Source: Geoglobus acetivorans
Lineage (GTDB): Archaea > Halobacteriota > Archaeoglobi > Archaeoglobales > Archaeoglobaceae
NCBI RefSeq assembly: GCF_039641995.1
Contig: NZ_CP087714.1
Coordinates: forward strand, 806,001-870,000
Length of the DNA: 64,000 bases
Direction: 5' to 3'
Positions 1 to 64,000 of this stretch are shown in pieces. Both the position numbers and the translations under genes were made by a program. Below the pieces are notes generated by a model. It searched no databases, had not been told where the DNA came from, and worked only from the letters and a program-made list of their open reading frames with translations. Each line of letters opens with the position of its first letter. Within the stretch, counting starts at the first letter, position 1.

Positions 1-726
1 GGTGTTCTCTCAAGCAACTTTGTGGCAGCGATAACTCCCTCTTCTGCAGGCGGGGAGCCGGTGAGGATCAAGGTTCTTGTGGACTCTGGAATGAGTGCAG
101 GTTCCGCCACTGCCTGCATAATGGTCGAGAGGTTCCTTGATGCTCTCTTCTTTTCTGTGTTTCTTCTTGCGATGATATCTATTTCGGGATTCGCTGTGGG
201 GCTTGGGCTGAAGGTGGGCATAGTATTCACCGCTCTGCTCATCCTCTTCTTTATATTCCTTTACGAGCTTTTCAAATCTCCTGAACGCATAGGTAGACTT
301 CTTGGCTTTCTCGAAAAAAGATTCAGGGGAGATTTAATCGAGAGGCTGGAAAGAGAAATCTGGAGCTTCAGGAACGCAATTTCAGAGATGCTGAAAAACA
401 GACGGATGGCGTTTGTTCTTTTCCTTCTGACCGGCCTTGTGTGGCTGTCTGAGTTTCTGATTCCCTCTGTTCTTTTAATGGCGTTCTCGTGCGAGCCTCA
501 CTGGATTCTGTCTCTGACTTCCCAGGCGATTCTTGTCATTGTGTCTCTCGTCCCTCTGACGCCCGGGAGCAGCGGTATAGCTGAGTTCGGCTTTTTCTAC
601 CTCTACTCGAGCTTTGCATCGTGCAGGATAGGGGCGGTTGCAGGGCTGTGGAGGATAATAACCTACGTGTCCAACATTCTGGCGGGTCTGGTATCGACGG
701 TGTATTATTTAAAAAATAAGCTCTGA
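1..726 (+). CDS. Flippase-like integral membrane protein (UPF0104 / LPG-synthase TM type), 5' partial
   Basis: The frame is open from base 1 with no stop, so the gene begins outside the window; the GTG at 22 is probably internal, because it sits just before the family's conserved TPSSAGGEPVR loop. The visible 241 residues hold several hydrophobic helices, the motif VERFLDALFF and the C-terminal loop PLTPGSSGIAEFG, all typical of the UPF0104/lysylphosphatidylglycerol-synthase membrane-domain family. Members of this family are thought to move lipid-linked substrates across the membrane or to act with glycosyltransferases. A second member lies at 11733. The 3' end overlaps the convergent gene at 709 by 18 bp. 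The function is inferred from the family only. Confidence 0.8.
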   Translation, partial: GVLSSNFVAAITPSSAGGEPVRIKVLVDSGMSAGSATACIMVERFLDALFFSVFLLAMISISGFAVGLGLKVGIVFTALLILFFIFLYELFKSPERIGRLLGFLEKRFRGDLIERLEREIWSFRNAISEMLKNRRMAFVLFLLTGLVWLSEFLIPSVLLMAFSCEPHWILSLTSQAILVIVSLVPLTPGSSGIAEFGFFYLYSSFASCRIGAVAGLWRIITYVSNILAGLVSTVYYLKNKL

Positions 727-1122
727 CAGCAGTTCCTCAGCATCAAATCCCATTTCTTCGAGCTTCTTTTTGGCTCTGCTGAACGCAGAATAGTTATACT
801 GTTCCCCAAGCCTTTTCGCCATGAGTGCTTCATACTCTGAGCTGGATAGCAGCTCTGAAAGCAGGTCTTTCAGCTCGTTTCTCTTGAATACCTTTACCTC
901 GCACCTTTCGACAAACTGTCTGTCTCTGAAAACAATGGCTTCAGTTTTCCAGCAGGTTTCACATTCTGCGATCAGTATTCTTATGTCCTGATCACTGTGC
1001 CAGGTTATCTGCTGCATTTCTCCACCGCAGGAGCAGAAACCACCGAACCCACTGCCCTCTTCGCCTTTCAAAGCCTTTCCGCCGTAAATAAGAACCTTCA
1101 GAGGTTCAATGTATGCTATCAT
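709..1122 (-). CDS. Hypothetical protein with a CxC...CxxC zinc-ribbon-like N-terminus
   Basis: I do not recognise this 137-residue protein. Residues ~30-57 hold CSCGG and, 20 residues later, CETCW, a possible four-cysteine metal site. The C-terminal half is charged and helical (ELKDLLSELLSSSEYEAL) and ends in FDAEELLSELIF. It is probably cytoplasmic, with no signal peptide or membrane helix. It overlaps the convergent flippase gene by 18 bp and lies 31 bp downstream of the NifU-like gene on the same strand, so the two may be co-transcribed. Codon use resembles the neighbouring genes, which supports a real gene. Confidence 0.7.
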   Translation of the reverse strand: MIAYIEPLKVLIYGGKALKGEEGSGFGGFCSCGGEMQQITWHSDQDIRILIAECETCWKTEAIVFRDRQFVERCEVKVFKRNELKDLLSELLSSSEYEALMAKRLGEQYNYSAFSRAKKKLEEMGFDAEELLSELIF

Positions 1123-1153
1123 TGGGGAAAATTAAAGGCAGAGATTAAAAAGT

Positions 1154-1387
1154 TTACACCGGGGTTACTTTTTTCACTTCGGGTATTCTGCTCCTGAGGT
1201 GCTGTTCGACGAACATTGTCAGTGTGAGCTGGGACATGGGACAGCCGTGGCATGAGCCGAGAAGCTTCACCTTGACCTCTCCACTCTCCTCGTCAACATC
1301 GATGACTGCAATATTGCCTCCATCCCTGATCAGTGCCGGACGAATTTCCTTTTCGATAACCTCTTCAACCTTCTCCTTCAGACTCAT
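1154..1387 (-). CDS. NifU C-terminal-domain-like iron-sulfur scaffold protein
   Basis: This 77-residue protein is a stand-alone NifU C-terminal (Nfu) domain. The pattern IRPALIRDGGNIAVIDVD and the motif GSCHGCPMS, with the CxxC pair at about residues 45-48, are diagnostic. In this family two CxxC motifs from a dimer hold a [4Fe-4S] cluster that is passed to target enzymes. Its length is normal for single-domain archaeal Nfu proteins. It lies downstream of the DUF151 gene on the same strand with a 36-bp gap. Assembly and transfer of Fe-S clusters is inferred from the family. Confidence 0.88.
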   Translation of the reverse strand: MSLKEKVEEVIEKEIRPALIRDGGNIAVIDVDEESGEVKVKLLGSCHGCPMSQLTLTMFVEQHLRSRIPEVKKVTPV

Positions 1388-1423
1388 AGAAACATGGTCT
1401 TTTAGGCATGTTAAAAAGTTTTC

Positions 1424-1870
1424 TCACTCTATGGTGAGCTGCTCGAAGGGGACGTAATCTTCAGGCACATCCTGGATGTATCCGGCCTCATCGAATACCT
1501 TTTCCTCCACAAACACCTCTGCGTCGAACCTCAAAGCGAGAGCTATGCTGTCGCTCGGCCTTGCATCTATCTCATGCTCCATCTCATCCATCCTTATGAA
1601 TATCCTTGCATAGAATGTGTTTTCGATGAGGTCGTCGATAACGACTTTCTCGATTCTGGCGTTCAGTCTCTCCAGTATTTCGGCCGTCAGATCATGGGTC
1701 ATGGGTCTGGGGGGAGTTATGCCCTGTATGGCAGAATGGATTGCAAGGGCCTCAGGAGCCCCTATGAATATCTGGAGAATCCTTCCGGTATCTTCCTTGA
1801 GCAGCACCACAGGAGTTCCTCCGAATATGCTCGGGGCGAGATACACCCCCACGATTTCAACTTTTTTCAT
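1424..1870 (-). CDS. DUF151 / bifunctional-nuclease-fold protein
   Basis: This 148-residue protein matches the DUF151 (bifunctional nuclease) family. It shows the core VEIVGVYLAPSIFGGTPVVLLKE, the loop IGAPEALAIHSAIQG (residues ~37-51) and the conserved segment IDARPSDSIALALRFDAEVFVEE (residues ~101-123), broken here for brevity as DARPSDSIALALR. Bacterial and plant relatives have been linked to nuclease activity, but the archaeal role is unknown. It is cytoplasmic. It shares a short divergent region (1871-1943) with the DUF2284 gene and is followed by the NifU-like gene. Confidence 0.85.
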   Translation of the reverse strand: MKKVEIVGVYLAPSIFGGTPVVLLKEDTGRILQIFIGAPEALAIHSAIQGITPPRPMTHDLTAEILERLNARIEKVVIDDLIENTFYARIFIRMDEMEHEIDARPSDSIALALRFDAEVFVEEKVFDEAGYIQDVPEDYVPFEQLTIE

Positions 1871-1943
1871 TTAAGGAATTTCGGTTTTTGAAGTATTAAA
1901 AACTTCCTGCGTTATTTTTTTTAATTCGCATAAAACCTTCTCC

Positions 1944-2429
1944 ATGGATCTGGTTGAGCTTATTGCAGAAATGGCAGAGAGGAAGGGAATCAGGGTTGAT
2001 AGCATCTCAGAGGTTGAAAAAATCAAAACGGACTCGAGAACGAGATGGAAGTGCAAGTTCGGTTGCATGTATTACGGCAAGAGATATTCCTGCCCGCCTG
2101 AGGTGCCTGAAAACTTCACAGAATTTATCGGCTCTTACAGGAAGGCAGTGGCTATCACTTACTTCTTCAGGGATTACATGGAGGACAAAAGAAGAATGCA
2201 GGAGCTCTTACCTGAACTGGAATCCAGACTGCTGGAAAGGTATCCCCTCGCCTTTGCCCTTTTCCCCGGGGGATGTGATCTGTGTGATGAATGTTCCTAT
2301 GAGAAAACAGGAGAGTGTGTGAAAAAAGAGAGGGTCAGGCCGTCCGTTTCATCGATGGGTATCATAGTCTCCCAGTTTGGCATCAGGATTGGTGACAGCA
2401 GGAGCGTTGCGGTGATACTGCTCGATTAG
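1944..2429 (+). CDS. DUF2284 predicted metal-binding protein
   Basis: This 161-residue cysteine-rich protein belongs to the DUF2284 group. The N-terminal motif CKFGCMYYGKRYSCPPE (residues ~33-49) and a second cluster, CDLCDECSYEKTGEC (residues ~111-125), would hold an Fe-S cluster or zinc. Its biochemical role is not known. The ATG at 1944 is preceded by an A/T-rich stretch (TTTTTTTAATTCGC, 1914-1930) that could be a TATA element for a leaderless start. It converges on the isopropylmalate-synthase-type gene with a 4-bp overlap. Confidence 0.85.
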   Translation: MDLVELIAEMAERKGIRVDSISEVEKIKTDSRTRWKCKFGCMYYGKRYSCPPEVPENFTEFIGSYRKAVAITYFFRDYMEDKRRMQELLPELESRLLERYPLAFALFPGGCDLCDECSYEKTGECVKKERVRPSVSSMGIIVSQFGIRIGDSRSVAVILLD

Positions 2430-3898
2430 TCTATCAGCATGTTCAGACCCTCGATGAAAGCTTCAATGCTCGCCATCACTATGTCGGTCCTCGCACCTCT
2501 CGCAGTTACAACTTTATCCTCTTTTTTCAGCTGTACTATTACGTCAACAAGCGCATCTGTGCCTCCAGTAATCGCATCGACGTGATAACCCACAAGCTCT
2601 ATGTCTGCAAAGTCCTTTATTGCCTTCTTTATTGCGTTTATGGCTGCATCTACCGGACCCGTTCCAACTCCTGCCTCTATCACTTCCTTGCCGTTAATCT
2701 TGAGCTTTATGCTGGCGGTGGGCATCAGGTTCACACCGCTCACGATGGACAGATCGAGAAGCTCCACCTTTCTTTCCTTTCTGATCTGGAGGACGGTTTC
2801 TATTATTGTTCTGATGTCCGCATCCGTTACCCTCTTGCCCCTGTCTCCGACCTCCTTTATTCTCGAAAGTATCTCCTTCATCTGCTCCGGAGTTGCCTTG
2901 TAGCCAAGTTCTTTCATTATCATCTCAACACTTGCTCTGCCGGCATGCTTTCCGAGGACGATGAGTCTCTTTCTTCCGATAATCTCGGGAGATATTGGCT
3001 CGTATGTCTGCGAGTTTTTGAGAAGTGCAGAAGTGTGTATCCCGCTTTCGTGTGTGAAGGCATTATCTCCAACAATGGGTTTGTTTGGAGGTACCTTCAC
3101 TCTGCTGAGCTTCTCTATGAGCTGGGATGCGGGATAAATCATCTGCTTGTTGATTTTCGTTTTAACACCGTAGAGGAACTCAAGAGCCATGACAACCTCT
3201 TCCAGCGCTGCGTTACCGGCTCTCTCCCCAAGACCGTTCACGGCAACGTGTATTTCGTCTGCTCCACCCTTCACAGCAAAAACCGTGTTTGCTGTAGCAA
3301 GTCCAAAATCGTCGTGGCCGTGAAATGCCACCGGGATGCTGTATCTTTCCCTAAGCCTTTGCATGGTTTCGAATGCCTTTTCTGGGGTGAATACACCAAC
3401 GGTGTCTGTGAATGTCAGACGATCTGCGTTTGCCTCCACAGCACTGTCGTACAGTTTTATCAGAAACTCAAAATCTGCTCTTGACGCATCCTCTCCACCG
3501 AACTCGACGATCAAACCTCTCTCCTTCGCGTATTCTATGGCCTTCACGGACATTTCAACAATTTCATCTCTCGTTTTTCCGGGGAACTTGCTTGAGATGT
3601 GGATATCTGATGAGGGTGCGACCATGAAGATTGAATCCGCTCCCGCATCTGCGGCAGCGTCAATATCCTCGAATTTAATCCTTCCAAAGCTGCAAATTTC
3701 AGCTTTCAAACCAGCCTCACTTATGACCCTTATCGCCTGGAACTCTCCTTCAGACGCTATTGCCGTGCCAGCTTCAATTATGTCAACGCCCATCTTGTCA
3801 AGGGCTTCAGCAATCATCAGTTTCTGCTCAACGCTGAGTGAAACGCCCGGTGTCTGTTCCCCATCCCTCAGGGTTGTGTCAAGGATTCTCACAGTCAT
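2426..3898 (-). CDS. 2-isopropylmalate synthase or (R)-citramalate synthase (LeuA/CimA family)
   Basis: The protein has 490 residues in the DRE-TIM metallolyase family: an N-terminal TIM barrel with TLRDGEQTPGVSL (residues 8-20), HGHDDFGLA as metal-binding His pair, and GLGERAGNAALEE, followed by a C-terminal regulatory domain (from about residue 370) ending AFIEGLNMLID. It condenses acetyl-CoA with a 2-oxo acid: 2-oxoisovalerate (leucine route) or pyruvate (isoleucine via citramalate). The sequence alone does not settle which. LeuC (35283) and threonine dehydratase (60511) elsewhere in the window are compatible with either. The gene is convergent with DUF2284. Confidence 0.9.
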   Translation of the reverse strand: MTVRILDTTLRDGEQTPGVSLSVEQKLMIAEALDKMGVDIIEAGTAIASEGEFQAIRVISEAGLKAEICSFGRIKFEDIDAAADAGADSIFMVAPSSDIHISSKFPGKTRDEIVEMSVKAIEYAKERGLIVEFGGEDASRADFEFLIKLYDSAVEANADRLTFTDTVGVFTPEKAFETMQRLRERYSIPVAFHGHDDFGLATANTVFAVKGGADEIHVAVNGLGERAGNAALEEVVMALEFLYGVKTKINKQMIYPASQLIEKLSRVKVPPNKPIVGDNAFTHESGIHTSALLKNSQTYEPISPEIIGRKRLIVLGKHAGRASVEMIMKELGYKATPEQMKEILSRIKEVGDRGKRVTDADIRTIIETVLQIRKERKVELLDLSIVSGVNLMPTASIKLKINGKEVIEAGVGTGPVDAAINAIKKAIKDFADIELVGYHVDAITGGTDALVDVIVQLKKEDKVVTARGARTDIVMASIEAFIEGLNMLID

Positions 3899-3971
3899 CT
3901 CTTTAAGCCATTTAAAAATGCTATAAAAAATTAATCTCTAAAATGCGTTATGCTGTGAGGTTAATGTAACA

Positions 3972-3979
3972 TTTATATA
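3972..3979 (+). promoter_or_regulatory. TATA box of the pilus-ATPase operon
   Basis: TTTATATA stands about 26-33 bases before the ATG at 4005, in a run of A/T-rich sequence. This is the archaeal TATA spacing that gives a leaderless or nearly leaderless transcript. No Shine-Dalgarno sequence precedes the ATG, which agrees. Confidence 0.6.
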
Positions 3980-4004
3980 TTGTTAACAGAAAATAAAAGA
4001 TTGT

Positions 4005-5606
4005 ATGTTTACGCTCAGCACCAGGTATTATCCGCTTCTCAAAAAGCATCTTCTGGAGTATGTGTCTGAAGAGGAGATCATCGAGGACCTGGGAACGGAG
4101 GCTCAGGGGGTAATCAGAGAGGGTTACTGGATTTTCAGGCCTTTTGTTGCGGCTGAGATTATACTTGACAGGGATACGAACAAACTGAAGTACAACACGA
4201 TGGAGCCTACGCTGAACCCTGACGAGTTTCAGCTCCTTGAAAGGATTTATTTTGAGCTTACGAACATTCTGGTTTTGAAGGATGTGGTTACTGACCTGTT
4301 TCAGAAGGAAAAGATTCTCCTCTCAGCATTCAATGAGGTTGTCGATGAATTTGCGGTTGAACTCGACCCGGTTCTGAGGTTGAAGTACCTTTACTATCTC
4401 TACAGGGATTTTATTGGCTTCGGGCAGATCGATCCGCTTGTAAATGATCCATATATCGAGGATATAAGCTGCGACGGATACAACATACCCGTTTACGTTT
4501 ATCACAAGAGATATGGCAACATACCCACGAACATCATTTTCGGCGATGTTGAGCTTGACAGAACCGTTCAGTCCCTCGTTCAGATGTCCGGCAAGCACAT
4601 AAGCTACGGGAACCCCATAATCGATGCGACACTGCCCGACGGGAGCAGGCTGCAGGCCACGTATGGCACAGAAATCACACCGAGAGGTTCTTCATTCACG
4701 ATCAGAAAATTCACGGAAGAACCACTCACACCCATAGACCTCATAAGGTTCGGCACCTACACCTACGAGCAGATGGCGTATTTCTGGCTCGCAATAGAGA
4801 ACAAGCTGAACATTCTGGTGGTTGGTGAAACCGCAGCGGGGAAAACAACAACCCTCAACGCAATACTGATGTTTCTCCCTCCGGACGTGAAGGTGGTATC
4901 CATAGAAGACACAAGAGAAATCGTCCTCTACCATGAAAACTGGATCGCCGGAGTCACTCGAGAGGTTACGACAGGTGATGAGAACATCATTTCCATGTAT
5001 GATCTGCTCAAGGCTGCGATGAGGCAGAGGCCTGAATACATAGTTGTGGGAGAGATCAGAGGCATAGAGGCGCAGACACTGTTTCAGGCAATGTCAACGG
5101 GTCATGCTGCCTACTCTACACTTCACGCAGGCGATGTCTATCAGGTGATCTACAGGCTTGAGAGCGAACCTCTGAACGTTCCCAGGAGCCTGATACAGTT
5201 CCTCGACATAGTGGTGGTTCAGACCCAGTGGACGAAGGAAAGCGTGAGGAGAAGGAGGGCGAAAGCAATTTACGAGTTCCTTGGAATAGATCCGAATGAG
5301 AAGGAACTCCTCATCAATGAATTTGTTCGCTGGTCATCTTACGATGATGCTTATTACCTCATCAACCCCTCAAAGAAGCTGGAGAAAATCGCCATGATCA
5401 GGGGCGAAAGCTATGATGAGGTGCAGGGGGAGCTGAAAAGAAGGGCGGAATTTTTGAAGTTCCTCGATAAAAATAACGTCAGGGACTACATCAAGCTCAC
5501 CCACATGTTCCATGCATACTATCTCAACCCCGGCCAGCCGTTCGAAATGATATATAGAGAGGTAGAGGCCCATGACACTGATGCAGGACAGACGATCCAA
5601 CTCTGA
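4005..5606 (+). CDS. Archaeal type II/IV secretion (pilus assembly) ATPase, GspE/TadA family
   Basis: This 533-residue hexameric-type ATPase powers pilin or archaellin-like filament assembly at the inner face of the membrane. Residues ~272-281 are the Walker A GETAAGKTTT; VVSIEDTREIVL is the Asp box; RQRPEYIVVGEIRG (residues ~341-354) is Walker B; STGHAAYSTLHAGD is the His box. The N-terminal ~200 residues form the usual family-specific domain. The next gene, 35 bp overlapping, is the TadC-type membrane partner, so the two form a secretion/pilus platform. A pilin-like gene at 48369 could be a substrate, but this is inference. Confidence 0.93.
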   Translation: MFTLSTRYYPLLKKHLLEYVSEEEIIEDLGTEAQGVIREGYWIFRPFVAAEIILDRDTNKLKYNTMEPTLNPDEFQLLERIYFELTNILVLKDVVTDLFQKEKILLSAFNEVVDEFAVELDPVLRLKYLYYLYRDFIGFGQIDPLVNDPYIEDISCDGYNIPVYVYHKRYGNIPTNIIFGDVELDRTVQSLVQMSGKHISYGNPIIDATLPDGSRLQATYGTEITPRGSSFTIRKFTEEPLTPIDLIRFGTYTYEQMAYFWLAIENKLNILVVGETAAGKTTTLNAILMFLPPDVKVVSIEDTREIVLYHENWIAGVTREVTTGDENIISMYDLLKAAMRQRPEYIVVGEIRGIEAQTLFQAMSTGHAAYSTLHAGDVYQVIYRLESEPLNVPRSLIQFLDIVVVQTQWTKESVRRRRAKAIYEFLGIDPNEKELLINEFVRWSSYDDAYYLINPSKKLEKIAMIRGESYDEVQGELKRRAEFLKFLDKNNVRDYIKLTHMFHAYYLNPGQPFEMIYREVEAHDTDAGQTIQL

Positions 5607-7560
5607 GGACACTTTCAGGGAAAAATTTACAGTCTACGCTCCCAGGCCATTTGTCAGGTATTTCAGGAAGAGGTATGAGAGGGACCGGGATAGATACCAC
5701 AATCTTGAAAAGACACTGGTCTCCTCGAGATTGCCCGTAACTGTTCCGAGATATCTGGCGATAGCCACATTTTATCCCCTTGTCCTTCTCCCGCTGTACA
5801 TAGTGTTTTCCTACTCGGTGGCCAAGGTCCTCGGTTACTATTATGCCAGCTACACAGGTGGCCTGTCCTTTCTCCCCGTCGACATCGCCAGCTATCATGA
5901 AATACCCATCAGGATTTCATTTCAGAAACCGGACGTTTTTGTGTTCGAACTTATCGTGCTGACGGCCATGACAGCACTTCTTTTCATACTATCCCGGCTG
6001 GCAATTCTGTATTATCCGAGACTTGTTCTGGTACAGAGAAGGTCCAAGATAGAATCAACCCTGCCCCACGTTGTGAACATAATGCTGGGGATGTCAAAGG
6101 GTGGGGCTTCGCTGCTCGAAATCATAAAGACAATTGCCGAGGAAAGGTCGATAACGGGAGAGGTGGGAAAGGAGTTTTCGATTATATACAGAGAGGTGAG
6201 TGTTTTCCACAGGGACCTCATATCCGCAATGAGGTTTGTTTCCAACACCACACCATCCTCGAAACTCTCCGAGTTTCTCGAGGACATGATCGGTGTTGTT
6301 GAGGGCGGCGGAAAGGTCAGCGAATTTCTCGAGTTCAAGTCCTCCCACTTCATTGAGGAAAGGGAAAGGTACTACGAGATATTCATCAACACGCTTGAAA
6401 TCTTTGGAGAAGTGTATGTGGCCATGTTCGTTGTGGCTCCCCTGTTCTCGCTGATCGTGTTCATACTTCTGGGTATGATGGGTGGTGCGGAATCGTCTTT
6501 TTCGAAGCTGATCGTGTATGGCTACATTCCCATCGGTGCGGTCATGTTCATCTGGCTCATAAACTCAATGATGAAGCGTGAGGAAGGGGGCTGGGTTGAG
6601 AGGGTGTCCACTCCTCTTTTCATTGGAGCAAAGATAATCTCTGTGGACAGAGTTTCAGGATACCGGTCAAAGGGTAGACTGGCAAGGTTGCTGAAAAGGC
6701 TGAAATCTGATCTGAAAAAGATTTTCAATATCGATCTAATCCTGAGAAATCCCCATTACACTTTTGCAGCAACCATTCCGGCGGCACTGCTGTTTTCAGC
6801 AATTGTTTACGGAAAATTGAGAATAGAAACACTTCTTGTGACTGTGCTTCTGATTGTGGCGATACCATACACGATACTGTATGAAATCAGGATTGTGAAA
6901 CTCAGAAAAATGGAAAATGAACTGCCGGACCTTTTGAAGCAGCTGGGCAGTCTTAATGAAAGCGGTCTAACACTCGTGAACGCCCTCAAGGTTCTTTCAA
7001 TGTCTGACCTCGGGGCCCTGACGAGGGAGATATCCAACATACGGAAGGACATAGAGTGGGGAAGGCTCGCCACTGAAGCCTTTCTGAGGTTTGAGGAGAG
7101 GGTGGGCAGCCCGGTCGTGGGGAAGGTCATATCCATCCTCGTGAAGGCTCTTGAAGCCACGGACAATGTAAAGGCCGCCATTTTCACCGCAGCAACGGAT
7201 GCTGAGATGTTTCTTGAATTCAGAAAGAGGGTTGCGAACGAGATGTTTGTTTATACGGTCATAGTCTACGTTACCTTTTACGTCTTCCTGTTCACGATTG
7301 TGATACTCAACCAGAATTTCATCAAGGTCTTCTCGAACATCACAGTCCCTCAGTCGGTTTCGGGAGTTTACTTTGCCTCTCTTAACGTCTCTGAAACCAC
7401 AACTCTCTTCTACCACGCAAGCCTCCTTAACGGGCTTTTCAGCGGACTTGTTGCTGGAGTCATGGGGTCAGGAAGCCTGAGGTCTGGAATAAAACACTCG
7501 ATTTTCATGGTGGTCTCTGCGCTGCTGGTTTTCGTTTACTTTGTTGGTGTGGGGTTCTGA
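5572..7560 (+). CDS. Type II secretion/pilus platform membrane protein, TadC/GspF (FlaJ-like), two-domain
   Basis: This 662-residue polytopic protein is the membrane platform paired with the preceding ATPase. Hydrophobic segments lie near residues 65-90, 125-150, 280-335, 395-445 and 555-660. Two cytoplasmic T2SF-type domains are visible: LPHVVNIMLGMSKGGASLLE (~residues 164-183) and ELPDLLKQLGSLNESGLTLV (~residues 455-475). The duplicated arrangement is normal for archaeal TadC-like proteins. The start used (5572) overlaps the ATPase by 35 bp; an ATG at 5581 is possible. Translation is probably coupled to the ATPase gene. Confidence 0.9.
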   Translation: MTLMQDRRSNSEDTFREKFTVYAPRPFVRYFRKRYERDRDRYHNLEKTLVSSRLPVTVPRYLAIATFYPLVLLPLYIVFSYSVAKVLGYYYASYTGGLSFLPVDIASYHEIPIRISFQKPDVFVFELIVLTAMTALLFILSRLAILYYPRLVLVQRRSKIESTLPHVVNIMLGMSKGGASLLEIIKTIAEERSITGEVGKEFSIIYREVSVFHRDLISAMRFVSNTTPSSKLSEFLEDMIGVVEGGGKVSEFLEFKSSHFIEERERYYEIFINTLEIFGEVYVAMFVVAPLFSLIVFILLGMMGGAESSFSKLIVYGYIPIGAVMFIWLINSMMKREEGGWVERVSTPLFIGAKIISVDRVSGYRSKGRLARLLKRLKSDLKKIFNIDLILRNPHYTFAATIPAALLFSAIVYGKLRIETLLVTVLLIVAIPYTILYEIRIVKLRKMENELPDLLKQLGSLNESGLTLVNALKVLSMSDLGALTREISNIRKDIEWGRLATEAFLRFEERVGSPVVGKVISILVKALEATDNVKAAIFTAATDAEMFLEFRKRVANEMFVYTVIVYVTFYVFLFTIVILNQNFIKVFSNITVPQSVSGVYFASLNVSETTTLFYHASLLNGLFSGLVAGVMGSGSLRSGIKHSIFMVVSALLVFVYFVGVGF

Positions 7561-7564
7561 GAAG

Positions 7565-8284
7565 ATGAAGGTGGGTTACGGGGTATATCCCCTGCAGGAA
7601 ATGGAACTGAAGTTTGGGAGGCACACACTGAGGATTGTGAAGGAGTCTGAGGTGTTCAGGTACATCAGGGAATCTAAGGATGGTAGGGTGGAAAAGGTTC
7701 TCGCATCGAGGGAGGGTAAAATTGCAGTGAATCCTGTGGAGCCCGTAAATCTTCCAAAAAACGTTACCAATTACCTTGAGATAAACTTCAAAAATACGCT
7801 GTTAATCGAACCGGGACACAGAAAAACCTTCTTCACGACTTTTCCTGTGGAAATTGGAGTTTTTACAACTGGGAAGGGTGATATCGAGCTGATTGATGTT
7901 TTCTCAAATGTCAATCTGAAGTACAGTCTTTACGGGGATCCGAGAAACGGGGTGGTGTGCAGGTACTGGGAAAGTGAGCTGTACACCAACCTGCCTGAAA
8001 GGAATCCGCTTGAAGAGGGGATCATGAGGATATCCATACGGAACAACTTTGGCGAATGGGTGGAGGTGAGCCGAGCAGTATTCAACGTCTACCTCATGAA
8101 GATTTACTACAGCGACGAGATGGTGTTCTCAAATGCCGAGATGGAGATACTCTCGAAAGTCTCTGCCGAGACGAAGTTCCTGATGGATACGATGAGGGAT
8201 GGTATGAGGAAGAGCGTGGAGGTGTTCACACCGAGAAAAGTGCCTGTGGTTACCAAGAGATTTTTCATGGAGTGGGGCGTATGA
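7565..8284 (+). CDS. DUF432-like archaeal protein of unknown function
   Basis: This 239-residue soluble protein resembles the archaeal DUF432 family, which I recall near MscS genes; the family match needs a profile search. It lacks signal peptide and membrane helices and is rich in beta-type segments (YLEINFKNTLLIEPGHRK; FPVEIGVFTTGKGDIELID). The start at ATG 7565 is chosen over a TTG at 7541 because the ATG lies just past the upstream stop, with GAGAAG before it. It overlaps mscS by an ATGA, indicating translational coupling and a functional link with that channel. Confidence 0.7.
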   Translation: MKVGYGVYPLQEMELKFGRHTLRIVKESEVFRYIRESKDGRVEKVLASREGKIAVNPVEPVNLPKNVTNYLEINFKNTLLIEPGHRKTFFTTFPVEIGVFTTGKGDIELIDVFSNVNLKYSLYGDPRNGVVCRYWESELYTNLPERNPLEEGIMRISIRNNFGEWVEVSRAVFNVYLMKIYYSDEMVFSNAEMEILSKVSAETKFLMDTMRDGMRKSVEVFTPRKVPVVTKRFFMEWGV

Positions 8285-9108
8285 TAGACCTGCTCGGTGT
8301 CAAGATATACGGCGATGTAACCATAGGGAATTTCCTGATTGCCATATTCATAATCTCGTTTGGTGTTTTTCTGGCAAAAGTGCTTACAACCAATTTGAGG
8401 AGAACACTTGGCGACAGGATTGAGAAAAATCAGAGGGAGCTTGTTTTAAAGGTGGTTTACTACATCATAGTTCTTGTTGCGTTCCTTACGGCCCTGCCGT
8501 TTCTGGGCCTGAACCCATCAGGACTTCTTGTTGCAGGTGGAATTACCGGTATAGTTCTCGGTTTTGCCAGCCAGAGTGTGGTGTCCAACTTCATCTCCGG
8601 CATTTTCATCCTGTGGGAGAAACCGGTGAAAATCGGAGATCAGATCAGCGTTGCGGGCATATCGGGTTATGTGGAGGACATAGGGATAATGTCCACAATC
8701 GTCCGAACGTATGACGGGCTTTATGTCAGGATACCCAACAATACTCTCTTCACAAGTGAAATAACGAACCTCACTGGAAATGTGGCGAGGAGGTTCGAGT
8801 ACGTAATAGGGATAAGGTATTCGGATGATGTTGACAGGGCTGTGGAGATAATAAGGGGAGTCATAGAAAAGGAGCCATTCGCACTCAAAAATCCGGCACC
8901 AGCCATTTTTGTGAACGATCTCGGTGACAGCTCGGTGAACATCGTTGTGAGAATATGGTCCCCCGTGCAGGTGTGGTATGATGTGAAAATGGCCCTGCTG
9001 AGCAGAATCAAGGAGGAGCTGGAGAAGAATGGCATCGAGATTCCGTTCCCTCAGAGAGTAATCTGGTTTGCTAATGAGCCTGAGATGAAACACAGGAGAG
9101 GTGAGTGA
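8281..9108 (+). CDS. Mechanosensitive ion channel of the MscS family
   Basis: The 275-residue protein has three N-terminal membrane helices (residues ~12-32, 60-80, 88-120), the pore helix GITGIVLGFASQSVVSNF and the beta-domain signature IGDQISVAGISGYVEDIG, IRTYDGLYVRIPN being the conserved face of the vestibule. MscS channels open on membrane tension and release solutes in osmotic downshock. The ATG at 8281 is inside the ATGA overlap with the DUF432-like gene; longer upstream extension in this frame runs through that gene and is spurious. It abuts the phosphodiesterase gene by a one-base overlap. Confidence 0.92.
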   Translation: MIDLLGVKIYGDVTIGNFLIAIFIISFGVFLAKVLTTNLRRTLGDRIEKNQRELVLKVVYYIIVLVAFLTALPFLGLNPSGLLVAGGITGIVLGFASQSVVSNFISGIFILWEKPVKIGDQISVAGISGYVEDIGIMSTIVRTYDGLYVRIPNNTLFTSEITNLTGNVARRFEYVIGIRYSDDVDRAVEIIRGVIEKEPFALKNPAPAIFVNDLGDSSVNIVVRIWSPVQVWYDVKMALLSRIKEELEKNGIEIPFPQRVIWFANEPEMKHRRGE

Positions 9109-9590
9109 TGCGGGTTGTTGCAGTCTCGGATACACATGCTGAGAATTTCCGGGACCTTCCGGACTCGCTGATCGGTCTATTTGATGCTGCCGATATGATT
9201 GTCCATGCGGGAGACTACACGACTATTGAGGTCGTCGATGTAATGTCTTCGGAATATGAGTTCATCGGAGTCCACGGAAATAGCGACGACCCCGAGGTTA
9301 GGAGGAGACTGAATCAATTTGAGGTCTTTGAGGTTGATGGAGTCAGGGTGTTTCTCACGCATGCAGGGCATTTCGATCACGAGTTTCATGACCTTGCCTA
9401 CAGAGCCATGGAGTTTGGTGCCGGGCTTGTGATTTTCGGCCACATCCACCGGTTTCACTCCGAGCAGTTTGGCAGGGTCAGGGTCCTCTGTCCCGGGAGT
9501 CCCACAAGGCCCAGACTCTCTCTTCCAAGCTGCGCGGTCATCGATATTGACGAAGGAAAGGTAGAAATAAGAAGAGAGCTGATCGGGTGA
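9108..9590 (+). CDS. YfcE/MJ0936-type metallophosphoesterase
   Basis: The 160-residue protein carries the calcineurin-like metallophosphoesterase motifs in order: VSDTHAE (residues 6-12), HAGDYT (~34-39), GVHGNSDD (~55-62), THAGHF and FGHIHRFH (~108-115), then GSPTRPR. These bind two divalent metals, as in the small archaeal phosphodiesterases of the MJ0936 type. The natural substrate is not evident. The start at 9108 follows AGGAGAGGTGAG, a clear ribosome-binding site, and overlaps the mscS stop (TGATG). It belongs to the rightward operon from 4005. Confidence 0.88.
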   Translation: MRVVAVSDTHAENFRDLPDSLIGLFDAADMIVHAGDYTTIEVVDVMSSEYEFIGVHGNSDDPEVRRRLNQFEVFEVDGVRVFLTHAGHFDHEFHDLAYRAMEFGAGLVIFGHIHRFHSEQFGRVRVLCPGSPTRPRLSLPSCAVIDIDEGKVEIRRELIG

Positions 9591-9594
9591 TGTC

Positions 9595-10302
9595 ATGAAG
9601 GTGTGCATCGTCAGTGGCAGTGCAGAAAAGATCATTGGGGAGCTCGAGAAAAAGGGGAAAGTAATAATAATCGAGAAAGGCAATCCACAGGGAGAAAAAG
9701 TTCTTTTCGGTGAAAACTGCGTGAGTTTTACCGTAAAATCGAGAAATCTCAGGGATATGCTTGAGATTCTTGCAGACCTCGGTTATGATTACGCCTTGCT
9801 GAAGGGGTTTTTGAAGGAAGAGGTCGAGAATCTGGGCATCAAAATTCCGGAGATTGAGAGTGCTGATGAAGCTGAATACGCTGATGACTGCGAGACCATA
9901 AAGAGCATAATGCGGAAACTCAAGGAGAGTGCTGGAGCGGAGTTTTCCGGGGCTATCGGGATTTTCGTCGGCTTCGTGAGGAGAATTTCAGAGGGCAAGG
10001 AAGTGGTCAGGCTCGAGTACGAGAAGTACGATGAACTCTTTGAAAGGGTCAGGAAAGAGATAGAGCAGGAAATTCTGAAATATGATGGTGTGAGGGGGGT
10101 TCGAATCCACCACAGGGTTGGCACCCTCGTTCCTGGAGAGGATATAGTTTACGTTGCAGTCATGGCTGAACACAGGAAACATCTGTGGGAACCTCTGAAA
10201 AGGGCTGTAGAGCTTTTCAAGGCAAAGCTTCCAGTCTGGAAGAAGGAGGTTTATATCGACGGAGAGATCTGGGCACACGACAGGGATTTAATGAAGGAGT
10301 GA
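9595..10302 (+). CDS. moaE: Molybdopterin synthase catalytic subunit MoaE with an N-terminal MobB-like extension
   Basis: Residues ~100-235 are MoaE: GAIGIFVGFVRRISEG, VRLEYEKYDE, IHHRVGTLVPGEDIVYVAV and LPVWKKEVYIDGEIW with the catalytic lysine pair. MoaE transfers sulfur to precursor Z to make molybdopterin with MoaD. The first ~95 residues look like a worn MobB-type domain (MKVCIVSGSAEKIIGELEKK) that lacks the usual GSGKT P-loop, so nucleotide binding is doubtful. No MoaD is in the window; MoeA is at 44316. Last gene of the rightward operon; its end overlaps the convergent gene by 15 bp. Confidence 0.88.
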   Translation: MKVCIVSGSAEKIIGELEKKGKVIIIEKGNPQGEKVLFGENCVSFTVKSRNLRDMLEILADLGYDYALLKGFLKEEVENLGIKIPEIESADEAEYADDCETIKSIMRKLKESAGAEFSGAIGIFVGFVRRISEGKEVVRLEYEKYDELFERVRKEIEQEILKYDGVRGVRIHHRVGTLVPGEDIVYVAVMAEHRKHLWEPLKRAVELFKAKLPVWKKEVYIDGEIWAHDRDLMKE

Positions 10303-10998
10303 GCGGAGCATTTTTATCAGCATTTCTCCCTCTTCTCTGTTTCTTGCCGTCGTAATCACGTGAATCTGCTGGACACTCCCTCCGTGGATGAGCAGTGCCC
10401 TTATGTTTCCTCTGTCGTCGCTTCTTGTGAGCTTTAACCTTACACTGCCCGTGGTGGTTCCCTTGTTCTCTATCACTCCCGGCACAATCTTTTTCACGAA
10501 CTCTGATTCTGCTATCCTCATCACAAGCCCCCTCCCTTCCCGCCCGCCTATGATTGTCGAATGTGCCCCGCCTATCTTGCTCTCTGGCTTTAAATGCACT
10601 TTTTCCATCTCTCCTGAACTCATCATAAACTCGCTCAGAGTTCTGAGGAATTCATTCATCTCCATCGGTTCAAGAACAGAAATATATAGGGGGTAGAGGG
10701 CGTTTAGTTTGAGTATTCTCTCGGTTTCAGAGATAATGTCTCTGCTTTCTCCTGACAGATACAGCTTGTCTGCTCTTTTTCTGTGCAGTTTTTCCCAGAT
10801 AACCTCAAAGGTGTTTCTCAGGCTTTCCCATTCACCGTAAATCCTGAAGGTCAGCGTTCTCTGCACGTCTCCAAATAATGCCAGGTTCAGCCTTCCAGAT
10901 TCTGCAAAAAGTCCTGCGAGCTTCAGGTTGCGGTTGCCACAGACAAGACAGAAGTCAAACTCTTCTTCAAGCTCTGAAAAGCAGAACCGGCATTTCAT
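10288..10998 (-). CDS. Archaeal zinc-ribbon protein, possibly DUF2103
   Basis: This 236-residue protein opens with a four-cysteine zinc ribbon, CRFC-x13-CLVC (residues 3-20). The C-terminal part has a conserved-looking block, KIGGAHSTIIGGREGRG (~residues 141-157), with a further IHGGSVQQIHVITTARN near the end. The pattern recalls the archaeal DUF2103 family, but I am not certain. No catalytic motif is recognisable. It overlaps the upstream glycosyltransferase gene by 4 bp (ATGA type), so the two are translationally coupled. Confidence 0.75.
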   Translation of the reverse strand: MKCRFCFSELEEEFDFCLVCGNRNLKLAGLFAESGRLNLALFGDVQRTLTFRIYGEWESLRNTFEVIWEKLHRKRADKLYLSGESRDIISETERILKLNALYPLYISVLEPMEMNEFLRTLSEFMMSSGEMEKVHLKPESKIGGAHSTIIGGREGRGLVMRIAESEFVKKIVPGVIENKGTTTGSVRLKLTRSDDRGNIRALLIHGGSVQQIHVITTARNREEGEMLIKMLRSLLH

Positions 10999-11678
10999 AT
11001 CATTCTGAGTATGTTTCTGAGCATGTATATGCTGTCTCTGGCAACACTCACCTTCGAATCACCGCCGTGTTCCCATCTTACCGGAATCTCCTTTATTTTC
11101 AGCCCCTCTCGCTGGGCAAGAACCAGCAGTTCAGTATCCCAGAACCAGTGGTTGTCCTCTATTCTGTCTATTATTTTGATGATGCTCGACTTCCTGAAGC
11201 CCTTGAATCCGCACTGGTGGTCGTGAATTTTTGATCCCAGCAGTGTTCTCACGAGGAAGTTGTAGGTTTTCGAGGGAAAGTCCCTTGAAAATGGTCTGCT
11301 GGCGGAGCTTTCCCTCATGAGTCTTGACCCTATGGCAATGTCGTAACCGCTTTCGAGGGCATTGTACACGTCTTTTATGTGTTGGAGATCTGTGGACAGG
11401 TCAACGTCCATGTATAGGACAAACTGGTATCTGGAGTTCTTTATGGCGTTGTTCAGAGCTTTTCCTCTTCCAAGCCTTTCCTCACTGTGCAGGTGCCTGA
11501 CGAAAGAGTACTTTTCCTCCAGGCTCCTTGCTATTCTGTCCGTGCCGTCTGTGGAGCCGTCTTCAGCTATAATTATTTCGAATTCGTCAAAATTATCGGT
11601 CATGTATTCTCTTACGCTTTCAAACGCTTTTTCCAGTCTTGCCGCTTCGTTGTATGCCGGAAATATTATCGATATCAT
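10995..11678 (-). CDS. Family 2 glycosyltransferase (dolichyl-phosphate sugar synthase type)
   Basis: This 227-residue GT2 enzyme shows the nucleotide-sugar fold: ISIIFPAYNEAARLEKAF at the start, AEDGSTDGT (residues ~39-47), the DxD metal site in LYMDVDLSTD (~residues 91-100), and DHQCGFKGFR with the later FWDTELLVLA. This pattern matches dolichyl-phosphate glucose/mannose synthases used in archaeal N-glycosylation. There is no C-terminal membrane domain. It is transcribed divergently from the flippase-like gene at 11733 through a 54-bp shared promoter, a pairing that suggests polyprenyl-phosphate-sugar synthesis plus transport. Confidence 0.9.
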   Translation of the reverse strand: MISIIFPAYNEAARLEKAFESVREYMTDNFDEFEIIIAEDGSTDGTDRIARSLEEKYSFVRHLHSEERLGRGKALNNAIKNSRYQFVLYMDVDLSTDLQHIKDVYNALESGYDIAIGSRLMRESSASRPFSRDFPSKTYNFLVRTLLGSKIHDHQCGFKGFRKSSIIKIIDRIEDNHWFWDTELLVLAQREGLKIKEIPVRWEHGGDSKVSVARDSIYMLRNILRMI

Positions 11679-11732
11679 TTGACGAAAGTCTGACTCGAAA
11701 TATTTAAAGTTTATAACCTGTTTACTACATCA

Positions 11733-12581
11733 ATGCGTTTCAGACTTGCTGTGGGGCTGGTACTGGTCGTCATGCTGGTTTTCCTTTTCAGGGATTCGCT
11801 CCAGTATCTTCTCAGTGCAAATCCTGTTTACTTCCTTTACGGAGTTGTTTTCTACATTCTGCTGAATCTCATCCTCTCATTCAGGATTCACTACCTTCTG
11901 GTGAAATCAGGACAGCACTCTGAATTCATCGATGTTGCGAAGGCACATTTTGCAGGTATGATTCTTGGAGATTTCACACCCGGCAGGGTTGGGTACTTCT
12001 CCGCACCGCTCTTCGCTCAGAAATACGGGATGAATGCGGACGCATTCATGGGTGTAATCCTGTCATCCCAGGCGGTGGAGCTGGTTGTCAAGATATTCGG
12101 TGCATCACTTGCAGTGGTTTATTTTCTGAAGCCTGAGGAGATTTACCTTCTCGCACTCCCCGCCCTGCTCACGGTGGCGGCGATAATTTACCTGTGGTCT
12201 GACATCCCTCCGGACATTGGCAGGCTGAGAGAAATAAGAATTCATGCAAGGAAAACCGCCAGACATACGCCATTCATTGTTCTGATATCGCTTGCGGGGT
12301 GGTTGCTGACCGGGCTCCAGTGGTATTACCTGTTCCTTTCCGCTGGAATTGATGCAAAATTCGTTCAGGCCATGCTCATTCAGCCCCTTGCGACTCTCCT
12401 GATGTTCGTCCCTCTAACCCCTGCCGGGCTCGGAGTTTTCGAATCAGGCTCTGCTCTGCTGGTCTCTGCCATCTCCAGCAATCTGAATGCTGGAGTTGCT
12501 CATTCCATCCTGGTCCGGGTTTCAACGGTTGCTGCGGATCTGCCGGGACTGGCTGTGGTAATGGAAAAAAGAGGTTCATGA
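11733..12581 (+). CDS. Flippase-like integral membrane protein (UPF0104 family)
   Basis: This 282-residue polytopic protein has about seven hydrophobic segments and the family motifs GDFTPGRVGYFSAPLF (residues ~80-95) and PLTPAGLGVFESG (~residues 229-241). It is the same family as the truncated gene at 1-726. Such proteins often sit beside polyprenyl-phosphate glycosyltransferases and are candidate flippases. A TATA-like TTTATAACC lies ~22 bases before the ATG, so the mRNA is probably leaderless. It is complete, slightly shorter than the ~300-330 residues usual for the family. Confidence 0.85.
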   Translation: MRFRLAVGLVLVVMLVFLFRDSLQYLLSANPVYFLYGVVFYILLNLILSFRIHYLLVKSGQHSEFIDVAKAHFAGMILGDFTPGRVGYFSAPLFAQKYGMNADAFMGVILSSQAVELVVKIFGASLAVVYFLKPEEIYLLALPALLTVAAIIYLWSDIPPDIGRLREIRIHARKTARHTPFIVLISLAGWLLTGLQWYYLFLSAGIDAKFVQAMLIQPLATLLMFVPLTPAGLGVFESGSALLVSAISSNLNAGVAHSILVRVSTVAADLPGLAVVMEKRGS

Positions 12582-13379
12582 TTCGAGGACTCTCTTCTTC
12601 AGTATTTTTACCGAGTTCAGCATGGTCTCTCCCGGATACAGCCTCAGTTCTCCGACTATGAACCTCTCGTAAAGCTCTTCATCGCTTGCACCTGACCTTA
12701 TAAGCTCCCTGGCTTTCAATGTCTCTTCTCTGGCTTTTTTCGCTACGGCATCGCACTCTCTTCCTCTGAAAACGTGTATGTGTCCCAGACCCAGAATTTC
12801 GGGTCTGAACGAGGCAATCTTGTCTATGGATTTCAGGTATTCTTCAAAGCTGTAGAAAAACAGCGGAGCATGGACTCCAGAGGAGGTGACGAATCCGAAG
12901 CAGTCAGATATGAGGAGGGCGTTGCTCTTTCTGTGGTAGACTATGATAGAATCCGGTGAGTGGCCCGTGGCCTCGTATATCTCAAGCCCGTAAACGTAAT
13001 CTCCCTCGCTTACTGTCCGATCCACCCTGAAACCGTTTTCAGTTTTGCTTTCATGACCGCAGACAAACGCATCTTCCTGGAGCCAGAGGTTGACGACCTT
13101 CTCCCTTTGAAAGAGCCTCGAAACGTTCTCATGCGCAAAAACCTCGGCGTCAGGGTACTGTTCGAGAATTCTGGGCAGGCCGGTTATGTGGTCTGAGTGG
13201 GCGTGGGTGAGTATGACAGCGTCTATGTCCTCCTCAAGAACTTCGAGGAATTTTTCAGCAACACAGCTCCATCCAACCTCTATGAGGACGTTCTTTTCTC
13301 CGCTGAAGACGTAGTAGTTGAAATGTCCAATTCTGTAGAGCTTTAAGGAATCTGAAAGCTCGATAACTTCTGCGTCCAT
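12576..13379 (-). CDS. MBL-fold metallo-hydrolase
   Basis: This 267-residue protein has the metallo-beta-lactamase fold: AVILTHAHSDHITGL (HxHxDH, residues ~55-69), EATGHSPDSI (third metal His), LISDCFGF (bridging Asp) and LGLGHIHVFRG (last His). Members hydrolyse thioesters, phosphodiesters or lactones, and the substrate cannot be told from sequence. It is cytoplasmic. It overlaps the flippase-like gene's 3' end by 6 bp, convergently. Its promoter region abuts that of the H/ACA RNA. Confidence 0.88.
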   Translation of the reverse strand: MDAEVIELSDSLKLYRIGHFNYYVFSGEKNVLIEVGWSCVAEKFLEVLEEDIDAVILTHAHSDHITGLPRILEQYPDAEVFAHENVSRLFQREKVVNLWLQEDAFVCGHESKTENGFRVDRTVSEGDYVYGLEIYEATGHSPDSIIVYHRKSNALLISDCFGFVTSSGVHAPLFFYSFEEYLKSIDKIASFRPEILGLGHIHVFRGRECDAVAKKAREETLKARELIRSGASDEELYERFIVGELRLYPGETMLNSVKILKKRVLES

Positions 13380-13426
13380 GGTGTATGATTATTCATTGAA
13401 AATTGAAAAAAATTGTGCCAAGGCAA

Positions 13427-13437
13427 CATTTATTATC
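13427..13437 (+). promoter_or_regulatory. TATA box for the H/ACA guide RNA
   Basis: The A/T-rich element ATTTATTAT is centred near 13432, about 26 bases before the predicted RNA 5' end at ~13460. A second A/T-rich stretch (CTATATTTTTATT, 13447-13459) runs up to the GC-rich RNA. Confidence 0.5.
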
Positions 13438-13459
13438 CTTTAAGTGCTATATTTTTATT

Positions 13460-13674
13460 GCCCCAACCGGGGAGGGGGTGGAGAAAGCAAGGCTTGCGAT
13501 GAAGCTCCCTGCAAGCGTTGGGGTTACACCATGTCGCATGGTCCCTGGATGAGCGGGAGCAAATGCTCCTCCGATGATTTTAGGGCAACCCCGACATGGG
13601 ACAGCCCCGAACGGTCAGCCATCCTGAGATGGCGTGGGCCTGCGGTGAGGGATGGTGTTAGCTTCGGGGGACAC
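13460..13674 (+). ncRNA. Three-hairpin H/ACA guide RNA (predicted)
   Basis: This GC-rich stretch in an A/T-rich intergenic region folds into three consecutive H/ACA units, each closed by ACA. Unit 1: lower stem CCCCAAC 13461-13467 with GTTGGGG 13517-13523, ACA 13526-13528. Unit 2: CCATGTCG 13529-13536 with CGACATGG 13592-13599, ACA 13601-13603. Unit 3: CCCCGAA 13605-13611 with TTCGGGG 13663-13669, ACA 13671-13673. Upper stems (13473-13478/13505-13510; 13543-13546/13582-13585; 13619-13624/13650-13655) end 15 bases before each ACA, which is the H/ACA spacing rule, and are capped by GATGA/GA k-turn-like loops. Each would guide one pseudouridylation of rRNA. Archaeoglobus fulgidus is known to have a three-hairpin H/ACA RNA. 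Confidence 0.82.
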
Positions 13675-13837
13675 GTTTAATTGAAATCTGTCACGGTGTG
13701 GAGGGACAATAATCCGGAATTTGTCTTTGTGGGGAGGTACACATGAAACAGGCTCGACAGCAATTTTGAAATGCACTGCTTGAGAATGCGAGATTCTGAA
13801 CTGAAAACGGGGCTAAAAAACAAATTGGAAAAGGTGG

Positions 13838-15265
13838 TCAGTAACTTTTAGCGATGGCGTTCAGCTTTCCTGGTCTTCCACAGATTACACAACTGCCATC
13901 CTTTTCAGCTTCAACACCCTCTGGCAATTCGAGCACTTCTCCGAGAACTCCCGCTCCTGCAAGGCTTTCAAGCTCTTCTCCGCATTCAGTGCTGGAGCAG
14001 AGGTACGTGAGCGCCACTCCCTTGCCAATCCACTCCTTAATTTCGCTGATGCTCTCAAAAAGTTTTGTTTTTTCTGCAAGGCTGTCAAGGGCTTTCCTTC
14101 GCAGCCTCTCGTGCATCTCCTCTGCCCAGGTTTTTATGCTGTCTTCTGTAAGCTCTTCGATGGAAATCTTCCTCTTGACCTTCTCGTCCCTGAATGATAT
14201 GACCGCCTCATTGCTCTCGGCCTCTCTCGGGCCTATCTCTATCCTCAGAGGCACTCCGAAAAGCTCCCACCTGTAGTATTTCGCTCCGGGTCTGTCGTCG
14301 CTGTCATCCATGACAACTCTGAAGCCCATGCTCTTCAACCTGTCATATACCCGATTCGCAACATTCATGACAAGCTCTTCCTTGCCCTTGTAGAGGATGG
14401 GGATCACCACGATCTGGTGGGGAGCAAAGTCAAACGGCAGGATGAGTCCGACGTCATCGCCATGAATGCTTATGAGCGAGGCAATGCACCTCTCAGAGAT
14501 TCCATAGCAGGTCTGGTGTATGTAGGCGTGGTCCCCTTCTGGAGTTTCATACTTTATGTCAAACGTTTTTGCAAAGTTGTCGGCGAGGTGATGAACGGTG
14601 CCGATCTGCAGGGTTCTGCCGTCCGGCATAATCGTGTCGAAGGCAATGGTGTAATCGGCTCCCGGGAATTTGTCCCATTCCGGCCGTTTGATCACGAAAT
14701 ACGGAATGGCGAGGGAATCGTAAAACTCCTTGTATGAGCTGATGGCTTTTTTAACGTTCTCTTCAGCTTCCTCATAATTTCTGTGGGCTGTGTGGGCTTC
14801 CTTGAACGAGGTAATCTCCCTGAGCCTGATCAGAGGTCTGGTGTGCTTGGTCTCATACCTGAAAACGTTCACCACCTGGTAAACCTTAAGCGGCAGATCC
14901 GCATGGCTCCTTATCCAGAGCCTGAACATCGGATACATGGCGGTCTCGCTTGTTGGCCTCAGGGCGAGCTTCACATCAAGCTCATCCATCCCTCCGTGGG
15001 TAATCCAGTAAACCTCATCCTCGAAACCCTTTATGTGCTGCCCCTCCTTCCCAAGCTCTGTTTCCGGGATCAGAGCAGGGAAGTAAACCTCGTCATGCTC
15101 TCTGTCCATTATCTCTCTGAGCTTTCCGTACACGAGCTTTCTGAGTTTGAACCCGAAGGGAAACCACACGTAAAGACCCTTCACGGGGTACCTTATGTCC
15201 ATGATCTGGGCATGCTGGATTATCTCGTGATACCACTCTGAGAAGTTTGATTTCGGAGGAAGCAT
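13838..15265 (-). CDS. proS: Prolyl-tRNA synthetase, archaeal/eukaryotic type
   Basis: The 475-residue class II synthetase charges tRNA-Pro. It shows motif 2 (VNVFRYETKHTRPLIRLREI, residues ~132-151), TSETAMYPMFRLWIRSH, the active-site segment GTVHHLADNF, motif 3-like HGDDVGLILPFDFAP, the anticodon-binding domain from about residue 280, and the archaeal C-terminal zinc-type domain with CSSTECGEE and CVICGRPG. The C-terminus ends in SY; a Tyr terminus is usual for this subfamily. Length is normal. It stands alone, leftward, with the H/ACA RNA 160 bp beyond its 3' end. Confidence 0.96.
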   Translation of the reverse strand: MLPPKSNFSEWYHEIIQHAQIMDIRYPVKGLYVWFPFGFKLRKLVYGKLREIMDREHDEVYFPALIPETELGKEGQHIKGFEDEVYWITHGGMDELDVKLALRPTSETAMYPMFRLWIRSHADLPLKVYQVVNVFRYETKHTRPLIRLREITSFKEAHTAHRNYEEAEENVKKAISSYKEFYDSLAIPYFVIKRPEWDKFPGADYTIAFDTIMPDGRTLQIGTVHHLADNFAKTFDIKYETPEGDHAYIHQTCYGISERCIASLISIHGDDVGLILPFDFAPHQIVVIPILYKGKEELVMNVANRVYDRLKSMGFRVVMDDSDDRPGAKYYRWELFGVPLRIEIGPREAESNEAVISFRDEKVKRKISIEELTEDSIKTWAEEMHERLRRKALDSLAEKTKLFESISEIKEWIGKGVALTYLCSSTECGEELESLAGAGVLGEVLELPEGVEAEKDGSCVICGRPGKLNAIAKSY

Positions 15266-15562
15266 GATTACCAGCAGCCAAGGGAGTTATTAAAACTTTT
15301 TTGATTTGAGTGTTTAATGCGATTCAGGCAATTCTGAAAAACCCACTCGCTCCGAATTCCACCTCAGTACCTTTGGCGTTGGCATACAATCTCCTGCCTG
15401 CTAAAAAACGCCTTTTATGATGTACATTCTCAATTCATCCGTTTGTACACGCTCTTACGGTAATCTATTTGTCCCTTGGGCGAGAAAGAGTTACGATTGC
15501 ATGGAGTTCAATTATGGATGGCAGGTCTTGGTGATCTGGTTGGGCAGCATGGTACCGAAATT
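15266..15562. other. Intergenic stretch, no gene seen
   Basis: Both strands were read. The only coding-like signal is a short minus-strand fragment near 15330-15410 (reading RRLYANAKGTEVEFGA) that has no start codon and may be a gene remnant. The right end passes into the operator-bearing promoter of the gene at 15683. Confidence 0.4.
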
Positions 15563-15583
15563 ATTTTACACTCAGCGTAAAAT
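15563..15583. promoter_or_regulatory. Palindromic operator copy 1
   Basis: Arms ATTTTAC (15563-15569) and GTAAAAT (15577-15583) surround a 7-base core ACTCAGC whose inner bases also pair. Only one of the ten base pairs of the 21-bp dyad mismatches. It lies ~100 bases upstream of the gene at 15683 and shares geometry and sequence with the copies at 15663 and 17661. Confidence 0.6.
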
Positions 15584-15649
15584 TGTATGCTGATGCACCA
15601 CTCCAGTATGCCGGCAGATCGGTTGATGTGGCGGATGGTGGTGTAGAAA

Positions 15650-15658
15650 TATTTTTAT
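15650..15658 (+). promoter_or_regulatory. TATA box of the gene at 15683
   Basis: ATTTTTATA lies about 25-33 bases before the ATG at 15683, so the transcript is expected to be leaderless. Operator copy 2 lies between this box and the start codon, where a bound repressor would cover the initiation site. Confidence 0.5.
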
Positions 15659-15662
15659 ACTG

Positions 15663-15681
15663 TTTTACGTCTAATGTAAAA
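15663..15681. promoter_or_regulatory. Palindromic operator copy 2
   Basis: Arms TTTTAC (15663-15668) and GTAAAA (15676-15681) with the same 7-base spacing as copy 1. The core GTCTAAT is less symmetric. It ends one base before the ATG at 15683. Confidence 0.55.
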
Positions 15682-15682
15682 T

Positions 15683-16129
15683 ATGGACTTGAGGAAAGTA
15701 GCTCTGTTGATTGTCGTTCTGGGAGTCGCAGTGGTTCTGCTGTCCTTCAAAAACACTTCAGGAACGTCAGGCTTTGGTGAGGGATTGAGTGAGGAGGATC
15801 TGACAAAGATAAGTCCCGGAAACATTCAGATTACTGCAGTCTTTCTCAATCCGATGTATCCGGACATGAGCAAGCCTGCGATATATGTCAGACTTGATAC
15901 CCACTCCGGGGACCTTTACACCTACGACATGCTGAACAAGACGTTTCTCGAGGTTGGCGGGGAGAGGTACAGACCCACTGAGTGGAAGGAGGATGACAGC
16001 TCGTGGGGGCATCACAGATACGGGGTATTCACTTTCCCCGAAAGCGCGCTGGAACTGATTAAAAAGGAGAGGAACTTCAAGCTCGTAATCGAGCTGGACA
16101 GCACAAGGGTTCTGGAGTGGAGAATATGA
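15683..16129 (+). CDS. Membrane-anchored extracytoplasmic protein with a THSGDL/HHRYGVF domain
   Basis: The 148-residue protein has an N-terminal membrane anchor (residues ~5-22, VALLIVVLGVAVVLLSF) and an outer domain of ~110 residues rich in beta strands. Conspicuous motifs are LDTHSGDLYTYD (~residues 72-83), YRPTEWKEDDSSWGHHRYGV and FTFPESALELIKK. I recall similar domains in bacterial proteins next to metal-handling membrane proteins, but cannot name the family. It is coupled to the next gene by an ATGA overlap. Start chosen from promoter spacing; operator copy 2 sits directly upstream. Confidence 0.75.
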   Translation: MDLRKVALLIVVLGVAVVLLSFKNTSGTSGFGEGLSEEDLTKISPGNIQITAVFLNPMYPDMSKPAIYVRLDTHSGDLYTYDMLNKTFLEVGGERYRPTEWKEDDSSWGHHRYGVFTFPESALELIKKERNFKLVIELDSTRVLEWRI

Positions 16130-16659
16130 TCGACAGGAGGATCGTTTACGGGTTTATCTCTTCAATTTTACTGCTTGTTTTCTACGCTTCCATAAATTAC
16201 CTTGCTGGTGGGACTGAGGCGGTTTACTGGAATTTCAGAAATTACCTGCCGTACATTGCCGTGATTGATGCTGGCTTTGGCATCCAGATTGCACTCTACA
16301 CCCACATAAGGTCATTTGGCAAAAGCTGCAATGCCGTTGCAAGCACTCCTGTAACGGCGGGAAGCATGGTTGCATGCTGTCTGCACCACGTAACTGACTT
16401 CATACCGTTCGCCGGAGTGGGTCTGGGTTTGTTCCTGTCTCAGTACACCGAACTCTTCTTTCTGATAGGTGCGGCATCGAGCGTTGTCGGGGTTGCATGG
16501 ATGCTCTCAATAGTCCAGAGATGGAACCTTTACTCTGAAGATGCCTTGCTCTCAAAGCTGATGGTGGTGGATTATCTGAAAATGAGGAACGCTCTGCTCG
16601 TTCTTTCAGCAGCCGTTCTTTTGCTGTGGTATGTCTCAAAGCCCTACAGATACTTTTAA
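16126..16659 (+). CDS. Polytopic membrane protein with a MVACCLHH motif
   Basis: The 177-residue protein has about five hydrophobic helices (residues ~8-28, 40-60, 72-110, 112-135, 150-170). Its striking segment TAGSMVACCLHHVTDFIP (~residues 77-94) puts two adjacent cysteines and two adjacent histidines inside a membrane helix, and SFGKSCNAVA adds a third cysteine. Such Cys/His clustering suggests transition-metal binding or transport, though no named family is claimed. The ATG at 16126 overlaps the previous stop (ATGA), so a GTG at 16117 is rejected. The two genes likely act as one unit. Confidence 0.75.
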   Translation: MIDRRIVYGFISSILLLVFYASINYLAGGTEAVYWNFRNYLPYIAVIDAGFGIQIALYTHIRSFGKSCNAVASTPVTAGSMVACCLHHVTDFIPFAGVGLGLFLSQYTELFFLIGAASSVVGVAWMLSIVQRWNLYSEDALLSKLMVVDYLKMRNALLVLSAAVLLLWYVSKPYRYF

Positions 16660-16692
16660 TTCATTTTTACAAAAAATGGTAATTGCAGGAGG

Positions 16693-17187
16693 TTAGGAGG
16701 CAGACCTCATGGCGTTCCACTGCTGAATTGCTGCTTCGAGGAACGATATCAGGGTTTTTCTCATTGCTTCGTTGTCCGGTGAGCCGGAATAACCTATGAA
16801 TGCCATTTTTCTTCCGTTTATCTCCATGATGCTCCCGTTGGGATAGAGAACGTAGAATTCTGGTGTGCCCGTCGCTCCAAATTTAAGGGCGAGGAGCCTT
16901 TCGCTGTTGAAGTCAACCTTCACCGGCACGAATTTGTTTATGGCATTCTGGAGGTCCTCATACTTCTTCAGGTCTTCAAGGAATGCTTTGCACACGTGGC
17001 AGGTGTCGGAGTGTATGTAGACGAGAACAGGCCTGTTTTCTCTCTCAGCGATTTTGAGACCTTCGCTGTAGGAATAAAATTTGACGGGTAAATCTGAGCT
17101 ATCCTCTGTCGGATTTTTTAAAATGACGAGCAGCCCTGATAAAATGAGAAATAATGCTATGAATATGGTAACCCTGCTTCCTGCCAT
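16693..17187 (-). CDS. Membrane-anchored thioredoxin-like protein (CHVC active site)
   Basis: The 164-residue protein has an N-terminal membrane helix (residues ~6-23) and then a thioredoxin fold: RPVLVYIHSDTCHVCKAFLE with the CxxC pair at ~residues 62-65, VKVDFN, and the cis-proline loop ATGTPEFYVLYPNG. It resembles the DsbD C-terminal/thioredoxin_7 group. It would face the outside of the cell and reduce or shuffle disulfides. It overlaps the upstream rhodanese gene by 31 bp, so the two are co-translated. The unusual CHVC dipeptide gives no certain redox direction. Confidence 0.85.
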   Translation of the reverse strand: MAGSRVTIFIALFLILSGLLVILKNPTEDSSDLPVKFYSYSEGLKIAERENRPVLVYIHSDTCHVCKAFLEDLKKYEDLQNAINKFVPVKVDFNSERLLALKFGATGTPEFYVLYPNGSIMEINGRKMAFIGYSGSPDNEAMRKTLISFLEAAIQQWNAMRSAS

Positions 17188-17555
17188 GCGATGACACCAC
17201 CGTCAAGCTCGTAGATGTTTTCGTAGCCCATCTGGGCAAGCTTTGAAGCGGCCATCTTGCTCATGTGCCCGCTTCTGCAGTATACCAGTATCTTCGTGGA
17301 CTTGTCTTCCGGCAGCAGGTTAGAATATTCCTCAATCCTGTCGTAGGGAATCCATGCGTTCGTGCCCGGGATGGGTTTCTGTTTGGGAACATGCACGTCT
17401 ATGACAAAAACGTCTCCGCTCTGTATCATGCGGTAGAACTCTTCCGGCGAAACAGACTGGTATGCCCTTTTTTTCGGAAACAGAACGTAGCTGGTGTAGA
17501 GCAGATATGCAACAACTGCGAGTATGACTGCAGCGGTAATAATTTTCGAGTTCAC
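17157..17555 (-). CDS. Membrane-anchored rhodanese-like protein
   Basis: The 132-residue protein has an N-terminal helix (residues ~4-23, a membrane anchor) followed by one rhodanese domain with the active-site loop VYCRSGHMS (cysteine at ~residue 92) and the ending YELDGGVIAWQEAGLP. Rhodaneses carry sulfane sulfur on the cysteine. The GTG start at 17555 is set by a strong Shine-Dalgarno, AGGAGGTGAT, six to twelve bases upstream. It is paired with the thioredoxin-like gene, suggesting an extracytoplasmic sulfur or thiol relay. Operator copy 3 overlaps its promoter. Confidence 0.87.
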   Translation of the reverse strand: MNSKIITAAVILAVVAYLLYTSYVLFPKKRAYQSVSPEEFYRMIQSGDVFVIDVHVPKQKPIPGTNAWIPYDRIEEYSNLLPEDKSTKILVYCRSGHMSKMAASKLAQMGYENIYELDGGVIAWQEAGLPYS

Positions 17556-17568
17556 AGCATCACCTCCT

Positions 17569-17637
17569 TTAGAAGCTTTCTGCTACACACAACACACGGC
17601 CAATACTGCCCGGAGTCTTTGTCAGGCGTTTTTCCAT
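17569..17637 (-). CDS. Possible 22-residue leader peptide upstream of the rhodanese gene
   Basis: An ATG on the minus strand at 17637 opens a 22-codon frame (MEKRLTKTPGSIGRVLCVAE..., stop at 17569-17571). Its stop lies directly before the AGGAGGTGAT of the rhodanese gene. It lies between the operator-bearing promoter and that gene, so it would be the first frame on the mRNA. No ribosome-binding site is clear. It could be chance. Confidence 0.25.
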   Translation of the reverse strand: MEKRLTKTPGSIGRVLCVAESF

Positions 17638-17660
17638 AACTTTTCGCAATCATCAATCTT

Positions 17661-17681
17661 ATTTTACACTTAGTGTATAAT
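17661..17681. promoter_or_regulatory. Palindromic operator copy 3
   Basis: TTTTACACT (17662-17670) and AGTGTATAA (17672-17680) flank a central T. Nine of ten pairs match over 21 bp, with the same axis and spacing as copies 1 and 2. It overlaps the minus-strand TATA-like ATTATTATA (17676-17684) that would serve the rhodanese-thioredoxin pair. Confidence 0.62.
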
Positions 17682-17743
17682 AATTTTTTGAAAAACCGAA
17701 AGCTCAGAAGTTTTGAAAAGAGGCATTAAAAATTTGAGAAATG

Positions 17744-18271
17744 CTACCACCCCATCATGGGGCAGTGGGCGTAGCCGTATCCATAGCCGTAGCCGTATCC
17801 AGGTGAGAAGCCCTGAACTCCCTGCATCCATACTGGAATGTTCGAGTTCTCATCTCCAAGGCTCTGACCATTAACCTCGATGTACACAGGAATTATCGAG
17901 TTCCCGTATTCCAGGCCCTTAACCTTGACCTCATCTCCCTGCTTTATTCCAAGATTGGCTGCAAACCACCATGGCATCGTCACGTACTTTCCACTGTCCA
18001 GCACCACTCCCATGGGGTATACGGTCGACACCTTTCCACTGACATCGACCAGCTCAGCCTGTCCCTGGTTTCCGTAGGCGTAAGGGACGTATCCCTCATC
18101 TCCGTCATACCCGCCCATCATGGGATATCCATAGCCGTAACCCATCATGGGTCCCATCATGCCCGGCATGCCAAATCCATATCCAAACCCACCCATGTGG
18201 GCTGAAGCTGTATACACCGCAAGGGCCATCAGGCCTACAACCACACCCGCTATCAAACCACTCTTCTTCAT
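17744..18271 (-). CDS. Secreted Met/Gly/Tyr-rich protein with a central beta domain
   Basis: The 175-residue precursor has a signal peptide (residues 1-~24, cleaved after YTASA). The mature N-terminus begins HMGG and is rich in Gly, Met and Tyr (MPGMMGPMMGYGYGYPMMGG). A middle domain of ~75 residues (ELVDVSGKVSTVYPMGVVL to IPVYIEVNGQ) looks like an OB-type beta fold. The C-terminus has a YGYG run and ends AHCPMMGW. Methionine-, histidine- and cysteine-rich outer proteins often bind Cu(I) or other soft metals; this is inference. No named family is recognised. Neighbour genes are thiol/redox-type. Confidence 0.8.
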   Translation of the reverse strand: MKKSGLIAGVVVGLMALAVYTASAHMGGFGYGFGMPGMMGPMMGYGYGYPMMGGYDGDEGYVPYAYGNQGQAELVDVSGKVSTVYPMGVVLDSGKYVTMPWWFAANLGIKQGDEVKVKGLEYGNSIIPVYIEVNGQSLGDENSNIPVWMQGVQGFSPGYGYGYGYGYAHCPMMGW

Positions 18272-18395
18272 CTCACATCACCTCTGAGCATTAGTATGTG
18301 CTCAGAGGCAATAGGTCTTGGGGGTGAAAACGAGGTGTGGAATGGGGAGGAGATGTTTCAGAACGGTTTACTGGGGGAGGGGATGGTTCAGGTTG

Positions 18396-19331
18396 TCAAA
18401 ATAATTCCTTAGAGAAATGCCTCCACGAAAAATCCTTAGCACGTTCCGTTTTCCCGCCTTTTTTAATCCAGACTCCTTTCTCCTCCACAACCTCGCCGAT
18501 TACCGTAAACTCGATTTCTAAGCTGGAAATTTTGTCCCTATCAATCGTGAATATCAGCTCGTATTCCTCACCGGAATTCATTGCTATGAGATATGCATCA
18601 AGCCCGTTAATCCTGCAGAACTCTCTAACTTCATCTGAAATCGGAAGCTCCTCTTCCCGGATAACAATTCCTGCACTGCTTGCCTCACTGATTGCTTTAA
18701 GCTCCTTCACCATCCCATCGCTTATGTCAATCGCACATCTGGAGAAGTCTGCCAGTGTTATGCCCTCCTCTATCCTCGCAACCGGTCTCAGGAATTTCTC
18801 ATACAGCTTTTTTCTAAGCCCCTCATCGGCCTCCATTCCCTTCAGCTCAATTAACAGCGCTGATAGAGGTTTTCCAAGGTCTCCTGTAACGCACACAAGC
18901 TCCCCGGGTCTGGCATTTTTCCTTAGCATCAGTGATTTTGCCATACCAACTGCAATTCCGTCTATGATCAGTTCATCTGACTGGTTCGTGTCGGCCGAGA
19001 TTAAGCTCATCCCGTACATCTCCAGACCCAGCTGAATTCCCCTGAACAGCTTTCTCGCAGATCTTTCATCGCTTTCCTTCAGCCCCACAGAGAAAGCAAA
19101 GTAAAGCGGTCTTGCGCCCATCGCAGCAAGGTCGCTTGCATTCATTGTAACAACCCGGAGGCCAATGTCCTCCTGAGACATCGAAGCCACAACGTCCGTC
19201 GATTCCACCAGCATGTCATTTGTTACAACCAGCCATCCATCCCCGATTCCGAATGCCCCGGCATCATCACCGAAAACTTCGGATTTTCGTTTTATCTCCC
19301 TGAATCCTGCTCTTATTATGTCTTCTTCCAT
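18396..19331 (-). CDS. thiL: Thiamine-monophosphate kinase
   Basis: The 311-residue protein phosphorylates thiamine monophosphate to thiamine diphosphate. Family motifs: GDDAGAFGIGDGWLVVTNDMLVE (residues ~21-43) as Mg-ATP site, NASDLAAMGARPLYFAFSVG (~64-83), CVTGDLGKPLSALL, and AIDISDGMVKEL (~residues 205-216). Length is normal. Its 5' end overlaps the tRNA 2'-phosphotransferase gene by 16 bp, so the genes share an mRNA although their functions are unrelated. Confidence 0.93.
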   Translation of the reverse strand: MEEDIIRAGFREIKRKSEVFGDDAGAFGIGDGWLVVTNDMLVESTDVVASMSQEDIGLRVVTMNASDLAAMGARPLYFAFSVGLKESDERSARKLFRGIQLGLEMYGMSLISADTNQSDELIIDGIAVGMAKSLMLRKNARPGELVCVTGDLGKPLSALLIELKGMEADEGLRKKLYEKFLRPVARIEEGITLADFSRCAIDISDGMVKELKAISEASSAGIVIREEELPISDEVREFCRINGLDAYLIAMNSGEEYELIFTIDRDKISSLEIEFTVIGEVVEEKGVWIKKGGKTERAKDFSWRHFSKELF

Positions 19332-19942
19332 TCAACCACCCTTAAATAATCGGGAGGGACACGATCAGCCGTGAAAACTCTGCCCTTTTTCCTCACGTCA
19401 ATTCCATCCTTCACCATCTCCCCAGCGTCAATTTCTATGAGAACGGGTGCGTTCGAGTGTCTCATTCCAACCTCAACAGCCTCCTCAGGAGTTGCGGTCA
19501 TGTGCACCTCTCTCCTCCTCATCGGGAGCAGACCGGATTTCAGAATTGAACCGAGATTTTCCGGTGAGGTTGCGTGATACAGCTTTTCGGGGATGCTCTT
19601 ATCCTCAGTCCACCTCACTTCAACATCCACGCTGTGGCCATATCTGGCCCTTATCCTTCCATCAACAAGCTCAAACCTCCTCTTCCTATCCAGCTCGACT
19701 ATGGCTCTGAGTTCCATCTCCCCAATACCGTACCTCTTTCTTAGAACACCCAGCACGTCCTCAAGCTTAGCGTAACCTCTTCTGTCCAGCGCTATTCCAA
19801 ACCTGTCAGGATAGTGTCTCAGCAGCCCGCTTAAGAATTTGCTAACTCTTACTCTGTCTCTGCCACTTATCAGAATCTTTCCCCTCCCACAGCCACATCT
19901 GTACTCAAAGAACCCGCATTTCTCACAGTACCCTGCATCCAC
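19316..19942 (-). CDS. kptA: RNA 2'-phosphotransferase Tpt1/KptA with an N-terminal zinc knuckle
   Basis: The 208-residue protein transfers an internal 2'-phosphate from RNA to NAD+. Conserved parts are SKFLSGLLRHYPDRFGIALD (residues ~34-53, with the catalytic RH), YHATSPENLGSILKSGL (~118-134), VHMTATPEEAVEVGMRH and VFTADRVPPDYL near the end. An additional N-terminal CEKC-x6-CGC cluster (residues ~6-17) probably binds zinc. Archaea have no known 2'-phosphate splice junction, so the in vivo substrate is unclear. Part of a leftward cluster with thiL. Confidence 0.92.
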   Translation of the reverse strand: MDAGYCEKCGFFEYRCGCGRGKILISGRDRVRVSKFLSGLLRHYPDRFGIALDRRGYAKLEDVLGVLRKRYGIGEMELRAIVELDRKRRFELVDGRIRARYGHSVDVEVRWTEDKSIPEKLYHATSPENLGSILKSGLLPMRRREVHMTATPEEAVEVGMRHSNAPVLIEIDAGEMVKDGIDVRKKGRVFTADRVPPDYLRVVEWKKT

Positions 19943-19978
19943 AGAATTAAATTGACACGGAAAGATAAATACGTGACG

Positions 19979-20374
19979 TTACATCCTTTTTCTGTGATAT
20001 ATGTAAAGGCTCTCAATGAGGCCTGGAAGCTCCTCAACAGAGTGTATGTATCTGCCTGTTATCGCCGAAACTCCTTTCCATATCCCGGTATTTGCATCTC
20101 GAAACAGCTCTGAAAGTCTTGTTTTGAGTTTCCTTCCCTTACTATCCCAGTCCGTGAAAATCACAACCTTCCTCTCCCCAACAGCATCGACTATGGAATG
20201 GTTGGATGCCGTTGAGGTTTCGATGATTTCTCCCTTTACTCCGAGCTTTCGGAGAGCAAACGTGTCTTTTCTGCCCTCCACAAGGATGACTGCCCCTCTT
20301 TCCGATTCAATTCTCAGCTCTTCAATGAGCCTGAGCAGCTTCTCAAAGTCCTTTAATCCTATCATGGACTTCAT
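19979..20374 (-). CDS. Toprim-domain protein of the UPF0292 family
   Basis: The 131-residue protein is a small stand-alone Toprim domain: ILVEGRKDTFALRKLGVKG (Glu at ~residue 33), then VVIFTDWDSKGRKL with the DxD pair (~residues 76-78). Archaeal UPF0292 proteins are small primase-like proteins with unknown substrate; they may act on RNA or DNA. It overlaps UPF0235 by 32 bp at its start, so the two genes are coupled. Confidence 0.88.
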   Translation of the reverse strand: MKSMIGLKDFEKLLRLIEELRIESERGAVILVEGRKDTFALRKLGVKGEIIETSTASNHSIVDAVGERKVVIFTDWDSKGRKLKTRLSELFRDANTGIWKGVSAITGRYIHSVEELPGLIESLYIYHRKRM

Positions 20375-20642
20375 TTTCAGTTAAACCGTAAACAACGGCG
20401 TGCTTGTCCCTCGACCTGTGGCCTGAAACAATCTCAACTCGTGCATTGAAAAATTCTGAAAGAAGTTCCTCTACTTCCCTGTTTGCCTTCCCCCCCTCAG
20501 GTGGGGAGCGAACTTTTACGAGAAGGGCTTTCTTCCATTCATCATACCCGGCAATTTCCGCCCTCTTTGATCTGGGAGATACATGAACCTTTATCCTCAC
20601 ACCCTCCACATTCAGAATTTGCCTGAAAGGTTTAAATTTCAT
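20343..20642 (-). CDS. UPF0235 (DUF167) family protein
   Basis: The 99-residue protein has the DUF167 core: IKVHVSPRSKRAEIAGYD, LLVKVRSPPEGGKANREVEELL (about residues 40-60) and VEIVSGHRSRDKHAVV. Function of the family is unknown. The start at 20642 gives the family's usual ~100 residues; upstream codons to 20786 do not resemble the family and are excluded. It overlaps UPF0292 by 32 bp. Confidence 0.86.
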   Translation of the reverse strand: MKFKPFRQILNVEGVRIKVHVSPRSKRAEIAGYDEWKKALLVKVRSPPEGGKANREVEELLSEFFNARVEIVSGHRSRDKHAVVYGLTENEVHDRIKGL

Positions 20643-20778
20643 CCGGTCATGCCAGTACCACAACGACCCTGCCATTGAATCTGAAAGCCTCGATGTCAAT
20701 CCCATAAAACATCCTTCATCATCCCTGAGTCCAGAATGACAAAATTTAACACCGATTAAACAATGGTTGCAACTGGTG

Positions 20779-20999
20779 GCCCCCAACCCCTTTATTTCTC
20801 ATGGAGATCCCGGAACGGTACCCGAATTCTTTTTCAGTCGTTTACCGAAACCGCGAGGAGAATGTATCTGTCCCCGGCATTACCACACTTCATGTCCACA
20901 GAGCGTTTCAGTGTCCCCCACCCCATGATTTCCACTGGAGACGTCCCAATTACAGGAAGGGCACACAACCTCCAACCCTATTATTTCCTGTGGATTCCC
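20779..20999 (-). repeat. Three copies of a dispersed G-rich repeat (copies A, B, C)
   Basis: Read on the minus strand, the copies at 20779-20811, 20915-20940 and 20969-20999 share the pattern TCCA-x3-GAAAT-x3-GGGGT(G/T)GGGGG. Copy B is identical over 26 bases to copy D at 34526 in the opposite orientation. No protein gene is visible in 20643-21060. The copies are unevenly spaced (next 31-110 bases), so this is not a second CRISPR array. Confidence 0.6.
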
Positions 21000-21060
21000 G
21001 ACTATCATCAGCAGTTCTTGCAAAAAACAGATGCGCCCGGTAATCTGCAACAACAACTTT

Positions 21061-21895
21061 CTTTCAATCCTTTAAAGGCCTGATTTCAACCTATTAATAT
21101 AGGTATAAAGAAGCACAAGGATTACTACTTTCAATCCCTTAAAGGTCTGATTTCAACTTAATCAAATCCTCTTTCAGCTCTTTACATGCGTACTTTCAAT
21201 CCCTTAAAGGTCTGATTTCAACCTTCCCCAGTGGAGCTTTGTACGCTGCCCGTCAACGCCTTTCAATCCCTTAAAGGTCTGATTTCAACGTTTTACTTCA
21301 GTGAGGTTTGCGTAAGCCCTTACAAGCTTTCAATCCCTTAAAGGTCTGATTTCAACTTACCACATACTGTAACACAACAACAAGAACATCTTTCAATCCC
21401 TTAAAGGTCTGATTTCAACTCTCCTTGCTCATCTTTCCCATGTGATGTTTCTTCATGCTTTCAATCCCTTAAAGGTCTGATTTCAACACCATTTCTCAAT
21501 AAGAGCTTTGAGTTCATCCTCGTTCTTTCAATCCCTTAAAGGTCTGATTTCAACACCATTTCTCAATAAGAGCTTTGAGTTCATCCTCGTTCTTTCAATC
21601 CCTTAAAGGTCTGATTTCAACCATTGCAGACATAGCTTACAGGACTGGAAAGGGGATTGAATTCCTTTCAATCCCTTAAAGGTCTGATTTCAACTTCTAC
21701 ACTGCTGGAGCGCTATTTGGCGCTGCAATACCTTTCAATCCCTTAAAGGTCTGATTTCAACTTCTACACTGCTGGAGCGCTATTTGGCGCTGCAATACCT
21801 TTCAATCCCTTAAAGGTCTGATTTCAACTTCTACACTGCTGGAGCGCTATTTGGCGCTGCAATACCTTTCAATCCCTTAAAGGTCTGATTTCAAC
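21061..21895 (-). CRISPR. CRISPR array, 13 repeats / 12 spacers, transcribed leftward
   Basis: The 30-base repeat (plus strand CTTTCAATCCC...GTCTGATTTCAAC) starts at 21061, 21128, 21193, 21260, 21327, 21390, 21458, 21525, 21592, 21665, 21732, 21799 and 21866. The first differs at a few bases, marking the leader-distal end; the other 12 are identical. Read on the minus strand each repeat ends ATTGAAAG, the 5' tag of Archaeoglobus/Pyrococcus crRNAs. Spacers are 33-43 bases. Spacers 7 and 8 (21488, 21555) are identical, and spacers 10, 11 and 12 (21695, 21762, 21829) are identical. No cas genes are in the window. Confidence 0.97.
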
Positions 21896-21957
21896 CTCCG
21901 CTAATATACCCTTAAAATCCTTTAAAAAGCTTTCTTCTCGCTTCTTTCATTTAAATA
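21896..21957 (-). promoter_or_regulatory. CRISPR leader with TATA box
   Basis: The A/T-rich stretch right of the last repeat is the expected leader, given the tag orientation and the worn repeat at the opposite end. A minus-strand TATA-like GTATTTAAAT lies at 21949-21957, about 55 bases from the first leader-side repeat, which would start transcription near 21928. Further right (21958-22345) I see no gene; a 60-codon frame at 22129 has no homology or start signal. Confidence 0.6.
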
Positions 21958-22316
21958 CCGCAGCGAACCCCCAGTGATGCAGGTTATTTATAACGTTATG
22001 CGACTTTTATTCTGGGGTTTGTTTTTGAATTCGGGTTATTTAGAAGGTTCTATTCTGAAACTGATTAATTCTGTCTGGGGAGAGAAGGGAGATAAAAATA
22101 ATCTGGCCCGAATTCTGGAAAGAAGGAAGTGAAAATTAAAAGGTTTTACTATAAAAATGATGGATTAAAAGATTTGCGACTCTATCAGAAAGCTCTGTTT
22201 CCAAGAAAAACATCTGGAAACCATCGTAACCTGAAACTGGAAGATACGGTCTGGAATAAAAACACCATATCCACTCCCGATATGGCCACAGGAATTCTGC
22301 AAAAATCATGAAAATC

Positions 22317-22323
22317 TTTAAAT
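22317..22323 (+). promoter_or_regulatory. TATA box of glyS
   Basis: TTTAAAT stands 23-29 bases before the glyS ATG at 22346, consistent with a leaderless transcript. Confidence 0.5.
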
Positions 22324-22345
22324 CTTACACCGGGAAGTAAAGCCC

Positions 22346-24043
22346 ATGAGCCAGATTATGGAAATGCTGATAAGAAGAGGATTTCTCTGGCAGTCATTTG
22401 AGATTTACGGCGGACTGGCTGGATTCATCGATTACGGTCCTCTCGGTAACGGGTTAAGGAGAAAGGTTGAAGACCTGTGGAGGAAGTATTTCGTGATCAA
22501 TGAGAGAAGCGTTGAGATAGATTCGCCCACAGTCGGCATTGAGGATGTTTTCATAGCTTCTGGCCATGCTGAGGGATTTACAGATGTTGCCATTGAATGC
22601 TCAGAGTGCGGAAGGGTCTTCAGGGCTGATCACTACGTGAAGGAAAAACTGAACCTCGAAGTGGATCCCACCATAGAGGCTGTGAAATCCGTCGTCAGTG
22701 AGTTCGACCTGAGATGCGAGTGTGGTGGGAAGTTCAAAAAGCCGGAGCACATCAATCTGATGTTTGAAACAAAGATAGGTCCGGGAAGAGGAAAGAAGGG
22801 ATATCTCCGCCCTGAAACTGCCCAGGGAATCTTCATAGCATTCAAACGACTTTCAGATTATTTCAGGCACAAGCTTCCTTTCGGTGTTGCCCAGATAGGC
22901 AGAGCCTACAGAAACGAAATCAGCCCCAGACAGGGCGTTATCAGGCTGAGAGAATTCAACCAGGCCGAGCTAGAATTCTTCTGCCATCCGGGTGAAAAGA
23001 AGCACCCTGATTTTTACAAATACGCAGGTGATGTTGTAACTCTCGTAGATAAATTCGATAAAGAGCACAGAATCAGCCTGAGAGAGGCTGTTGAAAAGGG
23101 CATTATTGCCCACGAGCTTCTGGCGTATTTTATCGGAAAAACAAGGAGATTTCTGCTCGAAGCTGGGATAGACGAGAAAAGACTGAGATTCAGACAGCAC
23201 AAGGATGATGAGAGGGCACATTATGCCGTTGACTGCTGGGATGCCGAGGTAGAACTCAGCTACGGCTGGATTGAAATTGTGGGGATTGCAGACAGAACAG
23301 ATTACGATCTTTCGAGACATGCCAAATACAGCAAGGAAGACTTGAGCGTATTCGTACCATTTGATGAACCGGTAAAAATAAAAAGACAGAAAGTTATTCC
23401 AAACATTTCCAAACTCGGTCCCGTTTTCAGGGATAAGGCCAGGAGAATTGCCGAAGAGCTTGAAAAGCTGGAAAACGCCGAGGGAGATGTTCTGGTTGTT
23501 ATAGACGGTGAAGAAATTAGAGTGCCAGCAGATTTCTATGAGGTCAGGGAAGTTGAGGAGGAGATACATGGAGAGAAGGTAACACCACACGTCATAGAGC
23601 CTTCGTTTGGCCTCGACAGAATTACCTACGCAATTCTTGAACACTGTTACGACACTGATTACGTGGATGGAGAGGAAAGAAAGGTCCTCAGACTGAAAAG
23701 GTGGCTTGCTCCGGTGCAGGTTGCAGTTCTACCTCTGCTATCAAGAGACAACTTTGTTAGAGAAGCGGAAAGGATCGCAGATGTTCTTAAAGAAAGCGGA
23801 ATATTCACCGAGGTTGATACAACGGGTAGCATAGGGAGGAGATACAGAAGATATGATGAAATTGGAACACCTTTCTGCGTAACTGTCGACCATCAGACCT
23901 TTGAAGATGGTACTGTAACAATCAGAGATAGAGATTCGACCGCCCAGATAAGGGTCGAAAAATCCGGGCTCGTCAAAGTTCTTAAAGAGCTTTTGGCCAC
24001 AGAAAAAGACCTGAAAGAGTTTGGAGAGATTTTCAAAAGCTGA
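22346..24043 (+). CDS. glyS: Glycyl-tRNA synthetase, archaeal/eukaryotic alpha2 type
   Basis: The 565-residue class II synthetase attaches glycine to tRNA-Gly. N-terminal FEIYGGLAGFIDYGPLGNGL (residues ~19-38), motif 2 with QIGRAYRNEISPRQGV and REFNQAELEFF (~residues 181-211), motif 3 in PSFGLDRITYAILEH (~residues 417-431) and the C-terminal anticodon-binding domain from PVQVAVLPLL. A four-cysteine zinc site is visible (CSECGR ... CECGG, residues ~80-130). Length is normal for the archaeal form. It stands alone between the CRISPR leader and the acetate module. Confidence 0.96.
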   Translation: MSQIMEMLIRRGFLWQSFEIYGGLAGFIDYGPLGNGLRRKVEDLWRKYFVINERSVEIDSPTVGIEDVFIASGHAEGFTDVAIECSECGRVFRADHYVKEKLNLEVDPTIEAVKSVVSEFDLRCECGGKFKKPEHINLMFETKIGPGRGKKGYLRPETAQGIFIAFKRLSDYFRHKLPFGVAQIGRAYRNEISPRQGVIRLREFNQAELEFFCHPGEKKHPDFYKYAGDVVTLVDKFDKEHRISLREAVEKGIIAHELLAYFIGKTRRFLLEAGIDEKRLRFRQHKDDERAHYAVDCWDAEVELSYGWIEIVGIADRTDYDLSRHAKYSKEDLSVFVPFDEPVKIKRQKVIPNISKLGPVFRDKARRIAEELEKLENAEGDVLVVIDGEEIRVPADFYEVREVEEEIHGEKVTPHVIEPSFGLDRITYAILEHCYDTDYVDGEERKVLRLKRWLAPVQVAVLPLLSRDNFVREAERIADVLKESGIFTEVDTTGSIGRRYRRYDEIGTPFCVTVDHQTFEDGTVTIRDRDSTAQIRVEKSGLVKVLKELLATEKDLKEFGEIFKS

Positions 24044-24331
24044 TTTATTTATTTAGTTTCATAATTAAAATTTTATTTATCAAATTTGTATTTACGAAAG
24101 TTAGCTGATTTCCATGAATTTTACGGCAAAATTATATTATCGCGCTATTCAATATGTATTGGAGAACATAGCAGCTCATCAGAATTTGATTCATTTTTAA
24201 GCGTATTGAAATGGACTGATTACAGCAAAAACCCATTTAATCTCCGTATATCCGAATCAAGCTGCTTAAAGAGCTCCCATGCAAAAGTACATCTAACGTA
24301 AAGTTTATAATGATAATATGTGATAAATAGC
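24044..24331. other. A/T-rich intergenic stretch, no gene seen
   Basis: Short frames (e.g. 24086-24301) have no start signal and no recognisable protein. The stretch is markedly A/T-rich and leads into the promoter of the acetate module. Confidence 0.4.
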
Positions 24332-24346
24332 GAAACCTTTAAATAT
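24332..24346 (+). promoter_or_regulatory. BRE/TATA promoter of the acetate-uptake operon
   Basis: A purine-rich BRE (GAAACC) directly precedes TTTAAATA (24338-24345), about 52 bases before the ATG at 24397. The 5' leader of ~25 bases contains GGAAGGTGAG as ribosome-binding site. The acs promoter has the same CGAAAC-TTT arrangement. Confidence 0.65.
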
Positions 24347-24396
24347 AACACTATTTTTAATTACAAATCGCATACAATTAGCCGGAAGGTGAGTAT

Positions 24397-24669
24397 ATGG
24401 TGGAGGAAGGAAAAATAAGTGAGGAGCAATTCAGAGAATACTGGGGCAAAATGAAGTCGCTGACCATCGCAATTCTGCTGCTGTGGACAATTCCAGCGTT
24501 CTGGATGCACCTTCCAGTAGCAACAACGAGCAAGATATACATACTGGGAGGGATTCCACTGCACTGGTTCAACGCCGCTTTCGTCGCTGTCGTTTTTGGA
24601 ATTGTCCTGATATTTGCGTATGCGATAGTGATGGATAAGTGGGATAGAGAGATTCTCGGAAAGGGGTGA
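24397..24669 (+). CDS. DUF4212 small subunit of a solute:sodium symporter
   Basis: The 90-residue protein has two membrane helices (residues ~21-40 and 58-80) and the DUF4212 pattern of an N-terminal soluble stretch with EYWGKMKSLT, then IPLHWFNAAFVAVVFG. In bacteria this small protein is encoded next to VC_2705-type SSF symporters and is regarded as their partner subunit. Here the symporter begins 5 bp downstream. The ATG at 24397 follows a ribosome-binding site. Confidence 0.9.
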   Translation: MVEEGKISEEQFREYWGKMKSLTIAILLLWTIPAFWMHLPVATTSKIYILGGIPLHWFNAAFVAVVFGIVLIFAYAIVMDKWDREILGKG

Positions 24670-24674
24670 TATAG

Positions 24675-26435
24675 ATGGGTATTTTTGATGAGCCAAAAAT
24701 TGCCATTCCAGGTATATTCTTGATCTACTTTATAGTGGTTGGAGCGCTGGCAGCAGCAGGAAATATTGGTGCAGCAAGTGCAGTTGCAGTGTTTGGATCA
24801 GTGCTTATCTACGTTACAGTCGCTCTGATAATGAGATCAGCAACCACAGAGGCGTTCTATGTTGCAGGGAGAGATGTCGGAGCCATACCGATAGGATCAT
24901 CGATAGCATCGAACTGGATGAGTGGTGCATCTTTTGTGTCGATGGCAGGTGCTATTGCCATTCTTGGTTATGATGGTTTGCCGTATATTATAGGATGGAC
25001 TCTCGGTTACGTTATTGCCGCTGTGCTTATTGGACCGTTCGTGAGAAGGTCAGGAACATACACCGTTCCAGAGTTCATTGAGACAAGAGCCGGTGGATGG
25101 CCTGTTGCGAGACTCATAGCCGTTCTCATGCTGTTCATCGTCTCGTTCACATACCTTGTCGCACAGCTTGTCGCAACTGGTGTCATCATCGGAAGATTCC
25201 TCGGTATCAGTGCTATTATAGGTGCGATGCTCGGTTCACTGTTCGTCATACTCTTCGCAGGAACAGGAGGATGGAGAAGTGTCGTCTGGGTTCAGGTTAC
25301 CCAGTACTGGGTTCTGATTGTGGCATACTGGATCGGATTCCTGCTCGCAGCAGCGAAGGCTGGAATCTTCAAGCCCTGGCCTCACATCGGCTATGGTGGC
25401 CTTCTCTCACAGCTTGAGGCGAGAGAGGTAGCGTTTGGACTTAAACCATTCACCGAACCATTCAAGGTTGGATTTGCTGGCGGAAGCGGGCTTGTAAACT
25501 GGATATTAGGTGCTCTGGCACTGATGCTTGGAACTGTCGGGCTTCCACATGTGCTGTCTCAGTTCTATCTGGTTAAGGACGTCAGGACGGCAAGGTACGG
25601 AGTTGGCTGGGGTCTGACATTCATCGCACTTCTCTACCTTACCGCCCCAGTTTACGCCATCCTTGCAAGATATGCCTTCTCAAACGTCTGGGGAATGCCA
25701 ATTGACCAGGCGCAGACTGTCGGCTGGATTGAGAAGTGGATGCCAACGGGACTTATTCACATAGTCGATAAAAACGCCAACGGTCTGCTTGATCCTGCAG
25801 AACTGGCATTCCACAAGGATATAGTTGTTATAGGAATGCCAGACATGTGGGGACTTGCCTGGTGGGTTGCTGTCGTCGTTGCTGTCGGTGGTCTTGCGGC
25901 TGCGCTGAGTACGGCCAACGGTCTCCTGATGGTCATGACAGTTGGTGCCACAAGAGACATCTACAAGAGATTCATCAACCCGAACGTTTCAGAAGAGAGA
26001 GAAGTGTGGATAGGCAGAGGAATGCTCCTGCTGCTGGCTCTGATTTCAGCAGGAGCAGGTGCAAGAGCCATACAGGATCCAACGTTCAGCAAATATGTTG
26101 CACTGCTCGTCGGATGGGCTTTCGTGTTTGCAGCCAGCTCTTTCACACCAGCGGTTATACTGGGTATCTTCTGGAAAGGACTTAACAGGACGGGAATGAT
26201 AGCAGGAATGTTCATCGGTATGGCCGTTGCACTGCCATACGTGCTCGGTCTTGGTCTGCTTGGATGGCAGCCAGTGGTTATCGCAGGTGCCAAGATCGGT
26301 ACGATCGCATGGGGTGTCGTTGGTTTCCTCGTGAACCTCGTGGTCTCAGTGGTCGTCAGTCTTGCAACTGGAGGTGAAAAGGCCAATACACCAGAAATCA
26401 TTGAGTTCGTTGACAGGATGAAAATACCAGAGTGA
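24675..26435 (+). CDS. Sodium:solute symporter, probable acetate permease (SSF family, ActP-like)
   Basis: This 586-residue protein has about 13 membrane helices and SSF motifs: FYVAGRDVGAIPIGSSIASN (residues ~56-75), TYTVPEFIETRAG, ALMLGTVGLPHVLSQFYLV and AALSTANGLLMVMT (~residues 414-427). It groups by eye with VC_2705/ActP-type carriers for acetate and short acids, driven by sodium or protons. An insertion near residue 365-380 reads DKNANGLLDPAEL, an EF-hand-like loop with alternating acidic residues, on a probable loop. Neighbouring DUF4212 and acs support acetate as substrate; no assay evidence is in the sequence. Confidence 0.92.
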   Translation: MGIFDEPKIAIPGIFLIYFIVVGALAAAGNIGAASAVAVFGSVLIYVTVALIMRSATTEAFYVAGRDVGAIPIGSSIASNWMSGASFVSMAGAIAILGYDGLPYIIGWTLGYVIAAVLIGPFVRRSGTYTVPEFIETRAGGWPVARLIAVLMLFIVSFTYLVAQLVATGVIIGRFLGISAIIGAMLGSLFVILFAGTGGWRSVVWVQVTQYWVLIVAYWIGFLLAAAKAGIFKPWPHIGYGGLLSQLEAREVAFGLKPFTEPFKVGFAGGSGLVNWILGALALMLGTVGLPHVLSQFYLVKDVRTARYGVGWGLTFIALLYLTAPVYAILARYAFSNVWGMPIDQAQTVGWIEKWMPTGLIHIVDKNANGLLDPAELAFHKDIVVIGMPDMWGLAWWVAVVVAVGGLAAALSTANGLLMVMTVGATRDIYKRFINPNVSEEREVWIGRGMLLLLALISAGAGARAIQDPTFSKYVALLVGWAFVFAASSFTPAVILGIFWKGLNRTGMIAGMFIGMAVALPYVLGLGLLGWQPVVIAGAKIGTIAWGVVGFLVNLVVSVVVSLATGGEKANTPEIIEFVDRMKIPE

Positions 26436-26478
26436 ACTCAAAAATATTTTTATTTTAATTTTTGTTCAGGTTTTTCAG

Positions 26479-27804
26479 ATGTCAAAATTCCGAAAGCTTT
26501 CTGATTTTATCAGGAGAGACCCGGTTGTTATTGACGCGGACAGGAGTATAAAAGATGCTGCAAAGCTGATGGACGATGAAAAAGTCTCCAGTGTTGTTGT
26601 TCTTAAGAACGGAAAACCTCTGGCTTTTTTTACTGAAAGTGACCTGAGACATGCAATTGGTGAAGACGTTAATCTCTCAGCAAAAGTGGTGGACCATGCA
26701 AAAACGAGGATTGTAACCGCACACCCCTCCTCGACAATTCTCGATGGACTGTCGAAAATGGTTACCAACGGTGTCAAGCATCTGGCAGTAATCGAGGAGG
26801 GTGGAGAGATCATAGGGGTGCTAACTCTCAGGGACCTTGCCTACGAGCTTGGCCCCAAGTACATAAAGTACACCGCAAAAATCCACGAAAGCAAGAGCAT
26901 AGATGACCTGGCTGCTGTCATGAACGATTTCAAGATGGAACTGCTGGAAGAGACGAATTACTATCTTGAGTATCCGGAGATCGTGAATCCTGCAGAGTTC
27001 TTCTCGGAAATCTCTCATGTTGTTGATACGATTATAATTAAAGCCTCGGCCATAATGAACATGCCCGCTGAGGGCTACGTTTATGCGATAACGGGAAGTG
27101 GTGGGAGAGGAGAACAGTTTTTACTCACGGATAGAGATACGTTCTCAATTTTTTCAGATGAGAGTGTTGTCGATCTGCTCAAAAACTTTGAATCATCACT
27201 TGACAGAACCGGTTTTCCCGGGTGTGATCACGGATATACATCAGACAAGTTCAATCTGCACCATTCTGAGATAGAAAAAACATGTTCCGAAGTCTCGAGG
27301 AACGTGGAAAGCAACATCGTAAAGATTTCCCTGTTTTCGGATGCAAGATGCCTTTTCGGAGAGAGCAAAATGCTTATAGAGCTTAAGGAATGCTTATCCG
27401 AGAAACTGTACAGAAACAGGCATGTGGTCATGTCCTCTCTCAGATACAAGCCGGCACTCACAATTTTTGGCGATGTTAAGGATGAATTTAACTACAAGGC
27501 AGGTGCAGTGGCTCCGATCGAGTATCCTGTCAGAGCACTTGCAATCACCAATGGAATCTTCGATGTCACAAACACATTTCAGAGGATCAGAGCGCTTGCG
27601 CTGGAAAAATTAATTCCATCGGACCTTGCAGATGATCTTGAACACGCCTACACAATCCTGATGAGGAGAAAGATATGGCTCCAGTCCCAGAATCTGAAGG
27701 TCTTGAAGACCTCACAGCTGAATCCAATGGAGAAACAGATGATTAAGGACGCCCTGAGAACGGTAAAGAAATTCCAGAATTACGTTGAGAGGAACTTTAT
27801 CTAA
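26479..27804 (+). CDS. CBS-pair protein with DUF294-type nucleotidyltransferase domain
   Basis: The 441-residue protein has two CBS motifs (residues ~15-125), then a GlnD-like nucleotidyltransferase: ITGSGGRGEQFLLTDRDTFS (~residues 207-226) keeps the GS-G-R-EQ...TDxD catalytic pattern. The C-terminal ~150 residues are the DUF294 substrate-binding region. CBS pairs usually sense adenine nucleotides, so this may transfer a nucleotide onto a protein according to energy state. Bacterial acetate clusters carry the same kind of gene beside the SSF symporter, which suggests control of uptake or acetyl-CoA synthetase. That role is inference. Confidence 0.85.
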   Translation: MSKFRKLSDFIRRDPVVIDADRSIKDAAKLMDDEKVSSVVVLKNGKPLAFFTESDLRHAIGEDVNLSAKVVDHAKTRIVTAHPSSTILDGLSKMVTNGVKHLAVIEEGGEIIGVLTLRDLAYELGPKYIKYTAKIHESKSIDDLAAVMNDFKMELLEETNYYLEYPEIVNPAEFFSEISHVVDTIIIKASAIMNMPAEGYVYAITGSGGRGEQFLLTDRDTFSIFSDESVVDLLKNFESSLDRTGFPGCDHGYTSDKFNLHHSEIEKTCSEVSRNVESNIVKISLFSDARCLFGESKMLIELKECLSEKLYRNRHVVMSSLRYKPALTIFGDVKDEFNYKAGAVAPIEYPVRALAITNGIFDVTNTFQRIRALALEKLIPSDLADDLEHAYTILMRRKIWLQSQNLKVLKTSQLNPMEKQMIKDALRTVKKFQNYVERNFI

Positions 27805-27874
27805 CACGTTCCACAGGAAATTTCACCTGACAACTATAACCCGAAAAACTGCCGGGCAAAACAGTTTCTGGCGG

Positions 27875-28474
27875 TTATATCAGCATCCTTCTGCCTATTC
27901 TGACGAGATCAACGACGTTCAGGCCATAATCAATGAGCTGTGAAAGCTGATGCAGAAAAACGAGAGCGGTGAGGTAGGCATCTCCAATGGCAGAATGCCT
28001 GTGTTCGCTGTCTATCCTGTAGATCTTAATTAAACTTTCAAAGTCAAGTCTGAACGTGACACCCGACCCTCTTTTTCTAAGAAGCCATGCTTCAATTTCC
28101 GCTACATCCACGTATCTCTCCACCTTTACTTTCCTTTTCATCTTTTTCTTGAATGCATTCTTTAGGAATTCAACATCTATCTGGACAGCGTATCCGACCA
28201 GGATGTTGTCCTTCAAGACTTTCTCGATCTCATCTGCAATATCCTCGAACCTCGGTGCTTCTCTGAGATCGTTCTCTGTTATTCCGTGATACTTGACTGA
28301 ATCCACCCTGAACTTCTCTGGCCTGACGAATGTGCAGTATACCTTGTCCATATCTATTTTCAGATTTCTGATGGGAATTACTGCGATGGACAGTATCTCG
28401 TCCTTCTTCGTATTCAATCCGGTGGTTTCCAGATCGATTATACAGTAATTCTGTTCATACAAATCGCTTGCCAT
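27875..28474 (-). CDS. DnaQ-like 3'-5' exonuclease (DEDDh)
   Basis: The 199-residue protein shows the DEDDh exonuclease motifs: YCIIDLETTGLN (Exo I, DxE), YAVQIDVEFLKNAF (Exo II region) and EHRHSAIGDAYLTALVF (Exo III, HxxxxD; about residue 163). The start at 28474 gives MASDLYEQ and overlaps the upstream gene by 20 bp; the longer frame to 28537 lies inside that gene. It is an unusual companion for an acetate module, yet bacterial acs/actP clusters also carry a DnaQ-type exonuclease. Substrate unknown. Confidence 0.85.
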   Translation of the reverse strand: MASDLYEQNYCIIDLETTGLNTKKDEILSIAVIPIRNLKIDMDKVYCTFVRPEKFRVDSVKYHGITENDLREAPRFEDIADEIEKVLKDNILVGYAVQIDVEFLKNAFKKKMKRKVKVERYVDVAEIEAWLLRKRGSGVTFRLDFESLIKIYRIDSEHRHSAIGDAYLTALVFLHQLSQLIDYGLNVVDLVRIGRRMLI

Positions 28475-30074
28475 CCTCAACAACCCGCAGAACTTCGTCG
28501 ATATACTTCCTGAGGTATATGATGGACTCCTTAACAATCAGGTTCTCAATTCTCTCTGTCTTATCGAACATCTTTTGTTTCAGTTTGATGAATTTCATCG
28601 CCATGTATGCCTCAGAAGCGCTTTCGGAGAGTTTACTGTCAGGGATTTTTGCCTCTCTCAACCTGTCTGCCGTGGATTTTGACAGAAGGTCCCCCCTGAG
28701 AATTGACACGTATCTTGCGAATTTCTCCACCACCTCACAGCAGTTCTCGTAATTTAACTTTCTCGGGGATACTTCCAGCAGAAAGTCCCTAATCTCCTCC
28801 CTTCTGCTGTCCATTTTTTTCTCGATTTCCTCTCTGAATCTGATGTATGTCTTCCCCTCTCCGTAAATGTATCTGGAGTCCACAAGTCTCGATAGTCCCT
28901 CCACATCATCCTGAAATGAATGCAGGTCCGAAACTGATACAAAGTCCTCGAGCATTTCAGATATTTCAGTATTCCGCCCGTTAAACGAAATCAGTTCATA
29001 ACTGACCGGAAACTCGACTTCCCTTCTTCCAAAACTGCCTATTACTGCGAACGTCGACCTCTCCCCAGAAAGCCTGCTGGTGAGTATTTTCTCCACTACG
29101 CTATCTGTCACAGGAACGATAATGGATGAAATTCTGTCATAGCTGAAACCGAGATTTATGAATCTTCTGATAGTGGTTTCAACTTCGTTCAGTATTGTTT
29201 CAATATCTCCCGGTTTTTCAAGTTCTTTAATTCTTCTCGGGAGATTCAACAGGGACATCTGTGGCTCAAAGTGTTTGAGAAGATTCTTCACGGTGATAAC
29301 TCCGACAATTTTACCGTTTTCAGCAACTGCCAGATGGTTAATCCCATACTCCACGAACTTTCTGTATGCATCGAAGAGTGAAGAGGTAACATCGACTGCC
29401 TGAACGGGGCTTGTCATGACCTCTCCTGCCTGCCTCGACAGGTTTTCCATCTTCCCGGCAACAAGTCTGACCACATCTGAGTGGGTTATTATCCCGACAG
29501 GGTTTTTCGAGTTGTTAAGCACGATCACACTCCCGACGTTGTGCCTGTCCATAAGCTGAACAACATCAATCAGTGTATCGCTTTCCATACATGTGACAGG
29601 TTGTTTGGAGATCACCTCAGATATTCTTAACGAGAAAAGTTTTACAACCCCATTTTCCTCAGAATGGACGAGCTCTCCGAACCTCTTTGATATGAGGTTA
29701 TTCACAAAGTCCGAAAAATCCTGACTGTTCGGGAGCACCTTTGAAATATCACCGGCCTTAAATTCAAAACAGATTGTGTCTGAAATCGCTCTGCCCTCAA
29801 ATTCAGTTTTTTCTCTTTTCAGAGCAGATGTCCAGCCGACAAATTCACCCTCACCAATCGTTTCGACAAGCTCACTTTCGTGAAATAATCCGATTTCTCC
29901 ACTTCTCACGAGGTAGATTTTGTCCAGAACCTTTCCCCGTTTGAAAACAGTCTTGCCGGACTTGTAAAGGGAAACACTCATTTTTCCCACAAGGTAGGCT
30001 ATGTCCTCCTGATTCAGATAGTAAAAGGGTTTTATTTTCGATAGATATTCTGCCGGAGGGAGAATCTGGTTCAT
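28455..30074 (-). CDS. cNMP-binding + CBS pair + degenerate DUF294 nucleotidyltransferase protein
   Basis: The 539-residue protein starts with a cyclic-nucleotide-binding-type domain (residues ~15-125, VRSGEIGLFHESELVETIGEGEFVGW split here as RSGEIGLF and GEGEFVGW), then a CBS pair (~residues 150-275) and a DUF294-like domain. Where the intact paralogue at 26479 has GSGGRGEQ...TDRD, this one has GSFGRREVEF...VSYE: the first catalytic Asp is lost. It is probably a non-catalytic regulator that senses nucleotides. It overlaps the exonuclease gene by 20 bp and lies 21 bp from acs on the same strand, so the three are one leftward operon. Confidence 0.85.
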   Translation of the reverse strand: MNQILPPAEYLSKIKPFYYLNQEDIAYLVGKMSVSLYKSGKTVFKRGKVLDKIYLVRSGEIGLFHESELVETIGEGEFVGWTSALKREKTEFEGRAISDTICFEFKAGDISKVLPNSQDFSDFVNNLISKRFGELVHSEENGVVKLFSLRISEVISKQPVTCMESDTLIDVVQLMDRHNVGSVIVLNNSKNPVGIITHSDVVRLVAGKMENLSRQAGEVMTSPVQAVDVTSSLFDAYRKFVEYGINHLAVAENGKIVGVITVKNLLKHFEPQMSLLNLPRRIKELEKPGDIETILNEVETTIRRFINLGFSYDRISSIIVPVTDSVVEKILTSRLSGERSTFAVIGSFGRREVEFPVSYELISFNGRNTEISEMLEDFVSVSDLHSFQDDVEGLSRLVDSRYIYGEGKTYIRFREEIEKKMDSRREEIRDFLLEVSPRKLNYENCCEVVEKFARYVSILRGDLLSKSTADRLREAKIPDSKLSESASEAYMAMKFIKLKQKMFDKTERIENLIVKESIIYLRKYIDEVLRVVEDGKRFV

Positions 30075-30095
30075 ATAAGAAAAAATAAAGATTAT

Positions 30096-32132
30096 TTAGC
30101 TTTCCAGAGCCTTCTTCACGATTTCGTAGGCCTTCTTCGCCTCTTCAACTGCCACATCACTCTCGAGGGTTGTAATGTCTCCGAGGTCCTTACCCTCAGC
30201 CACGGCTCTGAGCAGTCTTCTCATGATCTTTCCGCTTCTTGTCTTTGGAAGTGTATCGACGAACGTTATGAGCGCATCCGAGGCAACAACAGGACCCATG
30301 GTGGATCTGAGGTGCTTCTTCAGCTCTGAAACCATCTCATCGCTTGGTTCGTAGCCCTTCTTCAGGACGACATATATGAGTGGGACTTCTCCTTTTATCT
30401 CATCGCTCTTGCCAACACACGCAGCCTCAGCAACAGCCGAGTGGCTCACTAACGCAGACTCGACCTCAGCAGTTCCGATTCTGTGACCTGCCACCTTCAG
30501 GATGTCATCCGCTCTGCCAAGCACCCAGACGTACCCATCTGGATCGAGCATTGCAAAGTCTCCAGTGTAGTAATACCATCCCTTGCTCTTGTATTTGCCA
30601 AAGTAGACGTCTATGTACCTCTCCGGGTCCTTGAACAGTGTCATCAGCATTCCCGGCCATGGGTTTGTTATGACATAGTAACCCCTCTTGCCCGGCTCGA
30701 CCGGATTACCATCGTCATCGAAAACGGCAACGTTAATACCGGGAATCGGAAATCCGTTTGTACCTGGTTTCAATGGGGTAATCTTCCCAAGTCCGGGGAA
30801 GTGGCCGGTAATAATTCCTCCCGTCTCGGTCATCCACCAGGTGCTCGTAACGACGGCATCGTTATGTCCGAAAACCTTGTAGTACCAGTTCCAGGCCTCT
30901 GGATTGATTGGTTCACCGACACTGTTGACGATTCTCAGCGTGGAGAGGTCGTACTTCGTGAATGTCTCCTCCGGTTCTCTCATCAGCATCCTGATCGCTG
31001 TTGGGGCGGTGTAGAATATCGTGACTCCATATCTCTCGATCATGGCTGCCCATCTGCCGATGTCGGGATAGTTCGGAGCGCCCTCATACATTATGCTCGT
31101 TGCCCCTGTCATGAGCGGGCCGTAGACGATGTAGCTGTGGCCGGTTATCCAGCCGATGTCCGCAGTACACCAGTAGATATCGTCATCCTGTATGTCCCAT
31201 ATCATTTTCATTGTGGCATAGAGGTGGACCGCATAGCCACCAACAGAGTGCTGGGCACCCTTTGGTCTGCCCGTTGTACCTGAGGTGTAGAGTATGAAGC
31301 TGAAATCCTCGGATCCGAGAGGTACACACTCGACCTCTACGTTGCCGGAAATGTCCTCAAGCAGCTCATCATGCCAGACGTCTCTGTCCTCATACCAGCT
31401 GATTTCGTTTCCTGCTCTCTTCACCACAATGACCTTTTCGACCTTGTGTCCCTCTCTCTCGCAGATTTTCACGGCCTCATCCACGATTGGCTTCAGAGGT
31501 ACCACTTTGCCCCTTCTGTAAACACCATCAGATGTTACGACAATTCTTGCTCCGGCATCCATTATTCTTATTGCGAGAGCTTCAGCGCTGAATCCACTGA
31601 AAACAATACTGTGCTTCGCACCAAGCCTCTGGACGGCGAGCATGTAGAACGGAAGTTCGGGGATCATTGGCATGTAGAATGTGAGAATCTCATCCTTCTT
31701 CACCCCGAGCTTCTCTTTCAGCATGTATGCAATTCTGTTTGACTCCCTGTAGAGATCATAGTACGTTATTTTTCTGACTTCAAGAGGTTCACCTTTCTCG
31801 TCAACCGGTTCACCTTCCCAGATAATCGCGACCTTGTTCTTTCTACCCTGCTCAATCTGCCAGTCTGCACATAAATACGCCAGATTGGTCTCTCCCCCGA
31901 TAAACCATCTGTAGAATGGTGGATTGCTGTCATCGAGGACCTTGTCCCATTTCTTGAACCAGAATATCTCATTTGCCCACTTCTCCCACCACTTCTCGAG
32001 AGATTCCCTGTCTTTCAGTATATCCTCCCTGAACTTTCGGAAGTCCTCGATTTCCCAGACTCTATCTTTCCAGCTTGGTGGAACTATGTAGTTCTCAAAT
32101 TCTTTTTTTAAATTCTCAATCGGGTCTGTCAT
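30096..32132 (-). CDS. acs: Acetate-CoA ligase (AMP-forming acetyl-CoA synthetase)
   Basis: The 678-residue enzyme converts acetate, ATP and CoA to acetyl-CoA. Signatures: YTSGTTGRPKG (A3, residues ~281-291), WWMTETGGIITGHFPG (A5), YYTGDFAMLDPDGYVWV and GRADDILKVAGHRIGTAE (A7-A8), and KTRSGKIMRRLLRA with the acetylatable Lys (A10, ~residues 640-655). Length matches the Acs family. The start at 32132 is preceded by a BRE/TATA promoter. The operon continues into two regulatory-type genes, and the symporter is close by, so acetate uptake and activation are encoded together. Confidence 0.96.
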   Translation of the reverse strand: MTDPIENLKKEFENYIVPPSWKDRVWEIEDFRKFREDILKDRESLEKWWEKWANEIFWFKKWDKVLDDSNPPFYRWFIGGETNLAYLCADWQIEQGRKNKVAIIWEGEPVDEKGEPLEVRKITYYDLYRESNRIAYMLKEKLGVKKDEILTFYMPMIPELPFYMLAVQRLGAKHSIVFSGFSAEALAIRIMDAGARIVVTSDGVYRRGKVVPLKPIVDEAVKICEREGHKVEKVIVVKRAGNEISWYEDRDVWHDELLEDISGNVEVECVPLGSEDFSFILYTSGTTGRPKGAQHSVGGYAVHLYATMKMIWDIQDDDIYWCTADIGWITGHSYIVYGPLMTGATSIMYEGAPNYPDIGRWAAMIERYGVTIFYTAPTAIRMLMREPEETFTKYDLSTLRIVNSVGEPINPEAWNWYYKVFGHNDAVVTSTWWMTETGGIITGHFPGLGKITPLKPGTNGFPIPGINVAVFDDDGNPVEPGKRGYYVITNPWPGMLMTLFKDPERYIDVYFGKYKSKGWYYYTGDFAMLDPDGYVWVLGRADDILKVAGHRIGTAEVESALVSHSAVAEAACVGKSDEIKGEVPLIYVVLKKGYEPSDEMVSELKKHLRSTMGPVVASDALITFVDTLPKTRSGKIMRRLLRAVAEGKDLGDITTLESDVAVEEAKKAYEIVKKALES

Positions 32133-32157
32133 ACAGGTTATGGGTGTAAAATTATGA

Positions 32158-32172
32158 TATTAAAACGTTTCG
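32158..32172 (-). promoter_or_regulatory. BRE/TATA promoter of acs
   Basis: Read on the minus strand, CGAAACG is followed directly by TTTTAATAT, ~26-40 bases before the acs ATG at 32132. The arrangement matches the promoter of the DUF4212-symporter operon. Confidence 0.55.
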
Positions 32173-32347
32173 AATTATTGATAATGAGAAAAACGTAAAA
32201 CTCTTATATCAGGGCCATTATACCGGGTTATTCCTTATTAATTCTGCAGAACTCCCGAATTACTGGCAGAGAATTCACGAAGCCTGATACAATTGCTTCC
32301 TTCTCGTATGTCTTCTACGGGTAGTTATTCAGTCTAATGAGCCGGAG

Positions 32348-32749
32348 TTACCTTTTGAGAATGGAATAGACTTCAGATAACTCTTTCATCAGGTGGATCA
32401 GCTCTTTCAGCTCATGGAAATTGTCAGTTTGCATGGCTTTATCGAGCAGCCTGCTGAAGAGCCTGTCGATTTTTTCTGTGATTGTGTTTATGTTCCCATC
32501 GTGATCGGCTCTGACAGTTTTCCGGTGGACATTCTCCCGGCGGGTATCCCTTTTTTCTTCAGTTTTTATTTTCAGGGTTTTTCCATTCTCGCTTTCAATA
32601 ATTTCAAACTCTTTTTTACACGATGGACAGAAAACGGTCTCGTCTTTCTGAAAGAGGGGAAGCATGCAGTCTGGACAGTGAAGGCTGAGCATTTTTGCTC
32701 CTTTCATCAAAAGTTCAGCAGCTTCCGAAATTTTTTTATCTTGAGTCAT
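32348..32749 (-). CDS. Sjogren's syndrome/scleroderma autoantigen p27-like zinc protein
   Basis: The 133-residue protein matches the archaeal branch of the autoantigen-p27 (SSSCA1) family: an N-terminal helix KKISEAAELLMKGAKMLSLH and a zinc ribbon CPDC-x12-FCPSC (residues ~27-45), then a charged, probably coiled C-terminal half. Function in archaea is unknown. The start at 32749 (MTQDKK) is chosen because the family begins at that helix; the longer frame to 32770 runs into the divergent promoter. Confidence 0.82.
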   Translation of the reverse strand: MTQDKKISEAAELLMKGAKMLSLHCPDCMLPLFQKDETVFCPSCKKEFEIIESENGKTLKIKTEEKRDTRRENVHRKTVRADHDGNINTITEKIDRLFSRLLDKAMQTDNFHELKELIHLMKELSEVYSILKR

Positions 32750-32769
32750 TGGAGAGAGTAAAGACGCCA

Positions 32770-32780
32770 AGATATTTAAT
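32770..32780 (+). promoter_or_regulatory. TATA box of the UPF0147 gene
   Basis: AGATATTTAATT lies ~25 bases before the TTG at 32800, followed by GGGGGTGGT, which could act as ribosome-binding site. Confidence 0.45.
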
Positions 32781-32799
32781 TTTGTTTGGGGGTGGTAGC

Positions 32800-33051
32800 T
32801 TGAGTGATGCTATGAACGAAGTGCTTGAAACTCTGGACAGAATTATCCACGACGATAGTGTTCCGAGAAATGTTAGGAAAACCGCTGGTGAGATTAAAGA
32901 AGACCTGCTGGCCGGTGGAGACATCTCGCTTAAGGCCGCCAGTGCAATTTCGATCCTTGAGGATCTCTCGGCCGATCCGAATCTTCCGATGCATGTGAGG
33001 ACAATGATCTGGAACCTGGTCAGCAATCTTGAGAGACTTACGGTTCAGTAA
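32800..33051 (+). CDS. UPF0147 family protein
   Basis: The ~83-residue helical protein matches UPF0147 (archaeal, unknown function): LDRIIHDDSVPRNVRKTAGE, AASAISILEDLSADPNLP and VRTMIWNLVSNLE. A TTG at 32800 is preceded by GGGGGTGGT and fits the family's N-terminus; an ATG at 32812 would remove four residues. The longer frame from 32695 crosses the divergent promoter and is rejected. Confidence 0.85.
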   Translation: MSDAMNEVLETLDRIIHDDSVPRNVRKTAGEIKEDLLAGGDISLKAASAISILEDLSADPNLPMHVRTMIWNLVSNLERLTVQ

Positions 33052-33183
33052 TTCTACCTCAAATTTTCTCCAAAAATTGTTGCGCATATTGGTTTGCGAT
33101 TTCTCCGGAAATTCATATAATTTCTGCATGGGATAGGTGGTGCTCTGACTCGAGGGCCATTGTCACTGGCACTTTATAGAAAA

Positions 33184-33192
33184 TCTATATAA
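33184..33192 (+). promoter_or_regulatory. TATA box that decides the start of the membrane protein gene
   Basis: TCTATATAA is centred at 33188, which predicts transcription from about 33213. That places the GTG at 33214 at the mRNA 5' end and leaves the TTG at 33199 outside the transcript. Confidence 0.5.
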
Positions 33193-33213
33193 TTTGGTTT
33201 GCAAAATTGGAAT

Positions 33214-33750
33214 GTGGAAAGGCAGTTTGTGAGAGGGTTTATTGACGGGGCGCTTTCCGTGCTTGGTGTTGTCATAGGAGCATCAGGAGGGCAGCTTGAT
33301 GTCATCATTTCTGCAGGGATAGGTGGCGGAGTCGCCAACGGCATTTCGAACGTGTTCGGTGCCTTTACAGCTGAGCGGGTGGAGGAAGAACGTGAATTTC
33401 GCGAGCTTGAAAAATCCATGCTCGTTGAGCTGAGGGAGACCGAACTTTACAGAAAGGTTAGAAAAAGGGTGATGCTCAGAGGCATCGTGGATGGCATATC
33501 AACAATTCTGGGAAGCATTGTGCCAGTACTTCCATTCATACTTGCGTACTTTCTGGATTTCTCAGTTAAGCTTGCCCTGATCGCATCTGTAACGCTGACA
33601 GCACTATCGCTTGGCATTCTTGGATTGTACTTTGGAAGCGTTTCAAAGCAAAATCTCGCAATCTCTTCGGCAAAAATGGTTCTTATGGGCCTTGTAATTG
33701 CCATTGTCTCAATAGTGATCGAGAGAGGAATTCACACTGTGGTTAAATAG
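33214..33750 (+). CDS. TIGR00267/VIT1-CCC1-like integral membrane protein
   Basis: The 178-residue protein has four to five membrane helices. The start FVRGFIDGALSVLGVVIGAS with GGVANGISNVFGAFTAERVEEE (residues ~30-50) is typical of the VIT1/CCC1-like TIGR00267 family, in which relatives carry Fe2+ or Mn2+ out of the cytoplasm. The repeat of the motif at RGIVDGISTILGSIVPVLPF (~residues 90-109) shows the internal duplication. Metal transport is family inference. The GTG start follows from TATA position (leaderless). Confidence 0.8.
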   Translation: MERQFVRGFIDGALSVLGVVIGASGGQLDVIISAGIGGGVANGISNVFGAFTAERVEEEREFRELEKSMLVELRETELYRKVRKRVMLRGIVDGISTILGSIVPVLPFILAYFLDFSVKLALIASVTLTALSLGILGLYFGSVSKQNLAISSAKMVLMGLVIAIVSIVIERGIHTVVK

Positions 33751-33765
33751 TGACAGGAAAAATAT

Positions 33766-34068
33766 CTACTTCTCTTCTTTTATTTCTGCCGGCCTGTAAT
33801 GCAGGTAGAGCTTCTCTATGAATGCATCGAAGTCAATCTCCTCAAGTATGCTCCAGTCGAATGGTTCTGCGTCTCTCTCCTCTATGTAGAGTGAGTTTGT
33901 CGGGCAGACGGCTATGCATGAACCAAATCCGTCACAAAGCCTTTCGTCAATTAGCTGAACCTTCCCGTCCACCATTTTCAGTGCGCCTGTGGGACACGAC
34001 TCGACACATCTTCCACATGATATGCAGGTGTCGTGGTTTATTGCAATTATCATCCTTCTTGATTTCAT
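33766..34068 (-). CDS. Two-cluster ferredoxin with a Cys-to-Phe change in cluster 2
   Basis: The 100-residue protein has a bacterial-type 2[4Fe-4S] ferredoxin domain. Cluster 1 is complete: CISCGRCVESCP (residues ~15-26). Cluster 2 reads CDGFGSCIAVCP: phenylalanine (codon TTT) stands where the second cysteine should be, so a [3Fe-4S] cluster or a non-Cys ligand is likely. The C-terminal ~35 residues (FDWSILEEIDFDAFIEKLY) form an acidic tail. The ATG abuts the stop of the upstream gene; an internal ATG at 34053 is also possible. Probably works with the upstream gene product. Confidence 0.88.
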   Translation of the reverse strand: MKSRRMIIAINHDTCISCGRCVESCPTGALKMVDGKVQLIDERLCDGFGSCIAVCPTNSLYIEERDAEPFDWSILEEIDFDAFIEKLYLHYRPAEIKEEK

Positions 34069-34473
34069 TCAGAACCCCCTGTGGGCTTTTTTCTCGGCTT
34101 CAATCATGCTTTCATCGATTTTGCCCTTGTATTCTTCAACGTTCCCGTTCACCCTGACGATGAACCTCCTGATTTCCTTGTCTCCTTTCTCTCTTTCCAC
34201 CATCATGTGAAGTGCCTGACAGCACGGCACTTCCATTGTGAAAACCTGGACACTGCTGAACTCACCTTCCTTCATCAGCATCTGTATTTTTTCATAGACT
34301 CTTTTCGGGTCTTCAAGCATAGGACACCCTATAAGCACGGCTTTTTTCCCGAATCTGTCGGAGATTTCTCTGTTTACAAGTACTGCGCAGTCAGCAGCAA
34401 TCGTAATTTCATCATCTTTCAGGAAATCCGCTTTTGGATGCACGAGCATTATTTTAACGGGCCACTGTGTCAT
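34069..34473 (-). CDS. Partner of the ferredoxin (conserved VPCCQALH domain)
   Basis: The 134-residue protein contains LIGCPMLEDPKRVYEKIQML (residues ~46-65) and VFTMEVPCCQALHMMVE (~residues 77-93). I recall this domain as the C-terminal half of a widespread anaerobe ferredoxin-type protein whose N-terminal half is a 2[4Fe-4S] domain. Here the two halves are separate abutting genes and in reversed order. The conserved cysteines could bind a metal or thiol. Function unknown; family memory only. Confidence 0.75.
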   Translation of the reverse strand: MTQWPVKIMLVHPKADFLKDDEITIAADCAVLVNREISDRFGKKAVLIGCPMLEDPKRVYEKIQMLMKEGEFSSVQVFTMEVPCCQALHMMVEREKGDKEIRRFIVRVNGNVEEYKGKIDESMIEAEKKAHRGF

Positions 34474-34525
34474 GATAATATGTGCGCCGTCTTACAAGAT
34501 ATACCTTACCCCTAAGCTCTTCACC

Positions 34526-34610
34526 CTCCAGTGGAAATCATGGGGTGGGGGGCTTTGCCAGAAGCACGGGGAAGGCCATCACTGTTCCACAGGAAATAAA
34601 GGGGGTGGGC
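34526..34610 (+). repeat. Dispersed G-rich repeat, copies D and E
   Basis: Copy D (34526-34553) and copy E (34585-34610) share the TCCA-x3-GAAAT-x3-GGGG-TGGGG pattern with the minus-strand cluster at 20.8-21.0 kb. D and E are 31 bases apart. The region 34474-34825 holds no gene; 34773-34789 is a perfect hairpin, TCTGTTT-GAG-AAACAGA. Confidence 0.6.
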
Positions 34611-34812
34611 ATTATTAATTATTAAAAAATTCTGAAAAAAACATGACTGGCCAGACGGGAGAAGGGTTAAGCGTGGGTGCTTAGTTCCTCAGTTTATCGG
34701 AAATATGCAGACTCGTCTTTCGAATATTTTGGATTTGTCCATTTTAATGACTTAATACTCATGTTTTAGTCTTCTGTTTGAGAAACAGAGATGTTACAGT
34801 GCCAGTCATACA

Positions 34813-34841
34813 TTTCCACATGAAATCATGGGGTGGGGGAG
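34813..34841 (+). repeat. Dispersed G-rich repeat, copy F
   Basis: Copy F (TTTCCACATGAAATCATGGG then GTGGGGGAG) overlaps the 3' end of the cysteine-cluster gene at 34826 and supplies its last codons and stop on the minus strand. It shares ATCATGGGGTGGGGG with copies B and D. Confidence 0.58.
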
Positions 34842-35233
34842 TGTCTCTCGATCCACCTCAGAAGCCTGACGATGGCCTTTTCAATGTCTTCCCCCACACC
34901 CAATCCTCTGCAATTTCTGTCAACGAATATGTGGTAGCATTTCTCATTGTACAGGAACTCCGATTTTTCATCTCCTGAATTACGTATGTAGAATGGATAT
35001 TTTCTGCAAGCCACTGGTCTGAATCGGTAAATTTTGCATCTGCTCTTTCTGAAAATACATTTATCGCCTTTCCTTTTCAGGTACACTCCTATCTTTCCGT
35101 AGCTGAAAATACTGCCGAATTTTCTGAGAATTCTTTCGTCTTCGTATCCGAGAGAAATATCATATTCCCCGCAGCAGTACCCGCAGTGGATGCACCTCCA
35201 GCGTTTGAACTCGCTGTATGGTGCGAGTTCCAT
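34826..35233 (-). CDS. YkgJ-type cysteine-cluster protein (CxxCxxxCC)
   Basis: The 135-residue protein has the YkgJ/UPF0153 signature RCIHCGYCCGEYDISL (residues ~14-29) and later cysteines in CIFRKSRCKIYRFRPVACRKYPF (~residues 60-80, quoted in parts: RCKIYRFRPVACRKYPF). These probably bind an Fe-S cluster or zinc. Function unknown. It is divergent from leuC with a 49-bp gap. The C-terminus (SPTP) and stop are formed by dispersed repeat copy F, so the end may have been altered by that repeat. Confidence 0.87.
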   Translation of the reverse strand: MELAPYSEFKRWRCIHCGYCCGEYDISLGYEDERILRKFGSIFSYGKIGVYLKRKGDKCIFRKSRCKIYRFRPVACRKYPFYIRNSGDEKSEFLYNEKCYHIFVDRNCRGLGVGEDIEKAIVRLLRWIERHSPTP

Positions 35234-35255
35234 GACACTCCAAATCCGTTACTGT

Positions 35256-35264
35256 TAAAAATAC
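35256..35264 (+). promoter_or_regulatory. TATA box of leuC-type gene
   Basis: TTAAAAATA stands ~19-27 bases before the ATG at 35283, implying a leaderless mRNA and excluding the TTG at 35268. Confidence 0.45.
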
Positions 35265-35282
35265 AGCTTGTTATGGCATATC

Positions 35283-36551
35283 ATGGGTAAGACCATCACC
35301 GAAAAAATATTCTCTATGGCCTCCGGGAAGGATGTGAAATCGGGAGAATACGTTTTTGCGAAAATAGACAGAGCAATGATTCATGATATAACCGGACCCC
35401 TTGCCGTAAAGGCTTTCAGGGAAATTGCTGGTGAGAATGGGAAGGTCTGGGACAGCTCAAAAATCATCATGGCGTTTGACCATCAGGCTCCTGCCGATAG
35501 TGTTGTTGCAGCCGAAAATCAGAAAATGCTGAGGATATTTGCCGGAGAGCAGAACATTCTGAATTATGACATTAAGGAGGGAATTGCTCACCAGATTATG
35601 GTTGAAAAAGGCCACGTTCTTCCGGGAATGCTTGTGGTTGGGGCTGACAGCCATACCTGCATGTATGGCGCCCTTGGGGCGTTTTCAACCGGTATAGGCT
35701 CCACTGACATGGGTGCGGTATTCGCTCTTGGCAAGCTCTGGTTCAAGGTGCCTGAGACGATCAGGTTTGAGGTCAATGGAACTCTGCCTCACAGGGTTTA
35801 CAGCAAGGACATTGTGCTGAAGATAATCGGCATGATTGGTGCAGATGGTGCGAATTACAAAGCCGCCGAATTCGCAGGCACGACCATTGAGAAGATGGAG
35901 ATGTCCCAGCGCTTCACAATCACTAACATGGCGATAGAAATGGGTGCAAAAACGGGCATAATCGAGCCCGATGCTGAGACTGAGAGGTATTTAAGGAACA
36001 TTGGAGTTGAAGGAAAGCTCGAGGACTGGGAGTGGCTGAGAAGTGATGAGGATTCAGATTACTTCAGAAGAATCGAGCTTGATGTGAGCGATCTTGAGCC
36101 TCAGGTTGCTCTGCCCCACTCGGTCGACAACGTTAAACCCGTGAGTGAGGTTGAGGGAATAAAGGCCGATCAAGTCTTTATAGGCTCATGCACCAATGGC
36201 AGATATGGGGATCTGAAAATAGCTGCCGAGATTCTGGAAGGCGAGCAGGTTGCAAGCGGAACGAGGCTCATAGTGATTCCAGCTTCGAGATCGATTTACA
36301 TGAAGGCTCTGAGGGAGGGGCTGATTGACACATTCGTTGATGCTGGAGCGGTTGTGGAATTTCCGAGCTGCGGCCCGTGCATGGGTGGGAGCTTCGGTCT
36401 GATTGCCGGAGGGGAGACGAGCATTTCTACATCGAACAGAAACTTCATAGGAAGGCAGGGCAGTCCTGAGGGCAGGGTGTATCTTGTCTCTCCCGCCACT
36501 GCAGCAGCAACAGCGATTTATGGCCAGATAACAGATCCGAGAAAAGTTTGA
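35283..36551 (+). CDS. leuC: 3-isopropylmalate dehydratase large subunit (LeuC/HacA type)
   Basis: The 422-residue aconitase-family protein isomerises 3-isopropylmalate (or a homologue such as citraconate/homoaconitate) with a small subunit not in the window. Motifs: [31 protein letters not shown] with the first cluster cysteine (residues ~123-142), [13 protein letters not shown] (~residues 301-313) and SCGPCMGG with the other two cysteines (~residues 366-373). The [4Fe-4S] cluster binds substrate. Length and order match the archaeal LeuC type, but paralogues are hard to separate. It is divergent from the YkgJ gene. Confidence 0.92.
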
Positions 36552-36678
36552 AACAGCATCTCCTTATTTTTACAGTTTTGGCCAACGGATGTGATGGGCT
36601 GGCTTTTTTGCTCTTCTGGTGGCAGATTTAAAGGCCTTTCAGAAAAACTTATCTTGTGAACTGAAAAACTTAATCACA

Positions 36679-37602
36679 ATGAGTCGTGCAGAAAAACTTA
36701 CAGACCAGATTCTTGAGAGAATTAAGGGTAAAGACGTTAAGGTGAAGAGGGAAGACATTCTCAGAAGGATGAAACTTCTCATTGAGGAATTCAAGGTTCC
36801 GGAAAGTGAGGCAGTAAGGACTATAATGAACTATCTGGTCAGAGAATATGGAATTCCCAGGGAAGAGCTTTTCGATAGAGACAGTCCTCTCGTAAAAATT
36901 GCCGACATTTCAAAGGTTAACCAGTGGGTCAGCCTCAAGGCCAAGGTTGTTCAGCTCTGGGATTCCAATTCTCCAAACGTCTCGCAGGTCGGTCTGATTG
37001 GCGATGAAACGGGAATTGTGAAGTTTGTCGTGTGGGCGAAGGCCAGTCAGCCCGAGGTTGAGGAGGGAAAGAGCTACATTTTCAGAAACGTCGTTACTGA
37101 TAGCTTTCAGGGGAGGATGCAGATAAATGTAACGAGGACAAGCAGAATTGAGGAGATCGATGAGGACATCCAGCTACCTCCAAGGGAGATCGAAGTAGTC
37201 GGATCGATGGTGGCGATCCAGCAGAACAGTGGACTTGTCAAGAGATGCAATGAGTGCGGAAGGGTGCTGAACAAGGGCGTGTGCCATCAGCATGGAAAGG
37301 TTGAGGGTTACGATGACCTCAGGATCAAAGCCGTGATCGATGACGGTGAGAACGTTTATGAGATAATTTTAAACGAGGAAAACATTAGGGAGCTTACCGG
37401 GATTGGGCTTGAGGATGCTTTGAAGATAGCACACGAGACCCTCGACAGGAATGCAGTTCTTTTGGAGCTTAAAAATATGCTTCTGGGGAGGTACTTCAGG
37501 GTAAAAGGACTTAGAGGAGGCAGATATTTGCTTGTCAAGGAAATTTCGGTTCACAAACCAAAGGCTGATGATTTTAATGAGATTCTGGAGGCATTGGCAT
37601 GA
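36679..37602 (+). CDS. Replication protein A, single-stranded DNA-binding (RPA41-type)
   Basis: The 307-residue protein has at least two OB-fold regions (KINQ... from WVSLKAKVVQLWDSNSPNV, residues ~78-150) and a zinc finger CNECGRVLNKGVCHQHGKVE (CxxC-x8-CxxH, ~residues 197-216), followed by DDLRIKAVIDDGENVYEIIL. It matches euryarchaeal RPA large subunits that coat ssDNA in replication and repair. The start at 36679 (MSRAEK) is chosen; the frame to 36619 crosses the promoter TTTAAAGG. ATGA overlap with the next gene. Confidence 0.9.
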   Translation: MSRAEKLTDQILERIKGKDVKVKREDILRRMKLLIEEFKVPESEAVRTIMNYLVREYGIPREELFDRDSPLVKIADISKVNQWVSLKAKVVQLWDSNSPNVSQVGLIGDETGIVKFVVWAKASQPEVEEGKSYIFRNVVTDSFQGRMQINVTRTSRIEEIDEDIQLPPREIEVVGSMVAIQQNSGLVKRCNECGRVLNKGVCHQHGKVEGYDDLRIKAVIDDGENVYEIILNEENIRELTGIGLEDALKIAHETLDRNAVLLELKNMLLGRYFRVKGLRGGRYLLVKEISVHKPKADDFNEILEALA

Positions 37603-38267
37603 TGAGGAGGAGAGAGGTCGCCAAAAGGGTGTTTGCTTACGAACTTTTGAGAAGCACACATCAGATAGAATCTGAGGGTCTGAGGTATGTTCTCACGCCA
37701 ACCGGCGAGAGGGTGAACAGAATTTTCAGCGTCGCGGTTCTGCTTGATAAGGAGGAAATTGGTGCAGATACCAACAACTGGAGGCTGAGGCTTGCAGATC
37801 CTACCGGGACTTTTTTTGCGACCGTAGGAAAATTCCAGCCAGAAGCGCTCGAAACGATCAATGAAATGAACGTTCCGGAGCTCGTGGCAATCGTTGGAAA
37901 GCCGAGAGTTTTTGAGGGAGTTTCGAGAAAGCTAATCTCAATCAGACCCGAAAACATAGTTGCCGTTGATCTCTCTGTCAGAGACTACTGGGTTCTTGAA
38001 ACTGCCAGACGAACATTGGAAAGGATCGAAGCGATGGAGAAAAGGGAAGGTGAGGACGTGGAACTTGCCTGGACAGTCTATGATCCAGACCTGAACGAGT
38101 ACAGGGATATGGTGAAAAAGGCGCTTCTGACGGTGAAGGAAGACGTTGAAATTATGGAAAAACTTGAGGAACCTCCACGTGAGGATGAACCCGAAGAGGA
38201 GTTCGATTTCGAAGAGTTTGAATTTGAGGAAGAGGAGTTCGATTTAACCGACCTTCTGGAGGATTGA
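37599..38267 (+). CDS. RPA-associated protein (COG3390 type)
   Basis: The 222-residue protein follows RPA with an ATGA overlap. Residues ~8-130 form an OB-type domain (REVAKRVFAYELLRSTHQIE; WRLRLADPTGTFFATVGKFQ), and the C-terminus is strongly acidic (EEEFDFEEFEFEEEEFDL), like the RPA-associated COG3390 proteins of euryarchaea. Such proteins form part of the RPA complex. Coupling to the RPA gene supports this. It overlaps the frame of the aminotransferase by 4 bp only if the TTG start there is used. Confidence 0.88.
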   Translation: MMRRREVAKRVFAYELLRSTHQIESEGLRYVLTPTGERVNRIFSVAVLLDKEEIGADTNNWRLRLADPTGTFFATVGKFQPEALETINEMNVPELVAIVGKPRVFEGVSRKLISIRPENIVAVDLSVRDYWVLETARRTLERIEAMEKREGEDVELAWTVYDPDLNEYRDMVKKALLTVKEDVEIMEKLEEPPREDEPEEEFDFEEFEFEEEEFDLTDLLED

Positions 38268-38269
38268 AG

Positions 38270-39379
38270 ATGGCGGCTGAAAGAGTTAGGGAAATCTCGA
38301 CATCTCTCATAAGGAGGATGTTTGAGATTGTGGAAAGGGCTAAAAGGGAAGGAAAGGATGTCATAAATCTCAGCATTGGTGAACCGGACTTTTCAACGCC
38401 TGCTGAGCTTATTGACCTCGCACATGAGTACATGAGAAAGGGTTACACGCACTACACACCCAATCTGGGCTTAGAGGAGCTTAGGGAAGTCATTGCTGAG
38501 CGATATGGGGTGGAAAAGGATGAGGTGATGGTTACCGTTGGTGCGAGTGAAGCATTGCTCAACGCATCCCTCGCCTTCATAGAGCAGGGATCAGACGTTC
38601 TGATACACACACCGTCGTTCCTCTCTTACTTCACGTACGCCAGGCTTGGCATGGGAAATATTGTGGAAATCAGCACTTTTTCGGATTTCAGGCTCAATCC
38701 TGATGATGTGGCAGAAAAGCTATCCGGTAACACCTCTTTAATGTTTCTGAACTTTCCCACCAATCCAACGGGTGCTGTGCTTGGTCAGAAAGAGCTTGAT
38801 GCTGTCCATCAGGCGCTGGATGGAAGGGCAGTTATTGTGAGTGATGAGGTTTACGACAGGATTTACTACGATAAAAAGCCGGGAACCCTTGCGGGCTACG
38901 AGAACGCAGTTGTTGTCAATGCATTCTCCAAAACGCTTGCAATGACCGGCTGGAGAATTGGGTTTGTTATCGCTGACAGAGATCTGCTGGATGAAATGCT
39001 TAAAGTCCATCAGGTGAACGGTGTCTGTGCCCCGGCATTCGCCCAGAAGGCTGTTGCGGATTTCATGGCCGATGGTAAGGACAGAGAATTCGTGGAAGGC
39101 ATGGTGAGGGAATTCAGAAAGAGAAGGGACTTTGTTGTTTCCAGGCTCAAAAGGCATTTTGATGTTGTTGAGCCGCAGGGCGCATTCTATGTGTTCGCAA
39201 AAGCATATAGCGGTTTCATTGAGGACGTTCTGCTCGAAAAGGGCGTGGCTTTGACTCCTGGAAATGCATTTGGTTCCGGACTTGAAGACTACTTCAGGCT
39301 TAGCTACGCAACATCCATGGAGAATCTGGAAAAGGCGATGGACAGAATTGATGAATTCATGGAAGAAAAGAAATACTGA
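38270..39379 (+). CDS. Pyridoxal-phosphate aminotransferase, class I/II (AspC-like)
   Basis: The 369-residue fold-type I aminotransferase has INLSIGEPDFSTP (residues ~32-44), YTPNLGLEELREVIAERYG, FLNFPTNPTGAVL with the conserved Asn, SDEVYDRIYYD and the Schiff-base lysine in VNAFSKTLAMTGWRIGF (~residues 223-239). C-terminal Arg for the carboxylate is in DYFRLSYATS. It likely handles aspartate or a broad amino acid set. The ATG at 38270 follows GGAGGATTGAAG, a strong ribosome-binding site overlapping the previous gene's end. Same strand as the RPA genes. Confidence 0.92.
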   Translation: MAAERVREISTSLIRRMFEIVERAKREGKDVINLSIGEPDFSTPAELIDLAHEYMRKGYTHYTPNLGLEELREVIAERYGVEKDEVMVTVGASEALLNASLAFIEQGSDVLIHTPSFLSYFTYARLGMGNIVEISTFSDFRLNPDDVAEKLSGNTSLMFLNFPTNPTGAVLGQKELDAVHQALDGRAVIVSDEVYDRIYYDKKPGTLAGYENAVVVNAFSKTLAMTGWRIGFVIADRDLLDEMLKVHQVNGVCAPAFAQKAVADFMADGKDREFVEGMVREFRKRRDFVVSRLKRHFDVVEPQGAFYVFAKAYSGFIEDVLLEKGVALTPGNAFGSGLEDYFRLSYATSMENLEKAMDRIDEFMEEKKY

Positions 39380-39408
39380 TTTCCCTTATTTTTGTTTTGT
39401 CCGTCAGT

Positions 39409-39924
39409 TCAGTTGAGCCTGAGAGCCAGCTTTAGGACTGCCTCCTCCTTGCCCATCAGGTGATATTCCGGCCCAAACCGCTTTTCGACCTCGAAACCGT
39501 ATTTCCGGAAGATGTGTATGCTGCATGCGTTGTTCTCGTTTATGAACGCTATGAGCTTCTTTATACCCTCTTTCCTGGCAAACTCAATTGCTGCTCTCAC
39601 GAGACTCTGGCCTATTCCCTGGTACTGGAATTCGTCATGCACAACGAAGCCAATCTCTCCGGAACCGGTCTCATGCATGATTATTCTGAGCTCTCCGACA
39701 ATTCCGAAATCCTTTTCCTCGGCCACTATTGAATAGACCCTCTCAAAATCAACCTTCTGGAACATCTCTCTGACCTCTTCTTCCGTAAATCTTTCAGCCC
39801 TCATGTATTTCAGCGTTGAGTCTGACAGAGTTGTGTACATTTTGATCAGAGAATCCAGATCGTTTTCATTCAGGGGTCTGATTCTGATTACCCTGCCTTT
39901 CGGTGTGAGCATCTTTTTCTGCAT
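39409..39924 (-). CDS. GNAT-family N-acetyltransferase
   Basis: The 171-residue protein is a GNAT fold: IRPLNENDLDSLIKMYTTLS at the start, GEIGFVVHDEFQYQGIGQSLVRAAI with the acetyl-CoA loop Q/RxxGxG (QYQGIG, residues ~103-108), and NNACSIHIFRKYGFEVEKRF near the end. It transfers an acetyl group to an unknown amine. It is convergent with the aminotransferase gene with a 29-bp gap. Promoter A/T-rich region at 39955-39985. Confidence 0.88.
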   Translation of the reverse strand: MQKKMLTPKGRVIRIRPLNENDLDSLIKMYTTLSDSTLKYMRAERFTEEEVREMFQKVDFERVYSIVAEEKDFGIVGELRIIMHETGSGEIGFVVHDEFQYQGIGQSLVRAAIEFARKEGIKKLIAFINENNACSIHIFRKYGFEVEKRFGPEYHLMGKEEAVLKLALRLN

Positions 39925-40041
39925 TTGCTGTTCATTTGGGGGTGAGGATTTATAAACTTAAATAATAATGATAAAAAATTAGCAATAAAATTATCACCTG
40001 AAACCACTAAATTTTTAATGTTTCATGAAAAGTCTGGAAAC

Positions 40042-40290
40042 ATGAAATTCACTGCAGATGTCATTATAAGCCTGAAAAAAGGGGTAATCGACCCTGAGGG
40101 AGAGGCAACGAAAAAAGCGCTCAATCTTCTCGGTTTCAGAAACGTGAGCAGGGTTGAATCCATGAAAATCTTCAGGATTGAGCTTTCTGCCAAAACAAAA
40201 GAAGATGCTGAGGACATGCTTAAAGAGATGTGTGACAGGCTGCTCGCTAACCCCGTAATTCAGGACTACTCCATAAGGTGGGTAGAGTGA
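40042..40290 (+). CDS. purS: Phosphoribosylformylglycinamidine synthase subunit PurS
   Basis: The 82-residue protein has the PurS start [31 protein letters not shown] and the end [13 protein letters not shown]. It is the small dimeric subunit that links PurQ and PurL in the FGAM synthase complex (purine synthesis). The ATG at 40042 matches the family start and lies ~32 bases beyond a TATA-like CTAAATTTTTAAT; the ATG at 40018 falls too close to that element. It overlaps purL by one base. Confidence 0.94.
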
Positions 40291-42572
40291 TGTACAGACT
40301 GATACATCCTGAACCTGAGGTTTATGAAATTGATGTACTGAATGCGGACGATTCCCAGCTTGAGAGAATAAGCAATGATCTTGGACTGAATTTAAATCTG
40401 GACGAGATGCACAGGGTTAAGGGTTATTTTGCTGAGAAGGGAAGAAATCCAACCGACATAGAGCTTCAATCTATCGCCCAGGCGTGGAGCGAGCATTGCT
40501 GTTATAAAAGCTCCAAGTACTACCTCAAAAAGTATCTGCTCGGTTACAGGCCTGATTATGTCCTCTCCACAACAGACGATGCGGGTGTGGTTGAATTCGA
40601 CGAGAATTACGCTTATGTGATTGGTTTCGAGAGCCACAACCATCCATCTGCGATTGAGCCGTACGGTGGAGCTGCTACCGGAATTGGCGGGATTCTGAGA
40701 GATGTTGTTTGCATGGGTGCTCAGCCCGTTGCGCTCATCGATCCGCTCTTTTTTGGCGAACCTGACACAGCGCATGAAAACCTCCCGAAAGGGACGAAGC
40801 ACCCCCTGTATCTTGTCTCCGGTGTTGTTGCCGGAATCAGGGATTACGGTAACAGGGTTGGAATTCCCACGGTTTCGGGAATGGTGTTTTTTGATAACAG
40901 CTATCTCACAAACTGTCTCGTTAACGTTGGCTGCATTGGAATTGCGAGAAAGGACAGAGTAATTCCCAGCAGGGTTGGAGGTAAGGGAGAGGTCATAATC
41001 CTGGCAGGTGGGGCAACCGGGAGAGATGGGATTCACGGTGTAACATTTGCGAGTGCTGAGCTGGATGAGACGAGTGAGGAAACCTCCAGAAGCGCAGTGC
41101 AGCTCGGAAATCCCATAATGAAGGAGCCATTGATGCATGCATGCCTTGAAATCGTTGAAAAGGGACTCGTGTCAGGAATGAAGGACCTCGGAGGAGGAGG
41201 GCTGAGCGGAGCAGTAGGAGAGATGAGCCTCGCTGGGAACTGCGGAGCAAAGGTCTGGCTTGACAAGGTTCACCTTAAGGAAGAGGGCATGAAGCCATGG
41301 GAGATCTGGGTGAGTGAGAGCCAGGAAAGGATGCTCCTCTCCATAAAACCGCAGCATGTTGATGAGGTTCTTCACATCTTTGCGAAATGGGATGTGCCGG
41401 CCAGAATAATTGGAGTTACGACCGATGATAAGAAGATGAGGGTTTACTGGGGAGACAGGCTGATATACGACATGGATATCGAATTCGTTTCAAAAGGACC
41501 AGAATACTGCAGAACCTATGTTGCAAAAGAGCCAGAAAAAGAGTTTGGAGATGAGATCAGAGATGTCGGGAATCATGAAAGTTTGATTCTGGAAATGCTC
41601 TCTCACCCCAACGTTGCAAGCAAGGAGTGGGTGATAAGGCAGTACGATCACGAGGTCAGGGCTGGGACGGCACTGAAACCACTTCAGGGCATTCTCGGAC
41701 ACGAGGGTCATGGTGATGCGGCCGTTATTAAGCCGACTGAGTCATTCAGGGGAATTGCGGTAACGGCTGATGTGAACCCGTGGATGACAGCCGTGGACCC
41801 GTTCTGGGGTTCGGCCAGCTCCTTCGACGAGATGGTGAGAAATCTGGTTGCGGTGAACAGCAGACCACACAGCTTTGTTGACTGCCTGAACTTCGGAAAT
41901 CCTGAGAAGCCTGATAGAATGGGAGAGTTCGTTGAGAGCGTTAAGGCGCTGGGATGGATGTCGAAGGAGTTCGGTATGCCTGTTGTGAGCGGAAACGTGA
42001 GCTTCTACAATGAAACTCCTTACGGGGCAATAGCTCCGACTCCGTCACTGATCGGTGTCGGAATCGTGGAGGACGTGAGAAAGGCGGTGACTGCGGATTT
42101 CAAGAAAGAAGGCAGTGTGATCATCTTGGTTGGGGATACTGAGAAGGAATTCGGAGGGAGTCTGTATTCGAAGATAACAGGAATGCAGAGCCCGAGAGTG
42201 CCGAGGACCGATCCCGCGAAGCTCAGAAAATATGTGAATGCAATGCTCGAGGCATTCTCGAAATTCAAAATCAGGGCCTGTCATGACGTCTCTACAGGTG
42301 GTGTGGCGGTGGCCCTCGCGGAAATGGCGTTTTCGGGGCAGGTTGGCTTTCAGGTCGAGCTTGGGAATTACATAGAGCTTTTCAGCGAGAGCAATACTAG
42401 GTGGATTGTTGAGAGTGACGAGGAGCTGGTGGAATTTTTGCAGGGTAAAGGAGTTAGCGCGAAAGTCATCGGATACACGGGAGGGGATGCCCTTGATTAC
42501 GGCATCGCCAGTGTGGATTTTGACAGAGCCGAGAAGGCGTGGAGAGAGGGCTTCTCAAAATACATGGGGTGA
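40290..42572 (+). CDS. purL: Phosphoribosylformylglycinamidine synthase subunit PurL
   Basis: The 760-residue protein is the ATP-dependent ammonia-using subunit of FGAM synthase. Signatures include [17 protein letters not shown] (residues ~70-86), [20 protein letters not shown] (~residues 115-134), [37 protein letters not shown] and the second-half [19 protein letters not shown]. Two AIRS-like ATP-binding halves are complete. The ATG at 40290 overlaps the purS stop (TGATG). purQ follows after 5 bp. Confidence 0.97.
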
Positions 42573-42577
42573 TTGAG

Positions 42578-43411
42578 ATGGACAGGGAGGAGATAAGAGT
42601 TGCAGTGCTGAGAATTGAGGGGACGAACTGTGAGGACGAGACTGTGAGCGCATTCAGGGCACTGGGAGTTGAGGCTGAGGCGGTCCACCTCAAGCAGTTT
42701 TACAGCGACATGATAGGAGATGACGAGGCGAGAAATATATGGGATTACTCGGCAGTGGTTTTTCCGGGTGGATTCTCTGCTGGAGATTATGTCCGGGCCG
42801 GAGCAATTTTCTCTGCAAGAATAAAAAGCAAGCTGAGACACGATCTCGAGCTTTTCATAAAGGAGGGCTATGCTGTCCTAGGTATATGCAACGGATTTCA
42901 GATACTTGTGGAGCTTGGCGCGCTCCCTGGTTTTGACGAGGACAGGCCGGTGGCGGATAAACCCGAAATGGCTCTTGCAATAAACGATTCGAGCAGGTTT
43001 GAGTGCAGGCAGAGCTACCTGAAACACGAAAATTCAGGAAAATGCATTTTCACAAAGCTTTACCGCAAAAATGAGGTTGTCGTGTTCCCTGTTGCTCATG
43101 CCGAGGGCAAGGTTACGTTCCCCGTTGGAAAGGAGGAAGAGTACCTCCAGCAGCTTGAGGAGAACGATCAGGTGGTCTTCAGATACGTTGATGGTCAGGG
43201 GAATTATGCTGGCTATCCCTGGAATCCCAACGGGAGCTATTCGAACATAGCCGGAATATGCAACGTTAAGGGTAACGTTTTCGGATTGATGCCCCACCCG
43301 GAGAGGGTAATTCACCCCTGGCAGCACTCTGACTGGGCAAGAAAGCGGAGGGACGAGGGAGATGGACTTAGGGTTTTCAAGAGCGTCATTGAATACCTTG
43401 AGAGGTTTTAA
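42578..43411 (+). CDS. purQ: Phosphoribosylformylglycinamidine synthase subunit PurQ
   Basis: The 277-residue class I glutamine amidotransferase gives ammonia to PurL. VLRIEGTNCEDET, VVFPGGFSAGDYVRAGAIF (residues ~61-79), the nucleophile loop VLGICNGFQILVELG (Cys at ~residue 103) and the His-Glu pair in LMPHPERVIHPW. Length agrees with archaeal PurQ. The ATG at 42578 follows GGGGTGATTGAG; the longer frame overlaps purL and is rejected. purSLQ form one operon. Confidence 0.95.
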   Translation: MDREEIRVAVLRIEGTNCEDETVSAFRALGVEAEAVHLKQFYSDMIGDDEARNIWDYSAVVFPGGFSAGDYVRAGAIFSARIKSKLRHDLELFIKEGYAVLGICNGFQILVELGALPGFDEDRPVADKPEMALAINDSSRFECRQSYLKHENSGKCIFTKLYRKNEVVVFPVAHAEGKVTFPVGKEEEYLQQLEENDQVVFRYVDGQGNYAGYPWNPNGSYSNIAGICNVKGNVFGLMPHPERVIHPWQHSDWARKRRDEGDGLRVFKSVIEYLERF

Positions 43412-43483
43412 ATCATTTTTTAATTCGTTCATCTGAGAGTTAGCCGTATATATCTGAAGAAATTATTTTCAGATGGTGGTGAG

Positions 43484-44311
43484 ATGATACTCGTCAGGAG
43501 GGTGGATAGCTATGACAGGGTGGATAAATTCGTCAGAGAGGCCTTTGAACTCTTTAAACCCGAGTTTGAGCATGAAGTCATACTCAAGCCGAACTTTTTG
43601 AAGTTCAGCGATCCATCAGAGGGGTGTGTAACCCATCCCGATGTCGTTAAGGCTGTTGCAGGGTATTTAAAAAATCATGGACACGATGTGATCATTGCCG
43701 AGGGTGGCTTTTACAGGGAGGATGCGGATAAGTGCTTCGATTCTTTCGGTCTGAGAGATTACGGGGAGTGCATAAACGTAAACACGCAGAAGCTCGTAGA
43801 GCTTGATGTGGGTGGGAAGGCTCTCAAAACCGTTGAAGCCGGAGAGATTGCTTTAAAAGCCATGAGTGCGCCGTTTGTGAGCCTCCCCAAAATGAAGGTT
43901 CACACTCTTGCAACTGTAACTCTCGGAATAAAGAACAACATGGGCTTTTTGAAGAAACCAGCCTCGTACATGCACGTGAAAATAAATCAGAAGCTGGCAG
44001 ATCTGCTGAAAATTCTCAAACCGGCATTTGTAATCGCTGATGGTGTCATAGGTGGTGCTAACAGCGAGATGAAAACCGAGCCTGTAAATCACGGCGTTAT
44101 GGTTGCGGGAGACAACGTTATTGAGGTTGATGCTGCCTGTGCGTACCTCATGGGCTTCGAGCCGGAAAAGATCGGCCATATAAGAAAGGCGGCAGAGGAA
44201 TCTGGAGTAAACCTGAAAAATATAGAAGTTCGGGGGGACGATATTGAGAGTCTCAGGGTGAACTATAAAAGGAACTTTCTGGGACGGATAGCAGGGCATT
44301 TGGCGTGGTGA
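43484..44311 (+). CDS. DUF362 family protein
   Basis: The 275-residue protein matches DUF362: VILKPNFLKFSDPSEGCVTHPDVV (residues ~35-58, in parts ILKPNFLKFSD and GCVTHPDVVKAV), VSLPKMKVHTLATVTLGIKNNMG (~residues 132-154, in parts LPKMKVHTLATVTLGIKN) and IADGVIGG. The family is linked to cysteine-rich/Fe-S proteins, but activity is unknown. There is no ferredoxin domain here. Four bp separate it from moeA, so the genes are likely one operon. Confidence 0.87.
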   Translation: MILVRRVDSYDRVDKFVREAFELFKPEFEHEVILKPNFLKFSDPSEGCVTHPDVVKAVAGYLKNHGHDVIIAEGGFYREDADKCFDSFGLRDYGECINVNTQKLVELDVGGKALKTVEAGEIALKAMSAPFVSLPKMKVHTLATVTLGIKNNMGFLKKPASYMHVKINQKLADLLKILKPAFVIADGVIGGANSEMKTEPVNHGVMVAGDNVIEVDAACAYLMGFEPEKIGHIRKAAEESGVNLKNIEVRGDDIESLRVNYKRNFLGRIAGHLAW

Positions 44312-44315
44312 TCTG

Positions 44316-45923
44316 ATGAGGCGGTTGATTGAGGCTGAGGAGGCAAAGAGAATTCTTTCACAGGTCAGAATAGATTACGATGTTGTGGAGCTTTCAATTC
44401 TGGATGCGGTTGGAAAGGTTTCAGCTGAGAACGTGTTTTCCCCCATAAACCTTCCTCCTTTCAGCAGATCTCTGAGGGATGGTTATGCGGTCATGAGCGA
44501 CGATGTTTTCAATGCAACCGAACTGACTCCCGTAAAACTCGAAGTTGTGGGCAGGATCAATGCCGGTGAGGACAAAAGGTTAAGGATTGAGCATGGTAAG
44601 GCTGTGGAGGTTGCGACCGGGGCAGTTATGCCCGAAAATGCGGATTCGGTCGTGATGGTGGAAAACACATTTCAGGAAGGGAACGTGATTTTCGTAAAAA
44701 AGGCTGTCTCTCCTAAGGAGAATGTCATGCTTGAGGGGGCAGACGTCCAGCAGGGAGAACTTCTGCTGCGAGAGGGAGAGATTATTGACGGAATTAAGGC
44801 GGGCTTGCTTGCAGGTGCTGGGATTGGGGCTGTAAGAGTAAAGAACATGAGAATCGGAATAATATCGACGGGAGATGAGCTGGTTGAACCTGGAAAACCG
44901 CTCTCTCCGGGAAAAATTTACAACGTGAACAGTTACACGCTCTACAGTGAGGTGAAATCCCTCGGAGCAGAACCGGTCCTTTTCGGGATTGTGGGAGATT
45001 CGAGGGACGAGCTTGAGAACTCTTTAATTGCTGCCGCTGAGAGATGTCATGCGATAATCACCTCCGGCTCCACCTCGGCCGGAAAGGGGGATCTGCTTTA
45101 CAGAATTGCCGAAAATCGTGGCGGGATGGTTTTTCACGGCGTGAGGGTTAAGCCGGGCAAGCCATTTTTCTATGCAGAATTTGAGGGCAAACCCCTGTTT
45201 GGCCTGCCCGGGTTCCCCACCTCGTGCCTGACGATCTTCAGGGAGTTTGTAGCTGAGGTTATGGCCAGAAATCTGGGCTACCGGCTTAAGCCAAAAACGA
45301 TGCGGGGGTTTGTGGCCAGGAGGATTTACTCCGAGGGTAGAAGAGAGCTTTTGCCTGTTTTTGTAGCAGGAAACAGAATTTTCCCTGTGGAGAAAGGTTC
45401 GGGAGCGATAACTTCGCTAAGCGAGGCGACAGCCTATCTCGAGATTGAGGAGGGCGAAGAAATCATTGAGAAAGGATCAGAGAGGGAGGTAAAGCTTTTT
45501 GGAGAAGTATATGACTACGTTTTCGGCGGACTGGATGTGATGGACCTGATTGAGGTTGAGGGCAGGGTTAAAAGAGCTTACGTGAAGCCGGAGCTTGCCG
45601 CACTCGAATTTACAAGGAAGAATTTTGATGCCGTCTTTTTCAGAGGTGATGACTTCTCGGTTGAGTATGGTTTTGCGGGCAGGGATGGTAAAGTGGGGGC
45701 GGTAGCCGGTTACGGAATAGATGCCGATTTCATGGCGAAAAATCATGAGCAGCTGATAAATCTGCTGAAAACGGGAATTGTGGATGGGGCATACATTCTG
45801 AAACCCTTTGCGGATAAGCATGGCGTTGAGATTGAAATCGTTGGAGAGGTGAGTTTGGGGTTCAGAGCGATCGAGAAACTGGAGGGAACCATAAGGCGTC
45901 AGATCGACCTTCTCACGAAATAA
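44316..45923 (+). CDS. moeA: Molybdopterin molybdenumtransferase MoeA with C-terminal extension
   Basis: The first ~400 residues are MoeA: INLPPFSRSLRDGYAV (residues ~46-61), ATGAVMPENADSVVMVE, GIISTGDELVEPG (~residues 187-199), ITSGSTSAGKGDLLY and FGLPGFPTSCLTIF. It inserts Mo or W into adenylylated molybdopterin. The last ~130 residues are an extra domain (AYVKPELAALEFTRKNFDAV ... KLEGTIRRQIDLL), similar in place to the PBP-like extension of some archaeal MoeA proteins but shorter. Its 3' end overlaps the convergent nuclease gene by 25 bp. Confidence 0.92.
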   Translation: MRRLIEAEEAKRILSQVRIDYDVVELSILDAVGKVSAENVFSPINLPPFSRSLRDGYAVMSDDVFNATELTPVKLEVVGRINAGEDKRLRIEHGKAVEVATGAVMPENADSVVMVENTFQEGNVIFVKKAVSPKENVMLEGADVQQGELLLREGEIIDGIKAGLLAGAGIGAVRVKNMRIGIISTGDELVEPGKPLSPGKIYNVNSYTLYSEVKSLGAEPVLFGIVGDSRDELENSLIAAAERCHAIITSGSTSAGKGDLLYRIAENRGGMVFHGVRVKPGKPFFYAEFEGKPLFGLPGFPTSCLTIFREFVAEVMARNLGYRLKPKTMRGFVARRIYSEGRRELLPVFVAGNRIFPVEKGSGAITSLSEATAYLEIEEGEEIIEKGSEREVKLFGEVYDYVFGGLDVMDLIEVEGRVKRAYVKPELAALEFTRKNFDAVFFRGDDFSVEYGFAGRDGKVGAVAGYGIDADFMAKNHEQLINLLKTGIVDGAYILKPFADKHGVEIEIVGEVSLGFRAIEKLEGTIRRQIDLLTK

Positions 45924-47270
45924 AACGCAATCAGGAGCGTGAGACCAAGAAGCGAGAGTGACAATATTGGGTTAATCTCGGCTCTCCTTTCCCAGTCGCC
46001 CTCAAAAACGTCTTTCATGAACCTGCTAACTTCATCGCTCTCTATTACTACCGCAATTTCCCTGTTGAGCTTCAATCCGTACTTGTTGAAATTTGCAGAG
46101 GTAATCAGAACCTTTCCTTCAGTAATCAGGTACTTGCCATGTAGCTCGTCGAACTCGGGAGACCTCACGATTTTGGCTGAAACGTTTGGAATGCTGTTCA
46201 GAAACTCTTCAACCTCTCTGTTTCTATTGTAATCGTTCAGCATCACCCTGACCTCGTTGCTTTTTCGAGGCGTTGATGATGGCATTGAGGAGTGGGGACT
46301 CATCTGAAAACCATTCAAAGTCTATGTACGGGACGGCGATGTAAAGGAAGCCTTCAGAACTCTCCATGAAATCGAAGACCGGATTGGAATCAGGAAGTAC
46401 ATGAAGCTCGACATAACTTTCAAACTGCAGCTCTCTCCCTTTTCCCTCGCTGTAACCCCCTTCCACGTTCGATACCCTTCCGGGTTTTGTTTCATATTTG
46501 AGGTCGTTTCTGAAGACTTTTTCAAGGAATCTGGAAAACTTGGGGCTGTACAGCTCAACGATGACTCCTCTGTTGTCCCACTTCCAGTTTTCTGTGGTTA
46601 TTACTGTCCTGTTCCCCGCAACAGCAAACTTGTAATGGAAGTTTCTGTAGGGCCCCTCGAGAAAGTGGAAGCGGTATTTTTTCGACAGGGTAATCTCCTC
46701 TGATGGCAGGCCCCCGACTGGAGTTGCATCTACAATGAACTCAAAATCACCCCTGAATTTGTCTCTGGTTACCGTATATGATGCGACAATTCCCTTTCCA
46801 TCCAGAACGTATTTTGAAGGTGTTATGATTATCCTGCCCTCGACAAAATCCGATTCAGGCTCGAAGCTGCTCCAGTCTTCGTATCTGAAGTCCCATCCCC
46901 TCTCCGTTCTGAAGTAAACCACTCCTGAGTCCTTGTATTCCTCACTCCAGTCGAAACTTATGGCTTTGCTGTCACAGAGAAGCACGACCTCTTCACCGCT
47001 GTTGGAGAGCCTGATCCCCTCAAAATCAGGCTCAAATCCGTAATACTGCCTGAATGCGGTTTTGTTGTTTGCGATGTAGTGAACACCCGCGCTCAGGTTG
47101 AACGTGCTTTCGTGGTCTGTCAGCGTGCAGTTTTCGCTGCATCCCACCTTGACGTATTCCCTGCCGTCGTCTCCGTAAGGGTTGGGCAGCACTTCGAGAA
47201 TTTCGCAGGCTGAGGTTTTGAAGACCATCAGAAAAATGATCATGGCTGCTGCAAGCTCAGCCAATTTCAT
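45899..47270 (-). pseudogene. Secreted LTD + phospholipase-D-type nuclease, interrupted by one frameshift
   Basis: Two minus-strand frames (46224-47270 and 45899-46318) join into one ~456-residue protein if one base is removed from the five-A run at 46261-46265. Order: signal peptide (residues 1-~21), lamin-tail-like domain (ILEVLPNPYGDDGREYVKVG ... GEEVVLLC), two HKD-type halves (FHYKFAVAGNRTVITTENW; HGKYLITEGKVLITSANF) and a C-terminal membrane helix. It would be an outer-surface nuclease or phospholipase. Either a true frameshift, a programmed slip or a base-calling error explains the break. The start overlaps mptA by 14 bp. Confidence 0.8.
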
Positions 47271-48174
47271 TCCTCAGCTCTCCCATGGTTGCGTAACGTT
47301 CCGCAACAACATCGTGCTGGTGAATGCTTTCCTCATTTATCTGCCGGAAATAGAGGATGGCATCATCTGGAGCGTCCGAGAACTTTTCAACCGCCTTTTT
47401 CGCCATCAGTCTAACGGCATCCTCTACGAATCGGGGGTTGAAGTGTGCCTCTTTTACCACCTCAAGCTCGTCGCTTCTCTTGAGGATTTCGTATATCTCG
47501 TGACTCATCCCGGATTTTGCCACCTCTATTATTTCCTCAATCCTGGGTCTGAAGTCCTCTCTCACTTCCACCTTGACAAAGCCCCGTCCTCGCTGGTTGT
47601 GGGATGCGAACGGGACTATTTTCATGATTTCAGATATCTGATCTGCTGTGAAGCCTGCCTTCTCGAGCTGCTCTGCGGCATACGCCCTCACAAGCTCCTG
47701 AGCGCACGGACAGACCGTGATGCCGTAAACCTCTGCCCCCACGAACAGCTTTTTACCTCCATCCCTCCGCTTAACCGCCTCACTGTATATCCTCACGACC
47801 TCCTGAGTTTTCTGGTCTGAGGCGGGAGTTCGCTTCCTCAGTATGTACTCTGCTTCCATCAGAACCTCTGCTTTCGTTGCGTACTCGTGTCTCCTGAGCA
47901 GCTCATCTACAATCCTCTCATTGAGTTCTTCTATATTCTCGACCGGATTGCGGGTGAGATTCTCGATGACCTCATCGACTGCCTCAAAATTTCTGCTCAA
48001 ATTGACGCCCTTTCTCGTGGATGGCAGGTCAACAAACACCTCAAAAGTGGCTATGAGAATTACGGGCCTTTTCCCCTCTCTCTTCACCTGCACGAGCTTT
48101 CTTATGCCCTTGGCTCCCACTCTGCTGAGGCCAAGTTCAATTTCGGGCTTTGAAAGCTGGACATCCGGGAGCAT
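47257..48174 (-). CDS. mptA: GTP cyclohydrolase IV (MptA)
   Basis: The 305-residue protein opens GTP to 7,8-dihydroneopterin 2',3'-cyclic phosphate, the first step of tetrahydromethanopterin synthesis. It has [17 protein letters not shown] (residues ~4-20), [17 protein letters not shown] (~residues 141-157), [16 protein letters not shown] with the metal His, and [19 protein letters not shown]. Length is normal for MptA/FolE2. A GGGG-TGATAAA-CCCC hairpin (48180-48194) lies just upstream of the ATG. Presence of this gene points to a methanopterin-using archaeon. Confidence 0.94.
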
Positions 48175-48245
48175 TATAAGGGGTGATAAACCCCGAAAGG
48201 TTAAAATCTTTGCTATTTATTCTAAAATAATAACTGACCTGTTAC

Positions 48246-48299
48246 ATCTGTGATGTGTATATATCTGTGATCTGTTTTGGCTCCACCGGCAATCCGGTG
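48246..48299. promoter_or_regulatory. Direct repeat and hairpin upstream of the pilin promoter
   Basis: ATCTGTGAT occurs at 48246-48254 and again at 48263-48271, and a perfect 6-bp hairpin, CACCGG-CAAT-CCGGTG, spans 48284-48299. They lie 20-75 bases upstream of the pilin TATA box. They may bind a regulator, or the hairpin may be an upstream terminator. Confidence 0.35.
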
Positions 48300-48318
48300 A
48301 TGATAATGATGGGAAAAG

Positions 48319-48326
48319 TTTAAATG
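48319..48326 (+). promoter_or_regulatory. BRE/TATA promoter of the pilin-like gene
   Basis: GGAAAAG (BRE) adjoins TTTAAATG (48319-48326), about 43 bases before the ATG at 48369; the predicted ~20-base leader includes AGAGGTGATG as ribosome-binding site. Confidence 0.6.
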
Positions 48327-48368
48327 TTTGTTGGTTACACATTTACTCTTGCAGAAGAGGTGATGCGA

Positions 48369-48830
48369 ATGAAACTGTTTAGGGATGAGAAGGGTGTATC
48401 GCCTGTTATAGGCGTAATTTTAATGGTGGCAATAACGGTTATACTGGCGGCAGTGATTGCGAGCTTCGTGTTCGGACTGGGAAGCAAGGCACCAAAGAGT
48501 GCACCGCAGGCGCAGCTTGTTGTGGTAAAGGCAGTTAATGGTTCTGCTAAAGACTATGTTTTGATCGATCACCAGGGAGGAGAGAGCATATACCTTCCGG
48601 ATATAAAAGTGGTTATATCCAACTCAAGTGCTTCGAAAGTTATTACTCCGTCAAAGGGAGATGTTTCAATCAATGTTACTGAAGATGATTACTTTGAGGT
48701 TGGAGAGCGGCTTAACATAACCTTCAACAAAGACTTAGCAAATGAAGGCGATACAATTAATGTAAAATTGATACATGCACCATCTAATCAGCCGATATTG
48801 AGTGCAGATGTTAAAGTAAGATCATCGTAA
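48369..48830 (+). CDS. Archaeal type IV pilin-like protein
   Basis: The 153-residue protein has the archaeal pilin N-terminus: KLFRDEKGVSPVIGVILMVA (residues 2-21), a class III signal cut after EKG, followed by the hydrophobic helix VAITVILAAVIASFVFGLG. The outer domain (~115 residues) is rich in beta strands and has N-x-S/T sites (e.g. NSSAS, NVT). The prepilin peptidase would cleave it before assembly. The ATG at 48369 gives ideal spacing from GAGGTGA; 48363 is the alternative. The pilus ATPase at 4005 may use it. Confidence 0.9.
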   Translation: MKLFRDEKGVSPVIGVILMVAITVILAAVIASFVFGLGSKAPKSAPQAQLVVVKAVNGSAKDYVLIDHQGGESIYLPDIKVVISNSSASKVITPSKGDVSINVTEDDYFEVGERLNITFNKDLANEGDTINVKLIHAPSNQPILSADVKVRSS

Positions 48831-49189
48831 ATACCTCTAATCTTTTTTCGGAAACAGTTTACTTTTTTCTGCATGAGGGAGTATGGATATTTATTTTGGT
48901 TTTATGATTCTCACTGTCTAAAGAGATCTTCCAAAGTTACTTACAAAAGGAAATAATCAGTATAAATCCAAAAAATCTGGTAGGAATCACAAACCTTATC
49001 TGAGGTTTCAATGCACGTGCTGCTCTCAGTCCCGTGCAATGCGGACAGATGCCGTTGCTTTTATCCACAAAACTCTTTGAATTTTCAAGTCCGTAATAAG
49101 TTCGGGTGGAAACAGAGTTTGATGTCATTCCGGATGCCATTCGGAATACATCCAGAAAACAGAAAATCGAGGTGGATAAAATCATCTTT

Positions 49190-49345
49190 CGCCTCGGAAG
49201 CGATGGGAGATTGCAGACAAACTCAGACTGGGATATGCTGCAAAACTCTCCAGCCAGCTTTGAACAGAAACAAATGAACTCCTGAACGGAAACCTGTTAA
49301 AGAACCTCTTTGTTCTTCCCTTCAGAAGAAGGATCTTTTAACTGA
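49190..49345 (-). mobile_element. Transposase C-terminal remnant A (IS6-like DDE type)
   Basis: The minus strand reads LLLKGRTKRFFNRFPFRSS then FVSVQSWLESFAAYPSLSL, the usual C-terminus of archaeal IS6-like transposases, but there is no upstream part or start. It resembles remnants B (49985) and C (50940). The rest of 48831-49466 holds no gene that I can support. Confidence 0.6.
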
Positions 49346-49466
49346 ATTTCTCTTTTCAAAGCTTGTGATTGGCATGCTGAGAATTATATAGCTCTCGATC
49401 TCTGCTTGTAGAAGGCAATTGCTGAAGGCAACAGTTTTATAAAGTACCAAAACCAGAACATCTATC

Positions 49467-49694
49467 GTGACAACGCTGACAGCTCTGGTATGGAAGGAAG
49501 GAGATCAGTACGTTTCAAAATGCCCTGAGCTTGAGGTTGCGAGCTGTGGTGATACAATAGAGGAGGCTCTGGAGAACCTCAAGGAGGCCGTGGAGCTATA
49601 CATCGAGAACGCAAAGGAGCTCGTCATACCTGATGATGCGCTTGAAGCTGTTTTCAGCAAGAAGTTTGCGACAACATTTGAGGTTACTATTTGA
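49467..49694 (+). CDS. HicB-family antitoxin
   Basis: The 75-residue protein is a HicB-type antitoxin: TALVWKEGDQYVSKCPELEVASCGDTIEEALENLKEAVELYIE (in parts, EGDQYVSKCPELEVASCG and EALENLKEAVELY) and the start of a degenerate RNase-H-like fold. HicB neutralises the HicA mRNA interferase. It uses a GTG start ~25-30 bases beyond the TATA-like TTTTATAAAG (49435-49444), so is leaderless. Unusually, the hicA-like gene is convergent and broken. Confidence 0.87.
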   Translation: MTTLTALVWKEGDQYVSKCPELEVASCGDTIEEALENLKEAVELYIENAKELVIPDDALEAVFSKKFATTFEVTI

Positions 49695-49927
49695 GGAGTT
49701 CCAGAAATTCATCCTTGCTTAATCCCGCCTGTTTTAAAATTGACAGGAGTGTACCTTTTGGAATGTTCTTTTTCCTCGGAATTATCACCAGCCTGTGGCT
49801 TCCGTCCTCATCCACTCTGTACATGGCAATGTGGCTGCCCTTGCCTCTTTTCGGTGCGTAAACGAATCCAGCTTTTTGATAAAGCCCTTATGACATCGCT
49901 GTAAGACATTGCTGGCAGTTTAGCCAT
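49687..49927 (-). pseudogene. HicA-like toxin gene with one frameshift
   Basis: Reading from ATG 49927, MAKLPAMSYSDVIRALSK continues, after removing one base from the five-A run at 49873-49877, as AGFVYAPKRGKGSHIAMYRV then DEDGSHRLVIIPRKKNIP to LKQAGLSKDEFLELLK. The 241-bp span fits 79 residues plus one extra base. The conserved Gly-Ser-His (GSHIAMYR) is the HicA active site. It overlaps the hicB end by 8 bp on the opposite strand. Without a frameshift the toxin would stop after ~40 residues, so it is inactive unless slippage occurs. Confidence 0.78.
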
Positions 49928-49984
49928 GAAGTTTTAACCAAAATAAGCAAATAAAACAGTTATGGAATGTTAACGCTCTCAAAC

Positions 49985-50075
49985 TCTTTCAGTCAAAATC
50001 AAAATGACCATTGAGAAGAACTTGCTAAAAACATCTTCGTTCTCCCCTCAAAAGAAAGAGAGATTTCTCCGTTAT
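49985..50075 (-). mobile_element. Transposase remnant B
   Basis: The minus strand aligns by eye with remnant A (base pattern GGGGAGAACGAAGATGTTTT vs GGGAAGAACAAAGAGGTTCT), but all frames are broken. It is a short, more diverged copy of the same transposase C-terminus. Confidence 0.4.
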
Positions 50076-50134
50076 ATGTCCTTTTTTACTCCAACCCAAC
50101 TTCTCCAAATCCCACTTAATCAAGTTTGATCTCG

Positions 50135-50569
50135 CTACTCCATTTCCCTTAACCGTTCTGCAGCTTTTTCAAATTCCTCAATCAAATAATACGCTTCCAC
50201 TCCAGCCTTCTTGGCATTGCTCGCCATAACCCTATCGTTGGTGATCAGAATCGAGTTCGTTAACCTGGCTGTCGCTATGAAGTAAGCGTCAGCTGCTCTT
50301 GGATGAATGTGCTCTGCTATTCTGAAAGCCTCCTCGAATATCGTATCTTCAGGGAGTAAAACGAAATCTGCCGTTAACCTAACCACATCCAGCTTGGGAA
50401 TGGTCATACCCAGCCTTCTCGCTACAGCTACGAACTCGATAAGAAGAATTCTTGGTGCGAATACCCTGAGCCCCCTCAGGAGTTTAAGAGTTTCCTTGGC
50501 GATATTATTTCTCATAACGTCTTTCTCGAATACGTAATCAATCAATACAGAAGTGTCAATAACGATCAT
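50135..50569 (-). CDS. PIN-domain toxin VapC
   Basis: The 144-residue protein has a PIN fold with the acidic residues in [15 protein letters not shown] (residues ~3-17), [27 protein letters not shown] (~residues 90-104) and SILITND. VapC toxins are Mg-dependent RNases that cut tRNA or rRNA. The upstream gene is a DUF104 antitoxin, overlapping by 14 bp, so the pair is a VapBC-type module. It is intact, unlike its neighbours. Confidence 0.92.
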
Positions 50570-50768
50570 TCCTAACCTCCTCTAAAACTTTGAAGGCATT
50601 GTGAACCTTTGGAGCCTTCCTTTCGAGCTCTTCTAATACTCGATAAAATCTATCACCAATCCTTTTCTCTTTTATCTCAATCTCTACGATTTCTCCTTCC
50701 CTCAAGTCAACATTCTCAAGGGGTTTAAATACTCCATTCTCATACACCACCTCGATAACCTTTGCCAT
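50556..50768 (-). CDS. DUF104 (AF2212-type) antitoxin
   Basis: The 70-residue protein shows [20 protein letters not shown] (residues 3-22) and [15 protein letters not shown], the antitoxin DUF104 pattern of Archaeoglobus proteins next to VapC. The start at 50768 (MAKVIEV) matches the family; the longer frame to 50852 has no such similarity. It overlaps vapC by 14 bp and is expected to bind and inhibit it. Confidence 0.9.
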
Positions 50769-50939
50769 GTTGTTGAATTCGACTCGAAAATTCAAATACC
50801 TTTTGTCGAATTGAGTATAACCACTCCATCTGACTTTTCTGTCATCATTCACTGGAATTTCGATGCTGTGGAAATTGTGAAAGTCAATACAGAATTTGTT
50901 TTAGCCAAGTCCTTCACGGCACTGTCAAACTAACGCCCC

Positions 50940-51535
50940 CAGATTGTACAACCCCACAAAACTCTCCAGCCAGCTCTGAACTGAACGAAAAGAACTATTA
51001 AAAGAAATCTATTCCAGAACCTTTTAATCCCGTTCTTCAGCAGGAAAAAGAGCCCTTCAACAGCATTTTTGCATCCAAAGTTTCATACCTATAACTCAGC
51101 CCCAGTCTTTGCAGAGCCCACCTGTACCAAGGTCTTCTATCAACAACCACTTCCGGCTTGTTCTCCAGCATTTCAGCACTTTTCTGAGAAAAAACATAGG
51201 CGTGAATGCTTGGTCTCCTTTCACTTGCCCAGATAAAACATACACTCTTCCGCATCCACATCTATCGCACCCCAGGTGAAATCTGTCTGTTTTTCAGCTT
51301 TAACTTAGTCTTATCTATTGCTATCAGCCTCTCCATCTTCTTTTTGGGTGGTTTCAGAATTCTTTTAATCCTGTGGTAGTAGATTCTTGCTGATTCATGG
51401 CTTATCTGCTGGAAAATAAAGCTGAGAGTATTTTTAATTCTGTCTTCTTCCTGTTCCTTCGAAAGAGTTTTTTAGCTTTGATTTCTTCCATTAGCTGGGT
51501 TATTAGAGTGTGCATGTGTTTTGTTCGAGTTTTTT
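50940..51535 (-). mobile_element. Broken transposase gene (IS6-like DDE), remnant C
   Basis: Frames on the minus strand join to HESARIYYHRIKRILKPPKK, KMERLIAIDKTKLKLKNRQI, GAIDVDAEECMFYLGK, WASERRPSIHAYVFSQKSAE, PEVVVDRRPWYRWALQRLGL, and NAVEGLFFLLKNGIKRFWNR. This is the order of an IS6-like DDE transposase (D in AIDVDAE, D in VVVDRRPWY), with at least three frame changes and no intact start, so it is inactive. No terminal repeats were found by eye. 50853-50939 is otherwise empty. Confidence 0.75.
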
Positions 51536-51606
51536 ATTTTTAATGGCATTCTTGACAACCCCCAGCTTCAGAAATGTATTTATTGAATTCTGACCAAAAA
51601 TTAAAC

Positions 51607-51822
51607 ATGGCTGAAACCCTGACACTCATCAGAGAAATCAGAGAGATGAAGAAAAAACTGGATGAGATTGAAAAAACTCTCATTCTGCAGCTGACAGAAA
51701 AAGAAAGGGCAGAGATAATCTCTGATGGGAAGTACAGGGAACTCGTTAAAAAAGCTGAACATTTAAAAAAGCATCCAGAGGACGGATTGAGCGTTGAAGA
51801 GGCAATCAGAGAGCTGGAATAG
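51607..51822 (+). CDS. RelB-like antitoxin
   Basis: The 71-residue helical, charged protein (TLTLIREIREMKKKLDEIEK, then SVEEAIRELE at the end) looks like a RelB/ParD-type antitoxin and is followed 2 bp later by a RelE-like frame. The ATG at 51607 lies ~26 bases after a TATA-like GTATTTATTGA (51573-51582), so a leaderless start is likely; the ATG at 51574 overlaps that element and is rejected. Confidence 0.65.
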   Translation: MAETLTLIREIREMKKKLDEIEKTLILQLTEKERAEIISDGKYRELVKKAEHLKKHPEDGLSVEEAIRELE

Positions 51823-51824
51823 GT

Positions 51825-51974
51825 ATGTATACTGTCATAGTTAGCAAAGAGGTTACTAAGCTATCCAAGAAAATTCTGAAACCAGGTCAAAGAAGAAAGC
51901 TTGCAGAATTTTTGAGATCTCCCGAAGAAAACCCATTTCCAAAGCCACCTTACGATGTTAAACCCATTAACTGA
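51825..51974 (+). pseudogene. Truncated RelE-like toxin gene
   Basis: The 49-codon frame MYTVIVSKEVTKLSKKILKP ... PEENPFPKPPYDVKP ends where an intact RelE continues with the catalytic beta-strands. It is about half the usual ~85 residues. Loss of the C-terminal active site leaves it probably inactive. It follows the RelB-like gene directly. Confidence 0.65.
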
Positions 51975-52014
51975 CAGGAATACAAATGATAACTCAAATT
52001 ATCATAACGGCGGT

Positions 52015-53340
52015 TATCATAGATTCGTTGACAGGGTGGATGAGTTGAAGGCTATGAAAGAAAAGCTTGACAGTGAAGCAATTCGAGCTTATCGTCATCC
52101 ACGGAAAGAAGAGAGTTGGAAAAACCAGGCTGGTTCTTGAGGCGGTGAGAGACAGAGAACATGTGTACTACCTCGCTGTCGAGGAGGATAACCTCAGACA
52201 CTTCAAGCGTGTTGCTTCCAAGCTTGCCCCTAAAATCTCCTACTCTCAGGAAGATTGGGAAACGTACTTCAATTTTCTGAAGGGTAAATTATTGTAATAG
52301 ATGAGTTTCCCAACCTGATTAAGGAGAATCCCCGAATCGTATCGCTCTTCCAGCATATTGTAGATCTAACCTTAAGCGGTACAGATACCAAGCTCATACC
52401 TTCTGGGCTCGTCTATATCCATGATACGTGACAGGGTTCTCAGTTACAAGAATCCGCTTTACGGAAGGAGGACCACCTCACTAAAACTGAAGCCTCTGAA
52501 CTTCTTCCACCTCATAGAGTTCTTCCCTCACCTCCAGTGGGAGGAGCTTGTGGAGATATACGGATTTGCAGACGGTATTCCTTGCTATCTTGAAAAAATC
52601 AAACTGCCGTTCTGGAAGTGGATTGAAAAAGAGCTGAAAACGCCAGACACCTTCCTGAAAGACGAACTTGATTTTCTGATGAAATATGAGCTCAGTGATA
52701 CAACAACTTACAAAAGGATTCTGGAGCCATTGTGCACGGCAAAAACACATCGAAGGAGGTAAGGGAGTACATAAAGGCTAAACATTCTGACATCACACAG
52801 TATCTGAAAAATCTCATGGAAACGGGGTTCGTTGTGAAAAAAGTCCCAGTAACAGAAAATGAAAGGCCAAAGAGGGGGAGATGCTTTATCGGAGATACCT
52901 TCGTTGCGTTCTGGTTCCGCTACATGTATCCGAACCTCTCTTCAAACGAGGAGGGAATTTTTGACATTGAAGAGCTAAAAAAGGATTATGCAAACTATCT
53001 GGGAACAGTTTTTGAAGGTATTGCTCGGCAATTCCTCATTGAACTCAACAAACGCGGATCTCTGCCTCTAAGATTCTCCAAGATTGGAGGGTGGTGGCAT
53101 AAAGCCGACGAAATTGATCTGGTTGCGCTGAACGAGCGTGAGGAAAAGGCTCTGATTGTTGAGGTCAAATGGCGGGAGCTGGGAAAAAACGAGACCAGTA
53201 AAATCCTTGAAGATCTGAGGGAGAAAGCAGAATTGATTGAACTTGAAGATTATGTGGTGTATTGGGGTATTGTTGCAAGGAAAGTTTCAGAAAGAAGTGA
53301 GCTTGTGGGGGATTTGAGAGATTTTTCACGGGTAGTTTAA
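52015..53340 (+). pseudogene. Broken archaeal AAA ATPase (DUF234-type C-terminus)
   Basis: Pieces in three frames join to one ~440-residue archaeal ATPase: FVDRVDELKAMKEKLDS, FELIVIHGKKRVGKTRLVLE (Walker A GKKRVGKT), IVIDEFPNL (Walker B), then RDRVLSYKNPLYGRRTTSLK, LNFFHLIEFFPHL, and a C-terminal DUF234 nuclease-like domain with WWHKADEIDLVALNERE and KALIVEVKW (residues of a PD-(D/E)xK type). Frameshifts lie near 52065-52085, 52290-52300, 52390-52420 and 52725-52745, none at A-runs. It is decayed. Confidence 0.78.
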
Positions 53341-53376
53341 TGCCTTATAGGGCAATATTTTTCAAATTGTACGGTT

Positions 53377-53407
53377 TAATAGTGGATAGAGTTAAATACT
53401 ACTATTA
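53377..53407 (+). promoter_or_regulatory. Operator/promoter of the second VapBC pair
   Basis: TAATAGT (53377-53383) and ACTATTA (53401-53407) are perfect inverted arms flanking the TATA-like GTTAAATAC (53391-53399). The ATG at 53421 is ~26 bases past the TATA centre. An AbrB-type antitoxin dimer bound here could shut off its own promoter, as is usual for such modules. Confidence 0.55.
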
Positions 53408-53420
53408 GCAAATTCCTACT

Positions 53421-53648
53421 ATGAAAGTCAGGGTTACAAGAAACTATCAGATAACAATTCCCGCGGAAATAAGGAGGAAAATCAACCTACAGCTTGGCGA
53501 AGTTGTTGATGTGACCTATGATGATGTAACGGGAGAGATAAGGATAAAAAAAGTCTCAGAAAAGAGAAAAACTCTGAAAATCGGGAAAAAGCTTGCTCCA
53601 GATGAGATTGAAAACTTGATAAGCATGGGCATGGACGAGTCACTATGA
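53421..53648 (+). CDS. AbrB/SpoVT-type VapB antitoxin
   Basis: The 75-residue protein has the AbrB swapped-hairpin DNA-binding domain: MKVRVTRNYQITIPAEIRRK (residues 1-20) and NLQLGEVVDVTYDDVTGEIR. It overlaps the PIN-domain toxin gene by 4 bp (ATGA). It probably binds both the toxin and its own promoter. Confidence 0.9.
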   Translation: MKVRVTRNYQITIPAEIRRKINLQLGEVVDVTYDDVTGEIRIKKVSEKRKTLKIGKKLAPDEIENLISMGMDESL

Positions 53649-54049
53649 AAGCGATCATAGATACGAATGTTCTCATTTACGACACGTTTGAAGACAGTAT
53701 TTATCATTCGCAGGCAAAACATCTTCTTGATGAACTCAATCACTGGTACATCCCGGCAATAGTCATTCACGAGTATGTCTGGGCGTTAAAATCACTAAAA
53801 ATTTCTTCCGAAATGGTGCTCTACAAGGTGGAAGAAATACTGAATCACCACAAATCCAGATTGCTCGAAAACACAGAATACGACATTCTATCCGCACTTG
53901 ATATCGTGGTTAAGGAGAACCTGAGTCTGTCAAGATACAACGATAAGGTTATTCTTTCAGCAGCAATAGAAAATAGAATGAGCATTGCCACATTTGACGA
54001 AAAGCTGAGAAAACAAGCCCTCTCTTCAGGAATAGGTGTTTTGCCCTGA
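53645..54049 (+). CDS. PIN-domain toxin VapC (second module)
   Basis: The 134-residue protein has the PIN acidic residues in AIIDTNVLIYDTFEDS (residues ~3-18), VIHEYVWALKSLK, LSRYNDKVILSAAIEN (~residues 97-112) and ATFDEKL. It is complete and coupled to the AbrB-type antitoxin, forming a VapBC toxin-antitoxin unit. The region 54050-54204 beyond it has no gene. Confidence 0.92.
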   Translation: MKAIIDTNVLIYDTFEDSIYHSQAKHLLDELNHWYIPAIVIHEYVWALKSLKISSEMVLYKVEEILNHHKSRLLENTEYDILSALDIVVKENLSLSRYNDKVILSAAIENRMSIATFDEKLRKQALSSGIGVLP

Positions 54050-54204
54050 TGACTTGGCCCCCCTCCATCCCCCTAAACCTAAAAATAAATTTTATCACAA
54101 ATCGTTAGAATTATCCAAGTTCCCACAAAAACTCTTTAAGGTTCGAAACCCAAGTAAGTATCATAAATAAGCGTTTTTGACCGTTTCTCAGGCATACAGA
54201 CCAA

Positions 54205-55386
54205 TCACAGCTTTATCTCAACTCCCTCAAACACGATTTCCGGGGTAAGCGTAACGCCAACCTGTCTCTGCTCCCTACCGAAGTGGCTTATCTTGCTCAG
54301 AAGGTCATAGATGTTACCGTAAATCATCGCTCCCTTCACGGCCCTGCCCCCGTAATAGGCGTTTCCGAGTTCGAGGCTGAAATCTCCGCTGACGAAGTTG
54401 GCTGTGTGAGCTCCGATAAGCGAGTGGACGTAAATCCCATCTGTCTCTCCCTTTTCTCCGTATTCGAGAATTATGTTCGATGGCGAGGTGGTGGGATATG
54501 CAGAGTAATCGTCTCTGAAACCGTTTCCTGTCGGGTTTTCGGGACTGTTCTTCAGATCCGAAATGAAGCCTTCCAGCACACCATTCATCACAAGCGTCTT
54601 GCTTTTCGCCGGAACGCCTTCATCGTCGAATGAGCATGAACCCATGCCGTATGGTATCAGAGGATCGTCTTTAACTGTAAGCTCTCCAAAAACGTTCTTG
54701 CCTACCCTGTCTGCCAGCAGAGATCTGCCCTTTTTAACGTTTTCGTAATAGAAAGCGGGATATAGAGCATGGCTCAAAAGCTGGTCAACTGCAATTGGTG
54801 AGAGTGTGACAGTGAACTTTCCGCTCTCCAGCCTGGCCCTCTGGCTGTCCATCCTTGCAAGCTCAAGGGCCCGCTCGGCAAAGTCCTCAGGCCTGAAATC
54901 GAGCCTCCTTGAACTGTGGTATTCGTATGCACTTCCACCGTTGAAAACAGCCTCTACGACAATCCCAACAGCGCTCTCCTTTTCAGAATAGTCCACCCCA
55001 CTGGAGTTCGTTATTCTCCTCTCTGTAACCTCAAACTCTATCTGGGCAGAAGATATGTTTCCTATGGATGTGATAGCTTCACACAAATCGTGGATTTCTT
55101 CAGATCCTATTTTTTCCACTTTTCTGTCAAATATATCCACTCTGGGAAGATTTTCCTTTTCTGGAAACTCTTTCAGCTCTTCCTGAGAATTTCGTGCGAG
55201 TTTTACTGCAAGTTCTTTCATTCCGTCGTCTATTTTGCTTCCCGAAACCATCGCCACCCTTCCATCGACAATAACCCTGAACGCCTCTCCTCTGGATGTT
55301 TTCTCGCCAATCTCTTTGATTTTGCTGTTCTCAATTGTTGCATATTTGCTGACCGTTCTTTCAACGTAAATCTCCCAGTGGTCCAT
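54205..55386 (-). CDS. PmbA/TldE-family protein
   Basis: The 393-residue protein is the PmbA (TldE) partner of TldD: SGVDYSEKESAVGIVVEAV, VTLSPIAVDQLLSHALYPAF (residues ~215-234), GMGSCSFDDEGVPAKSKTLV and ENPTGNGFRDDYS. It lacks the HExxxH zinc motif, as usual for TldE. TldD and TldE form a heterodimeric protease known in bacteria to process small peptides. The start at 55386 (MDHWEIYV) is immediately after the tldD stop. Co-transcribed with tldD, leftward. Confidence 0.9.
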   Translation of the reverse strand: MDHWEIYVERTVSKYATIENSKIKEIGEKTSRGEAFRVIVDGRVAMVSGSKIDDGMKELAVKLARNSQEELKEFPEKENLPRVDIFDRKVEKIGSEEIHDLCEAITSIGNISSAQIEFEVTERRITNSSGVDYSEKESAVGIVVEAVFNGGSAYEYHSSRRLDFRPEDFAERALELARMDSQRARLESGKFTVTLSPIAVDQLLSHALYPAFYYENVKKGRSLLADRVGKNVFGELTVKDDPLIPYGMGSCSFDDEGVPAKSKTLVMNGVLEGFISDLKNSPENPTGNGFRDDYSAYPTTSPSNIILEYGEKGETDGIYVHSLIGAHTANFVSGDFSLELGNAYYGGRAVKGAMIYGNIYDLLSKISHFGREQRQVGVTLTPEIVFEGVEIKL

Positions 55387-55387
55387 G

Positions 55388-56668
55388 CTACTCCCCTCCG
55401 ACAAACGCTTTTACAAGTGCGGGAGGTCCACCATCTGAGATCGGAACGGCCTGGCCTGCTTTCCCGCAGAACCCTGGATCAAACGAAATCTCATCCCCGA
55501 GCCTGATCTCTTTCAGAATTTCGAGAGTGTTTCCGCTTAAGGACACGTCTCTCACCATCCCCGCAACCTCGCCTTTACGAATCAGAAATCCGTACTGGGC
55601 GTTGAAGTGAAAGAAACCGGTTGCCGGGTTCGTCTCTCCTCCCCTTGAGCCGTAAAGCATAACACCCTCTTTTGCCTCCCCAATAAGCTCATCGAGGCTG
55701 TAATCTCCCGCTTCAATAAACGTGTTGCTCATCCTCACTATCGGTGGCTCAAGACCGTCTGCTCTCCCGTTTCCTGGTCTACCTCCAAGCCTTTTTCCGC
55801 TCTCTCTTGAATTGAGGAAGTTCTTCAGAATGCCGTTCTCTATAATGGGCGTTCTTTCAGCTTGATACCCTTCATCATCAAACGGATAAAAGCCGAATTC
55901 TTTCAGCGTCGGGTCATCATAAACACTGACGCTTTCGTCAGCCACCTTCTTCCCAATCATGTCTTTAAGCACTGTGGCGTTCTGGAGTACGTGGTCCCCC
56001 TCGACAGCGTGTCCGAAAGCTTCATGTATGAAAACACCCGTAAGTGAGGGATCCATTATCACGTTCATTCTTCCTGCCGGGGGAGAATCGGCGTTTGAGA
56101 GTTTTACAGCAATTTCAGCAACTTTGTCTGCCTTTTCCAACGCTTTTTCGGCAATTTCAAATCCCCCAACCGATAATTCTCTCTCTGAGTGGTACTGCAG
56201 CGTCTTGCCTTTCGCAAACGCCTGCATCACAATCCCACATCTCGGTACCCTGTAGTAAATGTCTCCTCCGTTTGAGCTAGTAATCCTTACTTCCCTAACG
56301 TTCTCAATATACACTATCCTCGTGCTTACGATTCCTTCAGCCCTGATCATACCTTCAAGCTCTCTCAGGAAGGCGATCTTGTCCTCTAACGCAATCCCCT
56401 CGAAATCTTTTTCAGGCTTTAAGACAAACCTGCCCTCAAAAGGCAGGTCATCCACATCAGCATTCCCTTTTCCCACTGCGCATTTCTCAGCCCTGTAAAG
56501 CCCCTCCTCATCCTCAACGTTTCCGGTGAAATATCCCCAGAAACCATTTTTAAGAACTCTGAACGCCTTCCCATGCTCTTTGACAGCTCTCGGCCTCTCT
56601 ATTTTACCATCCTCGAGACTGAGCTGAAGGGAATAAGCTTTAACCTCTCTGATCTCGTAATACCTCAT
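55388..56668 (-). CDS. tldD: TldD-family zinc metalloprotease
   Basis: The 426-residue protein has the HEAFGH zinc motif in GVFIHEAFGHAVEGDHVLQN (about residue 214), VYDDPTLKEFGFYPFDDEGY, RTPIIENGILKNFLNSRESG, and MLYGSRGGETNPATGFFHF. It is the catalytic half of the TldD/TldE protease. The gene is followed by pmbA with a gap of one base and overlaps the ArcS gene by 4 bp upstream, forming one leftward unit. Confidence 0.93.
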   Translation of the reverse strand: MRYYEIREVKAYSLQLSLEDGKIERPRAVKEHGKAFRVLKNGFWGYFTGNVEDEEGLYRAEKCAVGKGNADVDDLPFEGRFVLKPEKDFEGIALEDKIAFLRELEGMIRAEGIVSTRIVYIENVREVRITSSNGGDIYYRVPRCGIVMQAFAKGKTLQYHSERELSVGGFEIAEKALEKADKVAEIAVKLSNADSPPAGRMNVIMDPSLTGVFIHEAFGHAVEGDHVLQNATVLKDMIGKKVADESVSVYDDPTLKEFGFYPFDDEGYQAERTPIIENGILKNFLNSRESGKRLGGRPGNGRADGLEPPIVRMSNTFIEAGDYSLDELIGEAKEGVMLYGSRGGETNPATGFFHFNAQYGFLIRKGEVAGMVRDVSLSGNTLEILKEIRLGDEISFDPGFCGKAGQAVPISDGGPPALVKAFVGGE

Positions 56669-58215
56669 TGTATCTTCCTCCTGCTTATTATTGCCCTACC
56701 GTCGACCTCACCCATATATTTTCCCGGGATCATTGCCTGGCCAACGCCCGTGGTTGTGCTGTTGTAGTAAACAACCACATCGTTTGGCCTGATTTTTTCG
56801 TCAGCATTCAGCACCCCCTGGGAGAAGATAGTTCCTTTTACCTCAAACTCGGCTATCTCCACCGTGTAACTTCCGGCGTCTTTCAGATAAGTTGCAAGGG
56901 GGGCGTAGATGTCCAGATTCCCGTATCTCGGATCAACTCTCGCCACTCTCTCTTTTCTGAAGAACTCAAGTTCCGGGTATCTGCCTCTCACCCTGTCGAT
57001 TTCGAACTCGACACCAAACTGGTATCTCGTCATGTGTCTGAAAATTTCCTTGTATAGGTCGAATTTTTCCTTCTCTTCATTTTCGAGAACTCTTCTGAGA
57101 TCCTTCAGGTCTTCAAAGAATTCGATGTCCTTTCCGGCCATGTCTCCCGCTTTTTCAGCCACCTTTCTGTACCCGCCGTGGAGATATGCAACAACTCTCT
57201 CGAAACGATTTAGCAGTCCTGCCAGCTTTTCGGCAACAAAATCAACCTCCCAGTCGCTCCATACCCCTGTTGTGGGTGTGTCGTAAAATGCTATTGGGTA
57301 TATAAGCTCGAATTCCCTCGGTGAGATGAACGGGGATGAAATTATGACTTCATTGACCCCTTTCAGGGCTGATCCGAGAACGCTTCTGATTCTCCTGTGG
57401 GACTTTGAAAGCATGTACGGCTTTCTTGCAGAGCAGGGCAGAAGAAGAGCTATGTGGGACTGTGGGTCGTAGGTCTCGTAAAGTCTCTCGAAATAATACC
57501 TGAAATCAGGCCTGAAAAATGAGTCCTCTGAGTTGGGGTACACGGGAGATTTCCTGAACCTCGCAAATGGGCTGTCCGAAATTCTGTCGAAAATTCTCAA
57601 CATTGATGTGGTTTCGGGGCTGGCTTTTACCCTCATCTCTACAAGCTCCCTCAGCGATTCATTTCTCAATGCAGTTCTGGCGAGCTTGATTTCCTTCTGG
57701 AGGATGAGCGTGTTGTGTTCGGAGAGAAACTCAAAATCGTTTCTGTACTGCTCTCTGTTTATGCAGGCCTCACAGCTACATGGCAGCTCTTTCAAGCTTT
57801 CTATCTTTAATTCTCCTGCCTCTGTGAGATAAATTCCATCATAAGCTTTTTTCAGGGCAAGTGCGTTATCAAGGACGTCTGCCCCGGCATAGATGAGAAA
57901 TGCAGCATTCCATGGAAGTGCGATTGCTGGAACGTAGAGCGGTTCGCCGCCTTTTCCCGCTTCGAGAAGGATTTCAATTTTATCCTTTGGAAGTTCATTG
58001 CCCGTAACGGCCTTTTTGATCAGCCCACTTTTCAAAAAAGCTTCGTAAGTTTCCGGAAGAATCCTTCTAACGGCTTCAGGAGGTCTTCTTTCTGCAAGGG
58101 CTTCAAAAAATTCGACTTCGTTTTTGATTCTGATATCTATGAGGTGGGGAGTTATGAACTCTCCAATTTTGCCGAGCCTTGCAAAGCCATCCTGTTTTTC
58201 AATTCTGAATTTCAT
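56665..58215 (-). CDS. arcS: Archaeosine synthase ArcS (TgtA2-type) with PUA domain
   Basis: The 516-residue protein has a worn TGT-like N-terminal half with the zinc-type cluster LPCSCEACINREQYRND (residues ~148-164), the ArcS signature LLPCSARKPYMLSKSHRRIR (~residues 265-284) and a C-terminal PUA domain (DDVVVYYN; GQAMIPGKYMGEVDGRAI, ~residues 475-505). ArcS converts preQ0-modified tRNA at position 15 to archaeosine. It overlaps tgtA by 17 bp and tldD by 4 bp. Confidence 0.92.
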   Translation of the reverse strand: MKFRIEKQDGFARLGKIGEFITPHLIDIRIKNEVEFFEALAERRPPEAVRRILPETYEAFLKSGLIKKAVTGNELPKDKIEILLEAGKGGEPLYVPAIALPWNAAFLIYAGADVLDNALALKKAYDGIYLTEAGELKIESLKELPCSCEACINREQYRNDFEFLSEHNTLILQKEIKLARTALRNESLRELVEMRVKASPETTSMLRIFDRISDSPFARFRKSPVYPNSEDSFFRPDFRYYFERLYETYDPQSHIALLLPCSARKPYMLSKSHRRIRSVLGSALKGVNEVIISSPFISPREFELIYPIAFYDTPTTGVWSDWEVDFVAEKLAGLLNRFERVVAYLHGGYRKVAEKAGDMAGKDIEFFEDLKDLRRVLENEEKEKFDLYKEIFRHMTRYQFGVEFEIDRVRGRYPELEFFRKERVARVDPRYGNLDIYAPLATYLKDAGSYTVEIAEFEVKGTIFSQGVLNADEKIRPNDVVVYYNSTTTGVGQAMIPGKYMGEVDGRAIISRRKIQ

Positions 58216-59629
58216 TCAGGTATCTCCTCCATTTATCGTCAACAACAAGCCTGATTTTTTTATCCCTGTTGGCATCCATGAATTTTTTCAGCCCTTCAAC
58301 TGCCACAGTATACGCTTCATCTTCGAGATCGTCATACGTCTCGGCATGCCCAGCGGGATAACTCTCCATGAGCTCTGCAGGCACAACTCCAAACACCGGT
58401 CTCAGATAGAAATCCGCCGGAATTCCCGAGTCCGAGGAAATTACAATTTCATCTTTTTCGATTTCAACCTGCATGACCCTTTCCTGGTGCCTTTTTACGG
58501 CAGGCCTGAAAACGCTCTCCCTTCCCAGGTAAAAGAACACCTTTTTTGCAGAGGGGTCGTGCTTCTCCAGAAGCTCGAGGTGGTTCCTGATTTCTCTCCA
58601 CGCCTGGATCAGATAAGGATGTGCCCTTATTCTGCGCTCCACAAGTTCGAAAAGTTCATTGCTCTTTATTGCCTGCTTGACCCTTCTTATCTCTTCAAAG
58701 CTTACGTAAAGGTTGTGTTCCGCAATGAGATATGCTCTCTCGTTCTTGTTCATTTTCCTGAGCTCTTCAGGAGTGTGGTTGAGGCACACCGGGCATGAAC
58801 ATGGAAAATACTGAATTTCCTCGAGCTTCAGGGTTCCGTAGGGGGTGAGGTACCGATCGTCCTTTGCAAATAATGCATAGGCTGCCGAATCGAAGAGATC
58901 AATCCCCATCGCCGTGAACAACGCAAATATCATCGGATGTCCTGCACCAAATAGGTGAACGGGCTTTGTTGGGGTCAGGATGGACTTGCTGGCGAGGACG
59001 ATCTTTGCCACATCTGCGAACCTGTACGAGTCGAGAAGTGGAACGACAGCGCCTATGGCGAAAACGTCTCCGTTTAATCCGTTCGCTTCCCTGGCAGAGT
59101 GCCTTCTGAGTTCGGTGTGCGTTGAACCCTGTACGGGAATTGAGAGCAGGTTATCGTGTCCATAGCTCTCATGGATCTCCTCTGCCTCCTTCTCCCTCCT
59201 CAGCGTCTCTTCAAGATCGCTCATGGCAGTGCCGTATTCAGCATCCGGAGGAGTGGGGATGTCGAGAGGAGTAACAATATCGCTCTTTATCTCATTCTGG
59301 AATCTCACGATTTCGGAATTGGTTATCTCCACATCACCGTACACCATTAGCTGGAAGCTTCCACTGTCCGTCATGACGGGAATGTCCACGCCCAGAAGTC
59401 CATGCAGTCCTTTTTCAAGGGCGGTTTCCCTTAGCTTTCTGCTTCTGTATATGATGTATGAGTTCGTGATGAGAATCTCAGCACCGTATTTTTTCATGTC
59501 TGCTGGTGGAATGAACCTGATGTTGGGGTTTATGACCGGCATTAGAGCGGGAGTCTCGACCACCCCGTGGGGAGTTTGGAGTTTCCCGACTCTGCCCATA
59601 GCATCCTTTGCGGTTATTTCAAAACGCAT
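58199..59629 (-). CDS. tgtA: tRNA-guanine (archaeosine) transglycosylase TgtA, without PUA domain
   Basis: The 476-residue enzyme exchanges guanine-15 of tRNA for preQ0. Residues: MTDSGSFQLMVYGDVEITN with the catalytic Asp (residues ~84-102), SIPVQGSTHTELRRHSA, FAIGAVVPLLDSYRFADVA, and the zinc cluster YFPCSCPVCLNHTPEELR (~residues 270-287), with His in AEHNLY. It ends near residue 476 without the PUA domain seen in ~580-residue relatives; the adjacent ArcS carries the PUA. The two genes overlap and act in the same pathway. Confidence 0.95.
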   Translation of the reverse strand: MRFEITAKDAMGRVGKLQTPHGVVETPALMPVINPNIRFIPPADMKKYGAEILITNSYIIYRSRKLRETALEKGLHGLLGVDIPVMTDSGSFQLMVYGDVEITNSEIVRFQNEIKSDIVTPLDIPTPPDAEYGTAMSDLEETLRREKEAEEIHESYGHDNLLSIPVQGSTHTELRRHSAREANGLNGDVFAIGAVVPLLDSYRFADVAKIVLASKSILTPTKPVHLFGAGHPMIFALFTAMGIDLFDSAAYALFAKDDRYLTPYGTLKLEEIQYFPCSCPVCLNHTPEELRKMNKNERAYLIAEHNLYVSFEEIRRVKQAIKSNELFELVERRIRAHPYLIQAWREIRNHLELLEKHDPSAKKVFFYLGRESVFRPAVKRHQERVMQVEIEKDEIVISSDSGIPADFYLRPVFGVVPAELMESYPAGHAETYDDLEDEAYTVAVEGLKKFMDANRDKKIRLVVDDKWRRYLNEIQN

Positions 59630-59688
59630 AAGACGTAATGACCTCGCACGGTTATAAATATTTCATCAGGTTTAAAAATGGAATGGTG

Positions 59689-59802
59689 TTATTTCAGCAT
59701 CTTCTCGATATCCATTGCCTTTTTGAGGGTCAGCAGAAACATCGCCAGAACAACCAGCATGACCACGGTTGAGGCAAGAAAAACGGCGGTAAAATCACTC
59801 AT
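59689..59802 (-). CDS. Very small CcmD-like membrane protein (37 residues)
   Basis: The 37-codon frame [20 protein letters not shown] ... [12 protein letters not shown] has one membrane helix (residues ~6-24) and a short charged tail, as in CcmD heme-exporter peptides. It begins with ATG 59802, 8 bp inside the end of ccmC, with GGAGGTGATCC as ribosome-binding site. It is too short for most gene callers. In bacteria CcmD binds CcmC-type proteins in heme delivery. The identification rests on size, topology and position. Confidence 0.72.
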
Positions 59803-60433
59803 TCAGGATCACCTCCTCAAATCTGTCTAGCCTGTAATTTATTGCGGCATAAACAACAACAAGAAGTATGAACGAGGTTATGGCTATTCCCAGGGGCATT
59901 CCTATTTCGAGACTGATGCTTTCCACCTTGGGATGCAGGGAAAAGAATATCTGAGAGCTGAAGTAGCTGAATGGGATCGTCACGTAAGCGAAGATGGAAT
60001 ATATTGCTGAGATTCTTGCCCTATCGTCGGGCGCATCTATGCTCTGCCTCAGGGCATGATACGCTGCGTAAACGAACCAGGTTATCAGAACTGCCGTCTC
60101 TCTTGGATCCCAGTTCCAGAACGCTCCCCATGCAACGTTGGCCCAGATGCTTCCGCTTATGAGTGCAGCAGTTATCAGGTAGAAGCCCGCAACGGCAAAG
60201 TTTTTGGCTATAAGGTCATACCTGTAATCCCGTTTGATGAGGTACAGGATCGAGGCAGCCATTGTCACCGTGAACGCAAAAAAGGATCCTATGGCCGAGG
60301 GCAGGTGGAAGAATAATATCCTGTAGTTGTCCTTCAGGATGGGCGAAGGTGAGGGTGGAAGGTTCATTGCTGTGTACACTGCGAAGATGAACATCAACAC
60401 CGCAACTACTGCGATAGCCGCTATTTTTCGCAT
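59795..60433 (-). CDS. ccmC: Heme exporter/handling protein CcmC
   Basis: The 212-residue protein has six membrane helices and the tryptophan-rich heme motif [20 protein letters not shown] (residues ~107-126); external His residues ([23 protein letters not shown]) would ligate heme. CcmC passes heme to CcmE for c-type cytochrome assembly. Other ccm genes are not in the window. A small CcmD-like gene follows with an 8-bp overlap. Its presence fits an organism with many c-type cytochromes. Confidence 0.92.
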
Positions 60434-60510
60434 GAAGTAAATCTAACTTCTTTTGTTTAAAAATCTAATCCAGCGAACTGACAGGAATTGATTTGTGTTT
60501 TCCGAATGGG

Positions 60511-61737
60511 TCACATTTTTTTGAAGTGATATCCTCTGCTTTCCAGCTCTGCGAGGATATTTTCCACCACCTGAGACGATTCCACCTCGAAAACTATTTT
60601 CAGTGCTGTGTGCCATGCCGGCGCTCGCAGATCCTCTCTGTGGTGGATCACATCTATGATGTTGCCCCTGTGTCTGGCAATTATTCCCGTAACCTCGCTG
60701 AGGTTTCCGGGAGAGTCGGGAACGAATCCGTATATGACAGCAAGCTTGCCTGAATTGGCAAGGGCCCTGATAATCAGTTTGTAAATTGCAGTCAGGTCTA
60801 TGTTTCCCCCCGAGATGACCACTGCCACATTCTTTCCTCTAACATCCACTTTGTTTCCGAGAAGGGCCGCCACCCCGGCGGCGCCGGCACCCTCTGCAAG
60901 AACCTTCTCTTTTTCGAGGAGATAGTGAATGGCTCTCGCAATTTCATCCTCGTTTACCGTTACTATCTCGTCCACAAGGGATTTTACAATCCTGAATGTG
61001 TTTTTGCCAGGTCTCTTCGTGGCAAGACCGTCGGCTATTGTTGGTTTTACCTCTGTAACCGTAATTTTGCCCAACCTCATGGATTCTGCAAACTTGGGTA
61101 CGTTTTCAGGCTCCACTCCAATGATCTCCACGCTGTCCGTGAAAATTTTCATCACTGTCGAAATACCCGAAATGAGTCCACCTCCTCCCAATGGGACGAT
61201 TACCGTGTCTATTTTACTTATCTGTTCGACCATTTCCCAGGCTATGGTGCCCTGTCCCGAAATCACATCCGGGTCATCAAAGGGGTGGATGAACGCATAA
61301 CCCCTCTCTTCAGCTATCTCGATTGCTTTCTGCTCGGAATCGTCGTATATTTTTCCGTGCAGTATCACTTCGGCACCGAAATTCTTCACTGCTTCGATTT
61401 TTGTTATGCTTGCAGATTCTGGCATCACGACTATACACGGAAGACCAAACACGGAGGAGGCGTATGCAACGCCCTGTGCATGGTTTCCGGCTGATGCTGT
61501 TACAATGCCTGAAACACTTCCTGCAAGTTTGCTGACCTTGTAAAGGGCGCCCCGTATTTTGAAGCTTCCTGTCTTCTGAAGGTTTTCAAGCTTGAGGTGA
61601 ATTTTTCCTCCGGTCAACCTGCTGAGTTCATGGCTGTACTCAACCGGCGTTCTATATGCATGCTCCGAAACGATTTTTCTCGCTTCCTGCGAGCCCTCAA
61701 AAATTTTTTTAACCAGTAACGGTATGTTCTCCCCCAC
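60511..61737 (-). CDS. ilvA: Threonine ammonia-lyase (dehydratase) with C-terminal ACT domain
   Basis: The 408-residue PLP enzyme converts threonine to 2-oxobutyrate for isoleucine. PLP lysine in ENLQKTGSFKIRGALYKVS (residues ~51-69), ASAGNHAQGVAYAS, VPLGGGGLISGIS (~residues 178-190) and AEGAGAAGVAALLG. The C-terminal ~75 residues (VIYGFVPDSPGNLSEVTGII, HRGNIIDVIHHRED) form an ACT-type regulatory domain. Length fits the catabolic/short biosynthetic form with one ACT domain. It lies 13 bp downstream of elp3 on the same strand. Confidence 0.93.
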   Translation of the reverse strand: MGENIPLLVKKIFEGSQEARKIVSEHAYRTPVEYSHELSRLTGGKIHLKLENLQKTGSFKIRGALYKVSKLAGSVSGIVTASAGNHAQGVAYASSVFGLPCIVVMPESASITKIEAVKNFGAEVILHGKIYDDSEQKAIEIAEERGYAFIHPFDDPDVISGQGTIAWEMVEQISKIDTVIVPLGGGGLISGISTVMKIFTDSVEIIGVEPENVPKFAESMRLGKITVTEVKPTIADGLATKRPGKNTFRIVKSLVDEIVTVNEDEIARAIHYLLEKEKVLAEGAGAAGVAALLGNKVDVRGKNVAVVISGGNIDLTAIYKLIIRALANSGKLAVIYGFVPDSPGNLSEVTGIIARHRGNIIDVIHHREDLRAPAWHTALKIVFEVESSQVVENILAELESRGYHFKKM

Positions 61738-61750
61738 AATACCCCGCTCC

Positions 61751-63322
61751 TTAAAGTTTTTTCACCATGTATTCGAATTCCTTTCTGTATCCGTGTTTCC
61801 TGTAATACTCTCTTACGCCCACACCACTTATAACTGCTATCCTGTCATAGTGTTCGCCGGCTATTTCCTCTGCCAGGCTCAGCAACCTCTCCCCAAAGCC
61901 TCTGTGCTGGAACGCCTTTTCATCCCTGTCTCCTATTCCAACTGCTTTTCCGTAGACGTGCAGTTCTCTGATCAGGGCAGTATCGTAAAGTTCATGTATG
62001 AACGGCTCATCAGGGAATCTGAGTCTTATGAACCCGACGAGAACCTCCCGGGACGGATCCTCGAATGAAATGAAAAACTCCTTTCCACTATTCGCCTCAT
62101 ACTTTCTCACAACCTCCTCAAAGTCTCGTTCTCTGTATTCTTTCAGTCTGTGTCCCGCCTCCCTGCACCTTATGCATCTGCATGAATATCCAAGCTCCTT
62201 CAGCCTCTCGTGGATTAGCTGCCTGATGTTTCCCTTGTCCAGTCCAATTGCCCTGTCAACGGGAATATCTCTCTGAATTCGCTGAATTCTCACGTATTCG
62301 GGTATGTACTTCTTCGCCCTTGCTACAAGCTCCACGACTTCTTCGGTAGAGTATGGAGTGTATTCACCTCTTTCGTACATCTCGTAGAGCTGGGTGCCTC
62401 TGACGACAAGGGTTGGATAAATCTTCAGGTAGTCCGGCCTGAAATCAGGATTTTCGAAGAGAATTCTGAACATTTTCAGATCTCTCTCAAAATCGGAACC
62501 CGGCAGACCGGGCATGATGTGATACCCAACCTTGAATGCCGAATCCCTCAACCTTTTCGTCGCATCGACAACGTCCTGGACTCCATGCCCCCTCTGAATT
62601 TTTTCAAGCACATCATCGTAAACGCTCTGCACTCCAAGCTCCACCTTTGTCCCGCCAAACCTGAGCATCTCAATTATGTGCTCTTCCCCGGCATAATCCG
62701 GCCTCGTCTCGAACGTCATGCCAACGCATCTTGCTTTAGCCCTTTCGTTGTCTTTCTTTGCCTGTTCAAGGTCGCTGTAGAGCTTTTTCTCACTTTCAAA
62801 GCTGTTCAGGGCTGAGAAAATTCCGAGAATGAACTTTTGTTTGTAATCTTCCTCTCTTGCCGGAAACGTGCCGCCCATGACGATAATCTCGACTTTATCC
62901 ACGTCGTGGCCAATCTCCTTAAGCTCACTCAGCCTCGATGTTACCTGTCTGAAAGAATCGTACTCATGCTGCCTGCCTCTCTGTGCGGCGGGCTCGAATC
63001 CAATGTAGCTCTGGGGTGTGTTGAATTCCACGCCTCCGGGGCACGGAATGCACTTTCCGTGGGGACATGGTGCCGGAGAAGTCATCACGCTGACAACGGC
63101 GACACCGCTTATCGTCCTCACCGGCTTCAGCCTGAGGACTTCCCTAAGCTTTTCATAAAGTGGCTCATTTTTGACTGCCCTCAGAACATCTGCATCAGAA
63201 GGGATTGTTGAGAGCGAGTATTTCTTGGCGACTCTCTTTTTAATCCTGGCTATTTCCTTTTTATCCACTTTTCCGATTTTTGCAATTTCGAGAGCAATTT
63301 CTCTCAATGCTGCTTGAGACAT
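61751..63322 (-). CDS. elp3: Elp3 tRNA-modifying radical-SAM/acetyltransferase enzyme
   Basis: The 523-residue protein has the Elp3 radical-SAM motif PAPCPHGKCIPCPGGVEFN (residues ~83-101), then GTFPAREEDYKQKF, VELGVQSVYDDVLEKIQRGH, and a C-terminal GNAT domain from about residue 390 (HELYDTALIRELHVYG; HRGFGERLLSLAE with the CoA loop). Elp3 makes 5-carboxymethyluridine-type modification at the tRNA wobble position using acetyl-CoA and SAM. Length is normal for archaeal Elp3. Confidence 0.96.
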   Translation of the reverse strand: MSQAALREIALEIAKIGKVDKKEIARIKKRVAKKYSLSTIPSDADVLRAVKNEPLYEKLREVLRLKPVRTISGVAVVSVMTSPAPCPHGKCIPCPGGVEFNTPQSYIGFEPAAQRGRQHEYDSFRQVTSRLSELKEIGHDVDKVEIIVMGGTFPAREEDYKQKFILGIFSALNSFESEKKLYSDLEQAKKDNERAKARCVGMTFETRPDYAGEEHIIEMLRFGGTKVELGVQSVYDDVLEKIQRGHGVQDVVDATKRLRDSAFKVGYHIMPGLPGSDFERDLKMFRILFENPDFRPDYLKIYPTLVVRGTQLYEMYERGEYTPYSTEEVVELVARAKKYIPEYVRIQRIQRDIPVDRAIGLDKGNIRQLIHERLKELGYSCRCIRCREAGHRLKEYRERDFEEVVRKYEANSGKEFFISFEDPSREVLVGFIRLRFPDEPFIHELYDTALIRELHVYGKAVGIGDRDEKAFQHRGFGERLLSLAEEIAGEHYDRIAVISGVGVREYYRKHGYRKEFEYMVKKL

Positions 63323-63375
63323 TCCCTGAAAATACGGAAATGCAGGTTAAAAATTTGACGGAGAAAACTGCAGTT

Positions 63376-63954
63376 TCATGCTCGGGCGTTGCCGTAAATT
63401 TTGGCCTCGTCTGCAATTTCAGCGGAAAGCTTCTTGAGAAAAACCAGGAAACCGAAAATCAGTACGGGAATTGCTCCGAGAGTAACGGGCAAAAACCATT
63501 CTGGCATTGCACCTGCAACAGTTCCGACATATATTCCATATTCAATCGCGAGGAGATATAATGTCAAAAATGCACCCATGCCCAGCAGAACTTCAAAATA
63601 CCTGTTCACCCACCATGCTCTTCTTTCGGCAGGAATTCGGTCGATCATCATGAAGAATGCGGGCAGGTTGATGAGATACGGGTGGTTGTTGATGATGGTG
63701 AATCTGTATTTTGCGATAAGGAGGAATATTATAGGGGCAATGCTCAATGCAACGGGCAAAATCATCCAGGTACTTTTATCTCCGTAGCTGTCTGGCTTGC
63801 CCTCAAAGTTGAAGTGGGAGGGGATGTTGTCGGGCAGAGTTTGATACGCATATATCGCGAGGACCCAGATCCCCGCAAGACCGAGTAATATCAGGGCTAA
63901 AAATATCTGACCTTTCTTAGATATTGGTTCAGGAGGAATCTTTTGGATTTTCAT
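63376..63954 (-). CDS. DUF1648-type integral membrane protein
   Basis: The 192-residue protein has four to five membrane helices (residues ~17-36, 65-85, 118-140, 150-175) and the DUF1648 motif LPDNIPSHFNFEGKPDSYGD (residues ~41-60) after the first helix. The family occurs in SdpI-like immunity and other membrane proteins, and its role is unknown. The start at 63954 (MKIQKI) is one codon inside the frame from 63957. A TATA-like TATAATATTAAG lies at 63964-63975, upstream on the minus strand. Confidence 0.85.
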   Translation of the reverse strand: MKIQKIPPEPISKKGQIFLALILLGLAGIWVLAIYAYQTLPDNIPSHFNFEGKPDSYGDKSTWMILPVALSIAPIIFLLIAKYRFTIINNHPYLINLPAFFMMIDRIPAERRAWWVNRYFEVLLGMGAFLTLYLLAIEYGIYVGTVAGAMPEWFLPVTLGAIPVLIFGFLVFLKKLSAEIADEAKIYGNARA

Positions 63955-64000
63955 CATTCTTTGTATAATATTAAGTTAGAATTAAAAAATTTTGGAAGGT

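Follow-up and report, generated by a model that had tools for sequence, protein, structure and literature searches.

In this study, we analysed three near-identical dyads in a 64,000-nucleotide stretch of Geoglobus acetivorans DNA (the window). The evidence makes it highly probable that these dyads are operators of an archaeal BlaI-family repressor, acting with a membrane peptidase and controlling both gene pairs of the window plus a wider regulon, which by its predicted operators extends past these two pairs. From sequence, we strongly infer both the dyad sites and BlaI as their regulator. The features concerned are listed below. Training of the position weight matrix (PWM) drew on 19 sites at gene 1/gene 2 loci, which makes scores at those loci circular; the blaI promoters, which were not in the training set, provide the independent test.

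15563-15583, no strand: dyad 1, ATTTTACACTCAGCGTAAAAT, 9/10 pairs symmetric, PWM 23.2; about 100 bp upstream of the gene 1 start, predicted distal BlaI operator.
15652-15659, + strand: TATA-like box of gene 1, TTTTTATA, read from sequence, directly upstream of dyad 2.
15663-15681, no strand: dyad 2, TTTTACGTCTAATGTAAAA, 7/9 pairs symmetric, PWM 26.4; 1 base upstream of the gene 1 ATG, predicted proximal BlaI operator.
15683-16129, + strand: gene 1, a 148-aa anchored or secreted protein with DTHSGDL...SWGHHR.
16127-16659, + strand: gene 2, a membrane protein with invariant GSMxACCxHHxTD.
16693-17187, - strand: thioredoxin-like anchored protein (PF13899, E 2.6e-9).
17157-17555, - strand: rhodanese-like anchored protein (PF00581, E 3.7e-13).
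17661-17681, no strand: dyad 3, ATTTTACACTTAGTGTATAAT, 9/10 pairs symmetric, PWM 24.4; about 106 bp upstream of the rhodanese start, predicted BlaI operator, kept in genome G025.

The first-pass annotation had reported the three near-identical dyads at these positions, and both the sequence and a symmetry script confirm them; the arrangement that it described, two rightward genes facing a leftward rhodanese/thioredoxin pair, is also found. The dyads do not flank the gene block symmetrically: dyads 1 and 2 both precede the rightward pair, and dyad 3 the leftward one. The start of gene 2 overlaps the stop of gene 1 (ATGA), and relatives of either gene, like the pair itself, occur in 12/57 genomes of the order Archaeoglobales. 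The gene 1 product matched no Pfam family, and a structure search with the predicted gene 2 model gave no matches. Gene 1 relatives also adjoin gene 2 in Chloroflexi, where the pair is found in reversed order (L186, L187, L188, L192, L193, L195, and L196) near CcdA-, cupredoxin-, and Rieske-like proteins, as judged by eye. Two other genes of the window may be mentioned here. A secreted Met/Gly/Tyr-rich protein with C-terminal PMMGW and no significant Pfam family is encoded at 17744-18271 (- strand), and its relatives adjoin thioredoxin/rhodanese genes in G025 and G023. At 59795-60433 (- strand) lies a CcmC-like cytochrome c assembly gene (PF01578) whose start codon is overlapped by a weak dyad-like sequence (60424-60442); this was not counted as a site because it is poorly conserved in relatives.

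Between-species conservation, rather than symmetry, is the strongest evidence for the dyads. Dyad 1 has a counterpart at the equivalent position in G025. A spacing of exactly 1 base between dyad and gene 1 ATG recurs in seven genomes, which belong to four genera, and their alignment shows an A/T-rich, TATA-like block immediately upstream of the dyad; TTTTTATA is a putative TATA box of gene 1. In relatives where the neighbours are kept together, dyads are seen between the DUF411 and methyltransferase genes and before those for thioredoxin, rhodanese, and CcmH; in G023, for instance, the thioredoxin-like relative has its own dyad 7 bp upstream of the gene, and the rhodanese is preceded by one too. 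Many such genes cluster in these relatives, and G. acetivorans has many of them at a second locus (C1:892-907 kb), about 25-37 kb past the window end. This locus holds four further dyad sites: one before blaI, one before ccmH, one before a small secreted protein gene that is divergent from a membrane-HTH gene, and one between a UbiE-like methyltransferase gene and a DUF411 gene; copper ATPase genes are also present.

Could the dyads be chance palindromes, or structural elements of A/T-rich promoters? Weak motif forms do lack a genome-wide excess (127 sites at two mismatches vs. 204 for the reversed control), and therefore only strong copies of the dyad are informative. Genome-wide counts were pattern searches with the 19-base dyad form. 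Exact TTTTAC-N7-GTAAAA has two copies in the 1,903,522-bp genome, both in the window and 99 bp apart, and dyad 3 is one of eight one-mismatch matches. With one mismatch allowed, the degenerate form TTTWCANYNRNTGWAAA gives 16 genomic sites vs. 8 for the reversed control; 6/16 fall in the window and the second locus, all six intergenic and promoter-proximal, and 8/9 of those examined outside the two loci are inside ORFs. The literal 22-base consensus of the first-pass annotation gave no match. The random density that would have spoken against its reading is not seen for the strong form. Given that no exact copies exist away from these promoters, that different genera keep the same spacing to the ATG, and that blaI promoters outside the order match independently in 19/19 cases (below), a chance or structural origin is extremely improbable.

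The blaI gene (C1:894730-895083) is the only homologue in the genome and lies outside the window, 24.7 kb beyond its end and at a distance of 71 kb from dyad 3; the earlier remark that the window contains no regulator gene thus holds for blaI. Its 117-aa product matches PF03965 over residues 16-113 (58 bits vs. a cut-off of 22.6), which places it in the family, and MecI is among its solved-structure relatives (E 3e-6). The membrane peptidase gene follows directly, the two forming a two-gene unit. Every genome with the gene 1/gene 2 pair also has blaI, except G028, where only the peptidase is visible and blaI would fall beyond the contig end; the co-occurrence is significant (Fisher p ~7e-7), a value that ignores shared ancestry.

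Within the order, 10/17 blaI genes have a PWM match of 9.8-17.9 by the ATG, a score reached by ~2% of other ORF starts. These matches, 10/10 across four Geoglobus/Ferroglobus-type genera, end 6-11 bp before the ATG, or at the ATG in G033, and isolated blaI-peptidase units (G023 and G024) carry the dyad as well. No good dyad was found at blaI itself in the Archaeoglobus-type G002, G003, G009, G010, and G011, which have dyads at ccm promoters instead, or in G055 and G056 of the order's other family. A strict mismatch count is less striking in Archaeoglobales (6/17 within two mismatches; shuffle mean 1.0), since their blaI sites are degenerate. Outside the order, the full-length orthologues that a peptidase profile picked out in further families of the phylum form a group set well apart. 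At each of the 19 loci examined, which span five other archaeal families, the peptidase gene is preceded by blaI, and TTTAC-N7-GTAAA stands 2-3 bp before the blaI ATG in every one (15 exact, 4 with one mismatch; shuffle mean 0.07). The dyad is also present before a divergent ABC-transporter gene in many of these genomes. In most of them (L246-L250, L253-L262), an operon for an ABC transporter (permease, ATPase, lipoprotein) neighbours the blaI-peptidase pair, either divergently transcribed or simply adjacent, and its permease gene is often preceded by the dyad. In the unrelated archaeal family f36 (L251, 3565-4456), the neighbours of the blaI-peptidase pair are gene 2 and what is probably gene 1, so that the two units are associated independently there.

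Dyad conservation and the blaI promoter sites strongly support the shared regulator that the first-pass annotation had proposed for both gene pairs, and a metal or redox signal for it is plausible, but the ArsR/DtxR/Fur-like class that it named found no support among the HTH proteins that we noticed recurring with the dyad, which were BlaI and a membrane-anchored DUF7343/MarR-like protein. The latter (TM, short loop, TM, linker, winged HTH) was our first candidate. As a one-component regulator it might bind the dyads itself, with BlaI merely co-occurring: it has an HTH domain, its gene belongs to the same clusters, and in G031 one dyad serves both that gene and the divergently oriented gene 1. 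However, in G001 and G014 it occurs without BlaI and with no good dyad nearby, and no homologue was found in 6/19 outside genomes with the dyad at blaI; after these results it was demoted. The dyads at isolated blaI-peptidase units also count against it, and we regard this alternative as quite improbable. The blaI promoter sites, the outside loci, and the absences of the winged-HTH protein together make BlaI the best-supported binder. The membrane-anchored family (L057 10845-11393, L096 7103-7603, L097 7128-7661) has two TM helices, a Met/His-rich loop, and the DUF7343/MarR-like HTH; each genome has several paralogues, which frequently lie close to genes for copper or cytochrome functions.

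A different division of labour is conceivable, in which BlaI binds the dyads but is never cleaved and, in the manner of CopY, senses metal or redox state on its own, while the peptidase does other work, for example the processing of secreted proteins. Direct copper sensing is described for CopY, which is related to BlaI (PMC7253601), and the copper ATPase genes of the second locus would fit. Yet the BlaI alignment has no Cys in its consensus or invariant columns and no C-terminal CXC, and the G011 orthologue scores far below the cut-off of the CopY/TcrY model TIGR02698 (30.8 vs. 121.95 bits). Moreover, BlaI and peptidase genes are adjacent in 19/19 outside loci, and it is the peptidase that holds the conserved Cys and Met residues. 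Sensing by an uncleaved BlaI is thus unlikely, and we favour a repressor that works together with its peptidase.

This peptidase is a 215-aa membrane gluzincin that ends shortly after its catalytic domain, the C-terminal extracellular beta-lactam sensor domain being absent. HEXXH...EXXXD, the signature described for BlaR1 (PMC9834060), is present in 37/37 peptidase sequences, as is an MXC motif, and a CX3C motif occurs near the N-terminus of all those with complete N-termini (one is cut by a contig end). In the structural model (pLDDT 82), helices at 17-36, 40-64, and 70-101 are predicted to precede the catalytic domain, and MXC follows the second helix, ahead of the third. With a cytosolic catalytic site, such as BlaR1 has, the Cys and Met residues would face outside, and this is the topology that we propose. 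In Pfam the protein matched M48 (22.8 bits vs. 20.3) and did not match M56, and the best Foldseek hits of the model, ZMPSTE24 (E 4e-3) and BlaR1 8exp (E 0.069), both stay above 0.001; we therefore suggest that it works like BlaR1/PetP and claim no M56 membership.

The circuit that we infer, comprising binding by BlaI, repression, peptidase topology, cleavage, and signal, would operate as follows. A winged-helix dimer of BlaI would bind the half-site TTTACA, laid out as TTTACA-N5-TGTAAA, between the TATA box and the transcription start, and so block its own gene and the regulon; given this predicted placement of the dyads, occlusion is the simplest reading of repression. In the window, the regulon would comprise gene 1/gene 2 and rhodanese/thioredoxin, and in the second locus ccmH-ccmF-ccmH, the small secreted protein, the UbiE-like methyltransferase, and the DUF411 protein. 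An extracellular signal, for which Cu(I) or the oxidation of a thiol/Met cluster is the likeliest choice, would be read by CX3C and MXC of the peptidase, whose activated cytosolic HEXXH...EXXXD site would then cleave BlaI, so that the regulon, together with the operon of the repressor itself, is switched on. Cleavage is proposed because the two genes stay paired, the catalytic motif is present, and BlaR1 and PetP set a precedent. A point against it is that the residues aligned to the scissile bond of MecI are E-Y in BlaI, vs. N-F in MecI (N101-F102; PMC9834060). As to the signal, the copper ATPases of the second locus, the DUF411 protein, and the CX3C/MXC residues suggest copper, which we put forward tentatively, as a possibility just short of an even one; thiol redox or haem status may be sensed instead. 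Relatives of DUF411 have a role in bacterial copper resistance.

Proteolytic signalling of the BlaI/BlaR1 type is known from bacteria, in the beta-lactam response and in a cyanobacterial copper switch. The nearest described system is PetRP of Synechocystis PCC 6803, in which the BlaI-type PetR and the BlaR1-type protease PetP govern the copper-controlled plastocyanin/cytochrome c6 switch (PMC7896320, PMC13421787). As there, the gene of a BlaI-family repressor adjoins that of a membrane protease, c-type cytochromes and copper are linked, and removal of the repressor by the protease is proposed; the archaeal pair differs, in a comparison with PetP/PetR by description only, in its regulon of cytochrome-c maturation, DUF411, and thiol genes, its assignment to Pfam M48 rather than M56, and its CX3C/MXC motifs. 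With BlaI/BlaR1 and MecI/MecR1 of staphylococci (PMC9834060) it shares a PF03965 repressor, an adjacent HEXXH...EXXXD membrane gluzincin, and the half-site TACA, but the archaeal peptidase has 215 aa without the beta-lactam sensor domain, the operator spacer is N5 and not N2, and E-Y stands in place of N-F. CopR/CopY (PMC7253601) likewise combines a BlaI-type repressor, an ACA/TGT half-site, and nearby copper ATPase genes, whereas the archaeal BlaI lacks the CXC metal site, has N5 in place of N2, and has a peptidase partner. The operator core of bacterial CopY, TACA-N2-TGTA, has been reported for BlaI/MecI too (PMC7253601); in Archaeoglobales and in the outside families it is TACA-N5-TGTA, 3 bp wider. 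The archaeal pair is a variant of the BlaI/BlaR1-PetRP type whose operator is wider and whose sensor differs. A literature search of incomplete coverage found no description of an archaeal BlaI-peptidase pair.

Overall, we lean, by a modest margin, toward a new archaeal signalling family, in which a minimal gluzincin would sense extracytoplasmic copper or redox state through CX3C and MXC and remove BlaI by proteolysis, with one operator, TTTACA-N5-TGTAAA, across several archaeal families and with cytochrome-c maturation and copper/thiol genes as its Archaeoglobales targets. The findings suggest that repressor proteolysis governs cytochrome-c, thiol, and copper genes in many archaea. They offer a concrete circuit for the possible control of cytochrome-c maturation in iron-reducing and other archaea, a candidate motif, CX3C/MXC, through which copper or redox state may be sensed from across the membrane, and a regulator and physiological context for two conserved, unnamed membrane-protein families (gene 1 and gene 2), which Chloroflexi have as well.
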